Source of the DNA: a virus
IMG/VR virus record: IMGVR_UViG_3300005856_000023
Location: 1 to 64,000 of that record
Length of the DNA: 64,000 nt
Reading direction: 5' to 3' (one strand)
The stretch's first letter is position 1, and the number at the start of each line of letters is the position of its first letter. Under the pieces are notes generated by a model. The model worked only from the letters and a program-made list of their open reading frames with translations, was not told where the DNA came from and ran no database searches. Both the position numbers and the translations under genes were made by a program. Below, piece after piece: positions 1 through 64,000 of the stretch.

Positions 1-224
1 TTAGTTCTTCGCAAATGTATTTCTTTTTTTACAAACATAGGTCTCAATTTTTCTCTCAAATAATCCAAAGAAGTAAATGCCTTTTCAAAATCACCACAGA
101 CAAATATGTGCAAAGCAGCGTAATTATATTCAGGCCAAGTATGTATACTGATATATGATTCAACCAAAGCTATTATACCTGTTACATCATGTGGTTCAAA
201 TTGATGAAAATAAATGTTTAGCAT
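1..224 (-). CDS. speD: SpeD-like S-adenosylmethionine decarboxylase, cut by left window edge
   Basis: The frame is open from an ATG at 224 leftward past the window edge. The translation contains the SpeD core: a HQFEPHDVTG-type stretch, then ESYISIHTWPEY and FVCGD. The Glu-Ser pair that self-cleaves to form the pyruvoyl cofactor, the His of IHTWPE and the Cys of the CGD motif are present. SpeD makes decarboxylated AdoMet for spermidine synthesis. Oddly, the homology begins almost at the start codon, so about 45 N-terminal residues of the usual enzyme (the beta-chain part) are missing. The frame stays open upstream but runs antisense through the next gene and does not look like SpeD. No class 1 or class 2 start signal is seen; an AGGAG lies about 21 nt upstream of the ATG, too far for that ATG. 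Family assignment is firm; activity is doubtful. Confidence 0.8.
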   Translation of the reverse strand, partial: MLNIYFHQFEPHDVTGIIALVESYISIHTWPEYNYAALHIFVCGDFEKAFTSLDYLREKLRPMFVKKEIHLRRT

Positions 225-285
225 AGTTAAGTTAATTAGTTTTACTCCTATTTGAAAAACCAAAACAAATCTAAATTTATATGTT

Positions 286-582
286 ATGGAACTTGCTTTC
301 AGTTTTGCTAGAAGAATACTTAACATTGATTTTGATGATATTCTGCTAAGGGATAATCCAGATGAACGACTTATGTTGAGTATTGACCGGAAAGATTTGC
401 ATACTTGCAATCCATTAGTTGGTTTATATGACGATTGTAGCAAGCATCAGAGACGCAGAAGAGTTTCAAATGTAGCTGAATATCTGTATTACAGTTTAAT
501 GTATAAATCCCTTATTCGTATAGGAATTCCAAGAGGAGAACAAGCGACAGGAGGAAAGCTATGGAGAAAGAAAAGAAGCTAA
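286..582 (+). CDS. unknown small protein (98 aa)
   Basis: Starts at the second of two ATGs behind a class 1 signal (CTAAATTT, then 7 nt). I do not recognise the protein. It has two Cys (in HTCNPLV and DDCSKH) and a very basic middle and tail (QRRRR; KLWRKKRS), which could suit nucleic-acid binding. It overlaps the next gene by 22 nt, and its last codons contain that gene's strong Shine-Dalgarno sequence, so the pair is probably one transcript with coupled translation. Confidence 0.65.
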   Translation: MELAFSFARRILNIDFDDILLRDNPDERLMLSIDRKDLHTCNPLVGLYDDCSKHQRRRRVSNVAEYLYYSLMYKSLIRIGIPRGEQATGGKLWRKKRS

Positions 583-944
583 AGCAAAGAAGTAGATCCT
601 TTAAAATCTTTATGGGCACAGGCAAAGTAGGGAATGTGAGGGTAGAGTATAGCTTACCTGTACCTTGGCAGATAAAGGTAAAGACTAAAGCCAGTATCTA
701 TTTCATCTACAAAATCAACGAAAACTTATGGTTAGTGAAGGAAAGAAGTATTCCAACAGAAAACATGATCTTAGCATACCCTGAGTGGATGAACCCGTGG
801 GAACCAAAGCTTGTTGTTGTGTATATCAACAGGAAGAAAATCTTTGTAGAGGCTGTAGCTTACAACGAAAGCATTTATCTGACAAACACAGAGAGAATAG
901 ACCTCATCCTACAAAACACAGAGGATCTGAAAATCTACAAATAA
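561..944 (+). CDS. unknown protein (127 aa), second gene of a two-gene transcript
   Basis: The start is set by a strong ribosome-binding site, AGGAGG 6 nt before ATG. This is one of the few real Shine-Dalgarno sites in the window and fits a downstream gene on a polycistronic message. The N-terminus is very basic (MEKEKKLKQRSRSFK); the rest alternates short hydrophobic strands and looks like a small beta-rich domain with several Trp. Not recognised. About 110 nt follow without a gene; they hold only the upstream region of the next start signal. Confidence 0.65.
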   Translation: MEKEKKLKQRSRSFKIFMGTGKVGNVRVEYSLPVPWQIKVKTKASIYFIYKINENLWLVKERSIPTENMILAYPEWMNPWEPKLVVVYINRKKIFVEAVAYNESIYLTNTERIDLILQNTEDLKIYK

Positions 945-1054
945 TCTACCAAGACAGTATGGGTACACTACAGGATGCTACAACCAAAACTATTGTTTTT
1001 ACCATACATTGATCTTTTGAGATAAACTTTTACAATTACACTAAATTTTTTATC

Positions 1055-1507
1055 ATGAAGCAAGCAGACAAAATACAAAAATTTATTCATGATTTTCGTC
1101 TGCAAATTGATTATGAACACAACCTAATTACAGTAGATAAAAGCTTTTTAAATTTGTCTGATAAGATATATGCTCCAATATTTAAGTATCATGATGTAGA
1201 TTATGCTCTTAGGTTTATAGCTAATGTTGTATTGCATCAGGATAAGTTGGATACACATCAATCAAAAGATAAACTACCTTTAGAAGTTATTAACGTGGCC
1301 AATAGGTTAAAAAATTTCAAAGTTTATGTTGTTAACTCAAAAAAGAATTATTGTGTTTCAATTTATCATAAAGGTAGAGAATATCAAACATTAACTAATG
1401 TTAAAGTTGTATGGCTCTGGTGTTTATATGATTTGATAGTTTACTTGACTAATGCAAAAAGTCATCTAAATTTATATGTATGTCAGACAGAAGACAGGAA
1501 GAATTGA
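1055..1507 (+). CDS. unknown protein (150 aa)
   Basis: A full class 1 signal precedes it: TTTACA, 6 nt, CTAAATTT, 6 nt, ATG. The predicted protein is soluble, Lys/Asn-rich and mixed alpha/beta, with no motif I recognise. The class 1 signal suggests expression with the replication and host-takeover set rather than with virion genes. Confidence 0.65.
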   Translation: MKQADKIQKFIHDFRLQIDYEHNLITVDKSFLNLSDKIYAPIFKYHDVDYALRFIANVVLHQDKLDTHQSKDKLPLEVINVANRLKNFKVYVVNSKKNYCVSIYHKGREYQTLTNVKVVWLWCLYDLIVYLTNAKSHLNLYVCQTEDRKN

Positions 1508-1512
1508 TAAAA

Positions 1513-1635
1513 ATGCTTAAAATGTACACTCATTTACTACATTTGAATAAACCAACAATTCAAATTCATAAACAGAATAATCTAGATACATTGATAAAAT
1601 TACAAATGCAGTTATTCAAGAAAATGAAGAAATAA
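1513..1635 (+). CDS. possible 40-aa peptide
   Basis: A short open frame begins 5 nt after the preceding stop, with an AGGA about 14 nt upstream, and ends just before the next class 1 signal. The peptide is basic (ends in LFKKMKK) and could form one amphipathic helix. The tight fit between two genes is the only argument for it; it may be chance. Confidence 0.3.
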   Translation: MLKMYTHLLHLNKPTIQIHKQNNLDTLIKLQMQLFKKMKK

Positions 1636-1650
1636 TCTAAATTTTTTTAT

Positions 1651-2088
1651 ATGCATACACTATACAGATTACTAGACGATTATTTCATGATTAGACTTAA
1701 TGATAACAAAATTATTTTGAGCTATCAGATTAGTTACAACATTAATAGGATGTTAACCAGCATTGAATATGTAACACGTAGGCACCTATATAAAATACCT
1801 AATCATTTTCAAAAATATTTCATACACCTAACATTAAAATGTTTGAATTTAAAAAGTAACATACAATTTGACTTTGCAGGAAAAGAAGTAGTTATAATAA
1901 CAAGACAAAAAAATGTAAAAGTGTTAGAAGAATTTTTAGCTACCTACAAATACAAGTTTCTAAATACATATGGTTTCAAAAGTTCTATGTTAACAATGAT
2001 ATTTCCTCTGTTTGTAGAGAATCAAATTAATGCAGAAACTATACTGTGGTATGTTTTGCTAATGACACATCCTATCAATCAATTTTAA
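1651..2088 (+). CDS. unknown protein (145 aa)
   Basis: Start follows a class 1 signal (TCTAAATTT then TTTTAT then ATG) with exact 6-nt spacing. Not recognised. The protein is basic in its first half and hydrophobic toward its C-terminus (about residues 110-140), without a clear membrane segment. It is convergent with the next, leftward, gene; an IS200/IS605-like end hairpin lies between them. Confidence 0.65.
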   Translation: MHTLYRLLDDYFMIRLNDNKIILSYQISYNINRMLTSIEYVTRRHLYKIPNHFQKYFIHLTLKCLNLKSNIQFDFAGKEVVIITRQKNVKVLEEFLATYKYKFLNTYGFKSSMLTMIFPLFVENQINAETILWYVLLMTHPINQF

Positions 2089-2097
2089 CCCAAATCC

Positions 2098-2143
2098 GCA
2101 AGAAGTCTCCATCTTCTGTAATCTGTAAGGTGGAGTAGTTCAC
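2098..2143 (-). repeat. IS200/IS605-like end hairpin, copy 1
   Basis: Read on the minus strand this begins GTGAACTACTCCACCTT and ends GGAGACTTCTTGC, with a stem formed by CTCCA-CTT and AAG-TGGAG. The same flanks (GTGAACTACT ... ACTTCTT) recur at 41092-41177 and 56534-56555. From family knowledge, a GTGAAC...hairpin...CTTCTTGC arrangement is typical of right ends of IS200/IS605 (TnpB) elements. No transposase or TnpB gene is present. Alternatively it is a terminator for the convergent genes around it. Confidence 0.45.
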
Positions 2144-2196
2144 AAACTAATGTTGCAGTTATAGAAAAAACAATATAAAAAAAGTAAAATAAGTTT

Positions 2197-3144
2197 TTAT
2201 GACATTAATAGATCTACTATCAGAGCAGCAGCGAACCAATTTCCTACATCATCATATTCATCTTTAGTTACATTAAGTTTTTTGATTTTGTCTAATTGCG
2301 TTTTATCTAGTTTGCTAATAATGGAAGGTATGTTTCTAACAATATCGCTAGTTGCTAGAGGATGTTTGCTCACAATAGAACGAATTATATTAGTTAAATC
2401 TTTTCCATCATTACTGTTAATATAATCCATAACTTTTAGGTATTCTAATTTGTCATACATTTCCTGAGCAAATACCTTATTCTTCGTTTTTGCATACAAT
2501 ATAGCATAAACGAAAGCCATTACTAATCTTGTTCTATCATATTTATCGTTTATGTTCAGTTTTATCTTAGATTCTGTTTTTGTTGTAGGTTGTTCTGTGC
2601 TAGATTCTTTGGCTAGTATAGAATCGTATACTTTCAATTTGTATATGTTGTATGATATTAAATCTAGTAAGGAATTTTCTGCATTAGGATCAAACAATTT
2701 ATAGATACCAAAAATACTCTTTGGTCTCAATAATCTGAATGCAACTCTATCTTTAACAAGTTTGCGTAACAAATCCGTATTTGTTATGGGTATGTCAATC
2801 TTTTCAGTGAAGCCTGTTGTACTTATAGTCATCTGAGCAACATTCACATTCATTAATGATAGTCTATACAATCTACCTAGGATTAAGTTTATAGCAAAAA
2901 CTATGTCCTGTATAAGTTTATCAAAACGTATTTCCTTATTTGTTTTGATTTTGATTGTTATTTGTTCATTCTTGAGATTTATTGTTGCAAAACTTAACTG
3001 TTTTTCAATATCATCTAGATTGATTTTTTGTTCGTTTTCGATGTTTAATGAGAATGACGGAGTAGTAAGTTTTGTTATATTACTAAAAAAGTGATAGTAG
3101 ATTGAAGATAGTAATATATCATTTACATTACCTATTCCAGACAT
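2197..3144 (-). CDS. unknown protein (315 aa), second gene after the acidic protein
   Basis: Starts 2 nt after the stop of the acidic-protein gene, with a clear Shine-Dalgarno (GGGAGGAG) 5 nt before ATG and no class 1 or 2 signal. The two are therefore almost certainly co-transcribed and translationally coupled. The protein is mixed alpha/beta in its first 130 residues, has a Ser/Thr/Lys-rich linker near 180-195 (SSTEQPTTKTES), then a helical C-terminal domain. No recognised family; coupling to the acidic protein suggests a common complex. Confidence 0.7.
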   Translation of the reverse strand: MSGIGNVNDILLSSIYYHFFSNITKLTTPSFSLNIENEQKINLDDIEKQLSFATINLKNEQITIKIKTNKEIRFDKLIQDIVFAINLILGRLYRLSLMNVNVAQMTISTTGFTEKIDIPITNTDLLRKLVKDRVAFRLLRPKSIFGIYKLFDPNAENSLLDLISYNIYKLKVYDSILAKESSTEQPTTKTESKIKLNINDKYDRTRLVMAFVYAILYAKTKNKVFAQEMYDKLEYLKVMDYINSNDGKDLTNIIRSIVSKHPLATSDIVRNIPSIISKLDKTQLDKIKKLNVTKDEYDDVGNWFAAALIVDLLMS

Positions 3145-3146
3145 TT

Positions 3147-4082
3147 TTACTCCTCCCTATTTCTATTTTGTAAAATTTCTACAAGTAAATCATTGAAGTC
3201 AGATTGTGATGTAACATCTCCCTCTGGAGCATAATCTACTACATTAACATTACCTTCCCTATCTATTATAACAGTTAGGTTGGCAGATGGTATATACACA
3301 GCATACTCATTATCGTTTCTCTTATAAATGGTGTATTCACATTTGTTTGCCTCTGTTGGAACAACAGAAGTTACTTCAAGTCTTTTTTCATTCAAATCAA
3401 CTTTGATTACAGGAGATATGAATAGTGATGTTATGAATATGCTATCATTTGTTGCGTATATGTTTATGAATTGATTGTTCGGCGTAAATGTTCCAGCAAT
3501 CATAAGACTATCATCATCACTGTTATCCACCTCTATTTGAGTATCATAATCTTCTGTCTCGGCTTGTTCCTCTTCTGATTCAAGAGTATCATTTTCAGAT
3601 TCAAAATCAAATTTATCATCAAAGTTGAAGTCAGCTAAGTTGTCTAGATCATCTAGATCTGTTTCCTCTATATTGGGCGTTTCATCTTCCATGTATAGAT
3701 CACTTAAATCTAATACTTCAACATCATTTTCTTCTTTAGTTTCTTCATCCTCTTGTTCATCCATAAAATCAAAATCAAAATCATCTAAATTATCTACTTC
3801 CTCATTATTAGTTATTGCATCTTCTTCTTCATTTTCATCCTCTACTTCCTCATCATTATCATCCTCATCTATATCTATCACAATATCCTCTTCCTCATTG
3901 TTTATCACTTCTTCTTCTTCAACATCAACTTCAATATTATCAAATTCATATTGTTCTTCATCCTGTGGCAAATCAGGTTCATTAATTACCTCATCTTGTT
4001 TAGTCAATTCATCTTCCCATATATCTTCAGATTGATCAAAATTTTGAAAATTGTCCTGTGAAAGATACTCTTTTTCGTCCAT
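3147..4082 (-). CDS. highly acidic protein with C-terminal beta domain (311 aa)
   Basis: The start chosen is the ATG 6 nt after a CTAAATTT box (class 1); a TTG directly before it is in frame but breaks the spacing. Residues about 15-195 are dominated by Asp and Glu in long runs with little else, a disordered polyanion. The last ~115 residues are ordered and beta-rich. Such acidic tracts can mimic DNA or bind basic proteins (examples are Ocr-type and histone-chaperone-type proteins), but nothing here identifies which. It heads a two-gene transcript with the 315-aa protein. Confidence 0.7.
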   Translation of the reverse strand: MDEKEYLSQDNFQNFDQSEDIWEDELTKQDEVINEPDLPQDEEQYEFDNIEVDVEEEEVINNEEEDIVIDIDEDDNDEEVEDENEEEDAITNNEEVDNLDDFDFDFMDEQEDEETKEENDVEVLDLSDLYMEDETPNIEETDLDDLDNLADFNFDDKFDFESENDTLESEEEQAETEDYDTQIEVDNSDDDSLMIAGTFTPNNQFINIYATNDSIFITSLFISPVIKVDLNEKRLEVTSVVPTEANKCEYTIYKRNDNEYAVYIPSANLTVIIDREGNVNVVDYAPEGDVTSQSDFNDLLVEILQNRNREE

Positions 4083-4188
4083 CAAAGAAAATTTAGCTAT
4101 GTTTAAGTGAATAGTTTTGCAAACCTATTTAGATTTCATGAATTTTTTGTCAAGAGTTTCTAAATACAACTACACTAAATTTTTGTAT

Positions 4189-5286
4189 ATGTTTCGGTTA
4201 TCTACTCTAGATGCAAAAAATATAGTCGATGCTATCGATTCAAGGTTTGAGAAAATTACTGTCTTCCTGGATATTGATAATTTATTCTTTGATCTCTACT
4301 ATGATAGCATATATGCTGATATTAACGATTTTCTTGGCCAATTAAGAAAGTCTGCTCAGGAAGTGTTGTATTCTCTATTTAACTTCCAACAGTATCTAGT
4401 TCAAGAATCACAGAAAAATAATTTGAACCATCCAACCATCATTTTATACACTAACTTTGGTGCTCCAAATAAAATACTTAAAATAATGCCAAAATATAAG
4501 CAGCATAGACAAATACTCAAAACATTACCGTCTACACAATTAATCAAATTTCTCAAAGCTAAGTACGGTGAATTTAATGTTAATGAGATAAAATCTGTAG
4601 CAAAGAGATACTTCTACAAACTGATACAAAACATAATAAACAATAATTTTCGAAATACAGTTTTTGTTATAAGTAGGAATATGGATAGTGATTACATACC
4701 ATATCTTATACTAAAAACATATGTAAAAAACACGAATGCTTACTTCATTTTTAGTTGGGATAAAGATTACATACAATTGTTAGCCTACAATAACTTATTC
4801 ATATATCGTAGGCGTAACATAAAAGTTAAGAATGAATTGATAGGAGATTACGCAAAGGTTGACTACAAAATACTAACAGGCAAGAATTTAGATATTAATC
4901 TGAAGCATCCTTTATTGCATCCTATATATCTAGCATTAGCAGGAGATAGTAGTGACAATATACCTTCATTAAGAAAGAGGTTAAACATAAGGAAAGTTGA
5001 AGATATCTTAAATAATTATGCAGATGATTTGATTAAGGCTATGCAGAAAGAAAGTATTGATGATGTCATGCAAATATTATCTAATATTTTCAAAAAATCT
5101 GTTGATGAACCAATTATGCAACAATTGAAAACAAATCTAATTGTAACAACGTTCTTTGCACAAGATAGTTTATATGATCAGATTGATAAAAGTTTTGTAT
5201 TAAATCAATTAAAATTTCTAAACTCATATCATGAAAATTTAACTAGAGATAAACTTGATGAAATTATAGCTCAGAATTTGATTTAG
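4189..5286 (+). CDS. 5'-3' exonuclease / flap endonuclease (FEN family)
   Basis: Resembles the 5'-nuclease family that removes RNA primers and flaps. Acidic metal-binding clusters appear in order: FLDIDN near residues 26-31, MDSDYIPYL and SWDKDYIQLL in the middle, and LAGDSSDNIP in the expected position before the helix-hairpin-helix region (RKRLNIRKVEDIL). 365 aa. The longer frame could begin at a TTG at 4117, but a class 1 signal (AATACA, 6 nt, CTAAATTT, 6 nt) sits inside that extension and points to the ATG at 4189, just before the conserved domain. It would act with the DNA polymerase and primase of this window. Confidence 0.85.
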   Translation: MFRLSTLDAKNIVDAIDSRFEKITVFLDIDNLFFDLYYDSIYADINDFLGQLRKSAQEVLYSLFNFQQYLVQESQKNNLNHPTIILYTNFGAPNKILKIMPKYKQHRQILKTLPSTQLIKFLKAKYGEFNVNEIKSVAKRYFYKLIQNIINNNFRNTVFVISRNMDSDYIPYLILKTYVKNTNAYFIFSWDKDYIQLLAYNNLFIYRRRNIKVKNELIGDYAKVDYKILTGKNLDINLKHPLLHPIYLALAGDSSDNIPSLRKRLNIRKVEDILNNYADDLIKAMQKESIDDVMQILSNIFKKSVDEPIMQQLKTNLIVTTFFAQDSLYDQIDKSFVLNQLKFLNSYHENLTRDKLDEIIAQNLI

Positions 5287-5290
5287 TTTT

Positions 5291-5965
5291 TTATGTAAGG
5301 AATGTGAGTAGATTTCTGCTTACAATTCTAGTAAAGTATGGTGTAAGCATTTTCGGTGAAAGTTGTTGCAGATTATCCAATTTCATTTGTGGTCTACCCT
5401 TGTATATTCTCTGAAATCTGAAATAATAGTTATCATCAAAACGATACAGGCTATGAAAATTTCTCTCTTTAACGAAATCATAATAGAGCGCATACACAGA
5501 ACCCTGATTTATGGACAATGGTAGCAAACCTGAATATCTTTCAAAATACAATATATAAACAATCATAGGCTGTTTAACGTATAAATCCAGTAGATAAACA
5601 TAGCCTGTTTCTGCTATCTTCCAATTACCAGGTGGATAATCTCTTTCTCCTTTGAATTTAAGTTCAGTAAATGGAACAACGTATTGTGTTATTATCATCA
5701 TTCTATCTTCATGCAAACTTTTTGGCCAGTGTCTACATACTAATACCCTGTATAATGCCTGTCTATCATCAAAATAGAATGTTTTGCCCAACGAAAGAAA
5801 CCTATTTGCAAGCAACGGATTAGGTAAAGCCATATACAAATCAATTAGTAATCCTTTCTGTGGATGATAGTTTAGTTTAATAGTGTAAAAGCTACGAAAC
5901 AAAGGTATGTATAGTTTTTTGTTATTGAAATTAAATCTTATGTTTAGATGCCTATGTTCCTCCAT
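5291..5965 (-). CDS. unknown protein (224 aa), late class
   Basis: Divergent from the next gene, with start codons only 20 bp apart around a shared CAGCTG; the ATG at 5965 has a class 2 AGC 10 nt upstream. An upstream in-frame ATG at 6022 would overlap the neighbour and is rejected. The protein is rich in aromatic residues (many Tyr, Phe) and beta strands, typical of phage structural proteins, but I recognise no family. It converges with the flap endonuclease, 4 nt between stops. Confidence 0.6.
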   Translation of the reverse strand: MEEHRHLNIRFNFNNKKLYIPLFRSFYTIKLNYHPQKGLLIDLYMALPNPLLANRFLSLGKTFYFDDRQALYRVLVCRHWPKSLHEDRMMIITQYVVPFTELKFKGERDYPPGNWKIAETGYVYLLDLYVKQPMIVYILYFERYSGLLPLSINQGSVYALYYDFVKERNFHSLYRFDDNYYFRFQRIYKGRPQMKLDNLQQLSPKMLTPYFTRIVSRNLLTFLT

Positions 5966-5985
5966 ACTTTCAGCTGCTTTACAAT
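5966..5985. promoter_or_regulatory. shared divergent class 2 start region
   Basis: The 20 bp between two divergent ATGs contain CAGCTGC. The AGCT palindrome gives an AGC box to each strand, 10 or 11 nt from the respective ATG. No Shine-Dalgarno is present on either side. Read as a compact bidirectional late promoter. Confidence 0.5.
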
Positions 5986-8001
5986 ATGACTTTTGTTGTG
6001 GATGCAAAAGCATACAGTCCATTTGTAAAAGATCGTATCAAAAATCTTGAAGTTGAGTATGATGAATTGTATGTTGATACAAACAGTATAACTTACAACT
6101 TTAGAGTTGACAGTTATTATAGTGATAGTTCTGCTCCAGTTTTATTTGTTAATAGAACAATTGATCTCAAAGTGATAACCAAAAAAGTAAAAACTTTCAA
6201 TAGATTGCTTACTGATATAGAGAATGAAGCTTTTGGTTCCTATATTTGGAAGTATCAAAATACAATACTAGGTCTTGGTAGAAGAATTTCAGATCGTATT
6301 GCTTACACAGACTTTGATATAGAGCATACGAACTCTTATCCGACAATCAAATTAAGATTTCAACTGGATAGATCATTATTACCTATTGTTGATGTTCGCA
6401 CTATATACACTTCACAACGTTTATCAGTTTCAGATATTATGAACAAAACTATTAATAAATTTAACGAATTGATAAGTAGTTTTGCTGTCTCAAAGATAAA
6501 ATTTCTGTCACATCCTTTTAATGATGTTGAAGCAAGCTACTTTACAAAAAGTTATAGAAATGATTTAGTGCTTACATTGTATGATATACTAAACCTCTGT
6601 GTGCAAGACTATAAGCCTGTAGATTTATCTCTGTTATCTTATATTGCTCAACAAGAGAATGAATTAACTTTATATCTAATTCCACTTACTGTTGATAATA
6701 TAAATCCTAATTCAGATTTTCCTGTTTTAACAAATATATTTGTTGATCAAAACATTTATCTTACAGAGAATGAATACAGTTTTAAGAAATATGATGATGT
6801 GATCGAAATACTCAAGAGTAACGCTTCGCAACATACTAAACACAAAGCCATCGCTATTTTTAATCACAATTTACAACAACCAGATACAAATACACAAAGA
6901 AGAACAGATGTTATAGATAGTGATGGAAATTATTTGTCTGCAATGGAAAATATCTCCAATGAATCTAGTAGTATGTTTGATTATAAACAGACAACAGAAT
7001 CACTACTAAAACTCAATACTTTTGTAACAAGAAACTCAAAACTAATTAAGTTTAACAATGATGATGTAATTATGGTTTATAATGACCGATATAGCAGTGA
7101 GCTAGACCTAGATTTTGATTTTCCATTTTTATGTAGATACAGTGAATTTTATTTACGACCTGCGTCCAATTCTACAACTATTAGGATAGCTAATTTGGTT
7201 ATTCCATTTAATCTAACAATAGGTTTAGTAAATATATTGGATGTTGATCTAACTCCATCTACAAATAATACAATCAAACCTCAATTATCTAGCAATGATC
7301 TTTATAAACGAGTAGAACAGGGATTAGAACAAAGATTGAATGAGTATATGCAAGCAAATAATCTGCAAGAAAAAAGAGTCATCAAATACTATAGGGTTCT
7401 ACCAAATGATTTGGATAACATTACTCTAATAGTTAATGTGCTAGAGAGAAGTCTTGTGTTAGCGCATCAGTTAGCTAAACCAGATGAAGAGCAAATGTAT
7501 GCTAGAAGAGCAGAACAATTGCTAAATGAAAACAAAAGCAGTATTGCACCCATTACAAATATTACACCAACTAACTTTTCCAATCTTATCAAGAATTCAC
7601 ATAGCATACTATCTGATTTGTTGAGAAAAGATTATTATCATTTTGGTACACCTGAACAAGTTTCTATTATTTTCACATCACTAGGCAATCTTGGTAATAT
7701 CAATCAGCAATTACATAACCTAATAAACGTAATTAAAGATGGATCAGGATCAAAACAAAACATATTAGAAATGTTAGATCAGTTTGCTACAAACGTTGAC
7801 AATATTTTACGACTTTTTAGTTATCTACCAGATAACAATAAGCAAATTCTACGAAATATTACAGATGATGTCCTAACAAATTTAAACTATCTGCTAGGAT
7901 TGATTGACAAAATTATAACAACAGATACCGCAAGATCTATGATAATAAATCAAATTGAGAGCATTATATATAGTATACAGCAAAAAACGAGTTTTATCTA
8001 G
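5986..8001 (+). CDS. unknown large protein (671 aa), probably virion structural
   Basis: Class 2 start (AGC, 11 nt, ATG). The N-terminal ~350 residues are beta-rich with many Asn/Asp/Ser/Tyr; the C-terminal third (about 430-671) is helical with heptad-like leucines. No family recognised. Its length, composition and late-class signal suggest a virion component such as a tail, baseplate or internal protein. It converges almost end-to-end with the next gene. Confidence 0.6.
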   Translation: MTFVVDAKAYSPFVKDRIKNLEVEYDELYVDTNSITYNFRVDSYYSDSSAPVLFVNRTIDLKVITKKVKTFNRLLTDIENEAFGSYIWKYQNTILGLGRRISDRIAYTDFDIEHTNSYPTIKLRFQLDRSLLPIVDVRTIYTSQRLSVSDIMNKTINKFNELISSFAVSKIKFLSHPFNDVEASYFTKSYRNDLVLTLYDILNLCVQDYKPVDLSLLSYIAQQENELTLYLIPLTVDNINPNSDFPVLTNIFVDQNIYLTENEYSFKKYDDVIEILKSNASQHTKHKAIAIFNHNLQQPDTNTQRRTDVIDSDGNYLSAMENISNESSSMFDYKQTTESLLKLNTFVTRNSKLIKFNNDDVIMVYNDRYSSELDLDFDFPFLCRYSEFYLRPASNSTTIRIANLVIPFNLTIGLVNILDVDLTPSTNNTIKPQLSSNDLYKRVEQGLEQRLNEYMQANNLQEKRVIKYYRVLPNDLDNITLIVNVLERSLVLAHQLAKPDEEQMYARRAEQLLNENKSSIAPITNITPTNFSNLIKNSHSILSDLLRKDYYHFGTPEQVSIIFTSLGNLGNINQQLHNLINVIKDGSGSKQNILEMLDQFATNVDNILRLFSYLPDNNKQILRNITDDVLTNLNYLLGLIDKIITTDTARSMIINQIESIIYSIQQKTSFI

Positions 8002-8003
8002 TA

Positions 8004-8624
8004 TTATTGTTCAAGCGTTGTTATGTCAATACAAATACCTAGATCTGCATACTCTATTGTTGAGTATAATGTGATATGATCTTGTATGAGATATTTGTCT
8101 TCATTAAACAAAACAATTAGTATTCTCTTGTCTTTTATATTGTTGTTGTAATTTTTTTGAATGATTTTATCATCGGTTGATATATAGAAAGCTACAATTT
8201 TGTTTTCATATTCTAATATTCCTTTGTCAAATATTAGTTGATCGTTATTGATTAATACATCTAGTTTTAATGAGCAAGGGTAGTTATTGTTTACACTGCC
8301 AAGTATATCATTCAGTATATATGTTAATTCGTCAATGATTTTACATTTATTGTTTACATTATTTGATGTCTCAAACTTACAAGCAAACGATAGATTTTTG
8401 CTTACAACTACTTTGATATTTGCTCTGCAATAATCACTTATTAGATTTTTGTTTAATATAATCTTGTCATCATATAAAATACCTTCAATGTAATTTTTGT
8501 AAACTATGGGTTTTCCTTGTTCTGTTACAATAGTAAAATCTTTTACATCAGTAGGTAAATCAATTAATGGATCTTTGATTTGAATAAATTGTGAGTTGCT
8601 TAATACATAGGCATATATGTTCAT
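8004..8624 (-). CDS. unknown protein (206 aa)
   Basis: Class 1 start: TTAGCA, 6 nt, CTAAATTT, 6 nt, ATG. Beta-rich, Asn/Asp/Ile-rich, no Trp, no membrane segment. No recognised family. Ends 2 nt from the stop of the convergent 671-aa gene. Confidence 0.6.
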   Translation of the reverse strand: MNIYAYVLSNSQFIQIKDPLIDLPTDVKDFTIVTEQGKPIVYKNYIEGILYDDKIILNKNLISDYCRANIKVVVSKNLSFACKFETSNNVNNKCKIIDELTYILNDILGSVNNNYPCSLKLDVLINNDQLIFDKGILEYENKIVAFYISTDDKIIQKNYNNNIKDKRILIVLFNEDKYLIQDHITLYSTIEYADLGICIDITTLEQ

Positions 8625-8654
8625 ACAAAAAAATTTAGTTTAGTTGCTAAACTA

Positions 8655-10577
8655 TTAGGCTAGCACATGCTTCCAATCAATGTTTCTGCTAGCAGGAACT
8701 TCAAACAATTGTCTCACCTTTTCCTTAAACTTTTCAACTAATAATTCTTGTTTTTGTTGAATAGTTACTTTGTCAGAATTTAGTTTTAGGTAGTATATGT
8801 ATGTCTCTTTTGTTTGCGAGAATCTATATACTCTGGCTATTGCTTGATGCAGATCTACATCTCTAAAGGGTAAGTCTGCATATATAACTATCCTACCTTC
8901 TGTTAAAGTAAAGCCAAATGATAAAGATGAATATGTTGCTATCAGTATTGTTCCTGGCTGTTGCTTGAATATTTGAATTGATTTTTTACGTTCTTTCAAA
9001 GATTGTTCTCCTGTAACAGTTACAATATTCCTAATACCATGTTTCTCAAGAGTTTGTTTTATGGCTTTCAATGTGTATTTGTAGTTCGTGAATATTATTA
9101 TTCTTTCCTGTTTGGAAACTAAATCTTTTATAAGCTTAATATTCTTTTCATATAACTCCATCACCAACTCTATTAATCTTTGTTTGTATATACTACTTAA
9201 CTCTTTAGTGAAACAAATCAATTTACCCATAAATAGTTGTGACATCGTTTTGTTAAATTGTTCAGCTAAAGTATGTTCGTTTCTACTTTGCAGAAAATCA
9301 TAGATTTGTTTGCGAGCGTAAACTAAATCTCTTGTTAATTTAATTTGATTTTGTTCGACGTTTTCCCTAATCATTTTTACATAATCACTAATTTGATTAT
9401 CTGTATCAACTTGTTCTATTTTTGATAGCATATCAATTAGGTTTTGTTTATAAGTGTTGTAGTTTTGATTTACTTGTTGTAGACAACCTGATGACTGATC
9501 TCTGGCTTGCTCAATAATACCATCAATTGTGTATTTATCAACATTATCTACATTTGTTTCTATAACTATTTCATGTTTTGGTGGTAAGGATAGACTGCTA
9601 CTAATTTGACTTCTTGTTACTCTGATCATACTTAAACTAAGTCTATGTTTTATCAAATCTATAGCATGTGTAGCATAAGCTGAATTATAGGCTTTAACGA
9701 AATAAGGGTAAGCATCCATATCAAACAAAGGGTCCAACAATAAAAATGCTCCTGATAGTTCAGCATATCTACCTTTGACTGGAGTTCCAGATAACAATAA
9801 TACATCATTAATGTTGTTAGCAATGACAAATTTGTATAGAGATTGCATTGTCTGTGTATCAGCATATCTTATGACTTGAGCCTCATCTAGGATAAGGAAA
9901 ATTCTCTCAACATTATAGTTCCACGGAACATGTAGTTTTGAAACATTATTAAAGTTTGTTATGATTGCAATATGATTATGGTTTGGTTGATCTAGAGGGA
10001 AAGCACAAACCTGTTCTCTTGGTATGTTGGTTAATTTCTCAAATTCATCTAGCCAATTTAATATAAGTGTTTTGGGACAAACAACAATAACTTTTGTTCC
10101 ATAGGCCAGTGATGTATATAGAGATGTTAGGGTTTTACCTGTACCAACATCAAAAGCCAAATAATAACCTCTTAGTTTGAGGTTATCCTTATATTCACCG
10201 TAATGCAAAACAAATTTATGTTGATGTGGCATTAACTCAACTTTGAAGATTTGTTTCGCTTTATCTAAATGTTTTGGTGTATCTGGTTTATGATCAAACA
10301 ATATATGATACAATACAGTATTCTCAATTAGTTCACGAGCAATTTTTAGTTGATTATTGGATATTAGTGATAGAACAATCTCAACTGTAAAAAAGCGATG
10401 AAATTTGTAGTATGTTTTGCTTCCTATACTTACATCATTGATAACCATTTTTAAAAAATTTTTGTCCTGTTCATTAACATAATCTAGCAAATTCAAATCC
10501 GTTAGATAGAAGTTTTTGCTTTCAATAATTTGCATAAACATAAATCGCTGAGATATTATCGTCAAAACAACAAACAT
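8655..10577 (-). CDS. SNF2-like superfamily 2 helicase/ATPase
   Basis: All SF2 motifs are visible: Walker A GTGKT (about residues 145-149), motif Ia (VVCPKTLILNW), a DEAQ box, SGTPVKG (motif III), IIIFTNY (IV), ATYSSLSFGF with the following TEG (V) and QAIARVYRFSQ (VI), which closely matches the SNF2 QA..R..R.GQ pattern. 640 aa. Such phage enzymes (relatives of T4 UvsW and SNF2 translocases) remodel forks or strip proteins from DNA. The ATG overlaps the end of the upstream gene by 16 nt and has no class 1/2 signal, so it is read as the second gene of that transcript; in-frame ATGs 12 and 14 codons later are possible starts. Confidence 0.9.
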   Translation of the reverse strand: MFVVLTIISQRFMFMQIIESKNFYLTDLNLLDYVNEQDKNFLKMVINDVSIGSKTYYKFHRFFTVEIVLSLISNNQLKIARELIENTVLYHILFDHKPDTPKHLDKAKQIFKVELMPHQHKFVLHYGEYKDNLKLRGYYLAFDVGTGKTLTSLYTSLAYGTKVIVVCPKTLILNWLDEFEKLTNIPREQVCAFPLDQPNHNHIAIITNFNNVSKLHVPWNYNVERIFLILDEAQVIRYADTQTMQSLYKFVIANNINDVLLLSGTPVKGRYAELSGAFLLLDPLFDMDAYPYFVKAYNSAYATHAIDLIKHRLSLSMIRVTRSQISSSLSLPPKHEIVIETNVDNVDKYTIDGIIEQARDQSSGCLQQVNQNYNTYKQNLIDMLSKIEQVDTDNQISDYVKMIRENVEQNQIKLTRDLVYARKQIYDFLQSRNEHTLAEQFNKTMSQLFMGKLICFTKELSSIYKQRLIELVMELYEKNIKLIKDLVSKQERIIIFTNYKYTLKAIKQTLEKHGIRNIVTVTGEQSLKERKKSIQIFKQQPGTILIATYSSLSFGFTLTEGRIVIYADLPFRDVDLHQAIARVYRFSQTKETYIYYLKLNSDKVTIQQKQELLVEKFKEKVRQLFEVPASRNIDWKHVLA

Positions 10578-11050
10578 AAATAATAGGCAAAACTATTTAC
10601 AAAAACTACTTGCGGTATGTATTTATATTCTTGCTCTATAACTATGTTAAGAAATGTACTAGCTATCAAATTATTTTCTACAATTACAGAATGATAACTA
10701 TTAATTTCGAGATTCCTGATTTCCATATCCATAGTAATACGTTTTTTGTAATACATAAGCGGTATTATTAAATTTTGAAGGTAGTTGGTTTTCAGTGTGT
10801 TTGGAAACACTATGGATGGCAATATAGGAATATCTATATTTGGACAAAATTTACTCAACATTATGTAAACGATAAATTTGGAGTAATCAACTTTTTCTAT
10901 TTTGTTGCAATTAGCTAGTAGATCTAGCAGAGTATCTTCAAAATTGTCGCTGTAGCCAACACCATTAAACCACACGTCTATATAGGCTGAATAATAGTGT
11001 ATAAATTTGATAAGTCTATTTATTGTTTCGTAAGTAGATTTAATGATCAT
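10562..11050 (-). CDS. unknown protein (162 aa)
   Basis: Class 1 start (GATCTAAATTT then TCTGTT then ATG). Hydrophobic, Ile/Tyr/Asn-rich and probably helical, ending in a very hydrophobic stretch. It may be a distant relative of the next gene upstream (11076-11543): both have an YIMLSK/YMLLLK segment followed by an acidic IDxxxxD stretch and a similar hydrophobic C-terminus. Its 3' end overlaps the SNF2-like helicase start, so the two are probably co-expressed. Confidence 0.6.
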   Translation of the reverse strand: MIIKSTYETINRLIKFIHYYSAYIDVWFNGVGYSDNFEDTLLDLLANCNKIEKVDYSKFIVYIMLSKFCPNIDIPILPSIVFPNTLKTNYLQNLIIPLMYYKKRITMDMEIRNLEINSYHSVIVENNLIASTFLNIVIEQEYKYIPQVVFVNSFAYYLCLLF

Positions 11051-11075
11051 AACAGAAAATTTAGATCAGTTTTCA

Positions 11076-11543
11076 TCATATGAGTAGTGTTATGTAACTC
11101 AATATTGGAGCACCAAAAGCTCTGACATCACTATTTATCAAAGCAACTTTCACAAATAAGTTTGCAAGTATGATATTGTGTATTGGTACTACTGATGAAG
11201 TTGATAATATTAACTTAGAATTTTTGTGTTTGTAATAAGTTATTTTTTTCATTGTGAAAGACAACCTATAAAATATAATGTGATGCAATTTTCTGTTTAT
11301 GCTTTTGTCTATCCATAGCTTTATAGGATCTGTCAAATCAACATTGTCGAAATCAATATCTGTTGTGTAATCTGCTTTCAACAATAACATGTAAGTTATT
11401 ATGTTTTCAAATGGATCAACAATATCTAACAAACTTAACATAACACTACCAAATTCTGGTGTATAGCTAAGTCCGTAATACAAATGAGGATAATGTAGTT
11501 TTGAGAATAATACATCCTGTAACAAAGTCGGACTGGAATACAT
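11076..11543 (-). CDS. unknown protein (155 aa)
   Basis: Complete class 1 signal (TTTGCA, 6 nt, CTAAATTT, 6 nt, ATG). Not recognised; similar in size and pattern to the following 162-aa protein, perhaps an old duplication. Mostly helical with a hydrophobic C-terminal ~35 residues. Confidence 0.6.
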   Translation of the reverse strand: MYSSPTLLQDVLFSKLHYPHLYYGLSYTPEFGSVMLSLLDIVDPFENIITYMLLLKADYTTDIDFDNVDLTDPIKLWIDKSINRKLHHIIFYRLSFTMKKITYYKHKNSKLILSTSSVVPIHNIILANLFVKVALINSDVRAFGAPILSYITLLI

Positions 11544-11573
11544 AACAAAAAATTTAGTGTATTTGCAAAAAAA

Positions 11574-12569
11574 TTATTTGCCTGTGTATGCGAATGCAAA
11601 TACTCTATTATTCATATTCTTAACATCTTGCTTAACTTTGTTTATATCCACAGAAGTAAATACGACGCGTCTTTTACGTAGCGTTTGTAGTATCTTTGCT
11701 CCAACCAATATAACACCTACACCAATCAATACTCCGATACCAACTTTGGCAAAAGTAGGTATATCGGAATATACTTGTTGCAATTTCTCTACTAGAGATT
11801 TACCAGTAGTTTGAACTTTCTCTGCTATGTCACCAGTAGTTTGTTTAACTTCACCATCAATCTTTTCAACAACTTCACCAGATTTTTGTGCTACATTAGC
11901 AGCAGTATCTTGAACCTGTTTAGCAGCTTCCACTATTTTATCTGTATTCAACGCTGTAAGCAGCCCAATTATAAAACCAAATATGCCAGCACCAACAACT
12001 GGAGTAGCAGCTTTCAATATACCAACTAGAGCTGGAATTACACCTGGATTTGCTTTTTTCTGACTAACTTTTACTTGAGCTTCTTTGCTTACAAGTTTGC
12101 TTGCTAGCTTTTTGTAATTGTTTATTCCTTTCTTACCAGCTTGTTCGAAAATCGATACAGCTTCTTTTGTTACTTGTTTGATGCCCAAAGTAGGATTTGT
12201 TACAATAAGAACACTAGCTATATCATCTAGCACAGCATATGTAAGTTTGTCATTAGGTATGCTTGCAAATTCTCTAGCTGCTACTCTTACAGCTCTCTTC
12301 TTCATAATAAGCATTATTATTCCAACAAGGCTTGCTGTTGCAACTGCTGTTGTAATGGTTGGATAATGTGATACAAAATCTTTTATAGGCTTAACTATGG
12401 GTTCAACCTGTGGTTCTATTTTTGAAAGTATTTGTGATAACTCGGCTTTTAGTTTGCTGAAGAATGTAATTACCTCTTGGATGAATCTTTCAATAATGTC
12501 ACGAACCTTCATATAAATCTTTACAAATGGATCTTGTAGAACTTGTTTTTCCTCGGGAGTTAATACCAT
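11574..12569 (-). CDS. membrane protein with amphipathic apolipoprotein-like repeats (331 aa)
   Basis: The start chosen is the ATG 5 nt after the upstream stop; a TTG 42 nt earlier would overlap that gene. Three hydrophobic segments are visible: about residues 65-88, 175-205 and 280-305. Between the last two runs a series of 11-residue-like amphipathic repeats (AAKQVQDTAANVAQKSGEVVEK and similar) resembling LEA/apolipoprotein helices. A short basic tail follows the last segment. Coupled to the 231-aa protein upstream, whose C-terminus has the same kind of amphipathic helix. Likely a membrane- or capsid-interior-associated late protein; function unknown. Confidence 0.65.
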   Translation of the reverse strand: MVLTPEEKQVLQDPFVKIYMKVRDIIERFIQEVITFFSKLKAELSQILSKIEPQVEPIVKPIKDFVSHYPTITTAVATASLVGIIMLIMKKRAVRVAAREFASIPNDKLTYAVLDDIASVLIVTNPTLGIKQVTKEAVSIFEQAGKKGINNYKKLASKLVSKEAQVKVSQKKANPGVIPALVGILKAATPVVGAGIFGFIIGLLTALNTDKIVEAAKQVQDTAANVAQKSGEVVEKIDGEVKQTTGDIAEKVQTTGKSLVEKLQQVYSDIPTFAKVGIGVLIGVGVILVGAKILQTLRKRRVVFTSVDINKVKQDVKNMNNRVFAFAYTGK

Positions 12570-12574
12570 ATCTT

Positions 12575-13270
12575 TTACTTTTTCTTTAGATTCAACCTGA
12601 ATTTTTCCCAATCTTGCTTAAAGTTCTCTACTACTCTACCAGCAATGTCTTTAGTCTTTTCCCAACCTTCTACAATTTTCTCTCCAGTTTTCTCAGCTAT
12701 CTCTTTGGTTTTTTCCGAAATGTCTTGTGAACCTTGTTCCATTTTTACACCATAAACTTTGGATATATAGGAAGATGCTATAGCTGCAAAGTATGATTCA
12801 ACATTAATCATAGACTCAACATTTGCTTCCTCACCCTGTTCAACGTTAATTACCTCTATAGTAAATGCAGCATCTTGTTCACCATATTTTGATCTAACAT
12901 GAGATTGATCAATCATTATATGCAAACTTTCACCTGGATTTGTAACTATGCTATTAGCCACTACTGCAGCACTATGTACAAATTCTTTAGGATTTTTTAT
13001 GAATGGTATTGATGGATGTGCTACATTAACATAAACATCTACTTCTGATACTGGTAGATCTACTTCACCTACAACCACATTATTAATTTTTACTGTTGCT
13101 GATTGTTTTGAAGCTTCAAATACTATTGTCTCATCTAAATCATCAAATACATCAAAATCTTCTATTGCTGATTCTTTGGTTGTTTTACTATTGCTGACAA
13201 TGGTTCTAATTACTCCTAAATATTGTCCTGTCAAAAGACTATAAGGTGAAAGATATTCAGTTGTCAACAT
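12575..13270 (-). CDS. late protein with a domain shared with the 558-aa membrane protein (231 aa)
   Basis: Class 2 start (TTAGC, 11 nt, ATG). Residues about 55-85 (ATVKINNVVVGEVDLPVS) match residues 50-75 of the protein at 26510-28186 (ATVYIKDVAIGKTSIPVS), and both continue into similar beta strands, so the two are paralogous over about 100 residues. The C-terminal ~45 residues form a charged amphipathic helix (TGEKIVEGWEKTKDIAGRV). It is followed 5 nt later by a membrane protein, so the pair together resembles the domain plus membrane region of the 558-aa protein. Confidence 0.65.
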   Translation of the reverse strand: MLTTEYLSPYSLLTGQYLGVIRTIVSNSKTTKESAIEDFDVFDDLDETIVFEASKQSATVKINNVVVGEVDLPVSEVDVYVNVAHPSIPFIKNPKEFVHSAAVVANSIVTNPGESLHIMIDQSHVRSKYGEQDAAFTIEVINVEQGEEANVESMINVESYFAAIASSYISKVYGVKMEQGSQDISEKTKEIAEKTGEKIVEGWEKTKDIAGRVVENFKQDWEKFRLNLKKK

Positions 13271-13310
13271 ATTTTTAGTTAGCTAAATAATAAGTTCAAC
13301 CAAAAAATAA

Positions 13311-13904
13311 TCATAGAATCAATTCAACATAAGCTTTCTGTGTCTCATAAAGTCTAATTTTACTAAGTTGTATTTTTGCTGGAATTAATCCTATAGTTTT
13401 CATTCTATCAAATATTTTTACAAACCAATTACATAAATTTTCTGCAGTCGGAACAAAATCAACGAATATGAAGCTCTGTTTATGTTCATCGCTAAATTCT
13501 TCATAATATCCATTGAATTTTGAAAATAGAGATTTTTTCTTATCTGTTGATACTAACTCTAGCTTACCATCTATCTCAGTAATGGTGTAATAAACTAAGC
13601 ATTTAGACCAATCTGGTTTGTTTTTTGTTACTCCGGTTATTGAATCAAACAATGGATCATTTATATCCAAGATGAATTTATGATCGATAAATCTTTGTAT
13701 AAAATCGTTTAGATAGTTGAAAAATGTGAAATCTAGCACCATACCGCTTTCATCTAGATTAGATGTAATAAATATTTCCAACATATATTCATGTCCATGT
13801 AGAAATCTACATTTATTTGGTCCCAATGATTTTGGTAAATTTTGTGAATGAACCCTATGACCTGCAACAAAATTAATTTTTTTGGTTATAAGTATTTCAC
13901 TCAT
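13311..13904 (-). CDS. queD: 6-carboxy-tetrahydropterin synthase (QueD/PTPS family)
   Basis: QueD converts dihydroneopterin triphosphate to 6-carboxytetrahydropterin, the second step toward preQ0 and 7-deazaguanines. The zinc ligands H16 (AGHR), H36 and H38 (LHGHEY), the catalytic C32 (KC..LHGH), GMVLDF, DHKFILDI, PTAEN and a late YET are all present. An insertion of about 55 residues separates the DH and PTAEN motifs, making it longer (197 aa) than typical bacterial QueD. The ATG at 13904 follows a slightly altered class 1 box (CTAAAATTT, 5 nt). FolE, the preceding enzyme, is at 49766. This pair suggests deazaguanine DNA modification or host queuosine manipulation; QueE/QueC are not in the window. 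Confidence 0.9.
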   Translation of the reverse strand: MSEILITKKINFVAGHRVHSQNLPKSLGPNKCRFLHGHEYMLEIFITSNLDESGMVLDFTFFNYLNDFIQRFIDHKFILDINDPLFDSITGVTKNKPDWSKCLVYYTITEIDGKLELVSTDKKKSLFSKFNGYYEEFSDEHKQSFIFVDFVPTAENLCNWFVKIFDRMKTIGLIPAKIQLSKIRLYETQKAYVELIL

Positions 13905-13914
13905 ACAAAAAATT

Positions 13915-14625
13915 TTAGATTGCTTGATTTGTTTCAAGTAATGTTGATGCTACTTCTGTAAGCAATATATCTCTTTCTGCCATATAGCTTACTAACTCAA
14001 ATTCATCTTTAAATACATCTTTTATAAAGAGTTTATCAATAGCTTTACCATAAACATAAATAGATGTTAACACATCTCTATATACATCAGCATCAATAGC
14101 ATTTTCCATGCTAATCATTAATTCTATATTCTCTAGCTCATCATTAGTTAGTTCATTCTTGGCTTCATTCACTATTTGAGCAACCCGAAGTTTTATATCA
14201 TCTTCCTTGATGTAACAATACTTTGGTAGCAGATTTTGTTCAATCTTTTCCTGAACAGTTGCTATTATGTTATCGATCAATGTGCTTATATTTTCATACT
14301 CCTTAGCTAACGATACATCTTCAAAGAGCATATACTCCAAAGCCTTACGATAAAATTCTTTCACATCAGTAATATAAGTTTGCTCCTCTTTAATCTCATT
14401 TTTGCTATTGTTTTCTGCTTGTTCTTGTTTTACTACCGATTTTATAACTTTTGCAAAGGATAATAGATTTTCATCTATTGTCGAACTCGCTTCATTTATA
14501 ATTTTCATTTGAATTTCTACTATCTCTTTATCTTTTTGTTCTATGGGTAACGGAACTATTGATGATGATTCATCAACGTTTTCATCGCTGTTTAGAATAA
14601 CCTTAAGTAAATCATCTCTAAGCAT
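13915..14625 (-). CDS. acidic helical unknown protein (236 aa), late class
   Basis: Class 2 start (TTAAGC, then 9 nt, ATG). Glu/Asp/Ile-rich with almost no aromatic residues except a few Tyr; predicted nearly all helical, with coiled-coil-like stretches. This composition resembles scaffolding or chaperone-type proteins, but there is no specific motif. Ends 10 nt before the queD start. Confidence 0.55.
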   Translation of the reverse strand: MLRDDLLKVILNSDENVDESSSIVPLPIEQKDKEIVEIQMKIINEASSTIDENLLSFAKVIKSVVKQEQAENNSKNEIKEEQTYITDVKEFYRKALEYMLFEDVSLAKEYENISTLIDNIIATVQEKIEQNLLPKYCYIKEDDIKLRVAQIVNEAKNELTNDELENIELMISMENAIDADVYRDVLTSIYVYGKAIDKLFIKDVFKDEFELVSYMAERDILLTEVASTLLETNQAI

Positions 14626-14660
14626 TTACTTGTAGCTTAACAATCTAAGCAATGAAAAAA

Positions 14661-15350
14661 TCAAATCTGTTGCTGAGACAATTTCAATAACAAATAGTTT
14701 CTGTATTTTAGGAATTTACTATCTACTCTTTTATTTTGAGGAACATTTTTTATATTTATCACAGAATTGATTTCTGTTGATATGGATACAGTGTAATCAT
14801 ATAATAGGTATATGATCAGTATAGCTATATGTCTATCTGTTTCTGTATTGTATTTGTTTGATGACAGTAGTTTAATGGTATGATAAGTGAAATATGCTAA
14901 AGGTAAAGAACCATAATATACCATTGGAGACAAATCTTTGTTAACAGTATAATTACTTTTGTATGTTATTAATGAAGGCTCCTTTAAAACATTTGGATAT
15001 TGTTTACTCATACTAATAGCCATACCAACTCTATCAAAAGCTAATCCTAATACATCATAATTATCAAAGAAGTTTAATAGTTGCTCAAAGGGAACAATAT
15101 AATAATCATTTGTTTCTAATTCATCATTTACACAGTGTAATAGGTAGAGAATAGATGTCAAAGCCAAATCAAATTTTGGATCTACAATTGCATGATTGAT
15201 ACCATTTATGGATTGTATGATAAATTTTTTGTTTGTATTAATGCTAATTTGTTTTGGGAGCTTAAAGTTAACATTTTTATCATAAGGAAATCCAAAATAT
15301 TTCAAAGCCATATCAATGTTAGCAAATAGATTTGGATTTCTGACTAGCAT
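14661..15350 (-). CDS. unknown protein (229 aa)
   Basis: Class 1 start (TCACA, 6 nt, CTAAATTT, 6 nt, ATG). Not recognised. Largely helical with hydrophobic stretches around 155-185 (PLAYFTYHTIKLLSS, HIAILIIYLLYDYTVS) that are borderline membrane-like. Divergent from the ring nuclease gene, whose signal lies about 50 bp away. Confidence 0.6.
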   Translation of the reverse strand: MLVRNPNLFANIDMALKYFGFPYDKNVNFKLPKQISINTNKKFIIQSINGINHAIVDPKFDLALTSILYLLHCVNDELETNDYYIVPFEQLLNFFDNYDVLGLAFDRVGMAISMSKQYPNVLKEPSLITYKSNYTVNKDLSPMVYYGSLPLAYFTYHTIKLLSSNKYNTETDRHIAILIIYLLYDYTVSISTEINSVINIKNVPQNKRVDSKFLKYRNYLLLKLSQQQI

Positions 15351-15402
15351 ATCTAAAAATTTAGAGTGGATGTGATATTATTTATTGTCACTTTAGGATT
15401 GT

Positions 15403-15428
15403 TTTACAACAGATCTAAATTTACTGGC
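15403..15428 (+). promoter_or_regulatory. class 1 promoter of the ring nuclease gene (type example)
   Basis: TTTACA at 15403-15408, 6 nt, CTAAATTT at 15415-15422, 6 nt, then ATG at 15429. This is the full form of the class 1 signal. It lies inside a longer possible reading frame starting at a GTG (15366) and so decides the start. A nearby imperfect palindrome, TCTAAAAATTTAGA at 15352-15365, serves the divergent gene at 15350. Confidence 0.7.
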
Positions 15429-15764
15429 ATGCTATACCTGTTTAACACACTAGTAATTCCCCTAGATTGGAAATTAGCAGGTTCTTATACGGTCAAGATT
15501 AAAAGAATTGATGTGAATCAGGCGAAACAATTAGTGAATCAGAATCAATTTATATCCGCTATTGGACATGATGCTACAGCGAAATTATTGTCATTGTTGC
15601 TGGAAATAGACGTTCCATTAAATCGGATACAAGTTGAAATGAAGTCTGGAGATATAGGATTACATTTCGTATTGAGGAAAAGATTGGCTGAAGGACAAGT
15701 AATTAAAACGATTCAGGAATTAGAAGAAATTGGGTTTGATTTAGTAATGAGCGAAGTTTTATGA
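15429..15764 (+). CDS. acrIII-1: AcrIII-1 viral ring nuclease (DUF1874 / STIV B116-like)
   Basis: From its class 1 ATG the protein is 111 aa and matches the DUF1874 family along its whole length: start LYLFNT, then SAIGHDAT at 43-50 with the catalytic His at position 47, LNRIQVEMKSGD with R66, and RKRLAEGQV with R85 and E88. In characterised members (SIRV1 gp29) these His, Arg and Glu residues bind and cleave cyclic tetra-adenylate, the second messenger of type III CRISPR-Cas, so infection blocks Csx1/Csm6-type effectors. The class 1 signal groups it with non-structural genes, as expected for an anti-defence protein. Length is typical. The 63-nt extension to a GTG start has no support. Confidence 0.9.
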   Translation: MLYLFNTLVIPLDWKLAGSYTVKIKRIDVNQAKQLVNQNQFISAIGHDATAKLLSLLLEIDVPLNRIQVEMKSGDIGLHFVLRKRLAEGQVIKTIQELEEIGFDLVMSEVL

Positions 15765-15810
15765 TCAATAGTTTCATTTCTATCCATTTTTTTTCATTTT
15801 TTTGTGAAAC

Positions 15811-15835
15811 AAAAGTAACTCAAGGAGTTAGTTTT
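15811..15835. terminator. bidirectional intrinsic terminator
   Basis: TAACTC, a 3-nt AAG loop and GAGTTA form a perfect 6-bp stem, flanked by AAAA on the left and TTTT on the right, so it can act on both strands. It lies between the ring nuclease gene (plus) and the 271-aa gene (minus), whose 3' ends converge here. Confidence 0.65.
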
Positions 15836-15853
15836 ACAAAAAAATAGAATTTG

Positions 15854-16669
15854 TTATTCTATTGTTTCTGCTAGCTCATCTAAATCTTTTAGCAAATGAT
15901 TTACTTTTGATTTGTTAGCATCATCAAGTAAACTCCATATATCACCATAAACTTGCATATCATTCAATGCATAACTGAACAATATTAACATTAACAAAAC
16001 GTCATAGTTTTTATTCTGTTTAATTTTGTTTATGAATAACAATGTTTTGCTAGCGATCATACGGAAAATCCTTCTTGATGGTAAGAAATAATTAAAAGTT
16101 AGTTTTAATGCTTCAGTTAAATCTTCTATATTCAAATCAGAAGCATTCATGTATCTATATAGATGATACAATCTCTTATCGAGATTTAATAATTCTGACT
16201 CGTTTAATTTTAATCCCATGCTGATCTCGATAATTTTATAGTGTTTACTCAATATATCAGATAAAACTAAATTTTTCAAACCAAATTGTCTTAATGATAT
16301 GTTTAGCTCATTGTTGGGTTGTTTTAAAATCGATGTTAAGACATTTATTGTATTTTGTATGAACTGGTATTGATCGGGATCATCCTTGAATGAATAATAT
16401 ATGGAACGGTATATATCAAGTATAATATCTTTCGACGGATGAGAATTAATTTTTTGCGCTAATGTGTCTATCATCTTTTCTGCGTAATCATATCTACCTA
16501 ATTGCAGCATAGTAAGGAAGATACTATTGAATGCGAATATGTCAGGTATATCATATTCATGTTTAGACACATCTTCAACAAGTTTTTCAAAATCAGTTTC
16601 ATTAAGATTTGATGTTAGCTTATAGAAGCATCTAACATCTGCTAAATCGTTTAGTAGCTTCCTGTACAT
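15854..16669 (-). CDS. unknown helical protein (271 aa)
   Basis: Class 1 box CTAAATTT with exact 6-nt spacing; the upstream TTTRCA part is weak. Leu/Asp/Asn-rich, all-helical pattern suggestive of a repeat (TPR-like) fold, e.g. LGRYDYAEKMIDTLAQKI followed by similar helix pairs. No specific match. About 120 nt upstream, before the beta-prime stop, hold no gene. Confidence 0.6.
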   Translation of the reverse strand: MYRKLLNDLADVRCFYKLTSNLNETDFEKLVEDVSKHEYDIPDIFAFNSIFLTMLQLGRYDYAEKMIDTLAQKINSHPSKDIILDIYRSIYYSFKDDPDQYQFIQNTINVLTSILKQPNNELNISLRQFGLKNLVLSDILSKHYKIIEISMGLKLNESELLNLDKRLYHLYRYMNASDLNIEDLTEALKLTFNYFLPSRRIFRMIASKTLLFINKIKQNKNYDVLLMLILFSYALNDMQVYGDIWSLLDDANKSKVNHLLKDLDELAETIE

Positions 16670-16787
16670 AATAAAAAATTTAGATGTGTTTAGTATCCAA
16701 GCATTGTTAAATACAATACGATTAATGGATTTGTAGTTGTTTTACCTAGTATTGTTATATCGTTCGCTTTTGATGTAACTTTTTATA

Positions 16788-18083
16788 CTATTCATCATTT
16801 ATACTCCCTTCAACGAATTGCTTTGGAATAGCTATTACAAGTCCTATTGGTAAATCTCTGAAGTAAGTTATTTTATTTGTTTTTTTGCTTTTGACTCTAA
16901 TTGTTATATTTGCATCAACACTATCACCATCAAAGTCTCCTCCCAGTGGTGCACAAGCTAACGGGTGTATTTGTATTGTATCTTGATCTGCTATAACTGG
17001 TTTTGCTGCTAGCCAAGATGTCTTATGCAAAGCTGGGTCTCTTTTATAAACCACTACAGCATCTGGTAAAACATCTTGCTCTAAAACCTTTCTAAAGAAG
17101 TTTATCAATTCTTGTGGAAACAGAGTAGGATAATTGGAAATCTTGTTTATAAGCTTAGTTATATCATTAACAGTAGGTTTAATCTCTTGTCTTGCAGTTT
17201 TTGTTATCTCTATAAATTCTTGTTTGTGTTTTGTTAGTATGCTATTAATTATTTGTGGCTTGTATAGTTGCAACAGAGCTGTAAATGGAATAGCAATTTG
17301 ATCTATCTCAAGATTTGGATTAGGACTAATAACAGATCTTGCTGTGTAGTTAACCGTTTTACTAGCAAGTTGTTCTCTAATAAAACCTGTTTTTGTTCCA
17401 AATTGTTCTGCTAACAAATCTATTAGTTTAACGATCAACCTATACAATTTTGAGCTATTAGCATTACCAACTTCAAAAGTTTTGTTTTGTTCTATTATTT
17501 TTGAGTAAATATCTGTTAACGGATGTATTGATATTTTGTTGTCTATCTTTGAGTAATCTCTCCAGCCAGGAGGAAGCACAATTATTTTGTTTGTTATCAA
17601 ATTCTCAACTTTATTGTTTGATAATTTGATTATCTCATTTATTAACCGACCGGATACACTATTCTGTTGAGCAATATACTCTATCAACTTAATCAGTTTG
17701 TTTTTCTCAAAGAAGTCTGCGAAGCCTTGCATCAAGATTTTATGATTTGTGTAGCTAATCTCTTTCTCATCTTCCAAAACTAAATTTCCTTCTTCATCAA
17801 TTGCTAAAATCCTATCTGGTCTGTTTCTGAATGCTCTGATTGTGGGTAAATTATCCAGAATCATCAACACAGGAAACTTAGGGATATATACATTCAACGG
17901 TATATATCCCATTTGCTCAAACCATTTTGAACTCTTTCTCTCACCAAATAGATATTGTGAGTACAATCCATTTATTTGGCTCAGTAACTTTTGTTCATTT
18001 AAGTTTGCAGGTAATGGTTCCATAATAGCTGGAGCATTATGCTCCTTAATAAATTGTTCCACATTTAGTAGTTCAAAAATCAT
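16788..18083 (-). CDS. multisubunit RNA polymerase beta-prime, N-terminal part with catalytic DFDGD
   Basis: The C-terminal half carries the hallmark of beta-prime: ARSVISPNPNLEIDQIAIP (cf. GRSVIV..P.L.L...GLP), then RDPALHKTSW (cf. RAPTLHR), IQIHPLACAPLGGDFDGDS with the Mg-binding DFDGD at about 383-387. All three catalytic Asp are kept. It ends about 44 residues later, so the bridge helix, trigger loop and rest of beta-prime must be encoded elsewhere, outside this window. The N-terminal ~80 residues show no clear zinc ribbon. Start by a class 2 signal (GAGC, 11 nt, ATG), unlike the two beta fragments, which have class 1 signals. Such split subunits are known from phiKZ/AR9-type phages. Confidence 0.92.
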   Translation of the reverse strand: MIFELLNVEQFIKEHNAPAIMEPLPANLNEQKLLSQINGLYSQYLFGERKSSKWFEQMGYIPLNVYIPKFPVLMILDNLPTIRAFRNRPDRILAIDEEGNLVLEDEKEISYTNHKILMQGFADFFEKNKLIKLIEYIAQQNSVSGRLINEIIKLSNNKVENLITNKIIVLPPGWRDYSKIDNKISIHPLTDIYSKIIEQNKTFEVGNANSSKLYRLIVKLIDLLAEQFGTKTGFIREQLASKTVNYTARSVISPNPNLEIDQIAIPFTALLQLYKPQIINSILTKHKQEFIEITKTARQEIKPTVNDITKLINKISNYPTLFPQELINFFRKVLEQDVLPDAVVVYKRDPALHKTSWLAAKPVIADQDTIQIHPLACAPLGGDFDGDSVDANITIRVKSKKTNKITYFRDLPIGLVIAIPKQFVEGSINDE

Positions 18084-18116
18084 TGATTTTGATTGCTCAA
18101 GAAAACAGCAAAAAAA

Positions 18117-19673
18117 CTAAAGCATATCTTTGATTGATTTTACGAATTTATTCACATATTCTTGTTCCAAGCCAACTACATAATTTTGAACAAAATTTAT
18201 TGCTTCATCGCTATCCTCAACAACAATCAAAGATGCATTTTTTGCTTTATTAACAACAAGCATAACAATATCCAAAGGTAAATGTTGTCTCAATTTGTCT
18301 GATAACTCATTTAAAAACTTTAGTGAATATTTTCCTTTTAGTGATAGACCTCTGCTTCCATAACTGAACACAGGACCAACTATTAGATTGTATAGCAACA
18401 TACCAAAGATATGCGGTGCAATCGACTTTAATATTTTTTCAGCTTCACTTTTGTTTTTAGCCGCTTTCAATATCGATATTAAATCATTGTTAGTTAATGT
18501 TGCAGTTTTCCAAGCAACCATACCTGATATGTCTCGTAATGTTGTAAGATCAAGATTTGCTTTATAATCTTTCAACATACTTATTAACTCTGTTTTTATG
18601 ATATGTTCCAACATAGTTAACTTAACCTCTCCTCTACATATACGTTTAAACAGATCTATCAAATACTCATTCAAAAAGTCTGGATTTTGTCTATTCAAAA
18701 AGCCTGCTAGCTTATACTCATCAGTTTGAGAGTTATATAGGAAATATCTCTTCTTAACTCCTGTTCCAAATGCAGAGTCTCCAACAAATTCCAATTTAAC
18801 TTTTGGATAATGTGCTAGTACTTTTTGTTTGTATGTGTTTGTAACAAATCTATGAGCATAAGTGTAAACCAAGGGTAAAACACTATTATTCAAAACATCT
18901 TCATGCAAAATATCATATTTATCGTAAACAAAGAAGCTATCTGTATCGTTATACATTATGAATTGAGTATTTGCATCAAACTTTTTACGAGCGTTAATAA
19001 AATCATTTATATTGACAGACAAATCATTAATGTTTTTTGTTTGTATATAACGATTAATCAAAGCTGATGCTGTTAGAGATATATATTGTCCTGTTATTGT
19101 TATGGCTTCAGCAATGTATATATTATAGAATGGAAATGAATCTGTTCCGAAGACACCGTACATGCTATTCATTGCAAGTTTGGTTGCATTCTGTATGAGA
19201 TCTGCAACTTGATCGCCTTGCTTTGCCTTTGCCTTATATATATCTCTCATTTTAATCCATTCAACTAAAGTCTTTTCTAGTAAGATAGATAAGTGATTAC
19301 CATTTGTTAGTAACCCATTAGGAGTAACAATTATGTTTTTGTTTTGTATTAAGTTCAGTAAATCTTGTCCATTCATTTCATGATCGGTAAATTGTTTTGT
19401 TGTTATAAACCATTTGTATTTGACAATTTCATCATACAATCCAAACCAAAACAATGTTCCAAATATCCTACCTGCAAACCTACCTTTTGCAAAATTATTC
19501 CAATAGGATAAATCAGCTTCATTATTTGTTTCAATACATAACAATTCTTGCAAGTATTTCTCTTCGTTTTTTATGTTTGATCCTGATACAAATCCATGAA
19601 CATCTAGAATATTGTTTGCTACCATGAGATTTGGATATAGTGAATTTACGTCAAAAACTTTTATTGTTGGCAT
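18117..19673 (-). CDS. family B DNA polymerase, polymerase domain only (518 aa)
   Basis: Motif A DVNSLYPNLM lies at residues 8-17, motif B KLAMNSMYG near 165-175, motif C YNDTDS near 241-246 and KKRY follows at about 305. All catalytic residues are present. In ordinary family B enzymes motif A comes after a 3'-5' exonuclease domain of 300 or more residues; here the protein begins right at motif A. The start is fixed by a full class 1 signal (TTTGCA, 6 nt, CTAAATTT, 6 nt, ATG), so the truncation is genuine at gene level and an exonuclease subunit should be encoded elsewhere. Neighbours are the primase (divergent) and the beta-prime fragment. Confidence 0.93.
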   Translation of the reverse strand: MPTIKVFDVNSLYPNLMVANNILDVHGFVSGSNIKNEEKYLQELLCIETNNEADLSYWNNFAKGRFAGRIFGTLFWFGLYDEIVKYKWFITTKQFTDHEMNGQDLLNLIQNKNIIVTPNGLLTNGNHLSILLEKTLVEWIKMRDIYKAKAKQGDQVADLIQNATKLAMNSMYGVFGTDSFPFYNIYIAEAITITGQYISLTASALINRYIQTKNINDLSVNINDFINARKKFDANTQFIMYNDTDSFFVYDKYDILHEDVLNNSVLPLVYTYAHRFVTNTYKQKVLAHYPKVKLEFVGDSAFGTGVKKRYFLYNSQTDEYKLAGFLNRQNPDFLNEYLIDLFKRICRGEVKLTMLEHIIKTELISMLKDYKANLDLTTLRDISGMVAWKTATLTNNDLISILKAAKNKSEAEKILKSIAPHIFGMLLYNLIVGPVFSYGSRGLSLKGKYSLKFLNELSDKLRQHLPLDIVMLVVNKAKNASLIVVEDSDEAINFVQNYVVGLEQEYVNKFVKSIKDML

Positions 19674-19724
19674 AAATGAAAATTTAGATTGGATGCAAAA
19701 AACAAACCGCCTAAATTTTTTTGT
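19674..19724. promoter_or_regulatory. divergent class 1 promoters of DNA polymerase and primase
   Basis: Two class 1 boxes point away from each other: AAATTTAG (minus-strand CTAAATTT) at 19680-19687 serves the polymerase, and CTAAATTT at 19711-19718 serves the primase. Each is 6 nt from its ATG. The arrangement explains co-expression of the two enzymes without a shared transcript. Confidence 0.6.
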
Positions 19725-20723
19725 ATGCTAGAGGTTAGGAATATCTTCAACTACTATGTACATAAGCCTATTTATTACAAACAAAACCATATACTAATAC
19801 GGTGTCCTTTCTGTGGAGACAGTATTAAAAATGTTATGCATGCTCACTTATATATTGAACCAGATTTGATGGTATTTTGGTGTGCAAGATGTTATGAAGG
19901 TGGTTCGCTAGCCTATCTGCTAACCAAAATCAGAGACAGATTTTCAATTGATGTAAATCCGATAATAAACCAATTGCGTAGTGTTATAGTTAGTAATATT
20001 AGTTTACAAAAATCAAAACAAATAAACTTAGATACAACTTACGTTGAGATGCAAAAACTAAAACAAAAATTAAGTCAAGAATCTATTGCTAGGTATAGAA
20101 ATGAGCTAGAGTATTACTTCATCAAAAAGCAAATCAATATCAGTGAACATGTATTACATCAATTACCGATTGCTATGTATGACGTAGTATACGATTATTT
20201 GCTACCACATAAAGATAGATTGGATAATTCACTAGTCGTATTTACAATCGGTAATAGAGTAATTTACAGATATGATTATTTGAGTTTGTTACATAACTTC
20301 AAAACAGAAAAAAGGTTTATGAATCTCTATTTAGCAATAGGTAAAAGCTATCAAGCTCTACAATATAGTTTGTTTACATTGCTACCATACAGCTTTGATA
20401 GAAAGTTTTATCAATCATACAATCTAAGCAGAAAAAATTTACTACTTGTTTCCGAAGGATTAACTGATATGATATTGTATGCGGAACATTTACTAACAAG
20501 TGTAGATACACCAATAACTTGCTTAGTGTTAAATGGTAAATGGTATGAAATTATAAAAGACTTTGAACCTTTGTTTGACAATATTATAGTAATTGTTGAT
20601 AATGATGCTGCAACTAAAGCATACATAGCTGGTCTCAAGATAAACAGTAAACTAAGTTTTGTTATACCAGTTGCAGGTAATGATCTTAGAGAGAGTAAAA
20701 AATATCTTGAAGTAGAAATTTAA
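19725..20723 (+). CDS. DnaG-type primase (zinc finger plus TOPRIM)
   Basis: A four-Cys zinc ribbon is at the N-terminus (CPFC at 27-30; CARC at 53-56). A TOPRIM domain follows around residues 240-315: LLLVSEGLTDMILYAEHLL with the catalytic Glu, and IVIVDNDAATKAYIAGLK with DND. Layout is that of DnaG/T7-type primases, with a short 332-aa form lacking a helicase domain; the DnaB-type helicase is separate at 34253. Start from ATG at 19725 by a class 1 box; a TTG 36 nt upstream is in frame but would place the signal inside the gene. Confidence 0.9.
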   Translation: MLEVRNIFNYYVHKPIYYKQNHILIRCPFCGDSIKNVMHAHLYIEPDLMVFWCARCYEGGSLAYLLTKIRDRFSIDVNPIINQLRSVIVSNISLQKSKQINLDTTYVEMQKLKQKLSQESIARYRNELEYYFIKKQINISEHVLHQLPIAMYDVVYDYLLPHKDRLDNSLVVFTIGNRVIYRYDYLSLLHNFKTEKRFMNLYLAIGKSYQALQYSLFTLLPYSFDRKFYQSYNLSRKNLLLVSEGLTDMILYAEHLLTSVDTPITCLVLNGKWYEIIKDFEPLFDNIIVIVDNDAATKAYIAGLKINSKLSFVIPVAGNDLRESKKYLEVEI

Positions 20724-20739
20724 TGAGCACATTTTTTGA

Positions 20740-21633
20740 ATGATAGATTTAATACAACAAAACTATTCTAAATTGAAAGCAATAGAAGAGTTTAGTTTTA
20801 AACATATGCTTAGTTCATCAGCAGCTAAAGACTTAGTTGATAACTTAGTTGCAGAACAAAACAACATATATTTAAGCAAGATATACAATCATCTTATAGA
20901 TAACAACATATTAGTTATAACATATGACAGAGATTTGATTAGCAGAACTATAACATACTTTCTTGGTTTAATAGTTAGAGGTCCTATGGTTTTAGGTTTT
21001 CATAGTCCAGAGGATAAAAAGATTTATTTGTTGATAGATAACAACTACATAGTATCCAAGCGTACAAACCAACATATTAATAAGAGAATTATACAAACAT
21101 TGATACATGAAACTGTTCATTATTTTGCTACAGTAAAACCAAAAGAATTTTGTAAACAATTTGATACAATAATACAACGCTTCTTCAAACTTGTTTTCTC
21201 AAACATAGACCCTAGGTTGGAGTATTATAAAATTGCAGATAGTTATTATGATTTGTTATATAACAGTAGAAAACAAATCTTTACAAAAAGTTATTATCAG
21301 ACTTGGTTTGATACATTTATAAACTATGAGAGGGATGAAGTATTAAATGCTTTTGTTAAAGATTCACAGTATGATAAGGCATTTGACTACATGATTAAAC
21401 ATCCAGTTTATTTAAAGATTGTTGCTACACTCTATGTAGCAAATGGAAAAAGAGAAGCTATACCCTATTCTTTCTTTGCTGATATGTATAATGCCTATGT
21501 TAAGCTAACAGGTCAGTTAACAATTAACCTATACTATCAGGAGTTATTTTATCCCGATGAAGTAATATGTGTGCTATCAGAAGCAGATAAAAAGAGAGAC
21601 AATATATTACAAAAGTTGTTACACTTGATCTAA
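20740..21633 (+). CDS. putative zinc metalloprotease-like protein (HETVH), late class
   Basis: 297 aa with LIHETVHYF near residue 125, an HExxH zinc-peptidase motif; a third ligand is not certain (Glu residues in YERDEVLNAF about 75 residues later are a candidate). The rest is helical, Tyr-rich and unrecognised. Starts by a class 2 signal (GAGC, 11 nt, ATG), so it is likely made with virion proteins; a capsid-maturation or virion-borne protease is possible but not shown. Sits between primase and the RNA polymerase beta C-half. Confidence 0.6.
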   Translation: MIDLIQQNYSKLKAIEEFSFKHMLSSSAAKDLVDNLVAEQNNIYLSKIYNHLIDNNILVITYDRDLISRTITYFLGLIVRGPMVLGFHSPEDKKIYLLIDNNYIVSKRTNQHINKRIIQTLIHETVHYFATVKPKEFCKQFDTIIQRFFKLVFSNIDPRLEYYKIADSYYDLLYNSRKQIFTKSYYQTWFDTFINYERDEVLNAFVKDSQYDKAFDYMIKHPVYLKIVATLYVANGKREAIPYSFFADMYNAYVKLTGQLTINLYYQELFYPDEVICVLSEADKKRDNILQKLLHLI

Positions 21634-21643
21634 ATTTTTTTGC

Positions 21644-23236
21644 ATGAGTAATTTGACATATAAACCGACACAGTTATTAACTGCTACTATGTTATGCGTT
21701 CCATTTCTAAGATTTAATGATCCAAATAGATTGCAGATGGCTTCCAACCATCTAAGACAATCTCTACCTTTGATTAATGCTGAAATTCCGAGGATAAGAA
21801 CTGGATTTGAGAATGTAATTGTTAAGAAAGCAGAAAGTTTTTACATTGAGACAAATACTTTTGAGAAAATTGATGAATTTATAGTTAAAACAGATGAAGG
21901 TTTGAAGTTTAATGCTATGTTTTTAAAATATGATGAGAAATTAAAAGTTGCATACAATCCTTATCATATATGTTTTGTCAGAGATATTGTTAGTGGTGGT
22001 TGGTGTCCTGAGCTCAAACTTGGAGTAAATGCTTTAGTTGGTTATATGTCTTACTATGGTTTCAACTATCAAGATGCAGTAGTAATATCTGAATCTTTTG
22101 CTAAAAGACTAAAACATATCGAGAGAAAAGTATTTGTTATTAGATTGCCTGCAAATAGTCAATTGAAACATATCAGTAGTAATGACAATACTATTAGTTT
22201 GATACCAATACCAGGTAAAACATACAATACACTAATATCCTATGAGTATATTGAAGCAGGTGTATTACAACGAAAACAAATTAATGTTGACAATTTGCTT
22301 GTAGTTGATGTAAGAGTTAAAGCTCTACCAAATTACAGATTACCTGCATCAGTAACAGAATTCATCAAGAAAGCAAAGAAACCATTCAAACTAGCAAAAT
22401 TAGAAACAGAACCTACACAAAAATATCCTATTGTTATACAAATAGTTGGTTATGTTACCAGAGAAGCAACTATAGGAGATAAACTAACAAATAGACATGG
22501 AAACAAAGGAGTCATTGGCTTGATTGTTCCTGATGAAGAAATGCCCAAGACAAAAGACGGAAAGATATTAGATATATTGTTCTCTCCTCTTTCTGTTCCA
22601 TCCAGAATGAACCTAGGCCAATTAATGGAAAATTTGCTTGCAAAAATTGTCGTTAAGGTTGAGCAACAGGTATTAGATTTGCTTAATAGGAATATGAGGG
22701 ACAAAGCTCAAAAACTGTTGCTAGACTTTTTAAAGAGAGTTGAAAAGCGAAGTTCATTTCATCATTTAATTGATAGTGTTTTAACTAAAAGATGGGATTT
22801 ATTGGAGTATAACCTAACAAAATATGGATTGAGCATCATACAACCACCTTTTAGTGAATTGAATGCAGAAGAGATAAAACAACTAGCCAAAGACTATAAT
22901 GTCAAGGAAACAGAATATGTTAGAGTAGACAATTATGATGTTACCATCAATGTGGGTTATCAAACTATATTAAAACTAGAACATTTAGCATCAAGCAAAG
23001 TAACAGGAGCAGGTCTAACAAACAATGAATACACTAATCCACAAAGAATCGGAGAAATGGAAACTTGGAATATCATTGCTCACGATTATGATGAAATTAA
23101 GAGATTATTCCGCAGAAGTTATGAATTTGAAAAACTATCCTACTATAGTGATAAGTTTGGCTTTGATAGTTATATATTCAAACCTGATGTAAATAATGTA
23201 TATCAAGTTTACAAGAAAGTTTTGTTCAATGAGTGA
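21644..23236 (+). CDS. multisubunit RNA polymerase beta, C-terminal half
   Basis: Recognised by beta signatures in order: MASNHLRQSLPL (cf. GANMQRQAVPL, residues 32-43), LGVNALVGYMSYYGFNYQDA (about 126-145), GDKLTNRHGNKGVIG (about 278-292), SPLSVPSRMNLGQ (about 314-326) and QRIGEMETW near 465-473. These include conserved basic residues of the active-site region. 530 aa, complete at its C-terminus. Class 1 signal TTACA, 6 nt, CTAAATTT, 6 nt. The N-terminal half is a separate gene about 15 kb away on the other strand (37868-39190), which ends exactly where this one's homology begins. Confidence 0.95.
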   Translation: MSNLTYKPTQLLTATMLCVPFLRFNDPNRLQMASNHLRQSLPLINAEIPRIRTGFENVIVKKAESFYIETNTFEKIDEFIVKTDEGLKFNAMFLKYDEKLKVAYNPYHICFVRDIVSGGWCPELKLGVNALVGYMSYYGFNYQDAVVISESFAKRLKHIERKVFVIRLPANSQLKHISSNDNTISLIPIPGKTYNTLISYEYIEAGVLQRKQINVDNLLVVDVRVKALPNYRLPASVTEFIKKAKKPFKLAKLETEPTQKYPIVIQIVGYVTREATIGDKLTNRHGNKGVIGLIVPDEEMPKTKDGKILDILFSPLSVPSRMNLGQLMENLLAKIVVKVEQQVLDLLNRNMRDKAQKLLLDFLKRVEKRSSFHHLIDSVLTKRWDLLEYNLTKYGLSIIQPPFSELNAEEIKQLAKDYNVKETEYVRVDNYDVTINVGYQTILKLEHLASSKVTGAGLTNNEYTNPQRIGEMETWNIIAHDYDEIKRLFRRSYEFEKLSYYSDKFGFDSYIFKPDVNNVYQVYKKVLFNE

Positions 23237-23263
23237 TCTTTTTTTATTACAGCACAAATGTAG

Positions 23264-23929
23264 ATGCATATAACAGAAGTAGTTGAGTATGTAAAAGGTA
23301 TGCTAACAGGCTATGCAATTGATTTGGAGATAGATGATCAACAAATACAGAACATCATAAAAAATAGTGTCATATCGATACTAAACCAATATGTTCCTCA
23401 AGTTAAAATCAGAACAATACCTCGAGCAAATTTTGATAATACAACTTGGACTGTGGAATTACCTGAACAACAAGTTGTTAATATATTACATGTTAGCACG
23501 AAGCCATTTCCTCTGTATCCGTTAATATTGGCTAATCAACAAAGTTTGATAACTGGTCAGGAATTTACTTTGAATAGAATTATAGATAGTTACTCCTATA
23601 CATTTGATATTAGATTTAGTTTCATACCTCCAAACAAATTACAACTATACGGTCAACCAATATCTGATATAGTTGTAATGTATAGTTGCAGTTACAAAGA
23701 TGATTTATCTGATGTTCCGAACAGTCTTGAATATTTGGTTAAAGCTCTTGCTCTCGCAAACATTAAAATAGCAATAGGCAATATACGTACAAAATATCAA
23801 AGTTTTGACACTCCATTTGGAAGCATAACACTTGCATATGATATAAAACAAGAGGGTATGGATGAACTGAGAACAATAATAGAGGAATTGAAATTATCTC
23901 CTCCACCTATACCCGTTATAGTAGTGTAA
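23264..23929 (+). CDS. probable myovirus structural protein (221 aa)
   Basis: Class 2 start (ACAGC, 10 nt, ATG). The C-terminal ~75 residues (YLVKALALANIKIAIGNIR, then KYQSF, TPFGSI and ELRTIIEELK) follow a pattern I know from virion proteins of large myoviruses: a helix ending LG.IR.KY, a P.G. turn and a closing helix. The N-terminus is a helix followed by beta strands. Possibly a neck, head-tail connector or baseplate component. Assignment rests on this pattern only. Confidence 0.5.
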   Translation: MHITEVVEYVKGMLTGYAIDLEIDDQQIQNIIKNSVISILNQYVPQVKIRTIPRANFDNTTWTVELPEQQVVNILHVSTKPFPLYPLILANQQSLITGQEFTLNRIIDSYSYTFDIRFSFIPPNKLQLYGQPISDIVVMYSCSYKDDLSDVPNSLEYLVKALALANIKIAIGNIRTKYQSFDTPFGSITLAYDIKQEGMDELRTIIEELKLSPPPIPVIVV

Positions 23930-23958
23930 GGATAGCAACTTATCTAAATTTATATTAC

Positions 23959-24366
23959 ATGAGTTCTTTTGCTTTAAGACCAGGATTTTACACGATTGTT
24001 AGAGATCGTGAGAGTGGTAAATTTGGTTTATGTGCACCATTCACTGTCAGGAATATTGTATTACCTCTAAACATTAATCAATATAAAATCCATTTCATAA
24101 CAAGATTTGATGAAAACAAACACGAAAAAATAATGGAGATATTTGTGATAGATGAAGAATTAGAGAAACAATTGGAAAACATGTCTCCATATGGTGTTTA
24201 CATTATACAGGATACAGAAACAAACCACTATGGCTTAAATGTACCCTTTTATTTTAGATATGAAACTCCATTTCAATTAAGAGTTGATGAAGAGATATAC
24301 ACTATCGCATTCATACGCTATGGTAAAATAAAAGATAAAAAATACAAAAAAGTAAGAAGAATATAA
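23959..24366 (+). CDS. unknown protein with internal duplication (135 aa)
   Basis: Class 1 start (ATAGCA, 6 nt, CTAAATTT, 7 nt). Two copies of a ~50-residue beta unit are visible: PGFYTIVRDRESGKFGLCAPF at about 7-27 and YGVYIIQDTETNHYGLNVPF at about 77-96, each followed by a similar strand ending HFITRF or IAFIRY. The C-terminus is strongly basic. Unknown function; the tandem fold could be a small nucleic-acid-binding barrel pair. Confidence 0.6.
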   Translation: MSSFALRPGFYTIVRDRESGKFGLCAPFTVRNIVLPLNINQYKIHFITRFDENKHEKIMEIFVIDEELEKQLENMSPYGVYIIQDTETNHYGLNVPFYFRYETPFQLRVDEEIYTIAFIRYGKIKDKKYKKVRRI

Positions 24367-24381
24367 AAAACTCTTTTTTTG

Positions 24382-25404
24382 CTAGGCTAGGTTTGTGGAT
24401 AATAACACTACTAACAAATCTCTGTATAACGGATGACTCTCATTAAGATATGTAGATAGGTTATTTGATAGCTCATTTGCAAAAGTTGTTAATCTATTAT
24501 CTTCTATGTCAAATGAAGTTGTGTAGTATATGTACGCTCTTGGATTAGTAGCAAACAGTGTAGCCAGAAATTCAATTAACTGCTTTGAGACATTACCAAA
24601 TGTTATAGTTATTCCTGATGGCGTATTTGTTAGCAATGCTTCCAAGGATTGTAAGTATTGATCTCTTGTAATGGTAGGCTGTATCGTTTCAGGTAGAATA
24701 GCAATTCCTACTAGTAAATCCTTAACTCCGTTTATAGCGTTATCGCAATATGGAGACTGTATTAGGTTAGTGTAAACATGATCATAAAATCCTATTGTAT
24801 CCAATAGATTTCTACAAGAACCACCTGTAAAACACTCAGGCCTGTAAACTTGTGAACTAAAACAAATTGCTGTTTCTACATTATCACTTGTACATATGAT
24901 TGTATCTGTATGTATCGTACAGGTTTGTTCTTTGTATTCCGAAAATCTGTTATTAATCTCATATAGCATCAAGTATAAAATTTTGTAAATAGTTGCCATC
25001 TGTTTATTATGTTGTTCAATATAATCTAGCAAATCATAAACATATTTATCTACTCTTTGTGGACTAAAACAAATTGATGTTTCTACATTATCATTTATAC
25101 ATATAAATGCACCCGTATGTATGGTATAGGATTGTTTTAGAAAATCATAAAATTGTTTTTTGTATTCCAAAAATCTGTTATTAATCTCATAGACCGAATC
25201 ACAAATTGTACTCATACTGTTTGTAGAATCCAAGCAAATATTATTGGTAAAACCTAAATGTAAAAGGAAAAGTTCGTCTTTTTGATTGTTATATAGTATG
25301 TTCTCAATTAAAACAGAACAATCAATATTATCTGAGTCTTCATTACTACAACTTGAACAATATATATTTCTAATCAAGTCAACTATATAAAAATATTGCT
25401 TCAT
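24382..25404 (-). CDS. Cys-rich late protein with internal repeat (340 aa)
   Basis: Class 2 start (AAGC, 10 nt, ATG). About 15 Cys, unusual for this genome, starting with a CSSCSN cluster. Two near-identical segments occur: YEINNRFLEYKKQF...TIHTGAFIC..DNVETSICFS and YEINNRFSEYKEQ..TIHTDTIIC..DNVETAICFS, about 105 residues apart. The matching DNA is also close, so the duplication is recent. The C-terminal 150 residues are not repeated. Disulphide-rich late proteins are often exposed on the virion, but there is no signal peptide and no family match. Confidence 0.6.
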   Translation of the reverse strand: MKQYFYIVDLIRNIYCSSCSNEDSDNIDCSVLIENILYNNQKDELFLLHLGFTNNICLDSTNSMSTICDSVYEINNRFLEYKKQFYDFLKQSYTIHTGAFICINDNVETSICFSPQRVDKYVYDLLDYIEQHNKQMATIYKILYLMLYEINNRFSEYKEQTCTIHTDTIICTSDNVETAICFSSQVYRPECFTGGSCRNLLDTIGFYDHVYTNLIQSPYCDNAINGVKDLLVGIAILPETIQPTITRDQYLQSLEALLTNTPSGITITFGNVSKQLIEFLATLFATNPRAYIYYTTSFDIEDNRLTTFANELSNNLSTYLNESHPLYRDLLVVLLSTNLA

Positions 25405-25437
25405 GTTGGTAGTTGCTTATTGATTAGCACAAAATTT

Positions 25438-26250
25438 ATGCTTGCGCAGCAAAAGCCAATATCATCTAAGCTAAGAAACAAGCTATTGGTATTGATAAAT
25501 AGATTAGGAATGAGAAGTTTGAACGATCTCATACTAAATCAAAAAATAAACAAGAAATTTTACAAGTATGTATTTGACATACATGTTAATGCAAACGATA
25601 TTAGTGAAACTCTTGTTAACAATCTATACACAAACATAAAGCAATTTTATGCAAAACATGGATTAAACATAACTTTAAATAGTTCAGATATTGCGACTCT
25701 GATAGGACTTAGGGCTGGAACCTATGCAACCTTAAAGCTTATTAAACAAAAAGTTTTGTTTGATGAAAATTATGCTCAGATAAAACCTAGTTCTGATGTG
25801 ACAATAGATAGTTTTATAGAATCTGTTATTACAACAAAGGATTACAATATATCTTACTTCTTACTGTATTTGGATTATACACCTGATGATTTATTAAATT
25901 TGTTGCTAGATGGTATTAACATACTTACAAAAGCAAACAAGTATGATAGCGATTACAATTTTGCTGCTGCAACAATGATTTTGTATATATCCATGATTGT
26001 TAAAACTATGCGTGATAGTTATAATAGATTGGTTAGATCGTCTCCACTGTATGGAACAATATTGTATTTATCCTTCATGATAAGATATTATGTTATATTA
26101 TTGGATTTGAGAAACAATTTAAAAAGTATAATGACGAAAATTAGTGACACTGAAATAGAGGGAACAACATTAAAGAAATATGAACAAATAAAACAGGATT
26201 ATCTCAGATTTCTAATACAACCCACAAAAATTTATCCATCAAACATGTAA
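25438..26250 (+). CDS. unknown helical protein (270 aa), late class
   Basis: ATG at 25438 follows a class 2 signal (TTAGC, 9 nt). A longer frame from a TTG at 25396 would overlap the divergent gene start and is not used. All-helical, Leu/Tyr/Asn-rich protein without a motif I recognise. Converges with the 71-aa gene. Confidence 0.55.
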   Translation: MLAQQKPISSKLRNKLLVLINRLGMRSLNDLILNQKINKKFYKYVFDIHVNANDISETLVNNLYTNIKQFYAKHGLNITLNSSDIATLIGLRAGTYATLKLIKQKVLFDENYAQIKPSSDVTIDSFIESVITTKDYNISYFLLYLDYTPDDLLNLLLDGINILTKANKYDSDYNFAAATMILYISMIVKTMRDSYNRLVRSSPLYGTILYLSFMIRYYVILLDLRNNLKSIMTKISDTEIEGTTLKKYEQIKQDYLRFLIQPTKIYPSNM

Positions 26251-26253
26251 AAT

Positions 26254-26469
26254 TTATACTACATTTTCGTCTTCAACAGGAACAAGTATTATATCTGCCA
26301 TAATCGCTTCACAATTATTCTTTTCTTCTTCATCTAACTCAATAATTTCTCCTGGATATATGTAGTTGAGTTTACGAATAGGATTATCTTCTTTTACATC
26401 TAGCATGCTAACCAATATTGGTAGAATTGATCCACTTTTACGATTGATGATATATTTTTGTCTATGCAT
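26254..26469 (-). CDS. unknown small acidic protein (71 aa), late class
   Basis: Class 2 start (TTAGC, 11 nt, ATG). The N-terminus is basic (MHRQKYIINRKSG); the remainder is acidic and ends EDENVV. Small beta-rich domain by pattern. Unknown. Confidence 0.5.
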   Translation of the reverse strand: MHRQKYIINRKSGSILPILVSMLDVKEDNPIRKLNYIYPGEIIELDEEEKNNCEAIMADIILVPVEDENVV

Positions 26470-26509
26470 TGTAAATAAATGCTAAATAGGTAAAAAAGCT
26501 AACAAGATT

Positions 26510-28186
26510 ATGGCTTCATTGCAAGCAAGTGATCTAGTGATAGCTTACAATGTTGGGAAAATATTTAAAAATGTCAAAATATACACTAGCAAACAAGAAG
26601 TTGCTCTTACAGATGATGTAGATATATTGGATGTATTACTTGAACAAACATCTAGTAATGCAACAGTATATATAAAAGATGTAGCTATAGGTAAAACCAG
26701 TATACCCGTTTCTGATATTAGAGTAGAGGTAGAAGGTAATGTAAATAGAGTTGTTACATTTAAAGACGAAAATCAAGTTAAGGAAATACAAACAAAGCTA
26801 GCAGATTCAATTAACCAAAATCCAAATGGTAAAATTAAAATGATTTTTAAGGAACCAGAAAGAAAAGTCGAAGTTTATTATAACGATCAACTTATATCAG
26901 AGGGTAGATTAATATCAGTAAATCCAGTTAGCTTAGTTAGCAAAGGAAATGCTGTTAAAGAGTTTGCTCAGGAATTTGATTTTAGCGAACAACAATTAAA
27001 CGAAGGTAGTGGAATAGTAGCTATAAAGAAGGAAGATCAAAGTGTTATATTGGTGTTTGATGATGGTGAAGAAGTAAAAGTTGATAGGATAACCTTTGAG
27101 TTTATGAAGCCAATAATAATTGGCGTAAAACAGGAACAAGAACAAACAGGAAATCAAAATAATAACATATCAAATCGTGGTAAAGGATCAATCATAGTTG
27201 GTGCACTAAAGCTTCCTGTAGTTATATTCAAAGTGGCTATAACTAATCTTTTCAGAGTTCTACGAGCTGTTATAACCAATAAATTCCTGCTAGTGTTTCT
27301 GCTTGGTGCAGGTTTAAGTATAATACTACTTAAATTTGTCATTCCTTATATTACTTCAATTGAAGGAGTTGATCAAGTTTTAGGAAAAGTTTCATCTACA
27401 TTCAAATCTATTATTAGTCATCTTGGTATTGGAAAGGGAATTGAAGAGACAACAACATCAGCAACATCAGATTTTATACGTGGTCAACAATCAATGCAAC
27501 TTACACCTATAACTCCACCTGCTGATACTACAACTCAAACATCTCAAGTAAGTGAATCAGCTATACTTCCAAGAATAGCTATTGGTGCTGGTATAGGATT
27601 AGTTATAGCCTTTGCAATAAGAAAGTTGCTTAATAGTAAAAACAATTTAAAACAGGAATCTATTGAGCAAATAGTTAAAAAAGAGTATACTGTTCCTTCA
27701 GCAGTTATTCCAGATTTTAATACTGTTGCAAGTTCTAATCCGAATTTAGCCTTAGTTATAAGTGTACTCTGTTTGTATTCAATCCTCTGGGTCGGACACT
27801 ACATACTTGATAAATTTGGACAAGGTTTTCTATCAGGTATTTTATCGATTTTAAGTGTATTATCATTTATTGGCTTTATAGTAATTATAGCTTACGCAAT
27901 GTCTGGTGGAAAGCTAGACACTACTAATACCATTCTTACGATAGTAAAAACTGGCTATCAGGTTATGAAATTTATATTCAATGGTGTTGCTTATTTATTT
28001 CAGCATTTCGGACAATTACCAGGACTTATACAATTCATAGCGGTATTTTCAACAGGAGTATTTCTACTTGTTGCTTTCACACGTATAAGATCAATGCTAA
28101 CAGGGAGTAATGTTATCACTATGGTAAACAGAGTTAGACAAGGACCAACAGTTCAAGATGCAGCTCTAGCCTATCGTGCAGCATAA
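26510..28186 (+). CDS. multi-pass membrane protein with N-terminal paralogous beta domain (558 aa)
   Basis: Class 2 start (AAGC, 10 nt, ATG). The N-terminal ~210 residues are soluble and beta-rich; residues 50-78 (ATVYIKDVAIGKTSIPVSDI) are paralogous to the 231-aa protein at 12575. From about 240 onward at least five hydrophobic segments appear (near 245-285, 350-366, 408-430, 433-460 and 515-535), with an amphipathic region between the first two. Thus one gene here combines what two adjacent genes do at 11574-13270. Late class. Possible roles are a virion-internal membrane-penetration or ejection protein, but nothing proves this. Confidence 0.65.
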   Translation: MASLQASDLVIAYNVGKIFKNVKIYTSKQEVALTDDVDILDVLLEQTSSNATVYIKDVAIGKTSIPVSDIRVEVEGNVNRVVTFKDENQVKEIQTKLADSINQNPNGKIKMIFKEPERKVEVYYNDQLISEGRLISVNPVSLVSKGNAVKEFAQEFDFSEQQLNEGSGIVAIKKEDQSVILVFDDGEEVKVDRITFEFMKPIIIGVKQEQEQTGNQNNNISNRGKGSIIVGALKLPVVIFKVAITNLFRVLRAVITNKFLLVFLLGAGLSIILLKFVIPYITSIEGVDQVLGKVSSTFKSIISHLGIGKGIEETTTSATSDFIRGQQSMQLTPITPPADTTTQTSQVSESAILPRIAIGAGIGLVIAFAIRKLLNSKNNLKQESIEQIVKKEYTVPSAVIPDFNTVASSNPNLALVISVLCLYSILWVGHYILDKFGQGFLSGILSILSVLSFIGFIVIIAYAMSGGKLDTTNTILTIVKTGYQVMKFIFNGVAYLFQHFGQLPGLIQFIAVFSTGVFLLVAFTRIRSMLTGSNVITMVNRVRQGPTVQDAALAYRAA

Positions 28187-28210
28187 TATTTTTTTGTTAG
28201 CACCAACTAA

Positions 28211-29032
28211 ATGGAGAAAAAAGCGAAAGCTTTGCAATTCATAGCCTATCTAACAGAGCTTACAAGATATTATCCTTATAGATTTGCTTTGATATATAAT
28301 CCTCTACTTAAAAAATATATCGAAGATTATTTTGGAAAAACAAAAATCGGCACAGAATTTGTAGAAGCAAGAGGAAATATTTTAGTCAGTAAAACAGGTA
28401 TCTTAACACCATACTACTTTAAAAACAATTATTTGCTTTGTCCTATATTCTCTAATATAAGTTTTGCACTCGATGATAAGAGTTTGCAAACTATAGATAT
28501 GTTGACTCATGCTGGAAACTATCAATTACCATATCTAACTAACTTAGCAGGAACTATATCTATCTCATATCTTGAAATGATGAACCCTGTTGTATCAAAA
28601 ATACATAGCTTATGGTTTTCTTTTGTTCAACAGGCAAGTTATGACTCCTATAGTGCTCTTGAAATTCCCTATGGACATATATTTATATTTACAACAACTC
28701 CAGATTTAAAATCTCCTTTATCAGGTATGCTTTTGTTGGGAGCTATTCCAAGCAGAGATCCTATAACTAACATACTGCAAGGCAATATAGCAGATAACAC
28801 ATTAGTTGAGGTGCAAGTTGAGTATATGTATAGAAGTTATCGTAGGTTTTATATATCTGATCAAGTTATCTCTACTATATATGACCCAGTTGATCAAATA
28901 CTTGATGAAGATGTAGCAAATACTACTGTTTACAAATCTATATATGCAATCAAAAAATTAATTGATGCTTTTATACTAACAGATGATATTTTCTGGTTAG
29001 GAGCTCTTACCAATACCTCCAATGCTCAGTAA
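28211..29032 (+). CDS. late protein, possibly tail-tube or tail-terminator related (273 aa)
   Basis: Class 2 start (TTAGC, 9 nt, ATG). The middle (MLLLGAIPSRDPITNILQGN followed by LVEVQVEYMYRSYRRFY) resembles the strand-turn-strand of T4 gp19-type tube and related proteins, in which a G..P.......-N......V.V.F pattern is common. Otherwise not recognised. The 3' end overlaps the convergent lysin gene by 26 bp. Confidence 0.45.
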   Translation: MEKKAKALQFIAYLTELTRYYPYRFALIYNPLLKKYIEDYFGKTKIGTEFVEARGNILVSKTGILTPYYFKNNYLLCPIFSNISFALDDKSLQTIDMLTHAGNYQLPYLTNLAGTISISYLEMMNPVVSKIHSLWFSFVQQASYDSYSALEIPYGHIFIFTTTPDLKSPLSGMLLLGAIPSRDPITNILQGNIADNTLVEVQVEYMYRSYRRFYISDQVISTIYDPVDQILDEDVANTTVYKSIYAIKKLIDAFILTDDIFWLGALTNTSNAQ

Positions 29033-29639
29033 TAACATTTTTGTAAATTTGTCCGTATTTGTATATTTTTTGTGAGTAACTGTAATTTATGTCACATGCA
29101 TGTCTGTATTGTTTGCAACCATATTCAGTTCTCCAAACACAAACTCTACCTCTGCATTTAGTGTATCCATAGTTCTTGCAATTTATACATTGATCATAAC
29201 AAACACTGTGATCAAAAGATTTAGCTCTTTCGCATTCAATTAATGGCCAATCACCACCATTATACATTTGCATCGTTAACCATAATCTTTTCTCTCTGCT
29301 TTCTATGGAACTTGGATTTTTAACATGCAAGATATTAAACAAATAGTATATACCTGCTTGTATGTTTCCTGTATAGCTATAAATGTTATATCGAGTTCTA
29401 ACTTCTTTTGGTATAAGGTTTGGAGTTAATTGCATAAAACCAATAGAACCAAGTCCGTCTAGAGATGTTCTCCATTTACATCCTGTTTCCGCTTGAATCA
29501 AACCAACTACATACCACCAAGGAGCATCATCAGCTATCATAATCTTTGTGTAATATTGAACATGTCTAGCTAGAGGTCTACATTCATTTGCATAGGAAAT
29601 ATTTATGAGTGTGAACATTAGTAAAAACAATGTTAGCAT
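29007..29639 (-). CDS. secreted lytic transglycosylase (SLT/lysozyme-like lysin)
   Basis: Residues 1-18 form a signal peptide (MLTLFLLMFTLINISYA), so the enzyme is exported. The domain that follows has the SLT motifs: catalytic Glu in IQAETGC (E51), SIGFMQLTP, and the NIQAGIYYL helix. The C-terminal ~65 residues contain about 11 Cys and many aromatic residues, probably a disulphide-stabilised domain. It cuts peptidoglycan glycan strands, either at host lysis or, if virion-bound, at entry. Class 2 start (CAGC, 11 nt, ATG) lies within the 3' end of the nuclease gene. No holin is recognised next to it. Confidence 0.88.
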   Translation of the reverse strand: MLTLFLLMFTLINISYANECRPLARHVQYYTKIMIADDAPWWYVVGLIQAETGCKWRTSLDGLGSIGFMQLTPNLIPKEVRTRYNIYSYTGNIQAGIYYLFNILHVKNPSSIESREKRLWLTMQMYNGGDWPLIECERAKSFDHSVCYDQCINCKNYGYTKCRGRVCVWRTEYGCKQYRHACDINYSYSQKIYKYGQIYKNVITEHWRYW

Positions 29640-30127
29640 GTTTTTTGATTGCTGTTAACGTTTAGCATACAAGATAACACTTGTTTGAAATTATTTAAAG
29701 ATATTAGTACACAATCATCAAATAGAGTTACATATTCACTAACATTAATATACATCATATTGCAAACAACATATATTGGACTTCTATTACCCGATATCAC
29801 TAGAAATATCTTTTTGTCTTTATGTTTTGAAACGTATTGATTGTACAATCTTCTTATTAATGACTTTTGTTTAATGGGATTATGAAATTGTTTCCATTTC
29901 TTACATTCAATAACTATATTCACAAGTTCAGGAAATATCTGATAATATAATCCAAAATCAATATCACCTTTATCTGTTTTGCTAGAACCTGACGATCTTG
30001 ATCTTTTAACTTTTAGTTGATCATCGTTAGGTTTTATTTTGCTCCATTCTTCTAACCAATTTTGTAGTATGTTTGCAATCTTGTCTTCAAACCTTTTACC
30101 TTTTTGTTTTCTATTGCTATGCTTCAT
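29633..30127 (-). CDS. PD-(D/E)XK nuclease, possible Holliday-junction resolvase
   Basis: Starting from the ATG at 30127 (class 2: AGCTAAGC region, 11 nt) it is 164 aa. The motif order is KGKRFEDKIANILQNW (helix with Glu), then KRSRSSGSSKTDKGDIDF with the Asp, then IVIECKKWK (E-x-K), the signature of the PD-(D/E)XK fold as in archaeal Hjc and related nucleases. A longer start at 30163 overlaps the divergent gene and is rejected. The class 2 signal suggests use late, e.g. resolving branched DNA before packaging. Confidence 0.75.
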   Translation of the reverse strand: MKHSNRKQKGKRFEDKIANILQNWLEEWSKIKPNDDQLKVKRSRSSGSSKTDKGDIDFGLYYQIFPELVNIVIECKKWKQFHNPIKQKSLIRRLYNQYVSKHKDKKIFLVISGNRSPIYVVCNMMYINVSEYVTLFDDCVLISLNNFKQVLSCMLNVNSNQKTC

Positions 30128-30157
30128 TTTAGCGCTTAGCTTCAGCGGGTTAATAAG
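30128..30157. promoter_or_regulatory. shared divergent class 2 region (nuclease / 704-aa gene)
   Basis: The 30 bp between divergent ATGs contain AGCGCT, AGCT and CAGCGGG. An AGC box lies 11 nt from the ATG on both strands. No Shine-Dalgarno is evident. Confidence 0.45.
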
Positions 30158-32272
30158 ATGCAAGAGAACACTCTTATCAGTTTATATAATTATCTTGCAT
30201 TTGGATTTTCAGGTGAAAATATTAGCAATAGTCCAGATACTCTCATTGAAAGAACTATTTTTGGAATTAAAGATACTAAACTACATGAATACAATAAAAA
30301 ATTACTCGCATTAGTTGATTGTATACCTGGCTTTCATATAGCTACATGTTACTTCAATAACCAACTACCTAATTTACATACTGATTACAAATTTGATAGG
30401 TTATATCTATATAGGTTTTTGTTTGATGATATGACAACAATAGCTAAAAATCTAGAGCAAACTCTAGATATTAGTTATGCTAATAATTACGTTGTATTAC
30501 GATATCAAAATAGTAAACTAATACCTGGCAATCTGTATTTTAGTAACTATCCTCAGATAAAAAATTTACATTACGTTGTTGAAAAGGGAGTAGACTACTA
30601 TCAGCTAAAAGCAAATAAACCTTTTGACTACTTTTTATTGTTAACTCAAGACTTTCTTAACAAACAACAAGTACAAGCAACTGATAAATTCTACATATAT
30701 TTATTTGGCTTAGTGAACTCAAGTTATTTGGAACACGAGACATCAATATCAATAGATGATGTATTTAAACAAAACTACATAAGGAATTTGTATGGGTTTG
30801 TTACTCCATACTATATCAAAACTGTCGATACCAATTTACTATTTGATAATAATCAGGCTAAAATTAGAGCACAAGTTTATCGTCACAGAGAATTCTTTAA
30901 TCCTTATAATGATATCATATCAGAGAAATTTAAAAAGCAGTTAGAGCGTCCCATATTGCAAGCTAATCTTTACATCAATTTTATGGATAATCAAAATCTG
31001 AACAAAGATTTATATAACATACAATCATTTCTTGCTACAATAACTCGATTTGCATCCATTTATCCAAGAGGTATGCACGTAGATACATATGATACTATAT
31101 TTGACAATAGAAATAGTTTGTTCGGTGGTAATATTGTTTTACGTAATGCCAAAGCTAACGGTATAGATATAAACGTTTATGCTATCAAACTACCTAATAA
31201 TTTTGAACTGGATAGACAACTACATTATTTTTCCTTAGCATTCTACGAATTTGAAGAAACGCCTCTAAGCAAAATCTATTCAAACTATATCGATGATTTG
31301 GTTTATGATTTTGATAGTTTTAAAGTTGAATATGATTTACCAGAGAACATACAAAATTTATGTACAGCTAGTATAAGAGAAGGAAACAAAACCTTAACAG
31401 GTATATGGAAATACACCTATCTGGGAACAAAAAGACGGAAACATTTCATAAGTCCAATTAGTGTACTATCATACAATATTGAGTTAGAAGATACTCTGGA
31501 ACAAAAAATCATAACTCTATATGAGTTCGACATATGTCCGCAAACAAGATATAGGATTATAGATGCTGATTTACCATTTGAGGAAGAAATAAAATATGAT
31601 GATTTAACATTTTTATTGCTACGTATTGGACCTGGTTTGTATCAAATTATGAGCAATGAAGCTCTAAACAGATTCAATATTAGCTGCGATACAGAGTATG
31701 GAGATATTTTAGTCAGAGAGCTAACATATATATATAAGCCAACTATTAAAGCATTGCTAGAAGGTAAAGTCAGTTTTCGTATACATCATATCCCGACAAA
31801 CAGATACTATGAGATAGATTTTAAACTGAATTTAGCTTTACCTTTTACCTCTGAGTATATTATTAGAGAAATGTTCGATCATACAATGGAAGAATTGTTT
31901 ATAACACCGGCTATAACAAGTGATAGTTTACAAACAAATAAGTTTATGCTCGTAAACTATTATAATGCACCGAGATTGACCGAACCAAACAATGCATGTC
32001 CAAATACCTATATATGCTCTACATCAGATACCAGTTTAGCTTTTGCTCATCTACCATACATTCTATGTTCAAGAGGTGAAACCATATGTTATTATATTTG
32101 TACAGGTGCATTTGACATACAACAGTTAGAAAACATGTTAAAAGATAATCTGTTAGTTTACATACATGAATTGTATAGACTTGTATCATCTGCTATGCTA
32201 TTACCATACACAGATACAGAGATAAGAGACTTACAAATAAACCACAATACCTATTATGCAGTTAGAATGTAA
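30158..32272 (+). CDS. unknown large protein (704 aa), probably virion structural
   Basis: Class 2 start (CAGC, 11 nt, ATG). Tyr- and Asn-rich with alternating beta strands, composition typical of phage appendage or baseplate proteins. Several Cys cluster in the last 120 residues (NACPNTYICST, YILCSRGETICYYICTG). No recognised family. It is one of the larger late proteins together with those at 5986 and 44784. Confidence 0.6.
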   Translation: MQENTLISLYNYLAFGFSGENISNSPDTLIERTIFGIKDTKLHEYNKKLLALVDCIPGFHIATCYFNNQLPNLHTDYKFDRLYLYRFLFDDMTTIAKNLEQTLDISYANNYVVLRYQNSKLIPGNLYFSNYPQIKNLHYVVEKGVDYYQLKANKPFDYFLLLTQDFLNKQQVQATDKFYIYLFGLVNSSYLEHETSISIDDVFKQNYIRNLYGFVTPYYIKTVDTNLLFDNNQAKIRAQVYRHREFFNPYNDIISEKFKKQLERPILQANLYINFMDNQNLNKDLYNIQSFLATITRFASIYPRGMHVDTYDTIFDNRNSLFGGNIVLRNAKANGIDINVYAIKLPNNFELDRQLHYFSLAFYEFEETPLSKIYSNYIDDLVYDFDSFKVEYDLPENIQNLCTASIREGNKTLTGIWKYTYLGTKRRKHFISPISVLSYNIELEDTLEQKIITLYEFDICPQTRYRIIDADLPFEEEIKYDDLTFLLLRIGPGLYQIMSNEALNRFNISCDTEYGDILVRELTYIYKPTIKALLEGKVSFRIHHIPTNRYYEIDFKLNLALPFTSEYIIREMFDHTMEELFITPAITSDSLQTNKFMLVNYYNAPRLTEPNNACPNTYICSTSDTSLAFAHLPYILCSRGETICYYICTGAFDIQQLENMLKDNLLVYIHELYRLVSSAMLLPYTDTEIRDLQINHNTYYAVRM

Positions 32273-32306
32273 AATTTTTTTTATTTGAAAAGCGATTTCA
32301 AATCTA

Positions 32307-32858
32307 ATGAAAATTTTCTGCCCAGAGAATTTCATTAAGATAGGAACAAACTTTTACTTGGATAATAACTCTAACCTATTGCATATAGCAAATGCAGAGA
32401 TCATACAGCTAGGTAATTTACTTTATCTCTCAGGTAGTATTCCTGTTGAAGTTAGGTATAATGTTTTTGAGATAGTAGATTATGAGGTAAAGTTTATCAA
32501 AACTAAGTTCTATAAACTTAAGTTGTCAAACAATTTGGAAACATATATCAACTATATGAACAAAGATATTGATAAACTAAAACTAATACCTGTTGTTAAT
32601 ATAGATAGAAATCAAAAAATTAGAACAAATACAATGCGTACAAAGATAGATAATATAGCAAAGTATAGAAGTTTGTTAAATCAGGGTTTACTGACTTATG
32701 TGGGACAAAGCTATATAAGTACTAAACCAGATAACTACTTGATTGAGGATGATGGTGTTTATGTAAAAGTAGTTAGTAAGGAAGTAGTTGAATTTCCGTT
32801 TATTATTGAATTCAGTAAAGATATAAGTTTGATTGATTGTCTCTACTATTTACAGTAA
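32307..32858 (+). CDS. unknown protein (183 aa)
   Basis: The start signal is ambiguous: AGC lies 13 nt before ATG, and AAATCTA directly before it resembles a displaced class 1 box. Beta-rich N-terminus with a repeated NNL.Y pattern, basic middle. Not recognised. Converges with the VWA gene 8 nt away. Confidence 0.55.
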   Translation: MKIFCPENFIKIGTNFYLDNNSNLLHIANAEIIQLGNLLYLSGSIPVEVRYNVFEIVDYEVKFIKTKFYKLKLSNNLETYINYMNKDIDKLKLIPVVNIDRNQKIRTNTMRTKIDNIAKYRSLLNQGLLTYVGQSYISTKPDNYLIEDDGVYVKVVSKEVVEFPFIIEFSKDISLIDCLYYLQ

Positions 32859-32866
32859 ACAAAAAA

Positions 32867-34201
32867 TCAGAATAGTTTGTATGGATCTCTATCAGCTTTA
32901 ATGTTTATTATACTTTCGTATTTAATCCAAAGTGAATTCTTGGGAATAAAGACTATATCATTTCTATCAAACACAAAATCAGATATAAATATCATAACAT
33001 CATTATCATTCATTTCATTCTTTAAATGATTTAATACTTTTTTGGGACTTGTTCCGCCTCTTCCACGAACTTCAATATTTTCAAAATCTTTTTTGCTTCT
33101 TAATATCACTGGACCATAAAAGTCTACATCAAAGTAGTATACTTTTATTCTGCTCATCTTGATTAATTTTGAGAATTTACCAAACACATCCTCGAGAAAT
33201 TCTGTTGGAATTGACCCAGATGTATCTATTACTGCATAAAGGTATCTGGGATAACCTTTGTACATAAATTTTGTTCCCAATAGATCAGGATTTAGTTTAT
33301 TGATCTTCATAGGGGTTCTTCTCATATCATAAATTTTTTTACCATATAAATCATAATCTGTAGCAAATTTTTCAAGATATTTTTTCCAGTCGAATTGTGA
33401 ATGTTCTTTTGCTTTGACCAATTCTACAAAATTTCCTGGGTTAGTTCCTACATCTTTAATGCTTTCCAATACTCTATTAATCAAAACGAGTCTCATATTA
33501 TCTGTTATATCCGGAGCATCTTGTATCAATTCACCATCTATCATATTGTTAAAATCAAGTGTCATATAATTATAATGTTGTATATTATTTTCTTGTTTAA
33601 CGGAACATGTATTGCAATTACTTTCGCTATTTATAGACGCTCTTTTATCCTCTTTTTGTTGCATTCTTTTGTATATTTCATATGCTAATTGTTCTATTGT
33701 CATTGCTAAAGCATCTTCTATTTTAATATCAAATAGTTCTTCAATGTCATTTAGGAATATATCTTTCTTCAGAAAATCTCCCAAATCTGAAGATTTGCCT
33801 AGTTTAAACATTTTTTTGATATCTTCAATTTTTTCACTTTTGGTAGCATGAATTTTTGTAGTGTTAAATTTATCAATCTTATATGCTAACTGATATATGA
33901 TCTCATTAATAAATGCATTAGCGGCCATGTTGTAAATATCAGGTGGAATAATTTCTTTAACATTGTTATATCTCTTTATATGGTTGAAGATTATATGCAT
34001 TGCTCCATGAACTAGATATTTCAATAGTGTAGATTCATCCTTTATTGCATTTCTATTTACAATAATACAATCATCTTTTACTTTTATGGGAACACCAGAT
34101 AATGATGCTTCTGCAATCTTCATGAATTGTAGCATATGTCTGAGTTCAATCGGAATCTGATTCATTAAATAAATCTTTCTTACTGCGTTTCTGATATCCA
34201 T
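32867..34201 (-). CDS. VWA-domain protein with degenerate peptidase-like N-terminus (DUF2201-like)
   Basis: The C-terminal VWA domain has an intact metal-ion site: DTSGS at about 326-330, the Thr of GRGGTSP near 380 and the Asp of FISDF near 408. The N-terminal domain resembles the putative metallopeptidase half of DUF2201-type proteins but reads HGAMH at 65-69 followed by FNH, where HExxH...H is usual, so the catalytic Glu is replaced by Gly. In cells, such VWA proteins pair with MoxR AAA+ ATPases; one is encoded at 50402. 444 aa. Class 1 start. The pair probably acts as a chaperone or remodelling machine on an unknown target. Confidence 0.8.
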   Translation of the reverse strand: MDIRNAVRKIYLMNQIPIELRHMLQFMKIAEASLSGVPIKVKDDCIIVNRNAIKDESTLLKYLVHGAMHIIFNHIKRYNNVKEIIPPDIYNMAANAFINEIIYQLAYKIDKFNTTKIHATKSEKIEDIKKMFKLGKSSDLGDFLKKDIFLNDIEELFDIKIEDALAMTIEQLAYEIYKRMQQKEDKRASINSESNCNTCSVKQENNIQHYNYMTLDFNNMIDGELIQDAPDITDNMRLVLINRVLESIKDVGTNPGNFVELVKAKEHSQFDWKKYLEKFATDYDLYGKKIYDMRRTPMKINKLNPDLLGTKFMYKGYPRYLYAVIDTSGSIPTEFLEDVFGKFSKLIKMSRIKVYYFDVDFYGPVILRSKKDFENIEVRGRGGTSPKKVLNHLKNEMNDNDVMIFISDFVFDRNDIVFIPKNSLWIKYESIINIKADRDPYKLF

Positions 34202-34252
34202 GACATTAAATTTAGATTAGTTGTTTCTAGCATCCACTCTAAATTTATAATC

Positions 34253-35932
34253 ATGCTTGGTTTGCTAGAGTTATTGAAACCATCAACATATGTGATTGAA
34301 GTAACATTCTTCTGTGCATTACAAAATAAAAGGATGTTAGATTTAATCAAAAACATTTTACCCTATTGGAGTATGCTTGCAACTGAGGAGCAAAAACCTC
34401 TATTATCAATGTTAACTACATTTGTGAATAAGGGTATACCAGAACATGATTTCAAACTATCACAGCCATTGGAGTTTTATTACAAACTATTTGACGTAGC
34501 AAATCTCGATGAATTGCAATCAACAATACTGGATAGGTTATACAAAATACAATTTGTTGCTAAGGTATATGAGAAGATTCAACTATTCCAACATCCAATA
34601 CATGACTATGATAAAGTTGAAATGATTGTTAGTGAATTGTTATCTGATCTTAATGAAGTTAGAGACAAAGAACTAACAGAGAAAATCTTCAATGCAAAAG
34701 ATTTATTAAATGTAACAGAAATATCTGATTTGAAATTGGTTAGTTTGATACCAGAGTTAGATTTAGTATTGGGAGGATTTTATGTTAATAATCTTTATCT
34801 GTTTGCTGCAGGATTGGGACAGGGTAAATCATTTACATTACTTAACATGGCAGTAGGATTTTCAGTTTTCCTAAAAGCATTTGAAAACTACTATAAAGAT
34901 TGGTATGGTAAAAAACCAGTTGTTTTATACATATCACTGGAAAATACTAGCGTTCAGATCAGGAACAGATTATACACATTACTAAATGATTGTACATTAA
35001 CAATACCAAAAGAAAAAAATACTCCTTTGAAACAATTATTCCAAGCTGTGGATAACTTCTATATCATATCTTTATCAGATGAGATAGTGGATTATGTTTA
35101 CATAGAGAATATTGTGTTGTCGATGCAATCAAAAAATATGCATCCAGTTGTCATTGTGTTAGATTATATGGATGAGTTATATGCTCCTGCTAACATAAGT
35201 GAACATAGACATAAGTTAGGTTATAATGCTAGAATGTTAAGGAAGATAGCTATGAATCACAATCTACTAATTGTATCTGCTACACAGATAAACAGAAAAG
35301 GTATTGAAGAAGGTAATATATCCATTACACATTTATCAGAATCAATAGAACATGGTAAAGTAACAGATGTATTAGTCGGTTTAGTTCCAATAACAATAAA
35401 CAAAGGTTATATTATTACAAATCAACCTTTAACCAAAGATATTATTAAAAGCAATCTAGACAACAAAGCAGAAGCAATTGGAATGATAAATAGCATGTAT
35501 CTCAAAGTATTAAAGAATAGACCAAATCTATTAACAGGCTTTGGATATGCAATTAGTAATCAAAGTTTAACAGGATTTAGATCTCTCATATATGGATTGA
35601 ATTATGAAATCTCAATCTATCTTGTTCCGAGTTTACATTCATATTTAGGAGATGATTATATAACTACAAACTATGATGTATTGCATAGCAGCGTTACAAA
35701 TAGAATAGCACCATTCGTAAAAAATCTTGATGTTAAGGATTACAGTAAATATCAATACGGATTGGAGTTAATATCAAATCTACTTGGTATTGATATAAAA
35801 CAAATAAATGTAAACAATGAAAACATAGAAAATGACTTTGTAGTAAGTAATATCAATCAAAACATAGATGCACTTGATGTCATAGATGATTTTGAAACAT
35901 TCGAACAAAAAAGTTTAGATTTAGATATATAG
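34253..35932 (+). CDS. DnaB-family replicative helicase
   Basis: RecA-type motor in the C-terminal two-thirds: IPELDLVLGGFYVNNLYLFA, then Walker A GLGQGKS at about 187-193, Walker B VIVLDYMDEL near 300-309, and SATQINRKG followed by LSESIEHGKVTDV, all typical of DnaB. The N-terminal ~150 residues are helical. 559 aa. The tail ends in DDFETFEQKSLDLDI, similar to the end of the RecA-like protein here (DELDIDI), which may be a shared docking peptide. Class 1 start, divergent from the VWA gene. Confidence 0.88.
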   Translation: MLGLLELLKPSTYVIEVTFFCALQNKRMLDLIKNILPYWSMLATEEQKPLLSMLTTFVNKGIPEHDFKLSQPLEFYYKLFDVANLDELQSTILDRLYKIQFVAKVYEKIQLFQHPIHDYDKVEMIVSELLSDLNEVRDKELTEKIFNAKDLLNVTEISDLKLVSLIPELDLVLGGFYVNNLYLFAAGLGQGKSFTLLNMAVGFSVFLKAFENYYKDWYGKKPVVLYISLENTSVQIRNRLYTLLNDCTLTIPKEKNTPLKQLFQAVDNFYIISLSDEIVDYVYIENIVLSMQSKNMHPVVIVLDYMDELYAPANISEHRHKLGYNARMLRKIAMNHNLLIVSATQINRKGIEEGNISITHLSESIEHGKVTDVLVGLVPITINKGYIITNQPLTKDIIKSNLDNKAEAIGMINSMYLKVLKNRPNLLTGFGYAISNQSLTGFRSLIYGLNYEISIYLVPSLHSYLGDDYITTNYDVLHSSVTNRIAPFVKNLDVKDYSKYQYGLELISNLLGIDIKQINVNNENIENDFVVSNINQNIDALDVIDDFETFEQKSLDLDI

Positions 35933-35966
35933 TTTTTTTGCTATGGAATACAATAAGTTTAATAAC

Positions 35967-35988
35967 AAAAAAAGAGGGAGGAGGAGAG
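35967..35988 (+). other. 22-nt purine tract
   Basis: An uninterrupted run of A and G on the plus strand, grading from A7 into GAGGGAGGAGGAGAG, sits between the convergent helicase and capsid genes. It contains AGGAGG-like sequences but only a 4-codon frame follows (ATG at 35994), so it is not a gene start. Read from the capsid gene side it is a C/T tract ending in T7 and might assist termination, but no stable stem precedes it. Confidence 0.4.
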
Positions 35989-36008
35989 TAGCCATGAAGA
36001 GCTTCTAA

Positions 36009-37745
36009 TTACCTTTGAACGATAAGTCTACCTACTACATTAGGATAGATTACAGATGCTCCGAATCTATGAACAGCAGTCATTGCTTGACCAAGAGTAT
36101 TTGCAGGATAAGGTATCATATGGGTTGCATAAGGTGCATATATTGCAGTGGAGAAGAATTCTTGTTTGGATTTGAGTACAAGCAAGTTCCTACCAACAGG
36201 AAGTATAGGTGTAGGTAATACCTTTATCCACTCTTCAGATCCATCTTTGCTTCTGGTGTATATCTTGAATGGGTCTGCTTTCGTTACAGGATCGGATACC
36301 CACTTACCTATGTTAACAAGTAGTGAAGCATCTTCAACATTCATCACAAGTATGGGTTCTACTTCGGGAACAGGTGTATTCCTGAGTATCTTACCAAGCA
36401 GGTTAGATATTGCATAAGGGAAATGAGTCATAACGTACATGCCTGGTCCCCAACTGTAATCAGCAAGAGCATCAGCGGTCATATCTACAGATTCTTCTAT
36501 GTTATGAACAAGTGATGCATTATACAAGTTCATTAGAAGGAATGCATCAGTGTTAAGTGCAATTATAGAAGATAGTATGCTGCTTACTTCGCCGAGTATA
36601 TCGAGATTGAAGAGAACTTGAGCATCAAAAGCCATTTCAGGAGATACAAGTATTGTGCTTTCAAGTCTATTCTCCGCAAGAGTTTGTCTTGCAAGTTCAA
36701 GTCTGAGCTTCCTAGCAGGATCTCTCGATTCATAGGCTACTCTTGCATATACCTCTATACCTTGAATTGCAGGAGCAGTTCCACCAGTTGCTATAACAGT
36801 TATAGTGAAATCACCAGATTTGAAGTCTACTCTACCAGTTACATTAACAGTGTAGGTATTGGCACCAATGGTTGCAGTTCCAGCTCCGGTTATAGCACCA
36901 GACGATTCAATATTGGAAGATACATTTATTGTTCCAGATGTCGTATCATCAGTTATACGAACAGCTATTACTCTAAAATCAGGTGTTACCCTAAGCTTAT
37001 TGTCAGGAGCAACAGTCGCAGGAGGCAACAAGTTAGCCTCACGTAGAATGTTATACACATTACCTCTTATTATCTCTTCTGCAGCAGGAGTTGTAGCGGG
37101 AACAAATACACCCTGCCCAGGAGCTGTTCCGTAATAGCCGAGAGAATCTCCACTGAGAAGTCTACCAGTTGTCATGTCTACTGATAGATAGGATGAGAAT
37201 GGATAAGGATTTGTAGAGTTAGTTAATTCCTCATAAAACCTGAAGAAGTAAACATACGAACCTGGAGCAGACATATTCCTGACATCATATACTTGCGTTG
37301 CAACAAGTCTTGGATACATAAACCTTATCAGAGGAGCCAAATACATAAAGTATGGTATCACATTAGCAGATGTATTTTCTGTAGCTATAGCCCTAAGACT
37401 ATTTTCATACAAAGTTTTAATGGCTTTGGATAGTGAATATACTTCTGCCTCTGATAGATTACCTTGTTCTGCAACTATATCGGTTACTATTGCATTGGAT
37501 ATTAAATCAATTACAGTCCTATCACCTTGTAAAGCTCTTTTTGCTAGTTCTGATATTTTATCTACAAATTCTGATGGATTTTTAGATGCATTAACCTTAG
37601 TTATATCCGAATAAAATTCTTTCACTATTTTCTTGGCATCTTCAGCATTCTTATTTGCCATTTCCATTGCTAGACTGTAAATTCTTTTTGTAGATATAAT
37701 TGAGTCAGATGGGTAAAATCTTGATAGTCTTACGTCTTTATCCAT
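36009..37745 (-). CDS. major capsid protein (HK97 fold, T4 gp23-like)
   Basis: The conserved core is clear: IPYFMYLAPLIRFMYPRLVA followed by VYDVRNMSAPGSYVYFFRFY corresponds to the gp23-type pL..IRR.FP.L.A...V..QPM.GP.G..F. Downstream, RDPARKLRLELARQTLAENR and LDILGEVSSILSSIIALN match the spine-helix region. Residues about 235-330 form a Ser/Thr/Gly-rich beta insertion (Ig-like) in the position where T4-type capsid proteins carry an extra domain. The first ~115 residues are helical and may be a removable delta domain. 578 aa. Class 2 start (TTAGC, 11 nt, ATG), directly after a terminator hairpin of the preceding gene. Confidence 0.88.
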   Translation of the reverse strand: MDKDVRLSRFYPSDSIISTKRIYSLAMEMANKNAEDAKKIVKEFYSDITKVNASKNPSEFVDKISELAKRALQGDRTVIDLISNAIVTDIVAEQGNLSEAEVYSLSKAIKTLYENSLRAIATENTSANVIPYFMYLAPLIRFMYPRLVATQVYDVRNMSAPGSYVYFFRFYEELTNSTNPYPFSSYLSVDMTTGRLLSGDSLGYYGTAPGQGVFVPATTPAAEEIIRGNVYNILREANLLPPATVAPDNKLRVTPDFRVIAVRITDDTTSGTINVSSNIESSGAITGAGTATIGANTYTVNVTGRVDFKSGDFTITVIATGGTAPAIQGIEVYARVAYESRDPARKLRLELARQTLAENRLESTILVSPEMAFDAQVLFNLDILGEVSSILSSIIALNTDAFLLMNLYNASLVHNIEESVDMTADALADYSWGPGMYVMTHFPYAISNLLGKILRNTPVPEVEPILVMNVEDASLLVNIGKWVSDPVTKADPFKIYTRSKDGSEEWIKVLPTPILPVGRNLLVLKSKQEFFSTAIYAPYATHMIPYPANTLGQAMTAVHRFGASVIYPNVVGRLIVQR

Positions 37746-37761
37746 AACGTTCTTCTGCTAA

Positions 37762-37783
37762 AAAGTTGTGAGTAAACAACTTT
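37762..37783 (-). terminator. intrinsic terminator of the RNA polymerase beta N-half gene
   Basis: On the minus strand AAAGTTGT, a 6-nt loop and ACAACTTT form a perfect 8-bp stem whose T-rich end runs into the AGC of the capsid gene's class 2 signal. It would end the transcript of the upstream beta gene and isolate capsid expression. The ~80 nt to its right, up to the beta stop, are AT-rich without a gene. Confidence 0.6.
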
Positions 37784-37867
37784 AAATATTAATGCAAAAA
37801 ATTTTTTACAAGTATGCTAAAGATAATACTATAAGAAAACAAACATTTTATTATTGAATGCTATCAT

Positions 37868-39190
37868 TTAGTCGATATTATTCTCAAATTGCCAAACAAG
37901 ATAGTTAACCGATCCAACCTTCTTTGATTCTGGTGTTACAATAGGGTCCAAGTATCCCAACATATCTGTTACAAGTCTTATTTTGTGACTTAATCTCTTC
38001 ATTGCAAATTTATGAGCATATGTAGCCTTTAACTGTAACATAACTTCTGATATAGGATTATGTATTTTATCCTCTACATATTCAACTTGCATTATCTTAT
38101 ACAAAATGGATAGAGATGTTGAATGCTTTCTGGGCAATTTTCGTGTTCTAATTCTCTCATACAACAAATGCATTAGTTGTCTAACCAATGGATGCAATAA
38201 GAATGTTTTGAATCTTACTGTTTTGCTTTTTAGTGAGCTATACAAACCACAATTCTTTATATAATTGTAGAAGTCATTGCTTGGAACAAATGTAAATAGA
38301 AAGTAATAGGGATCTTTAAACTCCTGTCTAACCAATGGATCAAATATAGCACTTATCTCTCCATATAATAATGTCATTATCTCAAAAGAATGTTTGCCCA
38401 TAAGTCTTTCTAATAACCTACTCCCACCATAGTCCTTGAATGATTTTGCAAATCTTCTCCTATAATTGCTTTCATATGTTACATCTACAATTAATTGTTT
38501 ATTGACTGATGTATCTGTATACACAATAGATGTTTCCGTTTCTTGTATTGTTATGTATTTAACTTTCTTTCCTTTTGTTACAGTAGTTACTTTGTTTGAT
38601 TGATTATTACCTAACTCTTGCATATCAACTTGAAAGCCAGTTTGTTGTAAAACCATATACAACAAATCTAACAAGGATAAATTACTTTCCAATAAACTTT
38701 CATCATTCTTGAGCAAATACAATATCAAAAAGTTCAATACAGGTAATGTTTTATGTTTTGATTCATATAAGATTGGTTTTGTTTCATCTAAAATATTTTT
38801 AAACACTACTTTCCTATACAGATTAGATAATTTTGCATCCATACTCTCTGTTCCAAATCTATCCAAGAACTTATCTGCGATTGAGTAAATAAATACATAT
38901 CGTTGTCCATTAACTATTATGTAGTTTCCAATAAACCTAGGAATGAATGTTTTGTAATTACAAATTGCTCCATCCTTTTTATCCTTCAAACTATATTTGA
39001 TAGTGTAAACAGATATTAATCCGTCTGTTGACATGAGATCTTCTTCCTCAATTTGTAAATCAATTAATTCAGCATCAATCAGATCACAAAACCAAATTAT
39101 GGTATTTTTAACATCTTCTGTAATATTGTTTAATACTTGTTTGCGATATGAAATGGGTTTGCTGTCTATGTTTAGGTTTATGAAATACAT
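37868..39190 (-). CDS. multisubunit RNA polymerase beta, N-terminal half
   Basis: Two beta landmarks identify it: TFIPRFIGNYIIVNGQRYVF at about 82-101 (cf. P.M...GTFIINGAERV) and, at the very end, MLGYLDPIVTPESKKVGSVN (about 410-430; cf. CPIETPEGPNIGLI). Between them lie lobe-like helices and a basic region (YESNYRRRFAKSF, KHSTSLS). It ends just after the TPES motif, exactly where the separate C-half at 21644 takes over, so the split is at a natural domain border. 440 aa from the class 1 ATG at 39190 (a TTG-like start 27 nt upstream is not used). Together the halves rebuild a compact beta subunit. Confidence 0.85.
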   Translation of the reverse strand: MYFINLNIDSKPISYRKQVLNNITEDVKNTIIWFCDLIDAELIDLQIEEEDLMSTDGLISVYTIKYSLKDKKDGAICNYKTFIPRFIGNYIIVNGQRYVFIYSIADKFLDRFGTESMDAKLSNLYRKVVFKNILDETKPILYESKHKTLPVLNFLILYLLKNDESLLESNLSLLDLLYMVLQQTGFQVDMQELGNNQSNKVTTVTKGKKVKYITIQETETSIVYTDTSVNKQLIVDVTYESNYRRRFAKSFKDYGGSRLLERLMGKHSFEIMTLLYGEISAIFDPLVRQEFKDPYYFLFTFVPSNDFYNYIKNCGLYSSLKSKTVRFKTFLLHPLVRQLMHLLYERIRTRKLPRKHSTSLSILYKIMQVEYVEDKIHNPISEVMLQLKATYAHKFAMKRLSHKIRLVTDMLGYLDPIVTPESKKVGSVNYLVWQFENNID

Positions 39191-39238
39191 GATAGTAAAT
39201 TTAGTATGTGTGCTCAAAAAAAATGTTTTATTTTTTTG

Positions 39239-39862
39239 TTATAGTAATATATCATCTGAATCTGATGATACATTAACAGTCACATCGGATAGATCCAAAT
39301 CCAATTCATCTTCTATGGTTGTTTTAGCAGTTTCGGATACTTTCTTTTTAGATGGCACTTCTGTTGTATATTTATTGTATAGTTCCCAGAATCTTGTGGC
39401 ATCTCTTTCAATTCTTTTTAATGTGGCACCTTTTCTCATTAGTTCTTCAATTGCATTAATAACCCTATCAATCTCCTCTTTGACATTTTCCAATACTTCA
39501 TCATTTATCTCATTATCCATTTTTGTTCCAATTTCTCTTAGATATAATGTATGATTATCTTTTATCACTGCTATGTATGGAGATGTTTTTAATCCTGTAG
39601 CTGATGTCAATCTGTTTGAATAAATCAATGCTACTGTATATCCATTCATATCATACAATTTGGTTCCTAACAGCAAATTCTCTCTTTTCTTAATCACAAT
39701 TACATGATCTTTGGATATTGGCTCAACTATTTTGAATTTTTTATCCACTGGAAATCCGACTAAATTGCTACCTACTGTTGTACAATAATATGTTTGTTCA
39801 TCATACTTAATAGGTTTGAATATGCTTGATAATTTTTCTACAGAGATAACTCTGATCTTCAT
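39239..39862 (-). CDS. unknown protein with acidic C-terminus (207 aa)
   Basis: Class 1 start (TTTACA, 6 nt, CTAAATTT, 6 nt). N-terminal ~110 residues are beta-rich (possibly a small barrel), followed by a helical stretch at 115-150 (NDEVLENVKEEIDRVINAIE) and an acidic tail with DELDLDLSDV and SSDSDD. The DELDLDL stretch recalls the C-termini of the RecA-like protein and DnaB helicase. Unknown; its place beside the RNA polymerase beta gene makes a transcription or replication accessory plausible. Confidence 0.55.
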   Translation of the reverse strand: MKIRVISVEKLSSIFKPIKYDEQTYYCTTVGSNLVGFPVDKKFKIVEPISKDHVIVIKKRENLLLGTKLYDMNGYTVALIYSNRLTSATGLKTSPYIAVIKDNHTLYLREIGTKMDNEINDEVLENVKEEIDRVINAIEELMRKGATLKRIERDATRFWELYNKYTTEVPSKKKVSETAKTTIEDELDLDLSDVTVNVSSDSDDILL

Positions 39863-39892
39863 GTCTATAAATTTAGACAAGTTGTAAAAAAC

Positions 39893-41044
39893 TCAAAACC
39901 AATCGATTTCATTTGAAGTATCTTTAACTGGAGATCTACCCAAATACATAAACAAATACAAAACTAAATGCTTTGCTATGTTTGAATACGTTTGCAATGA
40001 ATACTTACTTAGTATATCCTCTCTAATCTTAGGTATTGATATTGTTACATTATATAGTTTATTTATCTGATTCATATTGGTAGCATCCAATGGAAATCCG
40101 ACTACACTTATGATTTTATTTACAATCAATTTTAATTCATCATAACTCAATTTTTGTAATTGTTGAATGTATTGTTTGAATGTTTGTTTTGATATTTTGT
40201 TTCCGAGCATCTCGATTATAGTATCAACTAAATCATCTATTGGTTCAGGTTCCATTTTGAAGTTAATTATTGCATCATGATAATACCTACTGTAATCCCG
40301 TTCAGCAATCTCATCTTTAGTAATTTTCTTCTCTTTTGCTATATGTATTAGATTGTTTTTCAATCTGTTAGCATAGTTATTAACTCTTGCCCGCAAATAA
40401 CCCGTCCATACATTATGTATTTTTTTGGGTTCTCTATCAACTAATATTAATTGAGCCTTTCTTTCTGCAATTGACTCTAATAATCCTGATATGGATGAGA
40501 AATTGCTTGGATGTAATAAGTTAGATCTGGGTAATAATCTTCTGGCTTGTTCAAGATCATGCTTGTTAACTATTACAACAGACTTAGTTACTTGAACTAT
40601 AAACATGATAGCAGAAAACATAAAATAAAGATTACGAAGTATAGCTAGCTTATCTATAACTGGAATGTTATCACAATCTACTAACGCAACAACATCAGCA
40701 TGTAAGACAATAGCCGCAAGATGCCATCTGTTCATATAGTAAATTGAATTAGATAAATTTGGGTCAAGGGTTTTATGAAGTTTGAATACTAATTCCCTTA
40801 GTTCTTTTTGAACTATGCTAGTATTCGTATGCATCTTATCAAATAGTAGAGGACGAAATTTTTCTACACTGATAACATTTAAGTTGTCAACGTATGGTCT
40901 TATTTGAGTTGTAATTCTATCGGTTGTACGATACAGAGTTAGCATATAATCTTCAAAATTTTGAAAACCAAAATAGCGCACAATATGCCCAATTAGTTCT
41001 TTTTGTTGATTATTTAACCAGTGAACATATTTACAGTTCGCCAT
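39893..41044 (-). CDS. unknown helical protein (383 aa)
   Basis: The signal reads GTAGCTAAATTTAGCTATTATG, combining a class 1 CTAAATTT (7 nt spacing) with AGC boxes, so its class is uncertain. Almost entirely helical, Leu/Ile/Asn-rich with a basic middle (LRARVNNYANRLKNNL). I looked for the missing beta-prime C-terminal motifs and found none. Three genes in a row (this, the 207-aa gene and beta N-half) point left, each with its own signal. Confidence 0.6.
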   Translation of the reverse strand: MANCKYVHWLNNQQKELIGHIVRYFGFQNFEDYMLTLYRTTDRITTQIRPYVDNLNVISVEKFRPLLFDKMHTNTSIVQKELRELVFKLHKTLDPNLSNSIYYMNRWHLAAIVLHADVVALVDCDNIPVIDKLAILRNLYFMFSAIMFIVQVTKSVVIVNKHDLEQARRLLPRSNLLHPSNFSSISGLLESIAERKAQLILVDREPKKIHNVWTGYLRARVNNYANRLKNNLIHIAKEKKITKDEIAERDYSRYYHDAIINFKMEPEPIDDLVDTIIEMLGNKISKQTFKQYIQQLQKLSYDELKLIVNKIISVVGFPLDATNMNQINKLYNVTISIPKIREDILSKYSLQTYSNIAKHLVLYLFMYLGRSPVKDTSNEIDWF

Positions 41045-41091
41045 AATAGCTAAATTTAGCTACGTTGTGCATTACTAATACGTAAACAGTT

Positions 41092-41177
41092 GTGAACTAC
41101 TCTATCTTGTAGAAGATGGAGCTTCCTACTTCACAGGAGCTATACGCTCCCTCCCTATAGAGAATGGAGACTTCTTA
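41092..41177 (+). repeat. IS200/IS605-like end, copy 2 (long form with extra hairpins)
   Basis: Begins GTGAACTACTCTATCTT and ends GGAGACTTCTTA, sharing both flanks with the element at 2098-2143 but with about 40 extra bp containing GGAGCTATACGCTCC, a second perfect small stem. It lies between the divergent 383-aa gene and the tail sheath, just before the latter's class 2 signal, so it could also act as a structured leader or terminator. No transposase gene. Confidence 0.4.
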
Positions 41178-41207
41178 CCTGATTTTTTTAAAAGCACATA
41201 ATGAAAT

Positions 41208-42947
41208 ATGTTTATTCCAAATCAACTTGCACCTGGTGTTTACATCAATGTTGTATTTGCGCCTGAACCATTAATTGGATTACCTGAAAAATACAATGCA
41301 TTATTCTTTATTGTAGCAGAGAAAGGACCTGCAAATAAACCAGTGTACATAACATCAGCTCAAAGATTTCTTGATACTTTTGGTCAGCCAGATCCGAAAT
41401 TCCCATTAACATCACTTTACGCATATGAATATGTTAGGAATGGAGGACCAGCATATGTGGTTAGATTACTTCCGAGAAATGCTACAAAAGCTAATGCTAC
41501 CTTAGCTCTTGTTCCTGACCCAGTTGATGCAAATACCTATGTATGGGCATATGGGTATGTAGATTACTCTACTAATACATTTATTGGTCGCGATGAAATT
41601 AATAATAGAAGTATATCACTACCTGTATCTGCAACTTATGCTCCACCAGAACCTAACAAAGCAGTTATAATTGCACAGTTTGGTGAATACGGTATGTATT
41701 ATAACACCTATAGATTGAGATTTTTATTACCGTTACTTAGAACAAACAAAACATTTAATGTAGTTATAGAAAGAGTTGTAGGAACACAAACTGAAAATGT
41801 TGCGGTATTCAATGGTGTTACTTTTGAACCAAATGTAAATGAATTGGGATACCCAACACAAATTAATCATAGTCTTTACACATTTAACCAACCAGCATTT
41901 GAATACTTAAAGGCTAACTACATAATAAAGTATAAAGATTATGAAACGAATACTGTTACAGATACTAATACAAGACCAATAGATTCTGTTGACATAGTGT
42001 ATTCAACTAATACAATATGGAATTTTGCAGGTGGTTCTGATGGTGGATTAAGAGATCCGCTTACAGGTTCGGTAGATTTCTCATTGTTTGCCGATCTAGT
42101 TGTAGAAGCTGTATATGGTTATACTACATTACTTCCAAACAGAATACAAGGACTTATTGATGATGAAACAATATTCATCAAATACATTGTTGATCCCTGT
42201 GATGAGAGATTTCCCTATGCAAAGAGAAGATTAGTATGGAATGCTTTAGTTGATTTGGCTCAATCCAAGTATATGCTTAATGCTGGTGCTATAGTTCTGA
42301 GTAACATAGCTGATTTGTTTGACTGGTCAGATATAGGACTTTTAGATTCAACCAATCCTCCTATACCTAGACATTATCTACATGCAACTTACTATTCAAA
42401 AATTGAGGATGTTGATGGCAGAATATATCCTCACCTTAGATATGTAGTTCAAAATATTGCTAAATTAAGAGTACAACAACAAAGTATTGAACCACTTGCT
42501 GGTATTATTAATGCTACGATAACAACAGGAGTAGATGTTATACCGAGATTAACAGTTCCTGAGAGATCAAGACTGGTAGAACTTGGAATTAACTTTGCTC
42601 ACAAAGATCCTTTCTATGGTGTATTTACTGATCTTGATAGAACTACATCACTTGCTCTCGGTAAATTTCTGTATGTAATTGAGGACGTTGTTGATATTAA
42701 GAGAGAGCTAGTTAAATTGCTAAGACCGTTTGTACATAAATTAGAAACTTATGATTGGGAGAGCGTCAAAAGTTTAATCATAGACTTCATACTAAAACCA
42801 AGAGTAGCAAGTGGTTTAATAAAGGAATATGAAGTTAACTTGAGATTATCCGAAGAATTAACTAGACAAAATGTACTAGGCATAGATATGAATCTACGAT
42901 ATGCTCGCGAAATAGAACGTATTGCAGTAACAATATATGTGAGATAA
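41208..42947 (+). CDS. contractile tail sheath protein
   Basis: Typical sheath start: LAPGVYINVVF, a Phe/Val strand, then FIVAEKGPANKPVYITS, RFLDTFGQPDP and YAYEYVRNGGPAYVVRLLP (about 55-80). The C-terminal domain shows the sheath end pattern: RSRLVELGINFAHKDPFYGV, LGKFLYVIEDVVDIKRELVKLLRPFVHK and a final strand IERIAVTIYVR that donates to the neighbouring subunit. 579 aa. Class 2 start (AAAGC, 12 nt, ATG). This is the strongest evidence for myovirus morphology. Confidence 0.93.
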   Translation: MFIPNQLAPGVYINVVFAPEPLIGLPEKYNALFFIVAEKGPANKPVYITSAQRFLDTFGQPDPKFPLTSLYAYEYVRNGGPAYVVRLLPRNATKANATLALVPDPVDANTYVWAYGYVDYSTNTFIGRDEINNRSISLPVSATYAPPEPNKAVIIAQFGEYGMYYNTYRLRFLLPLLRTNKTFNVVIERVVGTQTENVAVFNGVTFEPNVNELGYPTQINHSLYTFNQPAFEYLKANYIIKYKDYETNTVTDTNTRPIDSVDIVYSTNTIWNFAGGSDGGLRDPLTGSVDFSLFADLVVEAVYGYTTLLPNRIQGLIDDETIFIKYIVDPCDERFPYAKRRLVWNALVDLAQSKYMLNAGAIVLSNIADLFDWSDIGLLDSTNPPIPRHYLHATYYSKIEDVDGRIYPHLRYVVQNIAKLRVQQQSIEPLAGIINATITTGVDVIPRLTVPERSRLVELGINFAHKDPFYGVFTDLDRTTSLALGKFLYVIEDVVDIKRELVKLLRPFVHKLETYDWESVKSLIIDFILKPRVASGLIKEYEVNLRLSEELTRQNVLGIDMNLRYAREIERIAVTIYVR

Positions 42948-42968
42948 TTTTTTTTACTAACAAAAAAA

Positions 42969-43928
42969 TTAAGATAGATGGATAGTTTGAATTGTTGCAG
43001 GATAAACTTTTATTTTTTGATCTCCAAATGTTGTTAATATGCTTTCAAAGTAAAAGTTTGGAGCTAAGACCTGATTATCATTTTCAACAATCTTTAAAAT
43101 TGGTTTAATAATAGCAATTGGATAAAGTAAAGGTCTATTAACTTTGTTGTTTATAATGATGTCTATAATCAAGTTTTCATCTTCATTATAAAGAAAACCT
43201 GTTATATCAAAAACAGTGTAGGTTACGCCAGAACGATTTATTGTTATTAATTCATTAGTTGATTCAACAGGTAATGTATATCTGTTACGAAGCACATTAA
43301 AATCAGAAATTAGTTTTGCTTTCGATAAATTAATTGCATAACTATAAACTTCAACGTTCAAAAATCTGTTGCTTATCATTCTAGCAAACAATGATGAATT
43401 TTGTTCATAATCTATAACCAAATCTACTATTAAAGCATTTGTTTTTGGTAAACGAAATCTTAAAAAGTTTTGTTGTAATAGGGAATTAGCATAAAATACT
43501 GGAATCGCATCTATATTTAACAATATCCGGTGTGCTAGTATTGGTAAGTAAATATAATCCAAACTACTATTGATATTTAGTTCAGCTAAAGTATGCTCTT
43601 GTGTTGTATTTGTAATTATATCTTGATAAACTATTTTGTAGATTATTTTATTTAGTGTCCAGTTAAAATTATAGACTTGGCTAAAGAGATAAGGTGTATA
43701 ATATTCTGGTGTTGTTACTAACCTAGTATGTTTATCAAAAGTCAAAGTTGTATAAGACCTTAGCAGACTCGTAGGTATTTCCAAAAACAGAAGACGATAA
43801 GAATTTCTGAGTGTATTTATGTCATAGGTATAATCTGTATGTTCTGCGTATAGGTTAAAAGTTGTTGAAATTACATTTGCTTCTATTAGTTTGAGTAAAT
43901 TTTCCAGATGTCTATTAACAACATACAT
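42969..43928 (-). CDS. unknown late protein (319 aa), probably tail-associated
   Basis: Class 2 start (AAAGC, 9 nt, ATG). Beta-rich throughout with many Asn, Tyr and Thr; regular strand pairs suggest a baseplate or fibre-type fold. Converges with the sheath gene. Leads a block of four leftward late genes (42969-47289) that probably encode tail tip or baseplate parts. No family recognised. Confidence 0.55.
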   Translation of the reverse strand: MYVVNRHLENLLKLIEANVISTTFNLYAEHTDYTYDINTLRNSYRLLFLEIPTSLLRSYTTLTFDKHTRLVTTPEYYTPYLFSQVYNFNWTLNKIIYKIVYQDIITNTTQEHTLAELNINSSLDYIYLPILAHRILLNIDAIPVFYANSLLQQNFLRFRLPKTNALIVDLVIDYEQNSSLFARMISNRFLNVEVYSYAINLSKAKLISDFNVLRNRYTLPVESTNELITINRSGVTYTVFDITGFLYNEDENLIIDIIINNKVNRPLLYPIAIIKPILKIVENDNQVLAPNFYFESILTTFGDQKIKVYPATIQTIHLS

Positions 43929-43933
43929 TTGCT

Positions 43934-44767
43934 TTATGCTTTATCATCTATATTGCCAAGCAGAAATTTCTCAAATTCTGTTATACTATCTTGTTTACGT
44001 ACAAGTAAATTAGGTATTGCTAACTTGATATTCTCAAAATACAACTGTCGTATTGGATATAAATATTTTATGGCTTGCTTAAATCTTAGCATTTTAGCAT
44101 ACTTACAATTACTATTCCTATACAACTTAAATACATCATCATTACAAGTTAAAGTTTGAGCAAGCCAAGTCTCGATATAAACACTAGTTATATCCAAACC
44201 TAGTAGTTCTGCTAACTGTTGGATTCTGTCAAAAGCTTTTTGACCATTCAAGCCATTTATCATGTTAAGCCAATCTGCCATTTGCTCTAGTATTGACATT
44301 GCAATATCAGCAGTTAACGTTAGATTTTCCACTCTAGCAAATGGTGTTTGTTCTTCAGGATAATACAACAAAGCCAAATATACATTTTTATCTTTAATCC
44401 TGAGAGTCAAATTATCTGATTCAGTATCTTGAGATTCTGCTTCAGATAACAACCTAGACAAAGGTCTATTTGTTTTTTGTAAATTAGCTTCGTTCAAATA
44501 TACACATACATAATGTATACCAGTAGTGTAATAAACATTACTATATTTTACATCATGTAAATCTATAGTCTCTTCGTTATCTAGCAAATCATATATTTCC
44601 AGAGCAATATCTCTATCCTGTGTAAAATATAACAATGGTATACAATAAAGTTCGTTTTCCTGTTTTAATATATGTGTTGTTTTAAGAATGATATACAAAT
44701 TAGGTAAATTTGTTAGCAATGTTACATTATCGCTGTCTACAGTAATAGGAATTTTATCTTTGCTCAT
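43934..44767 (-). CDS. unknown late protein (277 aa), probably tail-associated
   Basis: Class 2 start (TAGC, 11 nt, ATG). N-terminal 160 residues are beta-rich; the C-terminal ~115 are helical (FARVENLTLTADIAMSILEQ onward). Stop lies 5 nt before the next gene's start. No motif recognised. Confidence 0.55.
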   Translation of the reverse strand: MSKDKIPITVDSDNVTLLTNLPNLYIILKTTHILKQENELYCIPLLYFTQDRDIALEIYDLLDNEETIDLHDVKYSNVYYTTGIHYVCVYLNEANLQKTNRPLSRLLSEAESQDTESDNLTLRIKDKNVYLALLYYPEEQTPFARVENLTLTADIAMSILEQMADWLNMINGLNGQKAFDRIQQLAELLGLDITSVYIETWLAQTLTCNDDVFKLYRNSNCKYAKMLRFKQAIKYLYPIRQLYFENIKLAIPNLLVRKQDSITEFEKFLLGNIDDKA

Positions 44768-44783
44768 TCTAGTTAGGTGCTAT

Positions 44784-46817
44784 TTAACGTCTGGGAATTC
44801 CAGCAACTCTACTCAAATCTACTAATTCCCACTTACCATTATAATATTCAAAAACAGCTATATGAAAGTGATGTCCTGTAGACAGTCTGGATATGTATTT
44901 TGTTCCACTTATTTCATAATGTTTCATATCAACTATAACTATTTTACCATCACTGGTTTTTGCTTGTAATATGTAGTTTGCATCACTAGAACCAAAAGAA
45001 CAAATACCAAAATAGCGCCTTATTCTATTTGTAATATCTGTTCCCATATCTATTTTTGCACTTCCAGTTGGTATATCAGTACCTGCATGATGTCCTAGAC
45101 CAGGTCTTGCATCTAATGGAACTGATGATGCAAATCTGAATCTGTTGTCATATAGTATGCTAGGTATTTGAGATATTAAACTGGATGCACTATATTGTGT
45201 TGTTACAATATCTCCGTCACAGTACAATGAAACTTCATCCAAACATAATCTACCAGAACGACTAAGTTGTTGTTGTAATTGCTTACGTACATTATCATCT
45301 TCTGTAAGTTCCCACCTGTTATTTCTCAGAATGTAGGTTGTTATGCGACCTCTTTCATACTTTACCTTAACTGGAACTTGTTCTCCATTGATAATTACAT
45401 AATTATTACATCCGGTTGTTTTTATTGGTTTTCGTGTTTTTGCATTTGGTTTGGTATAAGTATCTTTTTTTGGTGGAGCAATCGGTCCAGTAGCTCCAGT
45501 TCCTGTTTCAATATTCAATCTATCCTTTGTTAGAGTCTTCAAAATTGGATGACCCATTGCTAACAGAATCTCTCTAGACTGAAATTCATTATCTAGTTCA
45601 GATATATTTTGCTCTAAAACATACTTAATGGGATCAAAGAAATATGCTCCGGTAAATAGTGGTGAAGTCGGTTGAGCAAGATACTTGAGATCCTTAGTTG
45701 CAACAACTATGTTTGCTATATCAGAGACAGTTAAGTTGATAGTTACTTTTTTAGGCCATCCGTTAGCAAAAGTTTCTTTGCTTGTTTGTAAATTAAAATC
45801 TGTTATAATTCCTAATGGTATGAATATTTTACCAGGAACTAAGAGTGTAACATAGTGAGGTTCACCAGCAAATAATTGAGAATAGTTTTGTAATATGGCT
45901 AATATATCTTTAATTAACCTATTTGTTGCTTCAAATCTATTTAGATAGTCAGGTCCAGCTTGTTGCAAAGTCATACCTGTTAGATACAAAGATGGAACAA
46001 ATATATTCTCGTAAAATTGTCTAGCAGAATTTGCTACCAAAGTTATTGTTATCGAGCATTGACAATTGTAAGAGGTAGATGTATACACTCTTGGTAGTTG
46101 TATGTTTTTAATTAACTTGGATAACAGTATGGCTAGAGTTGCTGTTTCCATAAGAGTTTCAGGTAGATTAGTTAGTATATTTGATGTTGGTTCATTTGTT
46201 GTAGTTGATTTATTAATTCCAATTAAATCGGTTATAGATTTTGCAAGACTACTACCTAGATAAACTGATATACCATATTGTCTGAGCAACTGAACAAACC
46301 GTTCATCTAGATCTAATTCAGAATCGCTATAACGATTAGTTATTGTCTGACTAATATCTACATCATCAGCTAAAAATCCTACCAAAACAGATTGCCTCAA
46401 GCTACTAACCAATTTATTAACATCAACTCCTCTTATTACATCCATTGTATCAAATCTTTTAAGTTTTTCTGAATTACCGGATAATGATAATATATACTGA
46501 GCAATTTTATCGTTATAATATCTGGCTCTGCCTCCAACAGACCTAATAAGCTTGTAAAATTCAAATACGTTGCTAGCAGATAGTTTAACTTTAGTTTTGT
46601 TCAAATCCAACGCTGTTAACAAACCGATCAGTAGAATTGATTGTATAGTTGTTAGTTGTCCTAAATTTATGTTTATAGGATCTAAGGGAAGTAAGTAACA
46701 AATGTCACTTGTTATAATTGTATCTTTATAAACTTGACTCATTAATACATCTGTATTTGAAGTCACATCTTTTCCGAAAACAGTGATAGTTCCATATCTG
46801 CTTTTTAGGGTGTACAT
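44784..46817 (-). CDS. large tail/baseplate protein with C-terminal M23-type peptidase-like domain
   Basis: 677 aa from the ATG at 46817 (class 2: AAGC, 10 nt); a TTG eight codons upstream is rejected. The C-terminal ~110 residues carry GLGHHAGTDIPTG (576-585) and STGHHFHIAVFE (647-658), matching the H-x-x-x-D and H-x-H zinc ligands of M23 (LytM) endopeptidases. Around residues 340-400, LVPGKIFIPLGIITDFNLQT and KKVTINLTVSDI resemble hub/baseplate proteins that carry LysM-like folds. It probably forms the tail tip and cuts peptidoglycan crosslinks at entry. First ~250 residues are helical and unrecognised. Confidence 0.7.
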   Translation of the reverse strand: MYTLKSRYGTITVFGKDVTSNTDVLMSQVYKDTIITSDICYLLPLDPININLGQLTTIQSILLIGLLTALDLNKTKVKLSASNVFEFYKLIRSVGGRARYYNDKIAQYILSLSGNSEKLKRFDTMDVIRGVDVNKLVSSLRQSVLVGFLADDVDISQTITNRYSDSELDLDERFVQLLRQYGISVYLGSSLAKSITDLIGINKSTTTNEPTSNILTNLPETLMETATLAILLSKLIKNIQLPRVYTSTSYNCQCSITITLVANSARQFYENIFVPSLYLTGMTLQQAGPDYLNRFEATNRLIKDILAILQNYSQLFAGEPHYVTLLVPGKIFIPLGIITDFNLQTSKETFANGWPKKVTINLTVSDIANIVVATKDLKYLAQPTSPLFTGAYFFDPIKYVLEQNISELDNEFQSREILLAMGHPILKTLTKDRLNIETGTGATGPIAPPKKDTYTKPNAKTRKPIKTTGCNNYVIINGEQVPVKVKYERGRITTYILRNNRWELTEDDNVRKQLQQQLSRSGRLCLDEVSLYCDGDIVTTQYSASSLISQIPSILYDNRFRFASSVPLDARPGLGHHAGTDIPTGSAKIDMGTDITNRIRRYFGICSFGSSDANYILQAKTSDGKIVIVDMKHYEISGTKYISRLSTGHHFHIAVFEYYNGKWELVDLSRVAGIPRR

Positions 46818-46860
46818 AAGCTGACTTGCTTGTTGTTTCAATTAAACGATAACAAAAAAA

Positions 46861-47289
46861 CTACATAACTACCTGAGCAATATAATCTACTCCATTAATT
46901 TTTACTCTCACTTCATAAAATGGTAGAGCATCAGATTGAGTTACTGCATTCACTTGATCATAGATAACATACTCATTTGTTGTTGGATCTTTAAGCAAAT
47001 ACTTTAAATTTAATTCCAGACTTTCAATTAGTAATAAGAGTTCGCGAGCTTCTGTTTCACTTAAACCATAATTAATCATGTTACGAACTATATCCTCTCT
47101 AAAATCATTAAGTGAAGGATAATGAGTTTTACCAAGCAAATTGTATAAATAACTACCTCCAGTTAAATCTATTATAAAAGCATTTTTTGGAAAACTTAAT
47201 GTTTTTATGATAAAGTATAATAACTTTAATGCTTTATCATCAATATCTCTTAAAATTGACCCATCATAAATGTTTTGTATTGGAAGCAT
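46861..47289 (-). CDS. unknown late protein (142 aa), possibly gp25-like baseplate wedge
   Basis: Class 2 start (TAGC, 9 nt, ATG), interlocked with the divergent gene at 47297. Size, place beside the M23 tail protein and an IDLTGGSYLYNLLGK segment followed by a helix and a long beta C-terminus recall T4 gp25/phage W proteins (GS.L...LF.), but the EPR motif of that family is absent. Weak assignment. Confidence 0.5.
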   Translation of the reverse strand: MLPIQNIYDGSILRDIDDKALKLLYFIIKTLSFPKNAFIIDLTGGSYLYNLLGKTHYPSLNDFREDIVRNMINYGLSETEARELLLLIESLELNLKYLLKDPTTNEYVIYDQVNAVTQSDALPFYEVRVKINGVDYIAQVVM

Positions 47290-47301
47290 CTACATAATGC
47301 T
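47285..47301. promoter_or_regulatory. interlocked divergent class 2 start region
   Basis: The two ATGs face away and are only 7 bp apart. The plus-strand AGC (47285-47287) overlaps the minus gene's start codon, and the minus-strand AGC (47299-47301) overlaps the plus gene's start codon, so AGCAT...ATGCT serves both. Each AGC-ATG gap is 9 nt. Confidence 0.5.
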
Positions 47302-48352
47302 AGATATTAAGAGAATATATGCCACAGATAATTCAGAGATTACAAACTTATTCAAAAAAGTTCCTTTAAAAAAAGATGAAACTTCTATTATGAAACTTTA
47401 CCAACTAACTTGTAAAGGTTCTGCTTCCGTTGACTATACAGAAACAGAAAAAAATAAATTAACTAGGATACCCATATTTACTTTATCTGTTAATAAAACA
47501 ATTATTTACATTCCAAAGTATGATTTATATAGCGTTGATGTTGTAACTCCTGTTAAACAGCTAGAAGAATATTTTGGAAAGTTTTATGCCAAGTTTTTAG
47601 CAACTCTATCAGATCAAGGAAAAATAGTTATAGTTAGAGATATCGTTTTACCCAGATTTATAGCCGTTCAATGTCTTACGTATGTAGCTGATAGATTTGT
47701 CTTGAATTCACTGCCCAAAATTGTTAGTGACTTATATATCATATCTAAAAGTAAAGATGAAGTCACTGTAGATGCTTTGTTATCTCCGATTAGTAAGATT
47801 AAATTGATGCTTGATATGTATAACAATATCAACAACAGGTTTGATATATTAGTAGAGTATTTATCCAGCAATATTGAAATATTTTTGGAACAAGTCTTGG
47901 AGATGTTTAAATACTTTCTATTTTCACAGAAAGGACTAAATGTTAGTCAAATCAAAGATGAAGTTCACGCTAAAATAATACTTTACATTTTACATCACTT
48001 TATATCTCCATTAATGTTTCCGAATTTGACTGATCAACAAAGAGAACAAATCATAAACAAGTTTTCAAAACGATTGAATTATAAATTTGTTTACAATCCA
48101 AATTACATACCAACGCTGGGAAATCTGTTCTCATCAATATCCAAGTTAGATAAAGAGTTATACTACTATCAAGATGTAACAAGAGTATTTGCTCGTGCCT
48201 ATAAAATACATCCGTATTTGATATGGACTTTAAGTAATATTTATGGTATGTTGCATACTCTTATTGCGAATCAATTCAACATACAAATAATGAAGATACC
48301 TTTGTTATCAAGGTTTATTACCTTACAACTTCCTCTAAAAAGAGGAGAGTAA
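47297..48352 (+). CDS. unknown protein (351 aa), late class
   Basis: ATG at 47297 by class 2 spacing (AGC, 9 nt); an upstream TTG at 47270 would enter the divergent gene. Mostly helical with many Leu, Ile and Phe; no motif recognised. Its last codons form a small hairpin (CCTCT-AAAA-AGAGG) that holds part of the following gene's Shine-Dalgarno, indicating translational coupling. Confidence 0.55.
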   Translation: MLDIKRIYATDNSEITNLFKKVPLKKDETSIMKLYQLTCKGSASVDYTETEKNKLTRIPIFTLSVNKTIIYIPKYDLYSVDVVTPVKQLEEYFGKFYAKFLATLSDQGKIVIVRDIVLPRFIAVQCLTYVADRFVLNSLPKIVSDLYIISKSKDEVTVDALLSPISKIKLMLDMYNNINNRFDILVEYLSSNIEIFLEQVLEMFKYFLFSQKGLNVSQIKDEVHAKIILYILHHFISPLMFPNLTDQQREQIINKFSKRLNYKFVYNPNYIPTLGNLFSSISKLDKELYYYQDVTRVFARAYKIHPYLIWTLSNIYGMLHTLIANQFNIQIMKIPLLSRFITLQLPLKRGE

Positions 48353-48354
48353 AA

Positions 48355-49008
48355 ATGATTTACATAACTTATAAATACAACATGAGACAATCTCCTGCAA
48401 CTAAATCATTAAAACATTTCGAGCAAAGAATATTTGATCGCATACATCAGATCGAGAAAGGATTACTTGAATTACAAATATCTCCTTTGTTTAAGTTTAG
48501 CAAAAATGAGTTTAGATGGCTCTTGTTTTTGGATGTAGAAACCATCACTAAAATTAGAGAACCAAATAAAGGATTAACATTAAAAACTTTCACAGGTAGA
48601 GGCTTACATGTTTTCAATTTTGTTGCTTACAAGATTCGTGATATTATTAAAACTAGACAAATGTTAAAACAAAACGAATGCATAAAAAATAAGATTGATA
48701 TAACAACTACATTAAGAGTAACACCAATGAGATTTTTAGGTTGCTTTTCAACAAAACATAAAATATGGCTACATCCTTATTTAGTTGAACATGATGATTA
48801 CGAACAAATAAAATATCTTGCTTCCAAACCACCAAGTGTGTATTTACAAACAAAATTTGCAAAACAAGTTTGTGATTATTTATCCATATCATATAACAAA
48901 CACGATTTAGATACGTATGCTAGAATAATAGTTGAACCTTTCAAAAAAATTATTAAAAGCGAAAGTAACATTTTGGATATTGTAAATCATATGCTAAATT
49001 GTGTGTAA
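48355..49008 (+). CDS. putative archaeo-eukaryotic primase-like protein (217 aa)
   Basis: Second gene of its transcript: GAGGAG 9 nt before ATG, 2 nt after the previous stop. LLFLDVETITK (about 57-67) is followed by KTFTGRGLHVFNF (about 80-92) and by LRVTPMRFLGCFSTKHKIWLHPYL (120-145). This order, an acidic pair, SG.RG.H, then R..G..H.K....P, is the pattern of archaeo-eukaryotic primase catalytic domains (PriS, primpol). Substitutions (DVE for DxD, TG for SG) reduce certainty. LDVET alone could suggest a DnaQ-type exonuclease, but later Exo motifs are not seen. If correct, the phage has two unrelated primases. Confidence 0.4.
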   Translation: MIYITYKYNMRQSPATKSLKHFEQRIFDRIHQIEKGLLELQISPLFKFSKNEFRWLLFLDVETITKIREPNKGLTLKTFTGRGLHVFNFVAYKIRDIIKTRQMLKQNECIKNKIDITTTLRVTPMRFLGCFSTKHKIWLHPYLVEHDDYEQIKYLASKPPSVYLQTKFAKQVCDYLSISYNKHDLDTYARIIVEPFKKIIKSESNILDIVNHMLNCV

Positions 49009-49028
49009 CAGAGCTAAATTTTTAAAAC

Positions 49029-49472
49029 ATGAGGAGCTTTGCCATACCTAGAAACCTATTGAACATACCTTTTAATGTTGTTTATGCAGATAAATTCATT
49101 ATTTGTAGCATGGAACCCAGTACTAATGATGAAGATAGTCTTCTGATTGCAGGATTAGATTTTACAGAAATTGCTGCTAATAATAAACGAGTAAAATTTT
49201 CCAACTTAGAAAAAGGTTTAAGATTGTATATAGGTAGTTCTTACTATGTTGTTAAGGATATCGTACATGTAAAACAAAATAATCTAGTTCCATTTTACAT
49301 TGCAAAACCATTTATGGAATTTGGAGAATTTAGAATCTTTGGTCCGTTTAGAGTTAATTTAGAAATAACAGAAAACGAAACTGAGGAATATGAAATAGCT
49401 AATCTAAAAATAAGTTTTGAAAAGAAATTTAATTTGTTAGAGGTATTAGATACTAACTTTAAGGTAAATTAG
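49029..49472 (+). CDS. unknown protein (147 aa)
   Basis: Class 1 box (GCTAAATTT) with 7-nt spacing. Beta-rich, acidic, with a KPFMEFGEFRIFGPF segment in the middle. Unknown. It opens a run of four plus-strand class 1 genes up to the MoxR ATPase. Confidence 0.55.
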   Translation: MRSFAIPRNLLNIPFNVVYADKFIICSMEPSTNDEDSLLIAGLDFTEIAANNKRVKFSNLEKGLRLYIGSSYYVVKDIVHVKQNNLVPFYIAKPFMEFGEFRIFGPFRVNLEITENETEEYEIANLKISFEKKFNLLEVLDTNFKVN

Positions 49473-49496
49473 CAAAATTGTCTAAATTTTTTTACA

Positions 49497-49733
49497 ATGA
49501 GGAAAGTGAAAGTTCCAAAGAGAGAATTTCCCAATTTAGATCAATTAATACTCGATTTCATGAATCTACCATCAATTGATAGAGTAAGAAGAATTATGCA
49601 TTGCATGTATAATGTAAATACATGTGATAAAGATACAATGAAAATTGATCCTTATTTAATACCAATGTTTAGAAAATTGAAATCTATGTATCCAACAGTT
49701 AGGGATGAAGTCTTATTAAGAGCAATTCTCTAA
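49497..49733 (+). CDS. unknown small basic protein (78 aa)
   Basis: Class 1 start (TCTAAATTT, 7 nt, ATG). Basic and helical; MHCMYNVNTC holds both Cys. Size and charge would fit a regulator or nucleic-acid-binding protein but nothing specific is seen. Confidence 0.5.
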   Translation: MRKVKVPKREFPNLDQLILDFMNLPSIDRVRRIMHCMYNVNTCDKDTMKIDPYLIPMFRKLKSMYPTVRDEVLLRAIL

Positions 49734-49765
49734 TTTTTTTGCTCAACGATGCTAAATTTATCAAA

Positions 49766-50371
49766 ATGAAAGAATTCTTGAGTATAGCAAAACAATTAGT
49801 AGATTTAACAAAAAATGATTCAATTGCAAATCATTTTACTGAATCTGCAGAGAGAGTATCAAAATACTGGACGGAGATCATGCAATTTGCTATTAATAGA
49901 AAAAATTTTGATTCTGATGCAGAATGTATTAAGCATCTACTAACTATCAAAACTTTTGAGGATAATTTTGAAGATGAAGATGTAAGCATGAACAAAAGCA
50001 AAAATTTGCTATTCGTTGGACCTATTAAAGTATATAGTGTATGTGCTCATCATTATGCTCCCATTATAGGTAATGTCTGGTGTGGATACAAGCCACAAAA
50101 CAAAATCATTGGCTTATCAAAATTATCACGTATTGCTAAACTATATGCAAGACAACCCATTGTACAGGAACTATATACTGATGGACTATTTGATTTGCTA
50201 AAGTATTTTACTGAATCGGACAGAATAGTAGTAATAACTTATATGAGACATTTATGTATGGAGTCTAGAGGAATAAACGATACAAACTCCATAACAACAT
50301 ACTACAAACATAATTTAGATGATGCGGAATTCCAAGCATTACTATCTACAATTAAGTTTGAGAAACCATAA
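49766..50371 (+). CDS. folE: GTP cyclohydrolase I (FolE family)
   Basis: Turns GTP into dihydroneopterin triphosphate, first step of folate, biopterin and 7-deazaguanine synthesis. The zinc site is complete: C93 and H96 (VCAHHYAPI) and C164 (RHLCMESRG). IIGLSKLSRIAKLYARQPIVQE is the standard substrate-loop and helix region. 201 aa, normal length for the catalytic core. Class 1 ATG at 49766; a TTG 27 nt upstream contains the signal and is rejected. With QueD (13311) it gives two of the four enzymes to preQ0. Confidence 0.92.
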   Translation: MKEFLSIAKQLVDLTKNDSIANHFTESAERVSKYWTEIMQFAINRKNFDSDAECIKHLLTIKTFEDNFEDEDVSMNKSKNLLFVGPIKVYSVCAHHYAPIIGNVWCGYKPQNKIIGLSKLSRIAKLYARQPIVQELYTDGLFDLLKYFTESDRIVVITYMRHLCMESRGINDTNSITTYYKHNLDDAEFQALLSTIKFEKP

Positions 50372-50401
50372 CTACCTTACAAGTAATCTAAATTTTTTGT
50401 T

Positions 50402-51460
50402 ATGAGGTTAAGTAGTTTGCTACAAATTAATATTGATCGAATGCTATTGCTAGGACCTCCAGGTATCGGTAAAACATCTATTATTAAGCAGATTGCAATA
50501 TCAGAATCTGAAAAGAGAAATAAAATATTTGTTGATCTGAATGAAAAATTTTCAGCAGATGAGATATTGAAAAATCCAGATAAATACTATGTATACTATA
50601 GGATTATTGCTCCGTATTTTAATAGTGATATCATAGAATTTCCAAAAATTGTTGATGGATATGTTAAATTATTTCCTGTAGAGGTATTTGAAGTATTACA
50701 GAAATGCGAAGGTATACTATTTGTTGATGAGATAACGAATGTTCAAATACCTCATATAAGAACATTGTTCTATTCATTACTTGATTCAAAGGAATTGGGT
50801 AGTCATATAAAATTGAGTCATTTGAAAATTGTAGCGGCTGGGAACAAAATTGAACATTCGGAAGATGCGGAAACATTACCAAAACCATTGAGAAACAGAT
50901 TAATAATTGTTAATGTAGAAGTAGATGCTAATGATTGGCTAAAGTGGTATACATCATCTAATTCATTCAATGAACATGTTGCCGCGTTTATACATGAACA
51001 TCCAGGATATTTGCTATATGATGTTGATCCAAAATATGATGATGGATACACTAATTTTGCATCACCAAGAACATGGGAACGAGTTGGATTATTGCTAAAT
51101 GAAACAAAAGATAATATTGATACAAAAATTAGGAGAGAATTGTTAATGGGATTGTTAGGACCAATTGTAGCTGATAAGTTTGACTCATTCTTAAAATATA
51201 ATGTTGACTATCATAGATTAAAGAATCACTATGAATATTGGAACTCATTACATAGATCACAGAAATTGATGGCAATATTCACGATTGCAGCTAACATCAA
51301 CAAAGAATGGATTAAATTTCTAATGTGGCTAATTGATCATGAACCGGAGATGGTTAAGATTTGTTTGGATAAGGTTAATACAAAACTAGATATGGATATA
51401 GTCAAAGATCTAACAATGCTTAATGTTCAACTATCAAAAAAGATTTCGCTATTGAGATAA
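50402..51460 (+). CDS. MoxR-type AAA+ ATPase
   Basis: Walker A GPPGIGKT at 18-25, Walker B GILFVDEI near 112-119, sensor AAGNK near 142-146 and an arginine-finger segment LPKPLRNRL near 158-166. The compact AAA core without extra domains and the C-terminal helical lid fit the MoxR/RavA branch. MoxR proteins work with VWA partners to insert metals or remodel protein complexes; a VWA partner is encoded at 32867. 352 aa. Full class 1 signal (TTACA, 6 nt, CTAAATTT, 6 nt). The stop overlaps the convergent 127-aa gene by 12 bp. Confidence 0.85.
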   Translation: MRLSSLLQINIDRMLLLGPPGIGKTSIIKQIAISESEKRNKIFVDLNEKFSADEILKNPDKYYVYYRIIAPYFNSDIIEFPKIVDGYVKLFPVEVFEVLQKCEGILFVDEITNVQIPHIRTLFYSLLDSKELGSHIKLSHLKIVAAGNKIEHSEDAETLPKPLRNRLIIVNVEVDANDWLKWYTSSNSFNEHVAAFIHEHPGYLLYDVDPKYDDGYTNFASPRTWERVGLLLNETKDNIDTKIRRELLMGLLGPIVADKFDSFLKYNVDYHRLKNHYEYWNSLHRSQKLMAIFTIAANINKEWIKFLMWLIDHEPEMVKICLDKVNTKLDMDIVKDLTMLNVQLSKKISLLR

Positions 51461-51832
51461 ATTGATCATTTTTTGCTTCCAGAACTCTATTAAATACTTC
51501 TTTTTAAATATGTGATTTCTGCTAGCATACAATTTCAGAGTATTTTTTATAATCCTCATTGTATATAATTTGAGACTAAAATATTTACCATCGGTTAGAT
51601 ACGAGATTAGCAGCCTATCTTTATAGATTTCAGAGCTCATCATTAATTCCTTTAAGCCAAGCCTGGTAAAATTTGATGCTAATTTATCACCTCCGTAAAC
51701 AGGCAATATATCCACATCGTCAATATCATAAAAGTTATCATCTTTTGCATATTTGATTTGATAGAATTTTTTTGCTTTCTCATGTTGTCCAAATAATATG
51801 TGTGCTGATACCTCCTTATGCTGATCTTGCAT
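51449..51832 (-). CDS. unknown protein (127 aa)
   Basis: Full class 1 signal (TTTACA, 6 nt, CTAAATTT, 6 nt). Basic C-terminal half (ASRNHIFKKKYLIEFWKQK) and acidic patch YDIDDVDILPVYGGDK in the middle. Not recognised. Lies between the MoxR ATPase and NrdB. Confidence 0.55.
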   Translation of the reverse strand: MQDQHKEVSAHILFGQHEKAKKFYQIKYAKDDNFYDIDDVDILPVYGGDKLASNFTRLGLKELMMSSEIYKDRLLISYLTDGKYFSLKLYTMRIIKNTLKLYASRNHIFKKKYLIEFWKQKMINLSQ

Positions 51833-51862
51833 AACAAAAAATTTAGTATAATTGTAAAAAAA

Positions 51863-52897
51863 CTACCATCTTAATTCATTTCTCTTTGCATATGTTTGTG
51901 GTTTCTTTTGGAAGAAATCTGTTTTGGTATTGTTTATTGTCCTAAATTGATCAATCCAAGGTAATGGATTCTCTGTTATATGATATATTGGCTTGAAACC
52001 TAATTGAGTTATCCTCAAGTTAGCCAAATATTTTATATACTTCTCAATCAAATCATTGTTTATACCCAATATTTTGTTTTGCGTTACATATTGTCCCCAT
52101 CTAATTTCGTGATATGTAGCAAACTTAAAATATTCAACAATCCATTTCTCAAGTTCTTTAAATACATCCGGTTGCTCCTCTTTTAGGCTAAGTATTATAT
52201 TGCGAAACAATGTAACATGAGTTAACTCGTCTCTGTTTATGTATTTTATTTGTTGAACTGTGTTTAACATTTTGCCTTGTCTACCAAGTGTATAGAAGAA
52301 TGCAAAACCAGAATAGAAGTATAAGCTCTCAAGTACGTAGTTTGCAATAGTAGCTTTAACAAAGTTTTCAATACTTGGATTGAATCTCAAGTTATCATAA
52401 ATTTCAGCTATGACTTTTATACGTTCCTTCAATACTTCATCCTGTCTCCAGTAGTTGTATATTTCATCTGCTTTGATAGGATCTACAACACTTTCAAGTA
52501 TTAGTTGATAGGAATATGAATGTAGTGCTTCCTGAAACTCCTGTGCTGTTATAGCCATATGCAATTCTGGAGCAGTTAAATATCTTGTGAATTCTTTCAA
52601 ATTAACAACTTGAAAACTATCCAAAGCAATTAGAAAGCTTAACGCTAATTCATATGCTCGCTTCTCAGCTTCTGATAGTGATTTCTCATATTGTTTTTTG
52701 TCATCATTCATAGGTATTTCTTCAGGTATCCAAAAGTTGGTAAAGCCCATAGTCTTGTATAGGTCAAAAGCCCACTGATATTTGACGTTATTAAGTTCCA
52801 TAATGTTAGTTGTATTTCCGCCAATGATGCATCTGGCATTAATATTTCTTTCTCCAAATTCGTTAAATATTTTTGTTGGATTTAAATGTTTTTCCAT
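51863..52897 (-). CDS. nrdB: class I ribonucleotide reductase small subunit
   Basis: Provides the radical that lets the large subunit reduce ribonucleotides. Diiron ligands are visible: D93 (LIALDSF), E123 and H126 (FQEALHSYSY), a later Glu, and the INRDELTH pair. Y130, four residues after H126, is at the place of the E. coli radical tyrosine Y122. 344 aa, usual length. The start is the ATG at 52897 by a full class 1 signal; an upstream extension of 22 codons would run through the signal. The large subunit is not in the window. Confidence 0.95.
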   Translation of the reverse strand: MEKHLNPTKIFNEFGERNINARCIIGGNTTNIMELNNVKYQWAFDLYKTMGFTNFWIPEEIPMNDDKKQYEKSLSEAEKRAYELALSFLIALDSFQVVNLKEFTRYLTAPELHMAITAQEFQEALHSYSYQLILESVVDPIKADEIYNYWRQDEVLKERIKVIAEIYDNLRFNPSIENFVKATIANYVLESLYFYSGFAFFYTLGRQGKMLNTVQQIKYINRDELTHVTLFRNIILSLKEEQPDVFKELEKWIVEYFKFATYHEIRWGQYVTQNKILGINNDLIEKYIKYLANLRITQLGFKPIYHITENPLPWIDQFRTINNTKTDFFQKKPQTYAKRNELRW

Positions 52898-52929
52898 AGT
52901 GATAAATTTAGCATAGGTGTAAAAAAATG

Positions 52930-53226
52930 TTAAAACTTCATTCTTCTTAATTTCAAAATACACTTCGGATGTACTTCATGCATGTAAAATTCAACAATTT
53001 TATTCTCTTTTTCCAATTCGCGTGGAATAAATTTTACTGGGACATAAAATAATTTTGGAGTTATTTGTAATTTAATCACATCTGAATTGTAATGTACGAG
53101 ATAGTTGGTATCATTTTTAAATACCATAATTTCAATTGATACAGATCCTGGTATCAATTCTTTCATGACAGCAGAAATTAAATCGTAATTTAGAATTCCT
53201 TCCTTGTCGTATATAAACACTTCCAT
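52930..53226 (-). CDS. unknown small protein (98 aa)
   Basis: Full class 1 signal (TTTACA, 6 nt, CTAAATTT, 6 nt). Beta-rich first 70 residues, basic end (CILKLRRMKF). No family recognised. Lies in a leftward run from the RecA-like protein to NrdB. Confidence 0.55.
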   Translation of the reverse strand: MEVFIYDKEGILNYDLISAVMKELIPGSVSIEIMVFKNDTNYLVHYNSDVIKLQITPKLFYVPVKFIPRELEKENKIVEFYMHEVHPKCILKLRRMKF

Positions 53227-53256
53227 GTTTATAAATTTAGATTGGTTGTAAAAAAA

Positions 53257-53841
53257 TTAAACTAATCTAAATAAACTGTAGCTATCATATCTTCCAATCA
53301 ATATTATATGTTCATCATCTGCATATATGTCGATTACCTCTGGATCAAAGTCAAGTATTGTGTTTAATGGAACTTCTAATTTTGTTTCTGCATCCAGATA
53401 TATTTCTGATTCAAAATCAATCGTTGAACATACTATTTTATCATTTTCAATGTTTACATTCAATCCTTTCATAACAGAAGTTAGTTCATAAACCTTGCTT
53501 AGAATACCTGTATCAATTCTATAGTTGTACACATTGTTGGTATATAGATTTATAATCTTCTTGAGCAAATCATTTTTATCTTCATTTTTCATTACAGTGA
53601 ATTTAAACTTTCCAAAATTTGTTTCAATTACTAACTCATTTGAATCATAATTTACAGCAATGTTTTTGATTGCATCTTTCTCAAGAATTTGTAGTGGAGT
53701 GTAATTAACAATTGAACAGTTGGGTAGAAAATCATTTGCTCCGACTAATACAAAATCATTGTTGTAAGCATACATAATATTATCATCAATTGTAATAAAG
53801 AATGCTCCAATTTTAGTTGCCGTCTTAATGAATTCCTTCAT
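53257..53841 (-). CDS. unknown protein, possibly sliding-clamp-like (194 aa)
   Basis: Class 1 start (TATGCA, 6 nt, CTAAATTT, 6 nt). The chain is a regular series of beta strands with two short helices (VNYTPLQILEKDA; TGILSKVYELTSVMKGL) at matching places in two halves, and short hairpins such as DDNIMYAYNNDFVLVGA and DDEHIILIGRYDSYSLF. This resembles the two-domain DNA clamp fold (T4 gp45). There is no sequence signature, so this is a structural guess; it sits beside the recombinase gene. Confidence 0.5.
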   Translation of the reverse strand: MKEFIKTATKIGAFFITIDDNIMYAYNNDFVLVGANDFLPNCSIVNYTPLQILEKDAIKNIAVNYDSNELVIETNFGKFKFTVMKNEDKNDLLKKIINLYTNNVYNYRIDTGILSKVYELTSVMKGLNVNIENDKIVCSTIDFESEIYLDAETKLEVPLNTILDFDPEVIDIYADDEHIILIGRYDSYSLFRLV

Positions 53842-53872
53842 TTTAATAAATTTAGCCTGGTTGCATAAAAAA

Positions 53873-54985
53873 TCATATATCTATATCCAATTCATCAAGT
53901 TGATGATTTTTCTTTTTTGTTTTTTTGTTTATGTCTGTATCCTCTATTGATAATACATCTTCAGTTTTCTGCATATTAGCGAGTATGTCCATTTCTGTTT
54001 GACTATCAGAAACATTATCTTCAAACATATATGGTTTGACTAATATCTCGTATGTACTATTGTTAATTAAGTTATCAAGCTGTTCTCTGAACTTTGTATC
54101 ATTTTTGTATAGAGTTATAACATCTTTTATTAATAAACCTTTGTCTGTAAATGGAAACTTTAATCTTCCTTGTTTTGATTCAATTACATTATAATCAACT
54201 AGAAATTGTAATGATGATAGCAAATCAAAGAACCCGTATTTATCGGAGAATGCTATTTTTACATTTTTTCCACTAGTAAACAATCTGTTCTTTATAATAC
54301 CAACCTCGACGAATCTTATTTGAACATTACCTGCTAACTCTTTTGTTTCTTTTGCTATTAGATACAGCATTTGATTTGCTGCGTACAGTAATGCAGCTCC
54401 ACCCGGTATCCTGTATTTTCCCTTTATTGTCAGTAACCCAGTTGTTCCAAAGGGAGTTAAACTTATGTTCTCTTTCATGTGAGCAGTTATAACAACGGTT
54501 AGATTATAGTCAATTTTATATCTAAACAGTTTGTTTATTAGTCTGGTTAACAGATTTGCTTTTATACCTAGTGCTATACTATCTGTTAGTGAACTAAATT
54601 CTTGTTTCGTTGATAGTGCTGATATACTATCTATAACTAACAAAGTTTTCTTATCTTGTAATTTCGGTAATAATTCTGATTCAATTGCTTCATCCAATTC
54701 TTCTATAGTTGGAGCATATTGTATGAGATCATTCAAATCTAATCCAAATGCTTTAGCTCTTGTTTCTGTTACAGCAATTTCTGTGTCCAAATAGAATATT
54801 TGATAACCCTGCTTCTTAAATTGTGATGCAATTTGAATAGATAATTGTGTCTTACCTGCACCCGGAGTTCCTACGATCAGTACTATTCCTCTTTCTTCTA
54901 TTCCACCTCCTAATATACTATCCAATACTTTAATTTGAGTGGGTATAATTCTTCTCTCTACAAATCTACCTGTTTTTGTAAACAT
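53873..54985 (-). CDS. RecA/UvsX-family recombinase
   Basis: Walker A GTPGAGKT at 39-46, the Glu in FYLDTEIAVT near 66-70, Walker B LLVIDS at 115-120, the L1-L2 region around SLTPFGTTGLL and KYRIPGGAALLYAANQMLYL, in the order of RecA/UvsX cores. No large N-terminal domain. The C-terminus is charged and ends KKKNHQLDELDIDI, like the helicase tail here. It pairs homologous DNA in recombination-dependent replication. Class 1 ATG at 54985; a longer start 30 nt upstream is rejected. Confidence 0.88.
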   Translation of the reverse strand: MFTKTGRFVERRIIPTQIKVLDSILGGGIEERGIVLIVGTPGAGKTQLSIQIASQFKKQGYQIFYLDTEIAVTETRAKAFGLDLNDLIQYAPTIEELDEAIESELLPKLQDKKTLLVIDSISALSTKQEFSSLTDSIALGIKANLLTRLINKLFRYKIDYNLTVVITAHMKENISLTPFGTTGLLTIKGKYRIPGGAALLYAANQMLYLIAKETKELAGNVQIRFVEVGIIKNRLFTSGKNVKIAFSDKYGFFDLLSSLQFLVDYNVIESKQGRLKFPFTDKGLLIKDVITLYKNDTKFREQLDNLINNSTYEILVKPYMFEDNVSDSQTEMDILANMQKTEDVLSIEDTDINKKTKKKNHQLDELDIDI

Positions 54986-55007
54986 AAACAAAAATTTAGA
55001 CTGAGTG

Positions 55008-56282
55008 CTAAACACTAATTGTTAGTTTATCTCTACTAATATGTACAAACAATTTAACATTAATTAATCTATTGTAGATATTAAATGTAAACAAAAGTTC
55101 AATGTATACTAAACCAAGTGCTTCCACATGTTCTATGTTTAGTATTTGAAAATCTTGTACAATTTCTTTCAGATACAAATTTATATCATTTACGGATGCA
55201 TTAAGCGCATCCAAAACCCTATTTATACTAAGCGAATGTAGAGCCCTTAATAAATAGACTCTTAATATTTTCTTCAAAATAGATATTCCTGCTATGAAGT
55301 ATTCTTGATAAAATTTGTGCTTGTGTGTGTAAAGATAATCTGTTAATACATCTTCAGCAATTAACCGAGTTGTATATGTATTCGGATCAATTAAATACTT
55401 AAAATCAACATGATCAACTGTTAAAGTTTTTTGTTGTAATCTTGCTTGTAGTAACAGAGCATAGTATATGTAAGACAATAAAATATCTTTATCTCTAAAG
55501 TAAGGAAGGTAATTAAATTGAAAGACTTCATGTGTCAAAGAATCATTATCTAGTCTGCGTAAAGCAAATAGGTATTCCTTCTGATTCACTTCAGGATAAT
55601 GATGTGAAGCATAAACAACAAAACCAGAACCGTAAACTTCCTTATATTCATAGTATAGTTTGTTTAGCCAATCGTTTATAATAGGTATTTGTTCTGCATC
55701 TAATTGTTCAGGTAAAACTATAAATGTAATATCATGACCAGCTGTTAATGTTCTGTGCAAGTTATATAATAAATCTTCAAGCTGAATCACCTCAATTGTA
55801 TAAGTTAAAGCTTGATCATCCAAATCATTTATGTTTATGTTATTTAAACTTTCCCTATCTATAAAAAATGCATCCGTGATATCTCTGTGATTTGTGTAAT
55901 CAATCAATCTTAATTGAGATGATAATATCTTTGCTCTTATGTTAAGATCTGCTGGTAAAGTTCTTATTGAGTATGCAATAGTTTGATTACTTATTGATAG
56001 TTTGTAGTAGACTACTGTGCTTGTTCTTGTTTCTGGTAGAACATACACATAGAAGGGTAAGTTGTTACTTGCTAACTTCCAAGCAACAAAATAAGAACTG
56101 TAGCTATTACTATTAATTATCTCAATGGGAATTTTACTTACTAATTTATTCAAACTATTAACAAAGATTAAATCTTTTGTGTATGCTTTACCCTTAACAA
56201 AAATAATAGTTGTTAGCGGATCAAATTTTGGTTCTTCTACTTTTTCTTCTATAAATGTGTTAAGCTGCAAAGCATAAAACAT
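55008..56282 (-). CDS. putative second sheath-like tail protein (424 aa)
   Basis: Class 2 start (GAGC, 10 nt, ATG). Although diverged, its layout follows tail sheath proteins: DPLTTIIFVKGKAYTKDLIF, then YFVAWKLASNNLPFYVYVLP (cf. YEYVRNGGPAYVVRLLP in the sheath at 41208), a middle ADP-like alpha/beta region, and a C-terminus of helix, helix and strand (INRVLDALNASVNDINLYLK, then RLINVKLFVHISRDKL). It lacks the first strand APGVY. Next to the tube gene; could be a sheath terminator, initiator or minor sheath. Based on pattern reading only. Confidence 0.45.
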   Translation of the reverse strand: MFYALQLNTFIEEKVEEPKFDPLTTIIFVKGKAYTKDLIFVNSLNKLVSKIPIEIINSNSYSSYFVAWKLASNNLPFYVYVLPETRTSTVVYYKLSISNQTIAYSIRTLPADLNIRAKILSSQLRLIDYTNHRDITDAFFIDRESLNNININDLDDQALTYTIEVIQLEDLLYNLHRTLTAGHDITFIVLPEQLDAEQIPIINDWLNKLYYEYKEVYGSGFVVYASHHYPEVNQKEYLFALRRLDNDSLTHEVFQFNYLPYFRDKDILLSYIYYALLLQARLQQKTLTVDHVDFKYLIDPNTYTTRLIAEDVLTDYLYTHKHKFYQEYFIAGISILKKILRVYLLRALHSLSINRVLDALNASVNDINLYLKEIVQDFQILNIEHVEALGLVYIELLFTFNIYNRLINVKLFVHISRDKLTISV

Positions 56283-56304
56283 TTATTTGTTAGCTCAAGT
56301 CAAA
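56283..56304. promoter_or_regulatory. shared divergent class 2 region
   Basis: GTTAGCTCAAG between two divergent ATGs: a single AGCT palindrome gives an AGC box to both strands, 10 nt from each ATG. Confidence 0.5.
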
Positions 56305-56523
56305 ATGCTTTTCACAGAAATGCAAATATACCTTGACTTAAACAATGAAGAGGTTATCACTTTACCTTCATACACTATATATCAATACAGACCTGAGATC
56401 ATGGCTTTAAGAGAAAAAAATATAGTTTATCATGATCAGATAAATGATTACATAAAGTTTAACATACTAATAAATACGAAGAAGAAGTTTATATCTGATC
56501 TTGAATTTGTAGATAGATTTTAA
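56305..56523 (+). CDS. unknown small protein (72 aa), late class
   Basis: ATG at 56305 by class 2 spacing (AGC, 10 nt). A TTG at 56287 is in frame but contains the AGC box. The small protein is beta-rich with a basic end; not recognised. Ends just before an IS200/IS605-like sequence. Confidence 0.5.
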   Translation: MLFTEMQIYLDLNNEEVITLPSYTIYQYRPEIMALREKNIVYHDQINDYIKFNILINTKKKFISDLEFVDRF

Positions 56524-56533
56524 CAGAATTCAA

Positions 56534-56555
56534 GCAAGAAGTGGAAGTAGTTCAC
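56534..56555 (-). repeat. IS200/IS605-like end, copy 3 (collapsed)
   Basis: On the minus strand: GTGAACTACTTCC joined directly to ACTTCTTGC. Both flanks of the copies at 2098 and 41092 are kept while the hairpin between them is gone. The TGA in GTGAAC is the stop codon of the 129-aa gene. It looks like an element end after internal loss, or a related target sequence. Confidence 0.35.
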
Positions 56556-56941
56556 TCCAAATCAACGCCAAATCTAAAGGCCACGTAGTAATGTAGAAGT
56601 TTTGTGTATATGAGATCTAAAACTAATGCTTCACTTCCAAAACATTCAATTAAAATATCGTATGTTTCCTCGTTTATAACATTTTTAAAGTTACGAGTTA
56701 ATCTTACTATCTCGTTTGATACATATGATTCAAAATCTACAAAATTACCGACTATTGTATCATTAAATTGTGATAGAGCCAAAGCATTAGCTATACAATA
56801 ATTTTCTACTATCTCCATACAAATTTGTTTTTTAAAATTGTCATCCATGTACATTTCCAATTCATATTCTTGATCTATATCCTCATCTACAAAATCATTA
56901 GTTTTGTCTCTCATAAAGATTTTTTTTAGCCAATCAAACAT
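56552..56941 (-). CDS. unknown protein (129 aa), late class
   Basis: The ATG at 56941 has class 2 spacing (CAGC, 10 nt) and a GGAG 3 nt away; an upstream ATG at 56980 would overlap the tube gene stop. It begins MFDWLKKIFMRDK, an amphipathic helix, followed by an acidic helical body. Located right after the tube gene, where tail assembly chaperones often lie in myoviruses, but with no sequence match. Confidence 0.55.
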   Translation of the reverse strand: MFDWLKKIFMRDKTNDFVDEDIDQEYELEMYMDDNFKKQICMEIVENYCIANALALSQFNDTIVGNFVDFESYVSNEIVRLTRNFKNVINEETYDILIECFGSEALVLDLIYTKLLHYYVAFRFGVDLE

Positions 56942-56973
56942 ACTCCTAACAGCTGTTACAAAAAAATAAAAAA

Positions 56974-57633
56974 CTAACATTTAGCGACGCTAGGGAATAA
57001 TTTATCACGATAATATAATCCTTTCGGATCCCACTTTGGATTAAAACAAGGAACTGCTGCTACATATCTGAACGATACACTGAACTGAGCTAAATCAGTT
57101 GCAGATACGTCTCCTGCTATAGCATCATTCGATATTGATTCTGGGTAAACATTGTAGAATATGATTTTCAAATCTATTGCAGATAGGTCTGGTATTAGGT
57201 AATAGATTGTTAATCTACCAGACATTTTTGGTGGATCATAGTATATGGCTTTGCCTGAGAAGTCATCCCAAGTTTTTCTCCAAAGCAAGAAGAAATCTCT
57301 AGCAGAAGGTTTTCTTGTTTCCAGAAATTGTAAGGTTATGGTTCCTGGCTCTTCATGCTTAGGAGCAGATATAGCATATCTACCACCATACACTTGTTGC
57401 TTTGCATAAGTAGATCTCGGTATCCAGTCTGAAATAGATATGGTTCTAGCAGCTAGTTTTACACCAAAATCTTTGTCACCACCATATTTTGTTATGTAGT
57501 TAAATAAATCTCTATTAACATCTGGAACTATTCTTGGTAATTCTATTACAGCGAATGCAAAATTTGTTGTGGGTATTATGTCTGGTTCTGTTATTGATTT
57601 CTTTAATCCTGTCGCACCTGGAACATAAGGCAT
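56974..57633 (-). CDS. tail tube protein (T4 gp19-like)
   Basis: 219 aa, the usual tube length. Layout fits: N-terminal arm, FAFAVIELP strand, ISISDWIPRSTYAKQQVYGGR (loop with the tube-fitting beta hairpin), EPGTITLQFLE, a long helix RDFFLLWRKTWDD, RLTIYYLIPDL and the Y-P-turn strand KIIFYNVYPESISNDAIAG followed by AQFSVSFRYVAA. These last two are the most typical of gp19-family tubes. Class 2 start (AAGC, 11 nt, ATG). Works with the sheath at 41208. Confidence 0.78.
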   Translation of the reverse strand: MPYVPGATGLKKSITEPDIIPTTNFAFAVIELPRIVPDVNRDLFNYITKYGGDKDFGVKLAARTISISDWIPRSTYAKQQVYGGRYAISAPKHEEPGTITLQFLETRKPSARDFFLLWRKTWDDFSGKAIYYDPPKMSGRLTIYYLIPDLSAIDLKIIFYNVYPESISNDAIAGDVSATDLAQFSVSFRYVAAVPCFNPKWDPKGLYYRDKLFPSVAKC

Positions 57634-57696
57634 AAAGAATTTATGCTTTTGAGATCACAATATATCAAATTACTCAACCACTCTAAATTTTAGAGT

Positions 57697-58299
57697 ATGC
57701 GTATAGTAATAGATGGACTTTCAAAAATTGGTAAATCATTTCTATTCAATGAACTTATGAAATATACAAAAAAGATTATATTCATAGAACCCAAGTACAA
57801 TGAATGTGAGTTACAAAATTTACCAATAATTGATAGGCAGAAAAAATTTATTGAGACATATTCCAAAATTACAAAAAATGCAATGAAATTTAATTCATTT
57901 GTAATGTATAGAAGTATTGTATCCGTTGATGTTTATAACACTCATTATTTCAAACTTAGATTGAAGGATGATATTGATAACAATAGTATTTTGAATAACA
58001 TAGCTATTCTACAAAAGTTATCACCATTAGTTATATTTCTGCACTGTTCAGATATTAACATTTTGAAAGACATTTATTACTACATGATTTATAATGTTCC
58101 ATCAGAAAGCATGTTCTTCAAATCACTAAAATCATTCACAGAAGATAATCTTGAGATAGGTTATAAGTTGCTAGAAAGTTACAATAAGTTTATGTTTACA
58201 ACTAAAATTTATGATTTAAAAGATTTCTATAATGGTAATGTGGTAGATTCTTTTACAAAGAGAAATGAATCAATTTTGAAAGATATTCTGTTAAAGTAA
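57697..58299 (+). CDS. P-loop deoxynucleoside/thymidylate kinase-like protein
   Basis: Starts with the P-loop GLSKIGKS at 7-14. MYRSIVSVDVYN near 69-80 corresponds to the DRS..S..VY helix of dNK/TMP kinases, though the Asp is replaced; LVIFLHCSD near 108-116 is the following core strand. 200 aa. Probably phosphorylates a (deoxy)nucleoside or nucleotide together with NrdB and FolE in nucleotide supply. The class 1 signal is palindromic here (CTCTAAATTTTAGAG). Substrate cannot be read from the sequence. Confidence 0.7.
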   Translation: MRIVIDGLSKIGKSFLFNELMKYTKKIIFIEPKYNECELQNLPIIDRQKKFIETYSKITKNAMKFNSFVMYRSIVSVDVYNTHYFKLRLKDDIDNNSILNNIAILQKLSPLVIFLHCSDINILKDIYYYMIYNVPSESMFFKSLKSFTEDNLEIGYKLLESYNKFMFTTKIYDLKDFYNGNVVDSFTKRNESILKDILLK

Positions 58300-58402
58300 A
58301 AGTTTTTTGATGATTCAAAGTATACACAAAAAAACAAATTGCTTACTATAAAATATTTCTCGTAGATCTTATTTGTATTACCATTAAGCACAATTGTAAA
58401 GT

Positions 58403-58746
58403 ATGGCTTGGACTTGGATAGAAAACGGAAATATTTGTTTCCGATTCAAAGGATATAGCTACGAAAGATATAGCAATTGAAGTTCCTGATGGAACTCTAC
58501 CACAAGATTTAACAATTGAGAATGGAAATATAGTTTTCAAAACCGAAGCAAAGAAAACTCGCAGAACTCAAGAACTATGTTGCAACATTGCTTGTTCAAA
58601 CTGATTATGTAATTGTAAAGATTGCAGAAGCAGAAGTTATCGGAGACATGGATACAGTAGCACAGCTTAAACAGAAATATACAACTCAACTCCAACAGAG
58701 AGAAACAATACGAGCTTGAAGTGAGCAGATGAAGCAAGCAATGTAA
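58403..58746 (+). pseudogene. frameshifted remnant of a tail-fibre-accessory-type gene
   Basis: Three consecutive pieces in different frames read as one protein: MAWTWIENGN, then FVSDSKDIATKDIAIEVP continuing to IVFKTEAKK, then LAELKNYVATLLVQTDYVIV continuing to LKQKYTTQLQQRE. Shifts lie near 58440 (GGAAATATTTG) and near 58557 (AAGAAAACTCG); a further shift or stop follows at 58717. The last piece (QTDYVIVKIAEAEV..GD) has the pattern of the C-terminal domain found in many phage tail-fibre-associated proteins. A class 2-like AGC 13 nt before the ATG survives. The rest of the 532-bp gap (58300-58402 and 58747-58831) shows no gene, only a GTAGTTAACCTAC inverted repeat near 58792. Confidence 0.65.
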
Positions 58747-58831
58747 TTTTGCAGACGGGCAGGGTGTTCCACTTTTTTTGTCAAATTACAAGTAGTTAAC
58801 CTACTAACATTAACTAGATTAAGATAAAAAA

Positions 58832-59380
58832 TTACACTGCCACTTTTCCACTAGTCCAATCAAGTAAATGCACTTTTATATCTTTTTTTGTTGATTTCAA
58901 ATACTTTTCAAAATCCAAATCATATAAAAGATATGTATGCCAAGCATCCAATCTATCAATATAGGGTAATTTATCTCTTATAATCTCGAAAACTTTTAGT
59001 TGTTCAAAATCTATTTGTTTTTGCTCAAGGTTCCTAAAATCAATATTCTCCTGATAAGCTCTAAACAATATCTCAGGATCAATTAATTTCTCACTATCAG
59101 TGTATTGCAATCCATACTTTAATATGTATGGAATTAAATCCAATTGTTCATTTGTAATTGCTTTGTATAGAATTTTGAAGATGGTTTGATTAGTTAGAAT
59201 ATAGTATGCTAACAATATTCTGGCTATGCTTGTTTGCATATTTTGCTTAATTGATTCAAAAACAATAGGAATTTTACTTTCATCTTTAACTATCAATAGT
59301 GTTATAATTTGTAGTAATGTAGCAAATGGATTTGTTGTAACTGAATTCAGACTTGTTCCATATCTTTGTTTTATGTTCAT
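58832..59380 (-). CDS. unknown helical protein (182 aa)
   Basis: Full class 1 signal (TTTGCA, 6 nt, CTAAATTT, 6 nt) to the second ATG at 59380; the ATG at 59386 has no room for the signal. All-helical, Leu/Ile-rich, C-terminus with TWHTYLLYDLDF-like helices (AWHTYLLYDLDFEKYLKS). Not recognised. Confidence 0.6.
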   Translation of the reverse strand: MNIKQRYGTSLNSVTTNPFATLLQIITLLIVKDESKIPIVFESIKQNMQTSIARILLAYYILTNQTIFKILYKAITNEQLDLIPYILKYGLQYTDSEKLIDPEILFRAYQENIDFRNLEQKQIDFEQLKVFEIIRDKLPYIDRLDAWHTYLLYDLDFEKYLKSTKKDIKVHLLDWTSGKVAV

Positions 59381-59412
59381 AATCATAAATTTAGATTAGA
59401 TGCAAAAAAACA

Positions 59413-60093
59413 TTATTGAGCAAAAGGTTTAAACCAAACAGTCCATATAACTTCTATTCTTTTCAAATCATATTTATAAACAGGAACAGGTAGTGTTGTG
59501 TAAGCTATCATCTTAGGAGTTTGATTATTTATTGACACTAACAAATCTAATTCAGTTATAGCTACGTATCTTCTATCACCACTTTTACAATATCCTGTAA
59601 ATGATGAATCTTGGATATCTATATTTGCTTCTGTGTAATCTATATCAAACAGTAATTGTATTCCTCCAATGGTAGCGGTATAGCTACCGCAATTACTTGA
59701 TTGTTCAACAAATCTTACTTTGCTTACAATTTTTAGATCTGAACTGCTAGTAATACGAATTATGTTATTGCGAGACGGATTATCTGATAAGTAACTTGTT
59801 GGTATAGTAAGAACAGGGTTATAAGAACAACTAGAGGAATTAAATCCTGTATGACCTAAACTCAAATACCAAACTAAATTATTCACATTATTTGTAGGGT
59901 TGTAACTAGAAAAGTCTGTTTCCTTTCCTGGCCAAGCACCAAATATTTGTTTGCCTAGTAACATAGATAGAAAGTAAGAGAATGATGGCAATGTTGCATT
60001 GGCTGTAACTATATAATCCATCAATTCATTCTCTTTATTATAGGTGTAAACATAAACTAAGTTTAATATCTCCGAATGATCTACTATTTTCAT
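59413..60093 (-). CDS. late protein, probably tail fibre/appendage type (226 aa)
   Basis: Class 2 start (TAGC, 12 nt, ATG). The C-terminus, YVAITELDLLVS followed by KMIAYTTLPVPVYKYDLKRI and EVIWTVWF, follows the ITE.GL....-A......P......L.I.W.I.F pattern common at the ends of phage fibre and collar proteins. The N-terminus opens with EILNLVYVYTYNKENELMDY. Ser/Asn/Tyr-rich middle with two CSY/NCGSY sites. Exact role unknown. Confidence 0.5.
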   Translation of the reverse strand: MKIVDHSEILNLVYVYTYNKENELMDYIVTANATLPSFSYFLSMLLGKQIFGAWPGKETDFSSYNPTNNVNNLVWYLSLGHTGFNSSSCSYNPVLTIPTSYLSDNPSRNNIIRITSSSDLKIVSKVRFVEQSSNCGSYTATIGGIQLLFDIDYTEANIDIQDSSFTGYCKSGDRRYVAITELDLLVSINNQTPKMIAYTTLPVPVYKYDLKRIEVIWTVWFKPFAQ

Positions 60094-60106
60094 TGTTTAA
60101 ACGATG

Positions 60107-60649
60107 CTAGCGTAATTCAATAATTGTCTTTTGTTTGTTGTGCTTATCATAAACTACTTTTAATAGTTTTATGGGTTCAGCTTTCATAGTTATTAGTAAT
60201 TGTTTTAGCATATCGGGATTTATTTTCCAACCTTTAATTTCATTAGATAATATACCTCCAAACTTCAATCCTTCAACAACACCTTCTGAACAAAAGTATC
60301 CACCATTACTAGTAAACACAGGTATCACAAAACCAATAACACCAAGCCAATTATATGGCACATTATTCGTTGCAAGATAGTTATAAAATCTCATAGCATA
60401 ATCATATTCCTGATCACTAACACTTAATTTATATACTTCTACAATAGTATCATCAGAATGATCAAGCAATGTAAAATAATTCCAATATATTCTGCATAAA
60501 CTACCATTTGGATAGACTTCAATAGTTTTGTAGGGATACTCCAATTCCAATATTATACCTGCATGACTAATATCTGATCTTGTCCAAAATTCTATTAGTC
60601 TGGAAAATAGAGATCTACCCTTAAAGAGACCGATGTATATGTCTTGCAT
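60107..60649 (-). CDS. NlpC/P60 (YiiX-like) cysteine hydrolase
   Basis: 180 aa with the circularly permuted papain-like order: His in SDISHAGIILE (H29), then the nucleophile Cys in GGYFCSEGVVEGLKFGG (about C120). PNGSLCRIYW and PYNWLGVIGFVIP fit the family's strands. Family members cut peptide or acyl bonds in cell-wall or lipid substrates. Class 2 start (GAGC, 11 nt, ATG), next to a fibre-type gene, so a virion- or lysis-associated role is likely. Confidence 0.75.
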   Translation of the reverse strand: MQDIYIGLFKGRSLFSRLIEFWTRSDISHAGIILELEYPYKTIEVYPNGSLCRIYWNYFTLLDHSDDTIVEVYKLSVSDQEYDYAMRFYNYLATNNVPYNWLGVIGFVIPVFTSNGGYFCSEGVVEGLKFGGILSNEIKGWKINPDMLKQLLITMKAEPIKLLKVVYDKHNKQKTIIELR

Positions 60650-60739
60650 TTATAGTATACGCTCACAAAATAAAATCTAAACATCACTGATAAGTTATCG
60701 TTAGCTTACATAACTTAAAAGCAATCTAAATTTTTTTCT

Positions 60740-61264
60740 ATGAAATGTTTGTTACAAGACGAGAAATTAACGTTTATATTTAGACACTATTATGTTTCAT
60801 GTTATAATTATAGTTATAGTAATTATCAAGCCAATGGAATATTATCTTTCGCTGCCATGGATTTATCTTTTAAAATTATAAAGGAACAAAAAAGAAAATC
60901 TATTATTTTAAAAAAGAGGAAACCGATCATACATTTATTAAATTACATTGATATACTCAATTTCAATCTCAATAGTAATAAATTTGACATTACCTTTTTC
61001 TCAATAAATAACTACAAAATAAAATTAGTATATAACTTGTATTTATACCGAAGAAGACCCTTTAAGGACTTTGCTTATAAAGATAGCCTAAAAGTTATTG
61101 AACGCGAAAACCTATGTGTCATTAGATTTGAAGATGATTTTGCTAGTAGAGTACAGCCAAAGAATGTAAATTTATCCGCTATGGTAATGCATATACTTGA
61201 GAAGGAAAAGAGTTATGAGATAGATGTAGGTAGTATAATATTTTATTGTGTACTTCTAATGTGA
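60740..61264 (+). CDS. tandem family protein, copy 1 (174 aa)
   Basis: Class 1 start. Conserved blocks shared by all four: MKCLL.D.KLTF, then IIKEQKRKSIILKKRKPI (basic, about 53-70) with HLLNYIDILNF, NLYLYR..PFKDF (about 105-120), a KVIE.ENLCVIRFE strand, KNVNLSAMVMHILEKEKS and the C-terminal hydrophobic SIIFYCVLLM. Basic and alpha/beta; function unknown. Variable parts are residues 15-40 and 75-100. Confidence 0.75.
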   Translation: MKCLLQDEKLTFIFRHYYVSCYNYSYSNYQANGILSFAAMDLSFKIIKEQKRKSIILKKRKPIIHLLNYIDILNFNLNSNKFDITFFSINNYKIKLVYNLYLYRRRPFKDFAYKDSLKVIERENLCVIRFEDDFASRVQPKNVNLSAMVMHILEKEKSYEIDVGSIIFYCVLLM

Positions 61265-61326
61265 TAAACATTACTGATATGTTATCGTTAGCTTACATAA
61301 CTTAAAAACAATCTAAATTTTTTTCT

Positions 61327-61845
61327 ATGAAATGTTTGTTACACGACGAGAAATTAACCTTTGTATTTAAACACTATTATATTTCATATTATAATTGTGG
61401 TTTTAGGAATTATCAAATCAATGGAGTATTATCTTTTGCTATCATGGATTTAGCTTTTAAAATTATAAAGGAGCAAAAAAGAAAATCTATTACTTTAAAA
61501 AAGAGAAAACCAATTATACATTTGTTAAATTATATTGATATACTCAATTTCAATCTCAATAGTAACAAATTTGGCATTGACTTTATCTCAGAAAATAACT
61601 ACAAAACAGAATTAGCACGTAACTTGTATTTATACCGAACAAGACCCTTTAAGGACTTTGCTAAAGATAGCCTAGAAGTTATTGAATACGAAAACTTATG
61701 TGTCATTAGATTTACATATGATTATGCTAGTAGAATACAGCCAAAGAATGTAAATTTAGCTGCTATGGTAATACATATACTTGAGAAGGAAGAGAGTAAG
61801 ATAGATGTAGGTAGTATAATATTTTATTGTGTACTTCTAATGTGA
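61327..61845 (+). CDS. tandem family protein, copy 2 (172 aa)
   Basis: Same architecture and class 1 signal as copy 1. It lacks two residues after PFKDF (AKDSLE instead of AYKDSLK) and one or two near the end. Differences concentrate in residues 15-40 (FKHYYISYYNCGFRNYQING) and 78-100, indicating divergence of a presumed binding surface while the basic core is preserved. Confidence 0.75.
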   Translation: MKCLLHDEKLTFVFKHYYISYYNCGFRNYQINGVLSFAIMDLAFKIIKEQKRKSITLKKRKPIIHLLNYIDILNFNLNSNKFGIDFISENNYKTELARNLYLYRTRPFKDFAKDSLEVIEYENLCVIRFTYDYASRIQPKNVNLAAMVIHILEKEESKIDVGSIIFYCVLLM

Positions 61846-61907
61846 TAAGCATTTCTGATATGTTATCGTTAGCTTACGTAGCTTAAAAACAATCTAAATT
61901 TTTTTCT

Positions 61908-62432
61908 ATGAAATGTTTGTTACACGACGAGAAATTAACCTTTGAATTTAGAAACAATTATGTTTCATGTGATAATTATACTTATAGTAATTATCAAGCC
62001 AATGGAATATTATCTTTTGCTGTCATGGATTTACTTATTAAAATTATAAAGGAACAAAAAAGAAAATCTATTGTTTTAAAAAAGAGGAAACCGATCATAC
62101 ATTTATTAAATTACGTTGATATACTCAATTTCAATCTCAATAGTAACAAAGTTGACATTACCCTTTTCTCAAAAAATAACTACAAAACAAAATTAGTATA
62201 TAACTTGTATTTATACCGAACAAGACCCTTTAAGGACTTTGTTTATAAAGATAGTCTAAAAGTTATTGAACGTGAAAACTTATGCATCATTAGATTTGAA
62301 TATGATTATACTACTATAGTACAGCTAAAGAATGTAAATTTAGCCGCTATGGTAATGCATATACTTGAGAAGAAAAAGAGTCGTGTGATAGATGAAAGTG
62401 GTATAATATTTTATTGTGTATTTCTAATGTGA
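61908..62432 (+). CDS. tandem family protein, copy 3 (174 aa)
   Basis: Same architecture and class 1 signal. Closest to copy 1 in several blocks (YSNYQANGILSFA, KDSLKVIERENLC), but with KKKSRVIDESGIIFYCVFLM at the C-terminus. Open frame with no disruption. Confidence 0.75.
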   Translation: MKCLLHDEKLTFEFRNNYVSCDNYTYSNYQANGILSFAVMDLLIKIIKEQKRKSIVLKKRKPIIHLLNYVDILNFNLNSNKVDITLFSKNNYKTKLVYNLYLYRTRPFKDFVYKDSLKVIERENLCIIRFEYDYTTIVQLKNVNLAAMVMHILEKKKSRVIDESGIIFYCVFLM

Positions 62433-62493
62433 TAAACATCACTGATAAGTTGTCGTTAGCTTACGTAGCTTAAAACAATCTAAATTTTTTTTT

Positions 62494-63012
62494 ATGAAAT
62501 GTTTGTTATACGACTATAAATTAACCTTTACATTTAGAAACGATCATGTTACATTTTGTATTCATGTTTATGGTGATTATCAAGCCAATGAAATATTATC
62601 TTTTGCTGTCATAGATTTATTTATTAAAATTATAAAGCAACAAAAAAGAAAACTTATTATTTTAAAAAAGAGAAAACCGATCTTACATTTGTTAAATTAC
62701 ATTGATATGCTCAATTTCATTAGTAATGAATTTAACATTACCTTTTTCTCAAAAAATAAATACAAAGCAGAATTATTATATAACTTGTATTCATACCGAA
62801 CAAAACCCTTTAAGGACTTTGGTCGTAAAAATGGTCTAAAAGTTATTGAAAACGAAAACTTTTGTGTCATTAGATTTGAATATGATTATGTTAATATAGT
62901 AAAGCCAAAGAATGTAGATTTAGCCGCTATGGTAATGCATATACTTAAGAAGGAAGAGAGTGATGAGATAGATGTAAGTAGTATAATATTTTATTGTGTA
63001 CTTCTAATGTGA
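62494..63012 (+). CDS. tandem family protein, copy 4 (172 aa)
   Basis: Most diverged copy: MKCLLYDYKLTF start, IIKQQKRKLIILKKRKPI core kept, a three-residue deletion near NFISNEFN, and RKNGLKVIENENFC. The hydrophobic end SIIFYCVLLM is identical to copies 1 and 2, so this tail is probably functional. Class 1 signal with T9 before ATG. Confidence 0.75.
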   Translation: MKCLLYDYKLTFTFRNDHVTFCIHVYGDYQANEILSFAVIDLFIKIIKQQKRKLIILKKRKPILHLLNYIDMLNFISNEFNITFFSKNKYKAELLYNLYSYRTKPFKDFGRKNGLKVIENENFCVIRFEYDYVNIVKPKNVDLAAMVMHILKKEESDEIDVSSIIFYCVLLM

Positions 63013-63057
63013 TAAGCATTTTTTTATACGTTTTACAATCTGTCTAAATTTAGTGAT

Positions 63058-63786
63058 ATGATTATAATCCCTTTTAGAAAGAACATTTCCGTTATCAATT
63101 TAATTCCATCACCAAAATATGGTTCTGCAATATTGTTTTATATTATTCCATTAAACAAAGAATTGAGTAGTATAACTGAAAGACAGTACGAAGAAAAAAT
63201 CGTCGATTCGGTTAATGCAAAAATAAGAGAATTCAGGCCAATAAATTTCATCGGAGCAAATATAATCAAGAAACCGATAAGAGATGTGTTCATTGAATTA
63301 GCTGAATTCATGAATAAAGAAGCAGGAACATTTGAACTACCAATTACAATTAAAAACATTATGTTTAAAATGATTAAAAGTGGAAACACATTCACTATAA
63401 TAACAACAGATAAAGATGGTAATGTAAAAGATTTTACTGATCAGATAGTTGTTGACACATCAGTAATTGTCAATAAAATAAATCAGTTGCTAGCAAATCT
63501 TGATAGTGATCAATCAAATAACAATATGTCAGCAAATCAATTGGATACAATTATAAAATTGTTGGAAAGGTTAAACTTAACTATGGAAAAGATAAACAAT
63601 AATCTAGAAAAGATTTTAGCTAATAAGGAAACAATTGGATATGAGATTGCGAAAGAGACATCACCTATTGAACTTGTTACAAATGTAGAGAAAGATAATC
63701 AAAAAGATATTGCTCAAGATGATATTAGTTTATTCCAAGATCAATTAGATTTACAAAACATTAGTGTTAATGATCTACTATCATAA
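63058..63786 (+). CDS. unknown protein with coiled coil (242 aa)
   Basis: Full class 1 signal (TTTACA, 6 nt, CTAAATTT, 6 nt). Residues 1-130 are alpha/beta; about 155-205 form a Leu/Asn-rich heptad helix (LDTIIKLLERLNLTMEKINN), then an acidic tail (QDDISLFQDQLDLQ, ending VNDLLS). The acidic, hydrophobic C-terminus recalls SSB-type tails, and the N-terminal part could be a DNA-binding domain, but no family is recognised. Confidence 0.6.
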   Translation: MIIIPFRKNISVINLIPSPKYGSAILFYIIPLNKELSSITERQYEEKIVDSVNAKIREFRPINFIGANIIKKPIRDVFIELAEFMNKEAGTFELPITIKNIMFKMIKSGNTFTIITTDKDGNVKDFTDQIVVDTSVIVNKINQLLANLDSDQSNNNMSANQLDTIIKLLERLNLTMEKINNNLEKILANKETIGYEIAKETSPIELVTNVEKDNQKDIAQDDISLFQDQLDLQNISVNDLLS

Positions 63787-63827
63787 TTTTTTTATAGAAT
63801 GTTAGCTGTTATGACAGCACTTTGAGA

Positions 63828-64000
63828 ATGCTTAAGAGATTAAGATTACACGATGATAAGATTATTGCTCACAGATACTATCAGAATTACTATGAGCTAT
63901 TACTCTCTTACTTACCCTATGTTAAAAGAGTATTTGCAAGACTTTATATGCCTTACATACAAGCAGCATCTTCTAACAGAGCCTATTTAAATCTTAATTT
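63828..64000 (+). CDS. unknown late-class protein, cut by right window edge
   Basis: Class 2 signal (ACAGC, 9 nt, ATG); 57 codons are visible. The fragment is basic and Tyr-rich (HRYYQNYYELLLSYLPYVKR) and helical. Nothing further can be said from the visible part. Confidence 0.5.
   Translation, partial: MLKRLRLHDDKIIAHRYYQNYYELLLSYLPYVKRVFARLYMPYIQAASSNRAYLNLN

Follow-up and report, generated by a model that had tools for sequence, protein, structure and literature searches.

The DNA analysed here (the window) covers bases 1 to 64,000 of a phage record that is 129,010 bases long. The minus-strand frame at its left end (Table 1) is, judging by profile scores, a match to the SpeD family far beyond chance. 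PF02675 matches positions 15-245 of the minus strand (E = 6.6e-23, profile positions 28-104 of 107), and the 74-aa reading from the ATG at 224 matches the same profile with E = 2.4e-20 (positions 36-104 of 107; 73.3 bits against a cut-off of 25). This reading also passes TIGR03330 of NCBIfam (79.5 bits, cut-off 75.65) and matches phrog_3125 (E = 2.3e-17), while a DNA search of window positions 1-64 against the phage collection gave no match. Among solved structures, residues 3-72 of the window protein align to residues 44-113 of the class 1b SpeD of Aquifex aeolicus (2iii, E = 4.2e-20); that the best solved relative comes from Aquifex is no more than a hint at the host. The C-terminus, which the initial annotation proposed to read from the left flank, is visible in a variant copy at the far end of the record, where the C-terminal sequence reads ...HLRETNASNKL and a few further SpeD codons lie inside the end of the adjoining 407-aa gene.

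Table 1 Features at the left end of the window (positions in bases of the window).
Feature	Position	Strand	Remarks
SpeD C-terminal part (class 1b AdoMet decarboxylase)	3..224	minus	74 codons; frame runs off the record start
Left copy of an imperfect 20-bp direct repeat (17 of 20)	155..174	plus	start-to-start spacing 820 bp
ES codons (pyruvoyl-forming serine)	156..161	minus	next residue Y, invariant H elsewhere
Open frame 5' of the SpeD remnant	225..443	minus	SpeD-like in no more than a few residues; runs antisense to the ORF at 286-582
98-aa ORF, no known family	286..582	plus	phage-type CTAAATTT start motif; lies where the SpeD 5' part is expected
127-aa ORF, no known family	561..944	plus	overlaps the 98-aa ORF; AGGAGG-type ribosome site; raised GC
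Right copy of the imperfect 20-bp direct repeat	975..994	plus	exactly 820 bp are lacking here in the far-end copy
150-aa gene bordering the locus	1055..1507	plus	common to two sister phage records

The window protein lacks the N-terminal part of SpeD, as the initial annotation had proposed. Its HTWPE motif starts at residue 28, whereas all 81 homologues compared (the viral homologue L003, IMGVR_UViG_3300032248_000908, and the best 80 of 130 from a genome scan) have it at residue 66 or beyond. In the 74 homologues that were aligned, seven with odd starts or lengths being left out, 38-48 residues (median 40) precede the position at which the window protein starts. The remnant begins at strand β2, and strand β1 and helix α1, which usually make up the ~40 N-terminal residues, are absent, so that the whole α/β fold with β1 and α1 ahead of β2 is not encoded. 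In the predicted structure of full-length L003 (pLDDT 89.8), a strand (14-21) and helices (25-28 and 31-44) precede strand 49-56, the starting point of the window protein, and these preceding elements correspond to the missing part. The model of the window protein itself is of moderate confidence (pLDDT 79.4, pTM 0.63), lower than that of L003.

A separate segment that could supply the missing strand, which the initial annotation had named as a finding that would overturn its reading, was not found in the record by profile searches with controls. An N-terminal profile that recovered 20 of 20 left-out homologues (sampled from the 74) at E ≤ 7e-10 detected no segment in the six frames of the window, L002 and the two sister records L005 and L006 described below (best E = 0.064). 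A second N-terminal profile (A1, 18 sequences), which found its target in 5 of 5 genomes outside A1, gave no match at E ≤ 10 in any of the three related phage records. Nor did these searches support a short frame on the minus strand (about 1012-970) that had been suspected to be the old gene start. The frame upstream of the remnant is open as far as a TTG at 443 and, in agreement with the initial annotation, is antisense to the 98-aa ORF and does not resemble SpeD beyond a few residues. Besides the two end copies, the PF02675 profile search revealed no second or intact SpeD in the 129-kb record, and no spermidine synthase was found in the record.

The place of the SpeD 5' part is taken by two overlapping ORFs on the opposite strand. 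They lie in a stretch of 754 bp (225-978) that is unique in the record, and the GC content of 200-base windows within 301-1000 is 0.34-0.40, compared with 0.23-0.31 in the rest of the first 2.2 kb. Searches of Pfam, PHROGs, NCBIfam, phages and PDB sequences, and a scan of viral contigs for close relatives, found no relative of the 98-aa or the 127-aa ORF, and for the 127-aa ORF none was found in plasmids. The ORF pair (286-944, plus strand) is absent at the same place from the far-end copy and from both sister records, and thus behaves as a presence/absence cassette. The cassette may have been inserted into speD, or it may have arrived beside it, with a deletion following.

All three motifs listed in the initial annotation, ES, IHTWPE and CGD, are present in the window protein, and residues 23, 28 and 43 are the Ser, His and Cys that correspond to Ser63, His68 and Cys83 of Thermotoga maritima SpeD, given as essential in PMC10407285. 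The same catalytic residues are found in the class 1b structures (2iii; T. maritima 1tlu/1tmi), from which the window protein differs by the absence of the first ~40 residues and by the replacement of three residues invariant in our survey. To describe the motifs as intact is too generous, since these three neighbours are changed: residues 13, 24 and 39 are Asp, Tyr and His, whereas every one of the 78 distinct cellular and the 52 distinct viral homologues compared (from 80 cellular and 79 non-kin viral rows, duplicates removed) has Gly, His and Asp at these positions. The replacements affect the Gly of PxG, the His after ES and the Asp of DxFxCG. Since the His after ES is still kept in the far-end copy, the Tyr is particular to the window copy. 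The Asp-to-His replacement near CGD is common to the window, far-end and L005 copies, which are all three of the copies that reach this position, and is therefore older, predating their split.

The last ~275 bases of the record repeat its first ~1,100 with differences. The far-end copy matches window positions 2-168, with a few mismatches and one indel, and 989-1101, and is without the 820 bp between them (169-988); its SpeD frame is frameshifted. A deletion between the direct repeats explains why this copy is 820 bp shorter. The record probably has redundant termini or is circular, two variants having been joined during assembly.

The genes bordering the locus, a 407-aa gene (96% identical) and the 150-aa gene (91%), are common to two sister phage records, IMGVR_UViG_3300034404_000011 (L005) and IMGVR_UViG_3300042858_000011 (L006). 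In L005, the SpeD frame starts past ES, so that ES is lost, and is frameshifted; ~80 unrelated bases stand in place of the SpeD 5' part. No further copy of this ~80-bp piece was found in the three records, and no tRNA genes were found that would explain it. In L006, only ~36 bp of speD remain, about a dozen codons, and PF02675 gives no match. Both sister loci are far from the contig ends (at ~28.1 kb of 53.9 kb and ~19.7 kb of 88.0 kb). A full-length SpeD, the restoration of which the initial annotation had also named as overturning its reading, is present in no sister copy. Different disabling lesions are found in the related copies (far end, L005 and L006), and the four allelic states of the locus represent the graded loss of one gene. 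Between the window and far-end copies (54 codons) we count 0 synonymous and 4 non-synonymous differences, and between the window and L005 copies (45 codons) likewise 0 and 4, numbers too small to test selection; neighbouring genes such as a 145-aa gene also carry many non-synonymous changes.

The usual start signals of this phage are absent from the SpeD frame. Among 68 ATG-started ORFs of at least 100 aa within the window, 33 carry TAAATTT no more than 45 bases ahead of the start and 3 carry a ribosome-site-like stretch at the normal distance. Neither signal is in place for the SpeD frame (ATG 224), where the closest AGGAG stops 20 bases short of the ATG.

We consider that the locus holds an ordinary auxiliary polyamine gene that is decaying in this phage and not a new enzyme, with a probability of roughly 0.88. 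The phage lineage would once have acquired speD, and the gene is now probably being lost. In the window copy, ~40 5' codons encoding β1 and α1 are gone and the two unrelated opposite-strand ORFs stand in their place; the remaining frame would start at an internal methionine, and a working decarboxylase is probably not produced. Further loss seems to have proceeded by the 820-bp deletion between short direct repeats, in one copy, and by frameshift, and would end in the stub of roughly a dozen codons that one sister phage retains. Direct observation covers the truncation, the four locus states and the replaced invariant residues; we infer that the protein is inactive, that the events followed an order of this kind and that the gene descends from one for an active AdoMet decarboxylase. 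The decayed gene that the initial annotation offered as one of its readings is thus borne out by the four locus states, the replaced invariant residues and the absent start signals. Against decay stand the 74 codons of the window copy without stop or frameshift, the retention of the catalytic Ser, His and Cys, and the fact that the truncated sequence is still modelled at the pLDDT given above.

These same features leave some room for a truncated protein with a function. SpeD enzymes act as dimers, and the remnant might be expressed as a partner of the host SpeD, with which it would form a mixed dimer and act as decoy or regulator; for this the trypanosome prozyme, reportedly inactive, would be a model. 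The frame without stops and the kept catalytic core would fit such a role, and the full-length relative has structures of the trypanosome AdoMetDC and prozyme among its weaker fold matches. However, the far-end copy and both sister records are further deleted or frameshifted, no phage-type start motif precedes the SpeD frame, the fold lacks one strand and one helical stretch, and three invariant residues are replaced; we regard a host partner as highly improbable. Equally improbable is the more specific proposal that a core of 74-79 residues is made in infection, where it would cleave itself without β1 and α1 or pair with the host SpeD, the 98- and 127-aa ORFs being its co-acquired partners; if this were true, the core would be a minimal or trans-acting viral SpeD. 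Phage enzymes of the SpeD family, some with changed substrate, are already known, and homologues with arginine or ornithine decarboxylase (ADC or ODC) activity are described in PMC9992855 and PMC10407285. The remnant could accordingly be imagined as a small decarboxylase neofunctionalised towards arginine or ornithine, and the Asp-to-His replacement, being older than the split of the copies, would be compatible with this. Yet the phage homologues whose sizes appear in the accessible portion of PMC9992855 have 117-122 aa, while 38-48 residues are missing here, and the replaced Gly, His and Asp are kept in all 52 viral homologues, which possibly include such enzymes. A changed substrate therefore appears extremely unlikely. 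No positive evidence was found for either the host partner or the altered decarboxylase activity suggested by the initial annotation, and the loss in sister phages together with the missing strand and helix makes both unlikely.

An assembly artefact would place a whole gene in the real phage and make the truncation a misjoin at the record end. Both copies of this phage's locus sit at record ends, where assembly is least safe, and the unique 754-bp stretch with its raised GC has no copy elsewhere in the record. The sister copies, however, are broken at the same place in the interior of their contigs, the 98-aa ORF bears the phage's own start motif, and both borders of the stretch are phage DNA common to the far-end copy, which leaves a misjoin very unlikely.

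The phage SpeD proteins of phrog_3125, from cyanophages, Thermus phages and IMG/VR contigs such as L003, belong to the same family as the window protein and are likewise phage-carried; L003 is 61% identical to the window protein in the best segment (residues 1-53). We surveyed the best 80 of 120 viral loci from an alignment scan, one of which is a sister record itself. Unlike in the window copy, the N-terminal part is in frame in 77 of the 79 non-kin loci; the remaining two, of identical sequence, begin at ES and have the N-terminal part upstream, out of frame. Among these best 80 of 120 loci, the phage group of the window is the only one in which the N-terminal part is wholly absent. Catalogues already include short SpeD-like ORFs of phages, in phrog_25723 (57 positions, called S-adenosylmethionine decarboxylase), the alignment of which covers residues 20-69 of the window protein only, and a literature search found no paper on an N-terminally truncated phage SpeD. 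The locus offers a case study of how a phage may lose an auxiliary polyamine gene: four stages of the loss are represented across closely related genomes, and a two-gene cassette of no known family stands in place of the lost part. It also indicates that speD profile matches in viral contigs, even above curated cut-offs and with catalytic residues, need not represent a working enzyme.

The two surveyed loci of identical sequence, L128 and L134 (at about 1300-1720), come from two samples and have the N-terminal part in a different frame from the rest. This could be another case of speD decay, an error, or a frameshift exploited in expression. In L003 (2570-6280), the full-length speD lies, as seen by eye, between apparent genes for the large and small subunits of ribonucleotide reductase.

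Several other genes in the window indicate a phage with a contractile tail that carries jumbo-phage-like genes within a record of just ~129 kb. They encode an SNF2-type helicase most similar to helicases of jumbo phages (OBP and others; 8655-10577, minus), an RNA polymerase Rpb1 domain 2 protein (16788-18083, minus), a family B DNA polymerase (18117-19673, minus), a Gp23-like capsid protein (36009-37745, minus), which gave no match against the phage collection, and a tail sheath protein (41208-42947, plus). Four tandem ORFs of 172-174 aa (60740-63012, plus), the first of which has no Pfam match, are 66-82% identical to one another, each with the same upstream motif. The start motif CTAAATTT stands directly before start codons (e.g., 1041-1057, 8622-8638 and 50388-50404), and its combination with six bases and ATG occurs 32 times in the window, compared with 0.31 expected from shuffles. 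Together with the near absence of ribosome-site-like stretches (3 of 68 ORFs), this pattern points to a phage promoter from which leaderless or very short-leader transcripts arise, or else to a special start signal. In another set of genes, the upstream stretches seem, by eye, to be rich in AGCA/AGCT instead.

Follow-up and report, generated by a model that had tools for sequence, protein, structure and literature searches.

Four tandem copies of a gene under positive selection in a phage that probably infects Aquificaceae

Why a phage would keep four adjacent copies of one small gene, each behind the same upstream block and each encoding a different version of a basic protein, is the question raised by the locus described here. 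The window analysed is the first 64 kb (64,000 nucleotides) of a 129-kb IMG/VR virus record with 30% GC, in which tail-sheath-like, tail-tube-like, PolB-like and RNA-polymerase-like phage genes are recognisable by eye.

Layout of the array and its upstream blocks

The plus strand at 60740-63012 carries four intact open reading frames of 174, 172, 174 and 172 aa, head to tail with unit spacings of 587, 581 and 586 bp, which bears out the initial annotation of intact-frame tandem units of about 585 bp. Every indel between copies is a multiple of three. The longest exact match shared by any two units is 63 nt, so that short-read assembly should be able to resolve the copies, and an assembly artefact is unlikely. 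The features of the locus are as follows.

60107-60649, minus strand: left neighbour, 180 aa, PHROG 1128 (moron/host-takeover category), with the look, by eye, of an NlpC/P60- or YiiX-type peptidase
60678-60739, plus strand: upstream region of unit 1, with GTTATCGTTAGCTTACATAACTTA at 60694-60717, then CAA-N6-TAAATTT ending 6 nt before the ATG
60740-61264, plus strand: copy 1, 174 aa
61265-61326, plus strand: upstream region of unit 2, same element and motif, starting at the TAAACAT microhomology directly after the copy 1 stop
61327-61845, plus strand: copy 2, 172 aa
61846-61907, plus strand: upstream region of unit 3
61908-62432, plus strand: copy 3, 174 aa
62433-62493, plus strand: upstream region of unit 4
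62494-63012, plus strand: copy 4, 172 aa, which has diverged most (omega 2.6-3.4 in comparisons with copies 1-3)
63058-63786, plus strand: right neighbour, 242 aa, no function assigned, 93% identical in the sister phage

The encoded proteins (20.5-21.1 kDa, pI 9.1-9.4) share 69-82% identity with the first copy, taken as reference. Their first 12 residues are conserved, as are a basic core (residues 44-78) and the C-terminal IIFYCV(L/F)LM, in agreement with the earlier description of a basic core and a near-identical tail. Strong hydrophobicity is confined to the last 10 residues, and neither a membrane segment nor a signal peptide is evident from the sequence. The clustering of changes proposed for residues 15-40 and 75-100 is visible, with 32 of 52 positions variable compared to 43 of 122 elsewhere (Fisher p = 0.0016, a post hoc value because the variable blocks were read off the same data); positions 111-120, 131-150 and 161-170 vary as well. 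Across the four copies, variable nucleotide columns number 56, 36 and 21 at codon positions 1, 2 and 3.

Each unit opens with the same block of about 60 nt. It holds GTTATCGTTAGCTTACATAACTTA, a 24-nt element present with 0-3 mismatches, together with the motif CAATCTAAATTT, in which TAAATTT stops 6 nt short of the ATG. A search of all the phage DNA read, allowing up to 6 mismatches, placed the 24-nt element nowhere but before the four copies and the sister copy. The start motif is much more widespread: RCAA-N6-TAAATTT-N6-ATG lies upstream of 48 of 134 phage genes compared to 16 of 2551 internal ATGs, with exactly 6 nt between TAAATTT and ATG in 41 of the 48, and the window contains 24 occurrences of TCTAAATTT where 4.2 would be expected. 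The proposal that each copy has its own promoter thus appears reasonable, given a start motif enriched before genes and a block before each unit. At sites such as 60725-60733, 57682-57690 and 50387-50395, leaders would be very short or absent. The layout resembles that of the promoter consensus AACA-N6-TA of the non-virion RNA polymerase encoded by phage AR9 (PMC9209446), and the window's phage has apparent split RNA polymerase subunits, by eye. A conserved RNA hairpin in the upstream block was considered and rejected, as the block folds differently in copies 1 and 4 and the sister, and shows no fold in copies 2 and 3.

Relatives of the phage, its probable host and the array protein

Two relatives of the phage, G002 (53.9 kb) and G001 (88 kb), are 91-98% identical to it over most aligned stretches. 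The sister phage G002 has a single copy of the array gene at the same site and between the same two neighbours, so that copy number differs between related phages, four here and one in G002; G001 is uninformative on this point, as its contig does not cover the array site. In the IMG/VR search the sister contig was the only relative of the array protein. No match was found in the GTDB genome collection, by tblastn against 50,697 phage records, or above cut-off in Pfam, PHROGs, NCBIfam and PADLOC, and 64 Aquificaceae genomes gave two weak matches of 31 residues (E = 0.02). A LAGLIDADG assignment (PF14527, WhiA-like) was rejected at 15.2 bits against the curated cut-off of 23.2, and the best PDB match (E = 0.6) is irrelevant. 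Structure prediction yielded no usable fold, with pLDDT values of 35.6 from five sequences and 35.7 from nine, including possible paralogues. Judging from these searches, the array protein is a new family confined to this phage group. Inspection by eye showed no Aca-like neighbour of the array.

Two independent lines point to Aquificaceae of hot springs as the probable host. The sister's large ribonucleotide reductase shares 82-88% identity with genes from Hydrogenobacter, Thermocrinis and other Aquificaceae MAGs, and the 41 nt at 39095-39135 have a 100% match in an Aquificaceae genome (L077, 1044-1084), in the exact interval that separates two CRISPR-array repeats. This perfect spacer also indicates that host immunity acts on the window's phage; no credible spacer match was found inside the array. 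To our knowledge, neither the phages nor the defences of Aquificaceae have been studied more than scarcely.

Several further observations concern the surrounding genome. An apparent 7-deazaguanine pathway was recognised by eye (queD, folE, DpdA-like, queE and queC; candidate genes at 13311-13937 and 49739-50371 of the window and at 66588-67805, 77704-78465 and 87147-87965 of G000), and the phage DNA may therefore be modified; omega of queD is about 1.3, which is not significant. A 40-kb block (G000, 78508-118862) is missing at that site in both relatives (G001 79931-88009 compared), and parts of it lie inverted in G001 beside the position corresponding to window 58332, which indicates a large rearrangement between the phages near the array. 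Within G000 78512-85756, strong Shine-Dalgarno sites replace the phage start motif and there are duplicated pairs (79780/83461 and 78890/81838); this segment looks like a foreign insertion. Intergenic elements of about 40-60 nt (2083-2121, 41092-41150 and 58752-58790), with several 81-100% copies in Aquificaceae genomes, are possibly the ends of IS200/IS605-type elements; the one at 41092 has no Rfam match. By eye, the sister contig (L009, 12907-13152) carries a TnpB-like fragment that overlaps a thyX-like gene and is absent from the window's phage.

Positive selection and the origin of the copies

By the NG86 method, dN/dS is 0.93-3.43 between copies and 1.5-2.6 for each copy against the sister, compared to 0.15-0.55 for four neighbouring genes of the same two phages. 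Codon maximum likelihood (our own implementation of GY94 with F3x4, best of 15 topologies) gave a whole-gene M0 omega of 2.62, with 2dlnL of 19.4 against omega = 1. The site test of M2a against M1a reached 57.9 and assigned about 40% of codons an omega of 7.6, although lists of selected sites are unreliable with only five sequences.

To check that AT-richness was not responsible, sequences were evolved neutrally in simulations that used the spectrum of 575 changes seen at 4-fold sites in other genes of the phage. Copies 3 and 4 differ by 5 synonymous changes where 16.4 +/- 3.0 are expected, and none of 300 simulations was as low; the same result (0/300) was obtained for copies 1 and 4 and for copy 4 and the sister. 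The pair of copies 1 and 2 alone is near neutral (omega 1.16; 112 of 300 simulations), and the simulation agrees with selection mainly in pairs that include copy 4 or the sister. The same codon analysis of 91 other phage genes, run as a scan without site models, gave a median omega of 0.37, and only the gene at 11076-11543 was significantly above 1. Taken together, the array copies change amino acids faster than neutral drift and are under positive selection. The claim of a diversifying family is upheld by a whole-gene omega of 2.6 over a genome background of about 0.37, and the divergence is neither uniform nor unconstrained: the upstream element, like the basic core and tail of the protein, is conserved. 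As a side observation, a 71-aa ORF at 26254-26469 shows 6-8 nonsynonymous and 0 synonymous changes in two comparisons, with an ML 2dlnL of 3.6, short of significance.

As for the origin of the array, the repeated unit begins with TAAACAT directly after each stop (TAAGCAT in unit 3), and in the sister TAAACA stands both upstream and downstream of the single copy. Synonymous distances are 0.05-0.11 between copies and 0.05-0.08 between neighbouring genes of the two phages, close values that would date the duplications to about the time when these phages split. In the best maximum likelihood tree the sister copy groups with copy 2, which would allow the array to predate the split and to have collapsed in the sister; this tree beats the best one with the sister outside by 5.5 lnL, and the second-best tree is just 1.8 lnL behind. 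The difference in copy number could stem from amplification in the window's lineage or from collapse in the sister, and gene conversion would obscure both histories. We tentatively take amplification as its origin.

Possible role of the array and its parallels

We consider that the array most probably encodes a host-interaction protein for counter-defence or host takeover that was amplified locally and is diversifying, a reading to which we give a probability of about 0.5 and with which the host-directed role in defence or takeover suggested by the initial annotation agrees. One ancestral gene with its own promoter would have been amplified in tandem, the first duplication arising by recombination at the short TAAACA(T) repeat that flanks the unit. 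Selection would then keep the copies and drive them apart, and the phage would gain both more protein and several binding variants simultaneously. The fold or a shared activity may rest on the basic core together with the hydrophobic C-terminal strand, while the fast-changing blocks (about residues 13-43, 81-100 and 111-140) may form the contact surface. The host target, a dose effect and this division into core and contact surface are proposals. A whole-gene omega well above 1 is rare in this phage, found in 1 other of 91 genes, which strongly points to direct host conflict at the locus. The selection signal shows conflict, and the partner could be the host or a competing phage; a host defence is the likeliest, because the host CRISPR system targets the phage and known laboratory amplifications of this kind in phages involve anti-defence genes.

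The other readings have to account for the same pattern. Plain tandem duplication followed by relaxed constraint and drift would fit the pair of copies 1 and 2, which alone is compatible with neutrality, and duplicates often relax; however, relaxation takes omega up to 1, whereas 2.6 was measured, the single-copy sister gene exceeds 1 against every copy, and frames, core and tail are all intact, which makes this quite improbable. The array protein might instead be packaged in the virion and ejected with the DNA to shield the entering genome, as a counter-defence acting from the virion, and would then show a selection signal like the one observed. The T4 internal proteins IPI-IPIII, which are small, basic, variable between relatives and linked to anti-restriction, offer the model, although no sequence link to them was found. 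The basic pI and small size, the conserved first 12 residues, the rapid variation and the virion-type genes close by (by eye) suit this idea, as do the apparent 7-deazaguanine genes, which suggest that the phage already defends its DNA. The C-terminus is also conserved, however, and its hydrophobic character sets it apart from the T4 proteins; we regard ejection as unlikely.

Superinfection exclusion or another form of phage-phage competition, with diversification against rival phages, predicts the same positive selection and multiple specificities, and sister phages with 93-97% identical DNA do exist; with no membrane segment or signal peptide evident in the array protein, we give this little credence. 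The arrangement of the variation in blocks could also recall a diversity-generating retroelement, or a hidden overlapping gene fixing synonymous sites. The former was rejected, since no reverse transcriptase was found in the 129-kb record and the changes are not adenine-specific (34 C/T columns), and the units have no conserved antisense or alternative-frame ORF; both are very improbable.

The preferred reading, local amplification of a host-interaction gene, has parallels in known systems. In T4, selection by ToxIN leads to segmental amplification of dmd-tifA that starts at microhomologies of 6-10 bp (PMC9391042), and in T6 SegB drives amplification of anti-defence loci (PMC13096335). Both share with the array a small gene amplified in tandem with its promoter in a T4-type tailed phage, and the T4 junctions resemble the TAAACA(T) at the borders of the array units. 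TifA has a central basic cluster (PMC9391042), like the basic core of the array protein; the PHROG search and the tblastn search of phage records gave no match that would link the array protein to the TifA family. Unlike T6 with its SegB, the array has no recognisable homing endonuclease next to it. The T4 and T6 arrays are laboratory-derived, near-identical and dose-raising, whereas the window's copies share 69-82% identity and are under positive selection. A further likeness, as far as it is summarised in PMC9391042, is the gene accordion of poxvirus K3L (Elde et al. 2012, cited there), in which an anti-host gene is amplified and a beneficial amino-acid change then arises in the copies; that case concerns an animal virus and an unrelated protein, and its extra copies are lost after adaptation, whereas the four divergent copies here stand.

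The array may also have more distant kin in the same phage. Three genes (1651-2088, 10562-11050 and 11076-11543) were chosen by eye for a hydrophobic C-terminus with an LL(M/I/F) end before their omega was known, and all rank among the 11 genes with the highest omega of the 91. The two that adjoin each other are as follows.

10562-11050, minus strand: 162-aa gene, omega about 1, possible distant paralogue
11076-11543, minus strand: 155-aa gene, omega 3.1 (2dlnL 8.5), possible distant paralogue, C-terminal PILSYITLLI; across G000, G001 and G002 its ends are conserved and its middle is variable

When 56 genes of comparable length were compared by global profile alignment, the array and 10562-11050 proved to be reciprocal best matches (z 4.2-4.8), the best match of 11076 is 10562 and that of 69454 is the array; HMM and profile-profile searches for array paralogues gave nothing significant. 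By their common hydrophobic C-terminal end, 11076-11543, 10562-11050, 69454-70053 and 1651-2088 are possible members of a wider effector family. Tentatively, and with more doubt than confidence, the array may be the youngest branch of a dispersed family of small fast-evolving effectors that serves Aquificaceae phages as a standing anti-immunity repertoire. If so, the repertoire would be aimed at host immunity that itself varies, of which CRISPR-Cas and toxin-antitoxin systems are examples.

So far, most cases of phages amplifying genes against defences come from laboratory evolution, where the copies are identical. On the preferred reading, the array would be a natural case at a later stage, in which measurable positive selection has driven the copies apart while a sister phage has a single copy at the same place.
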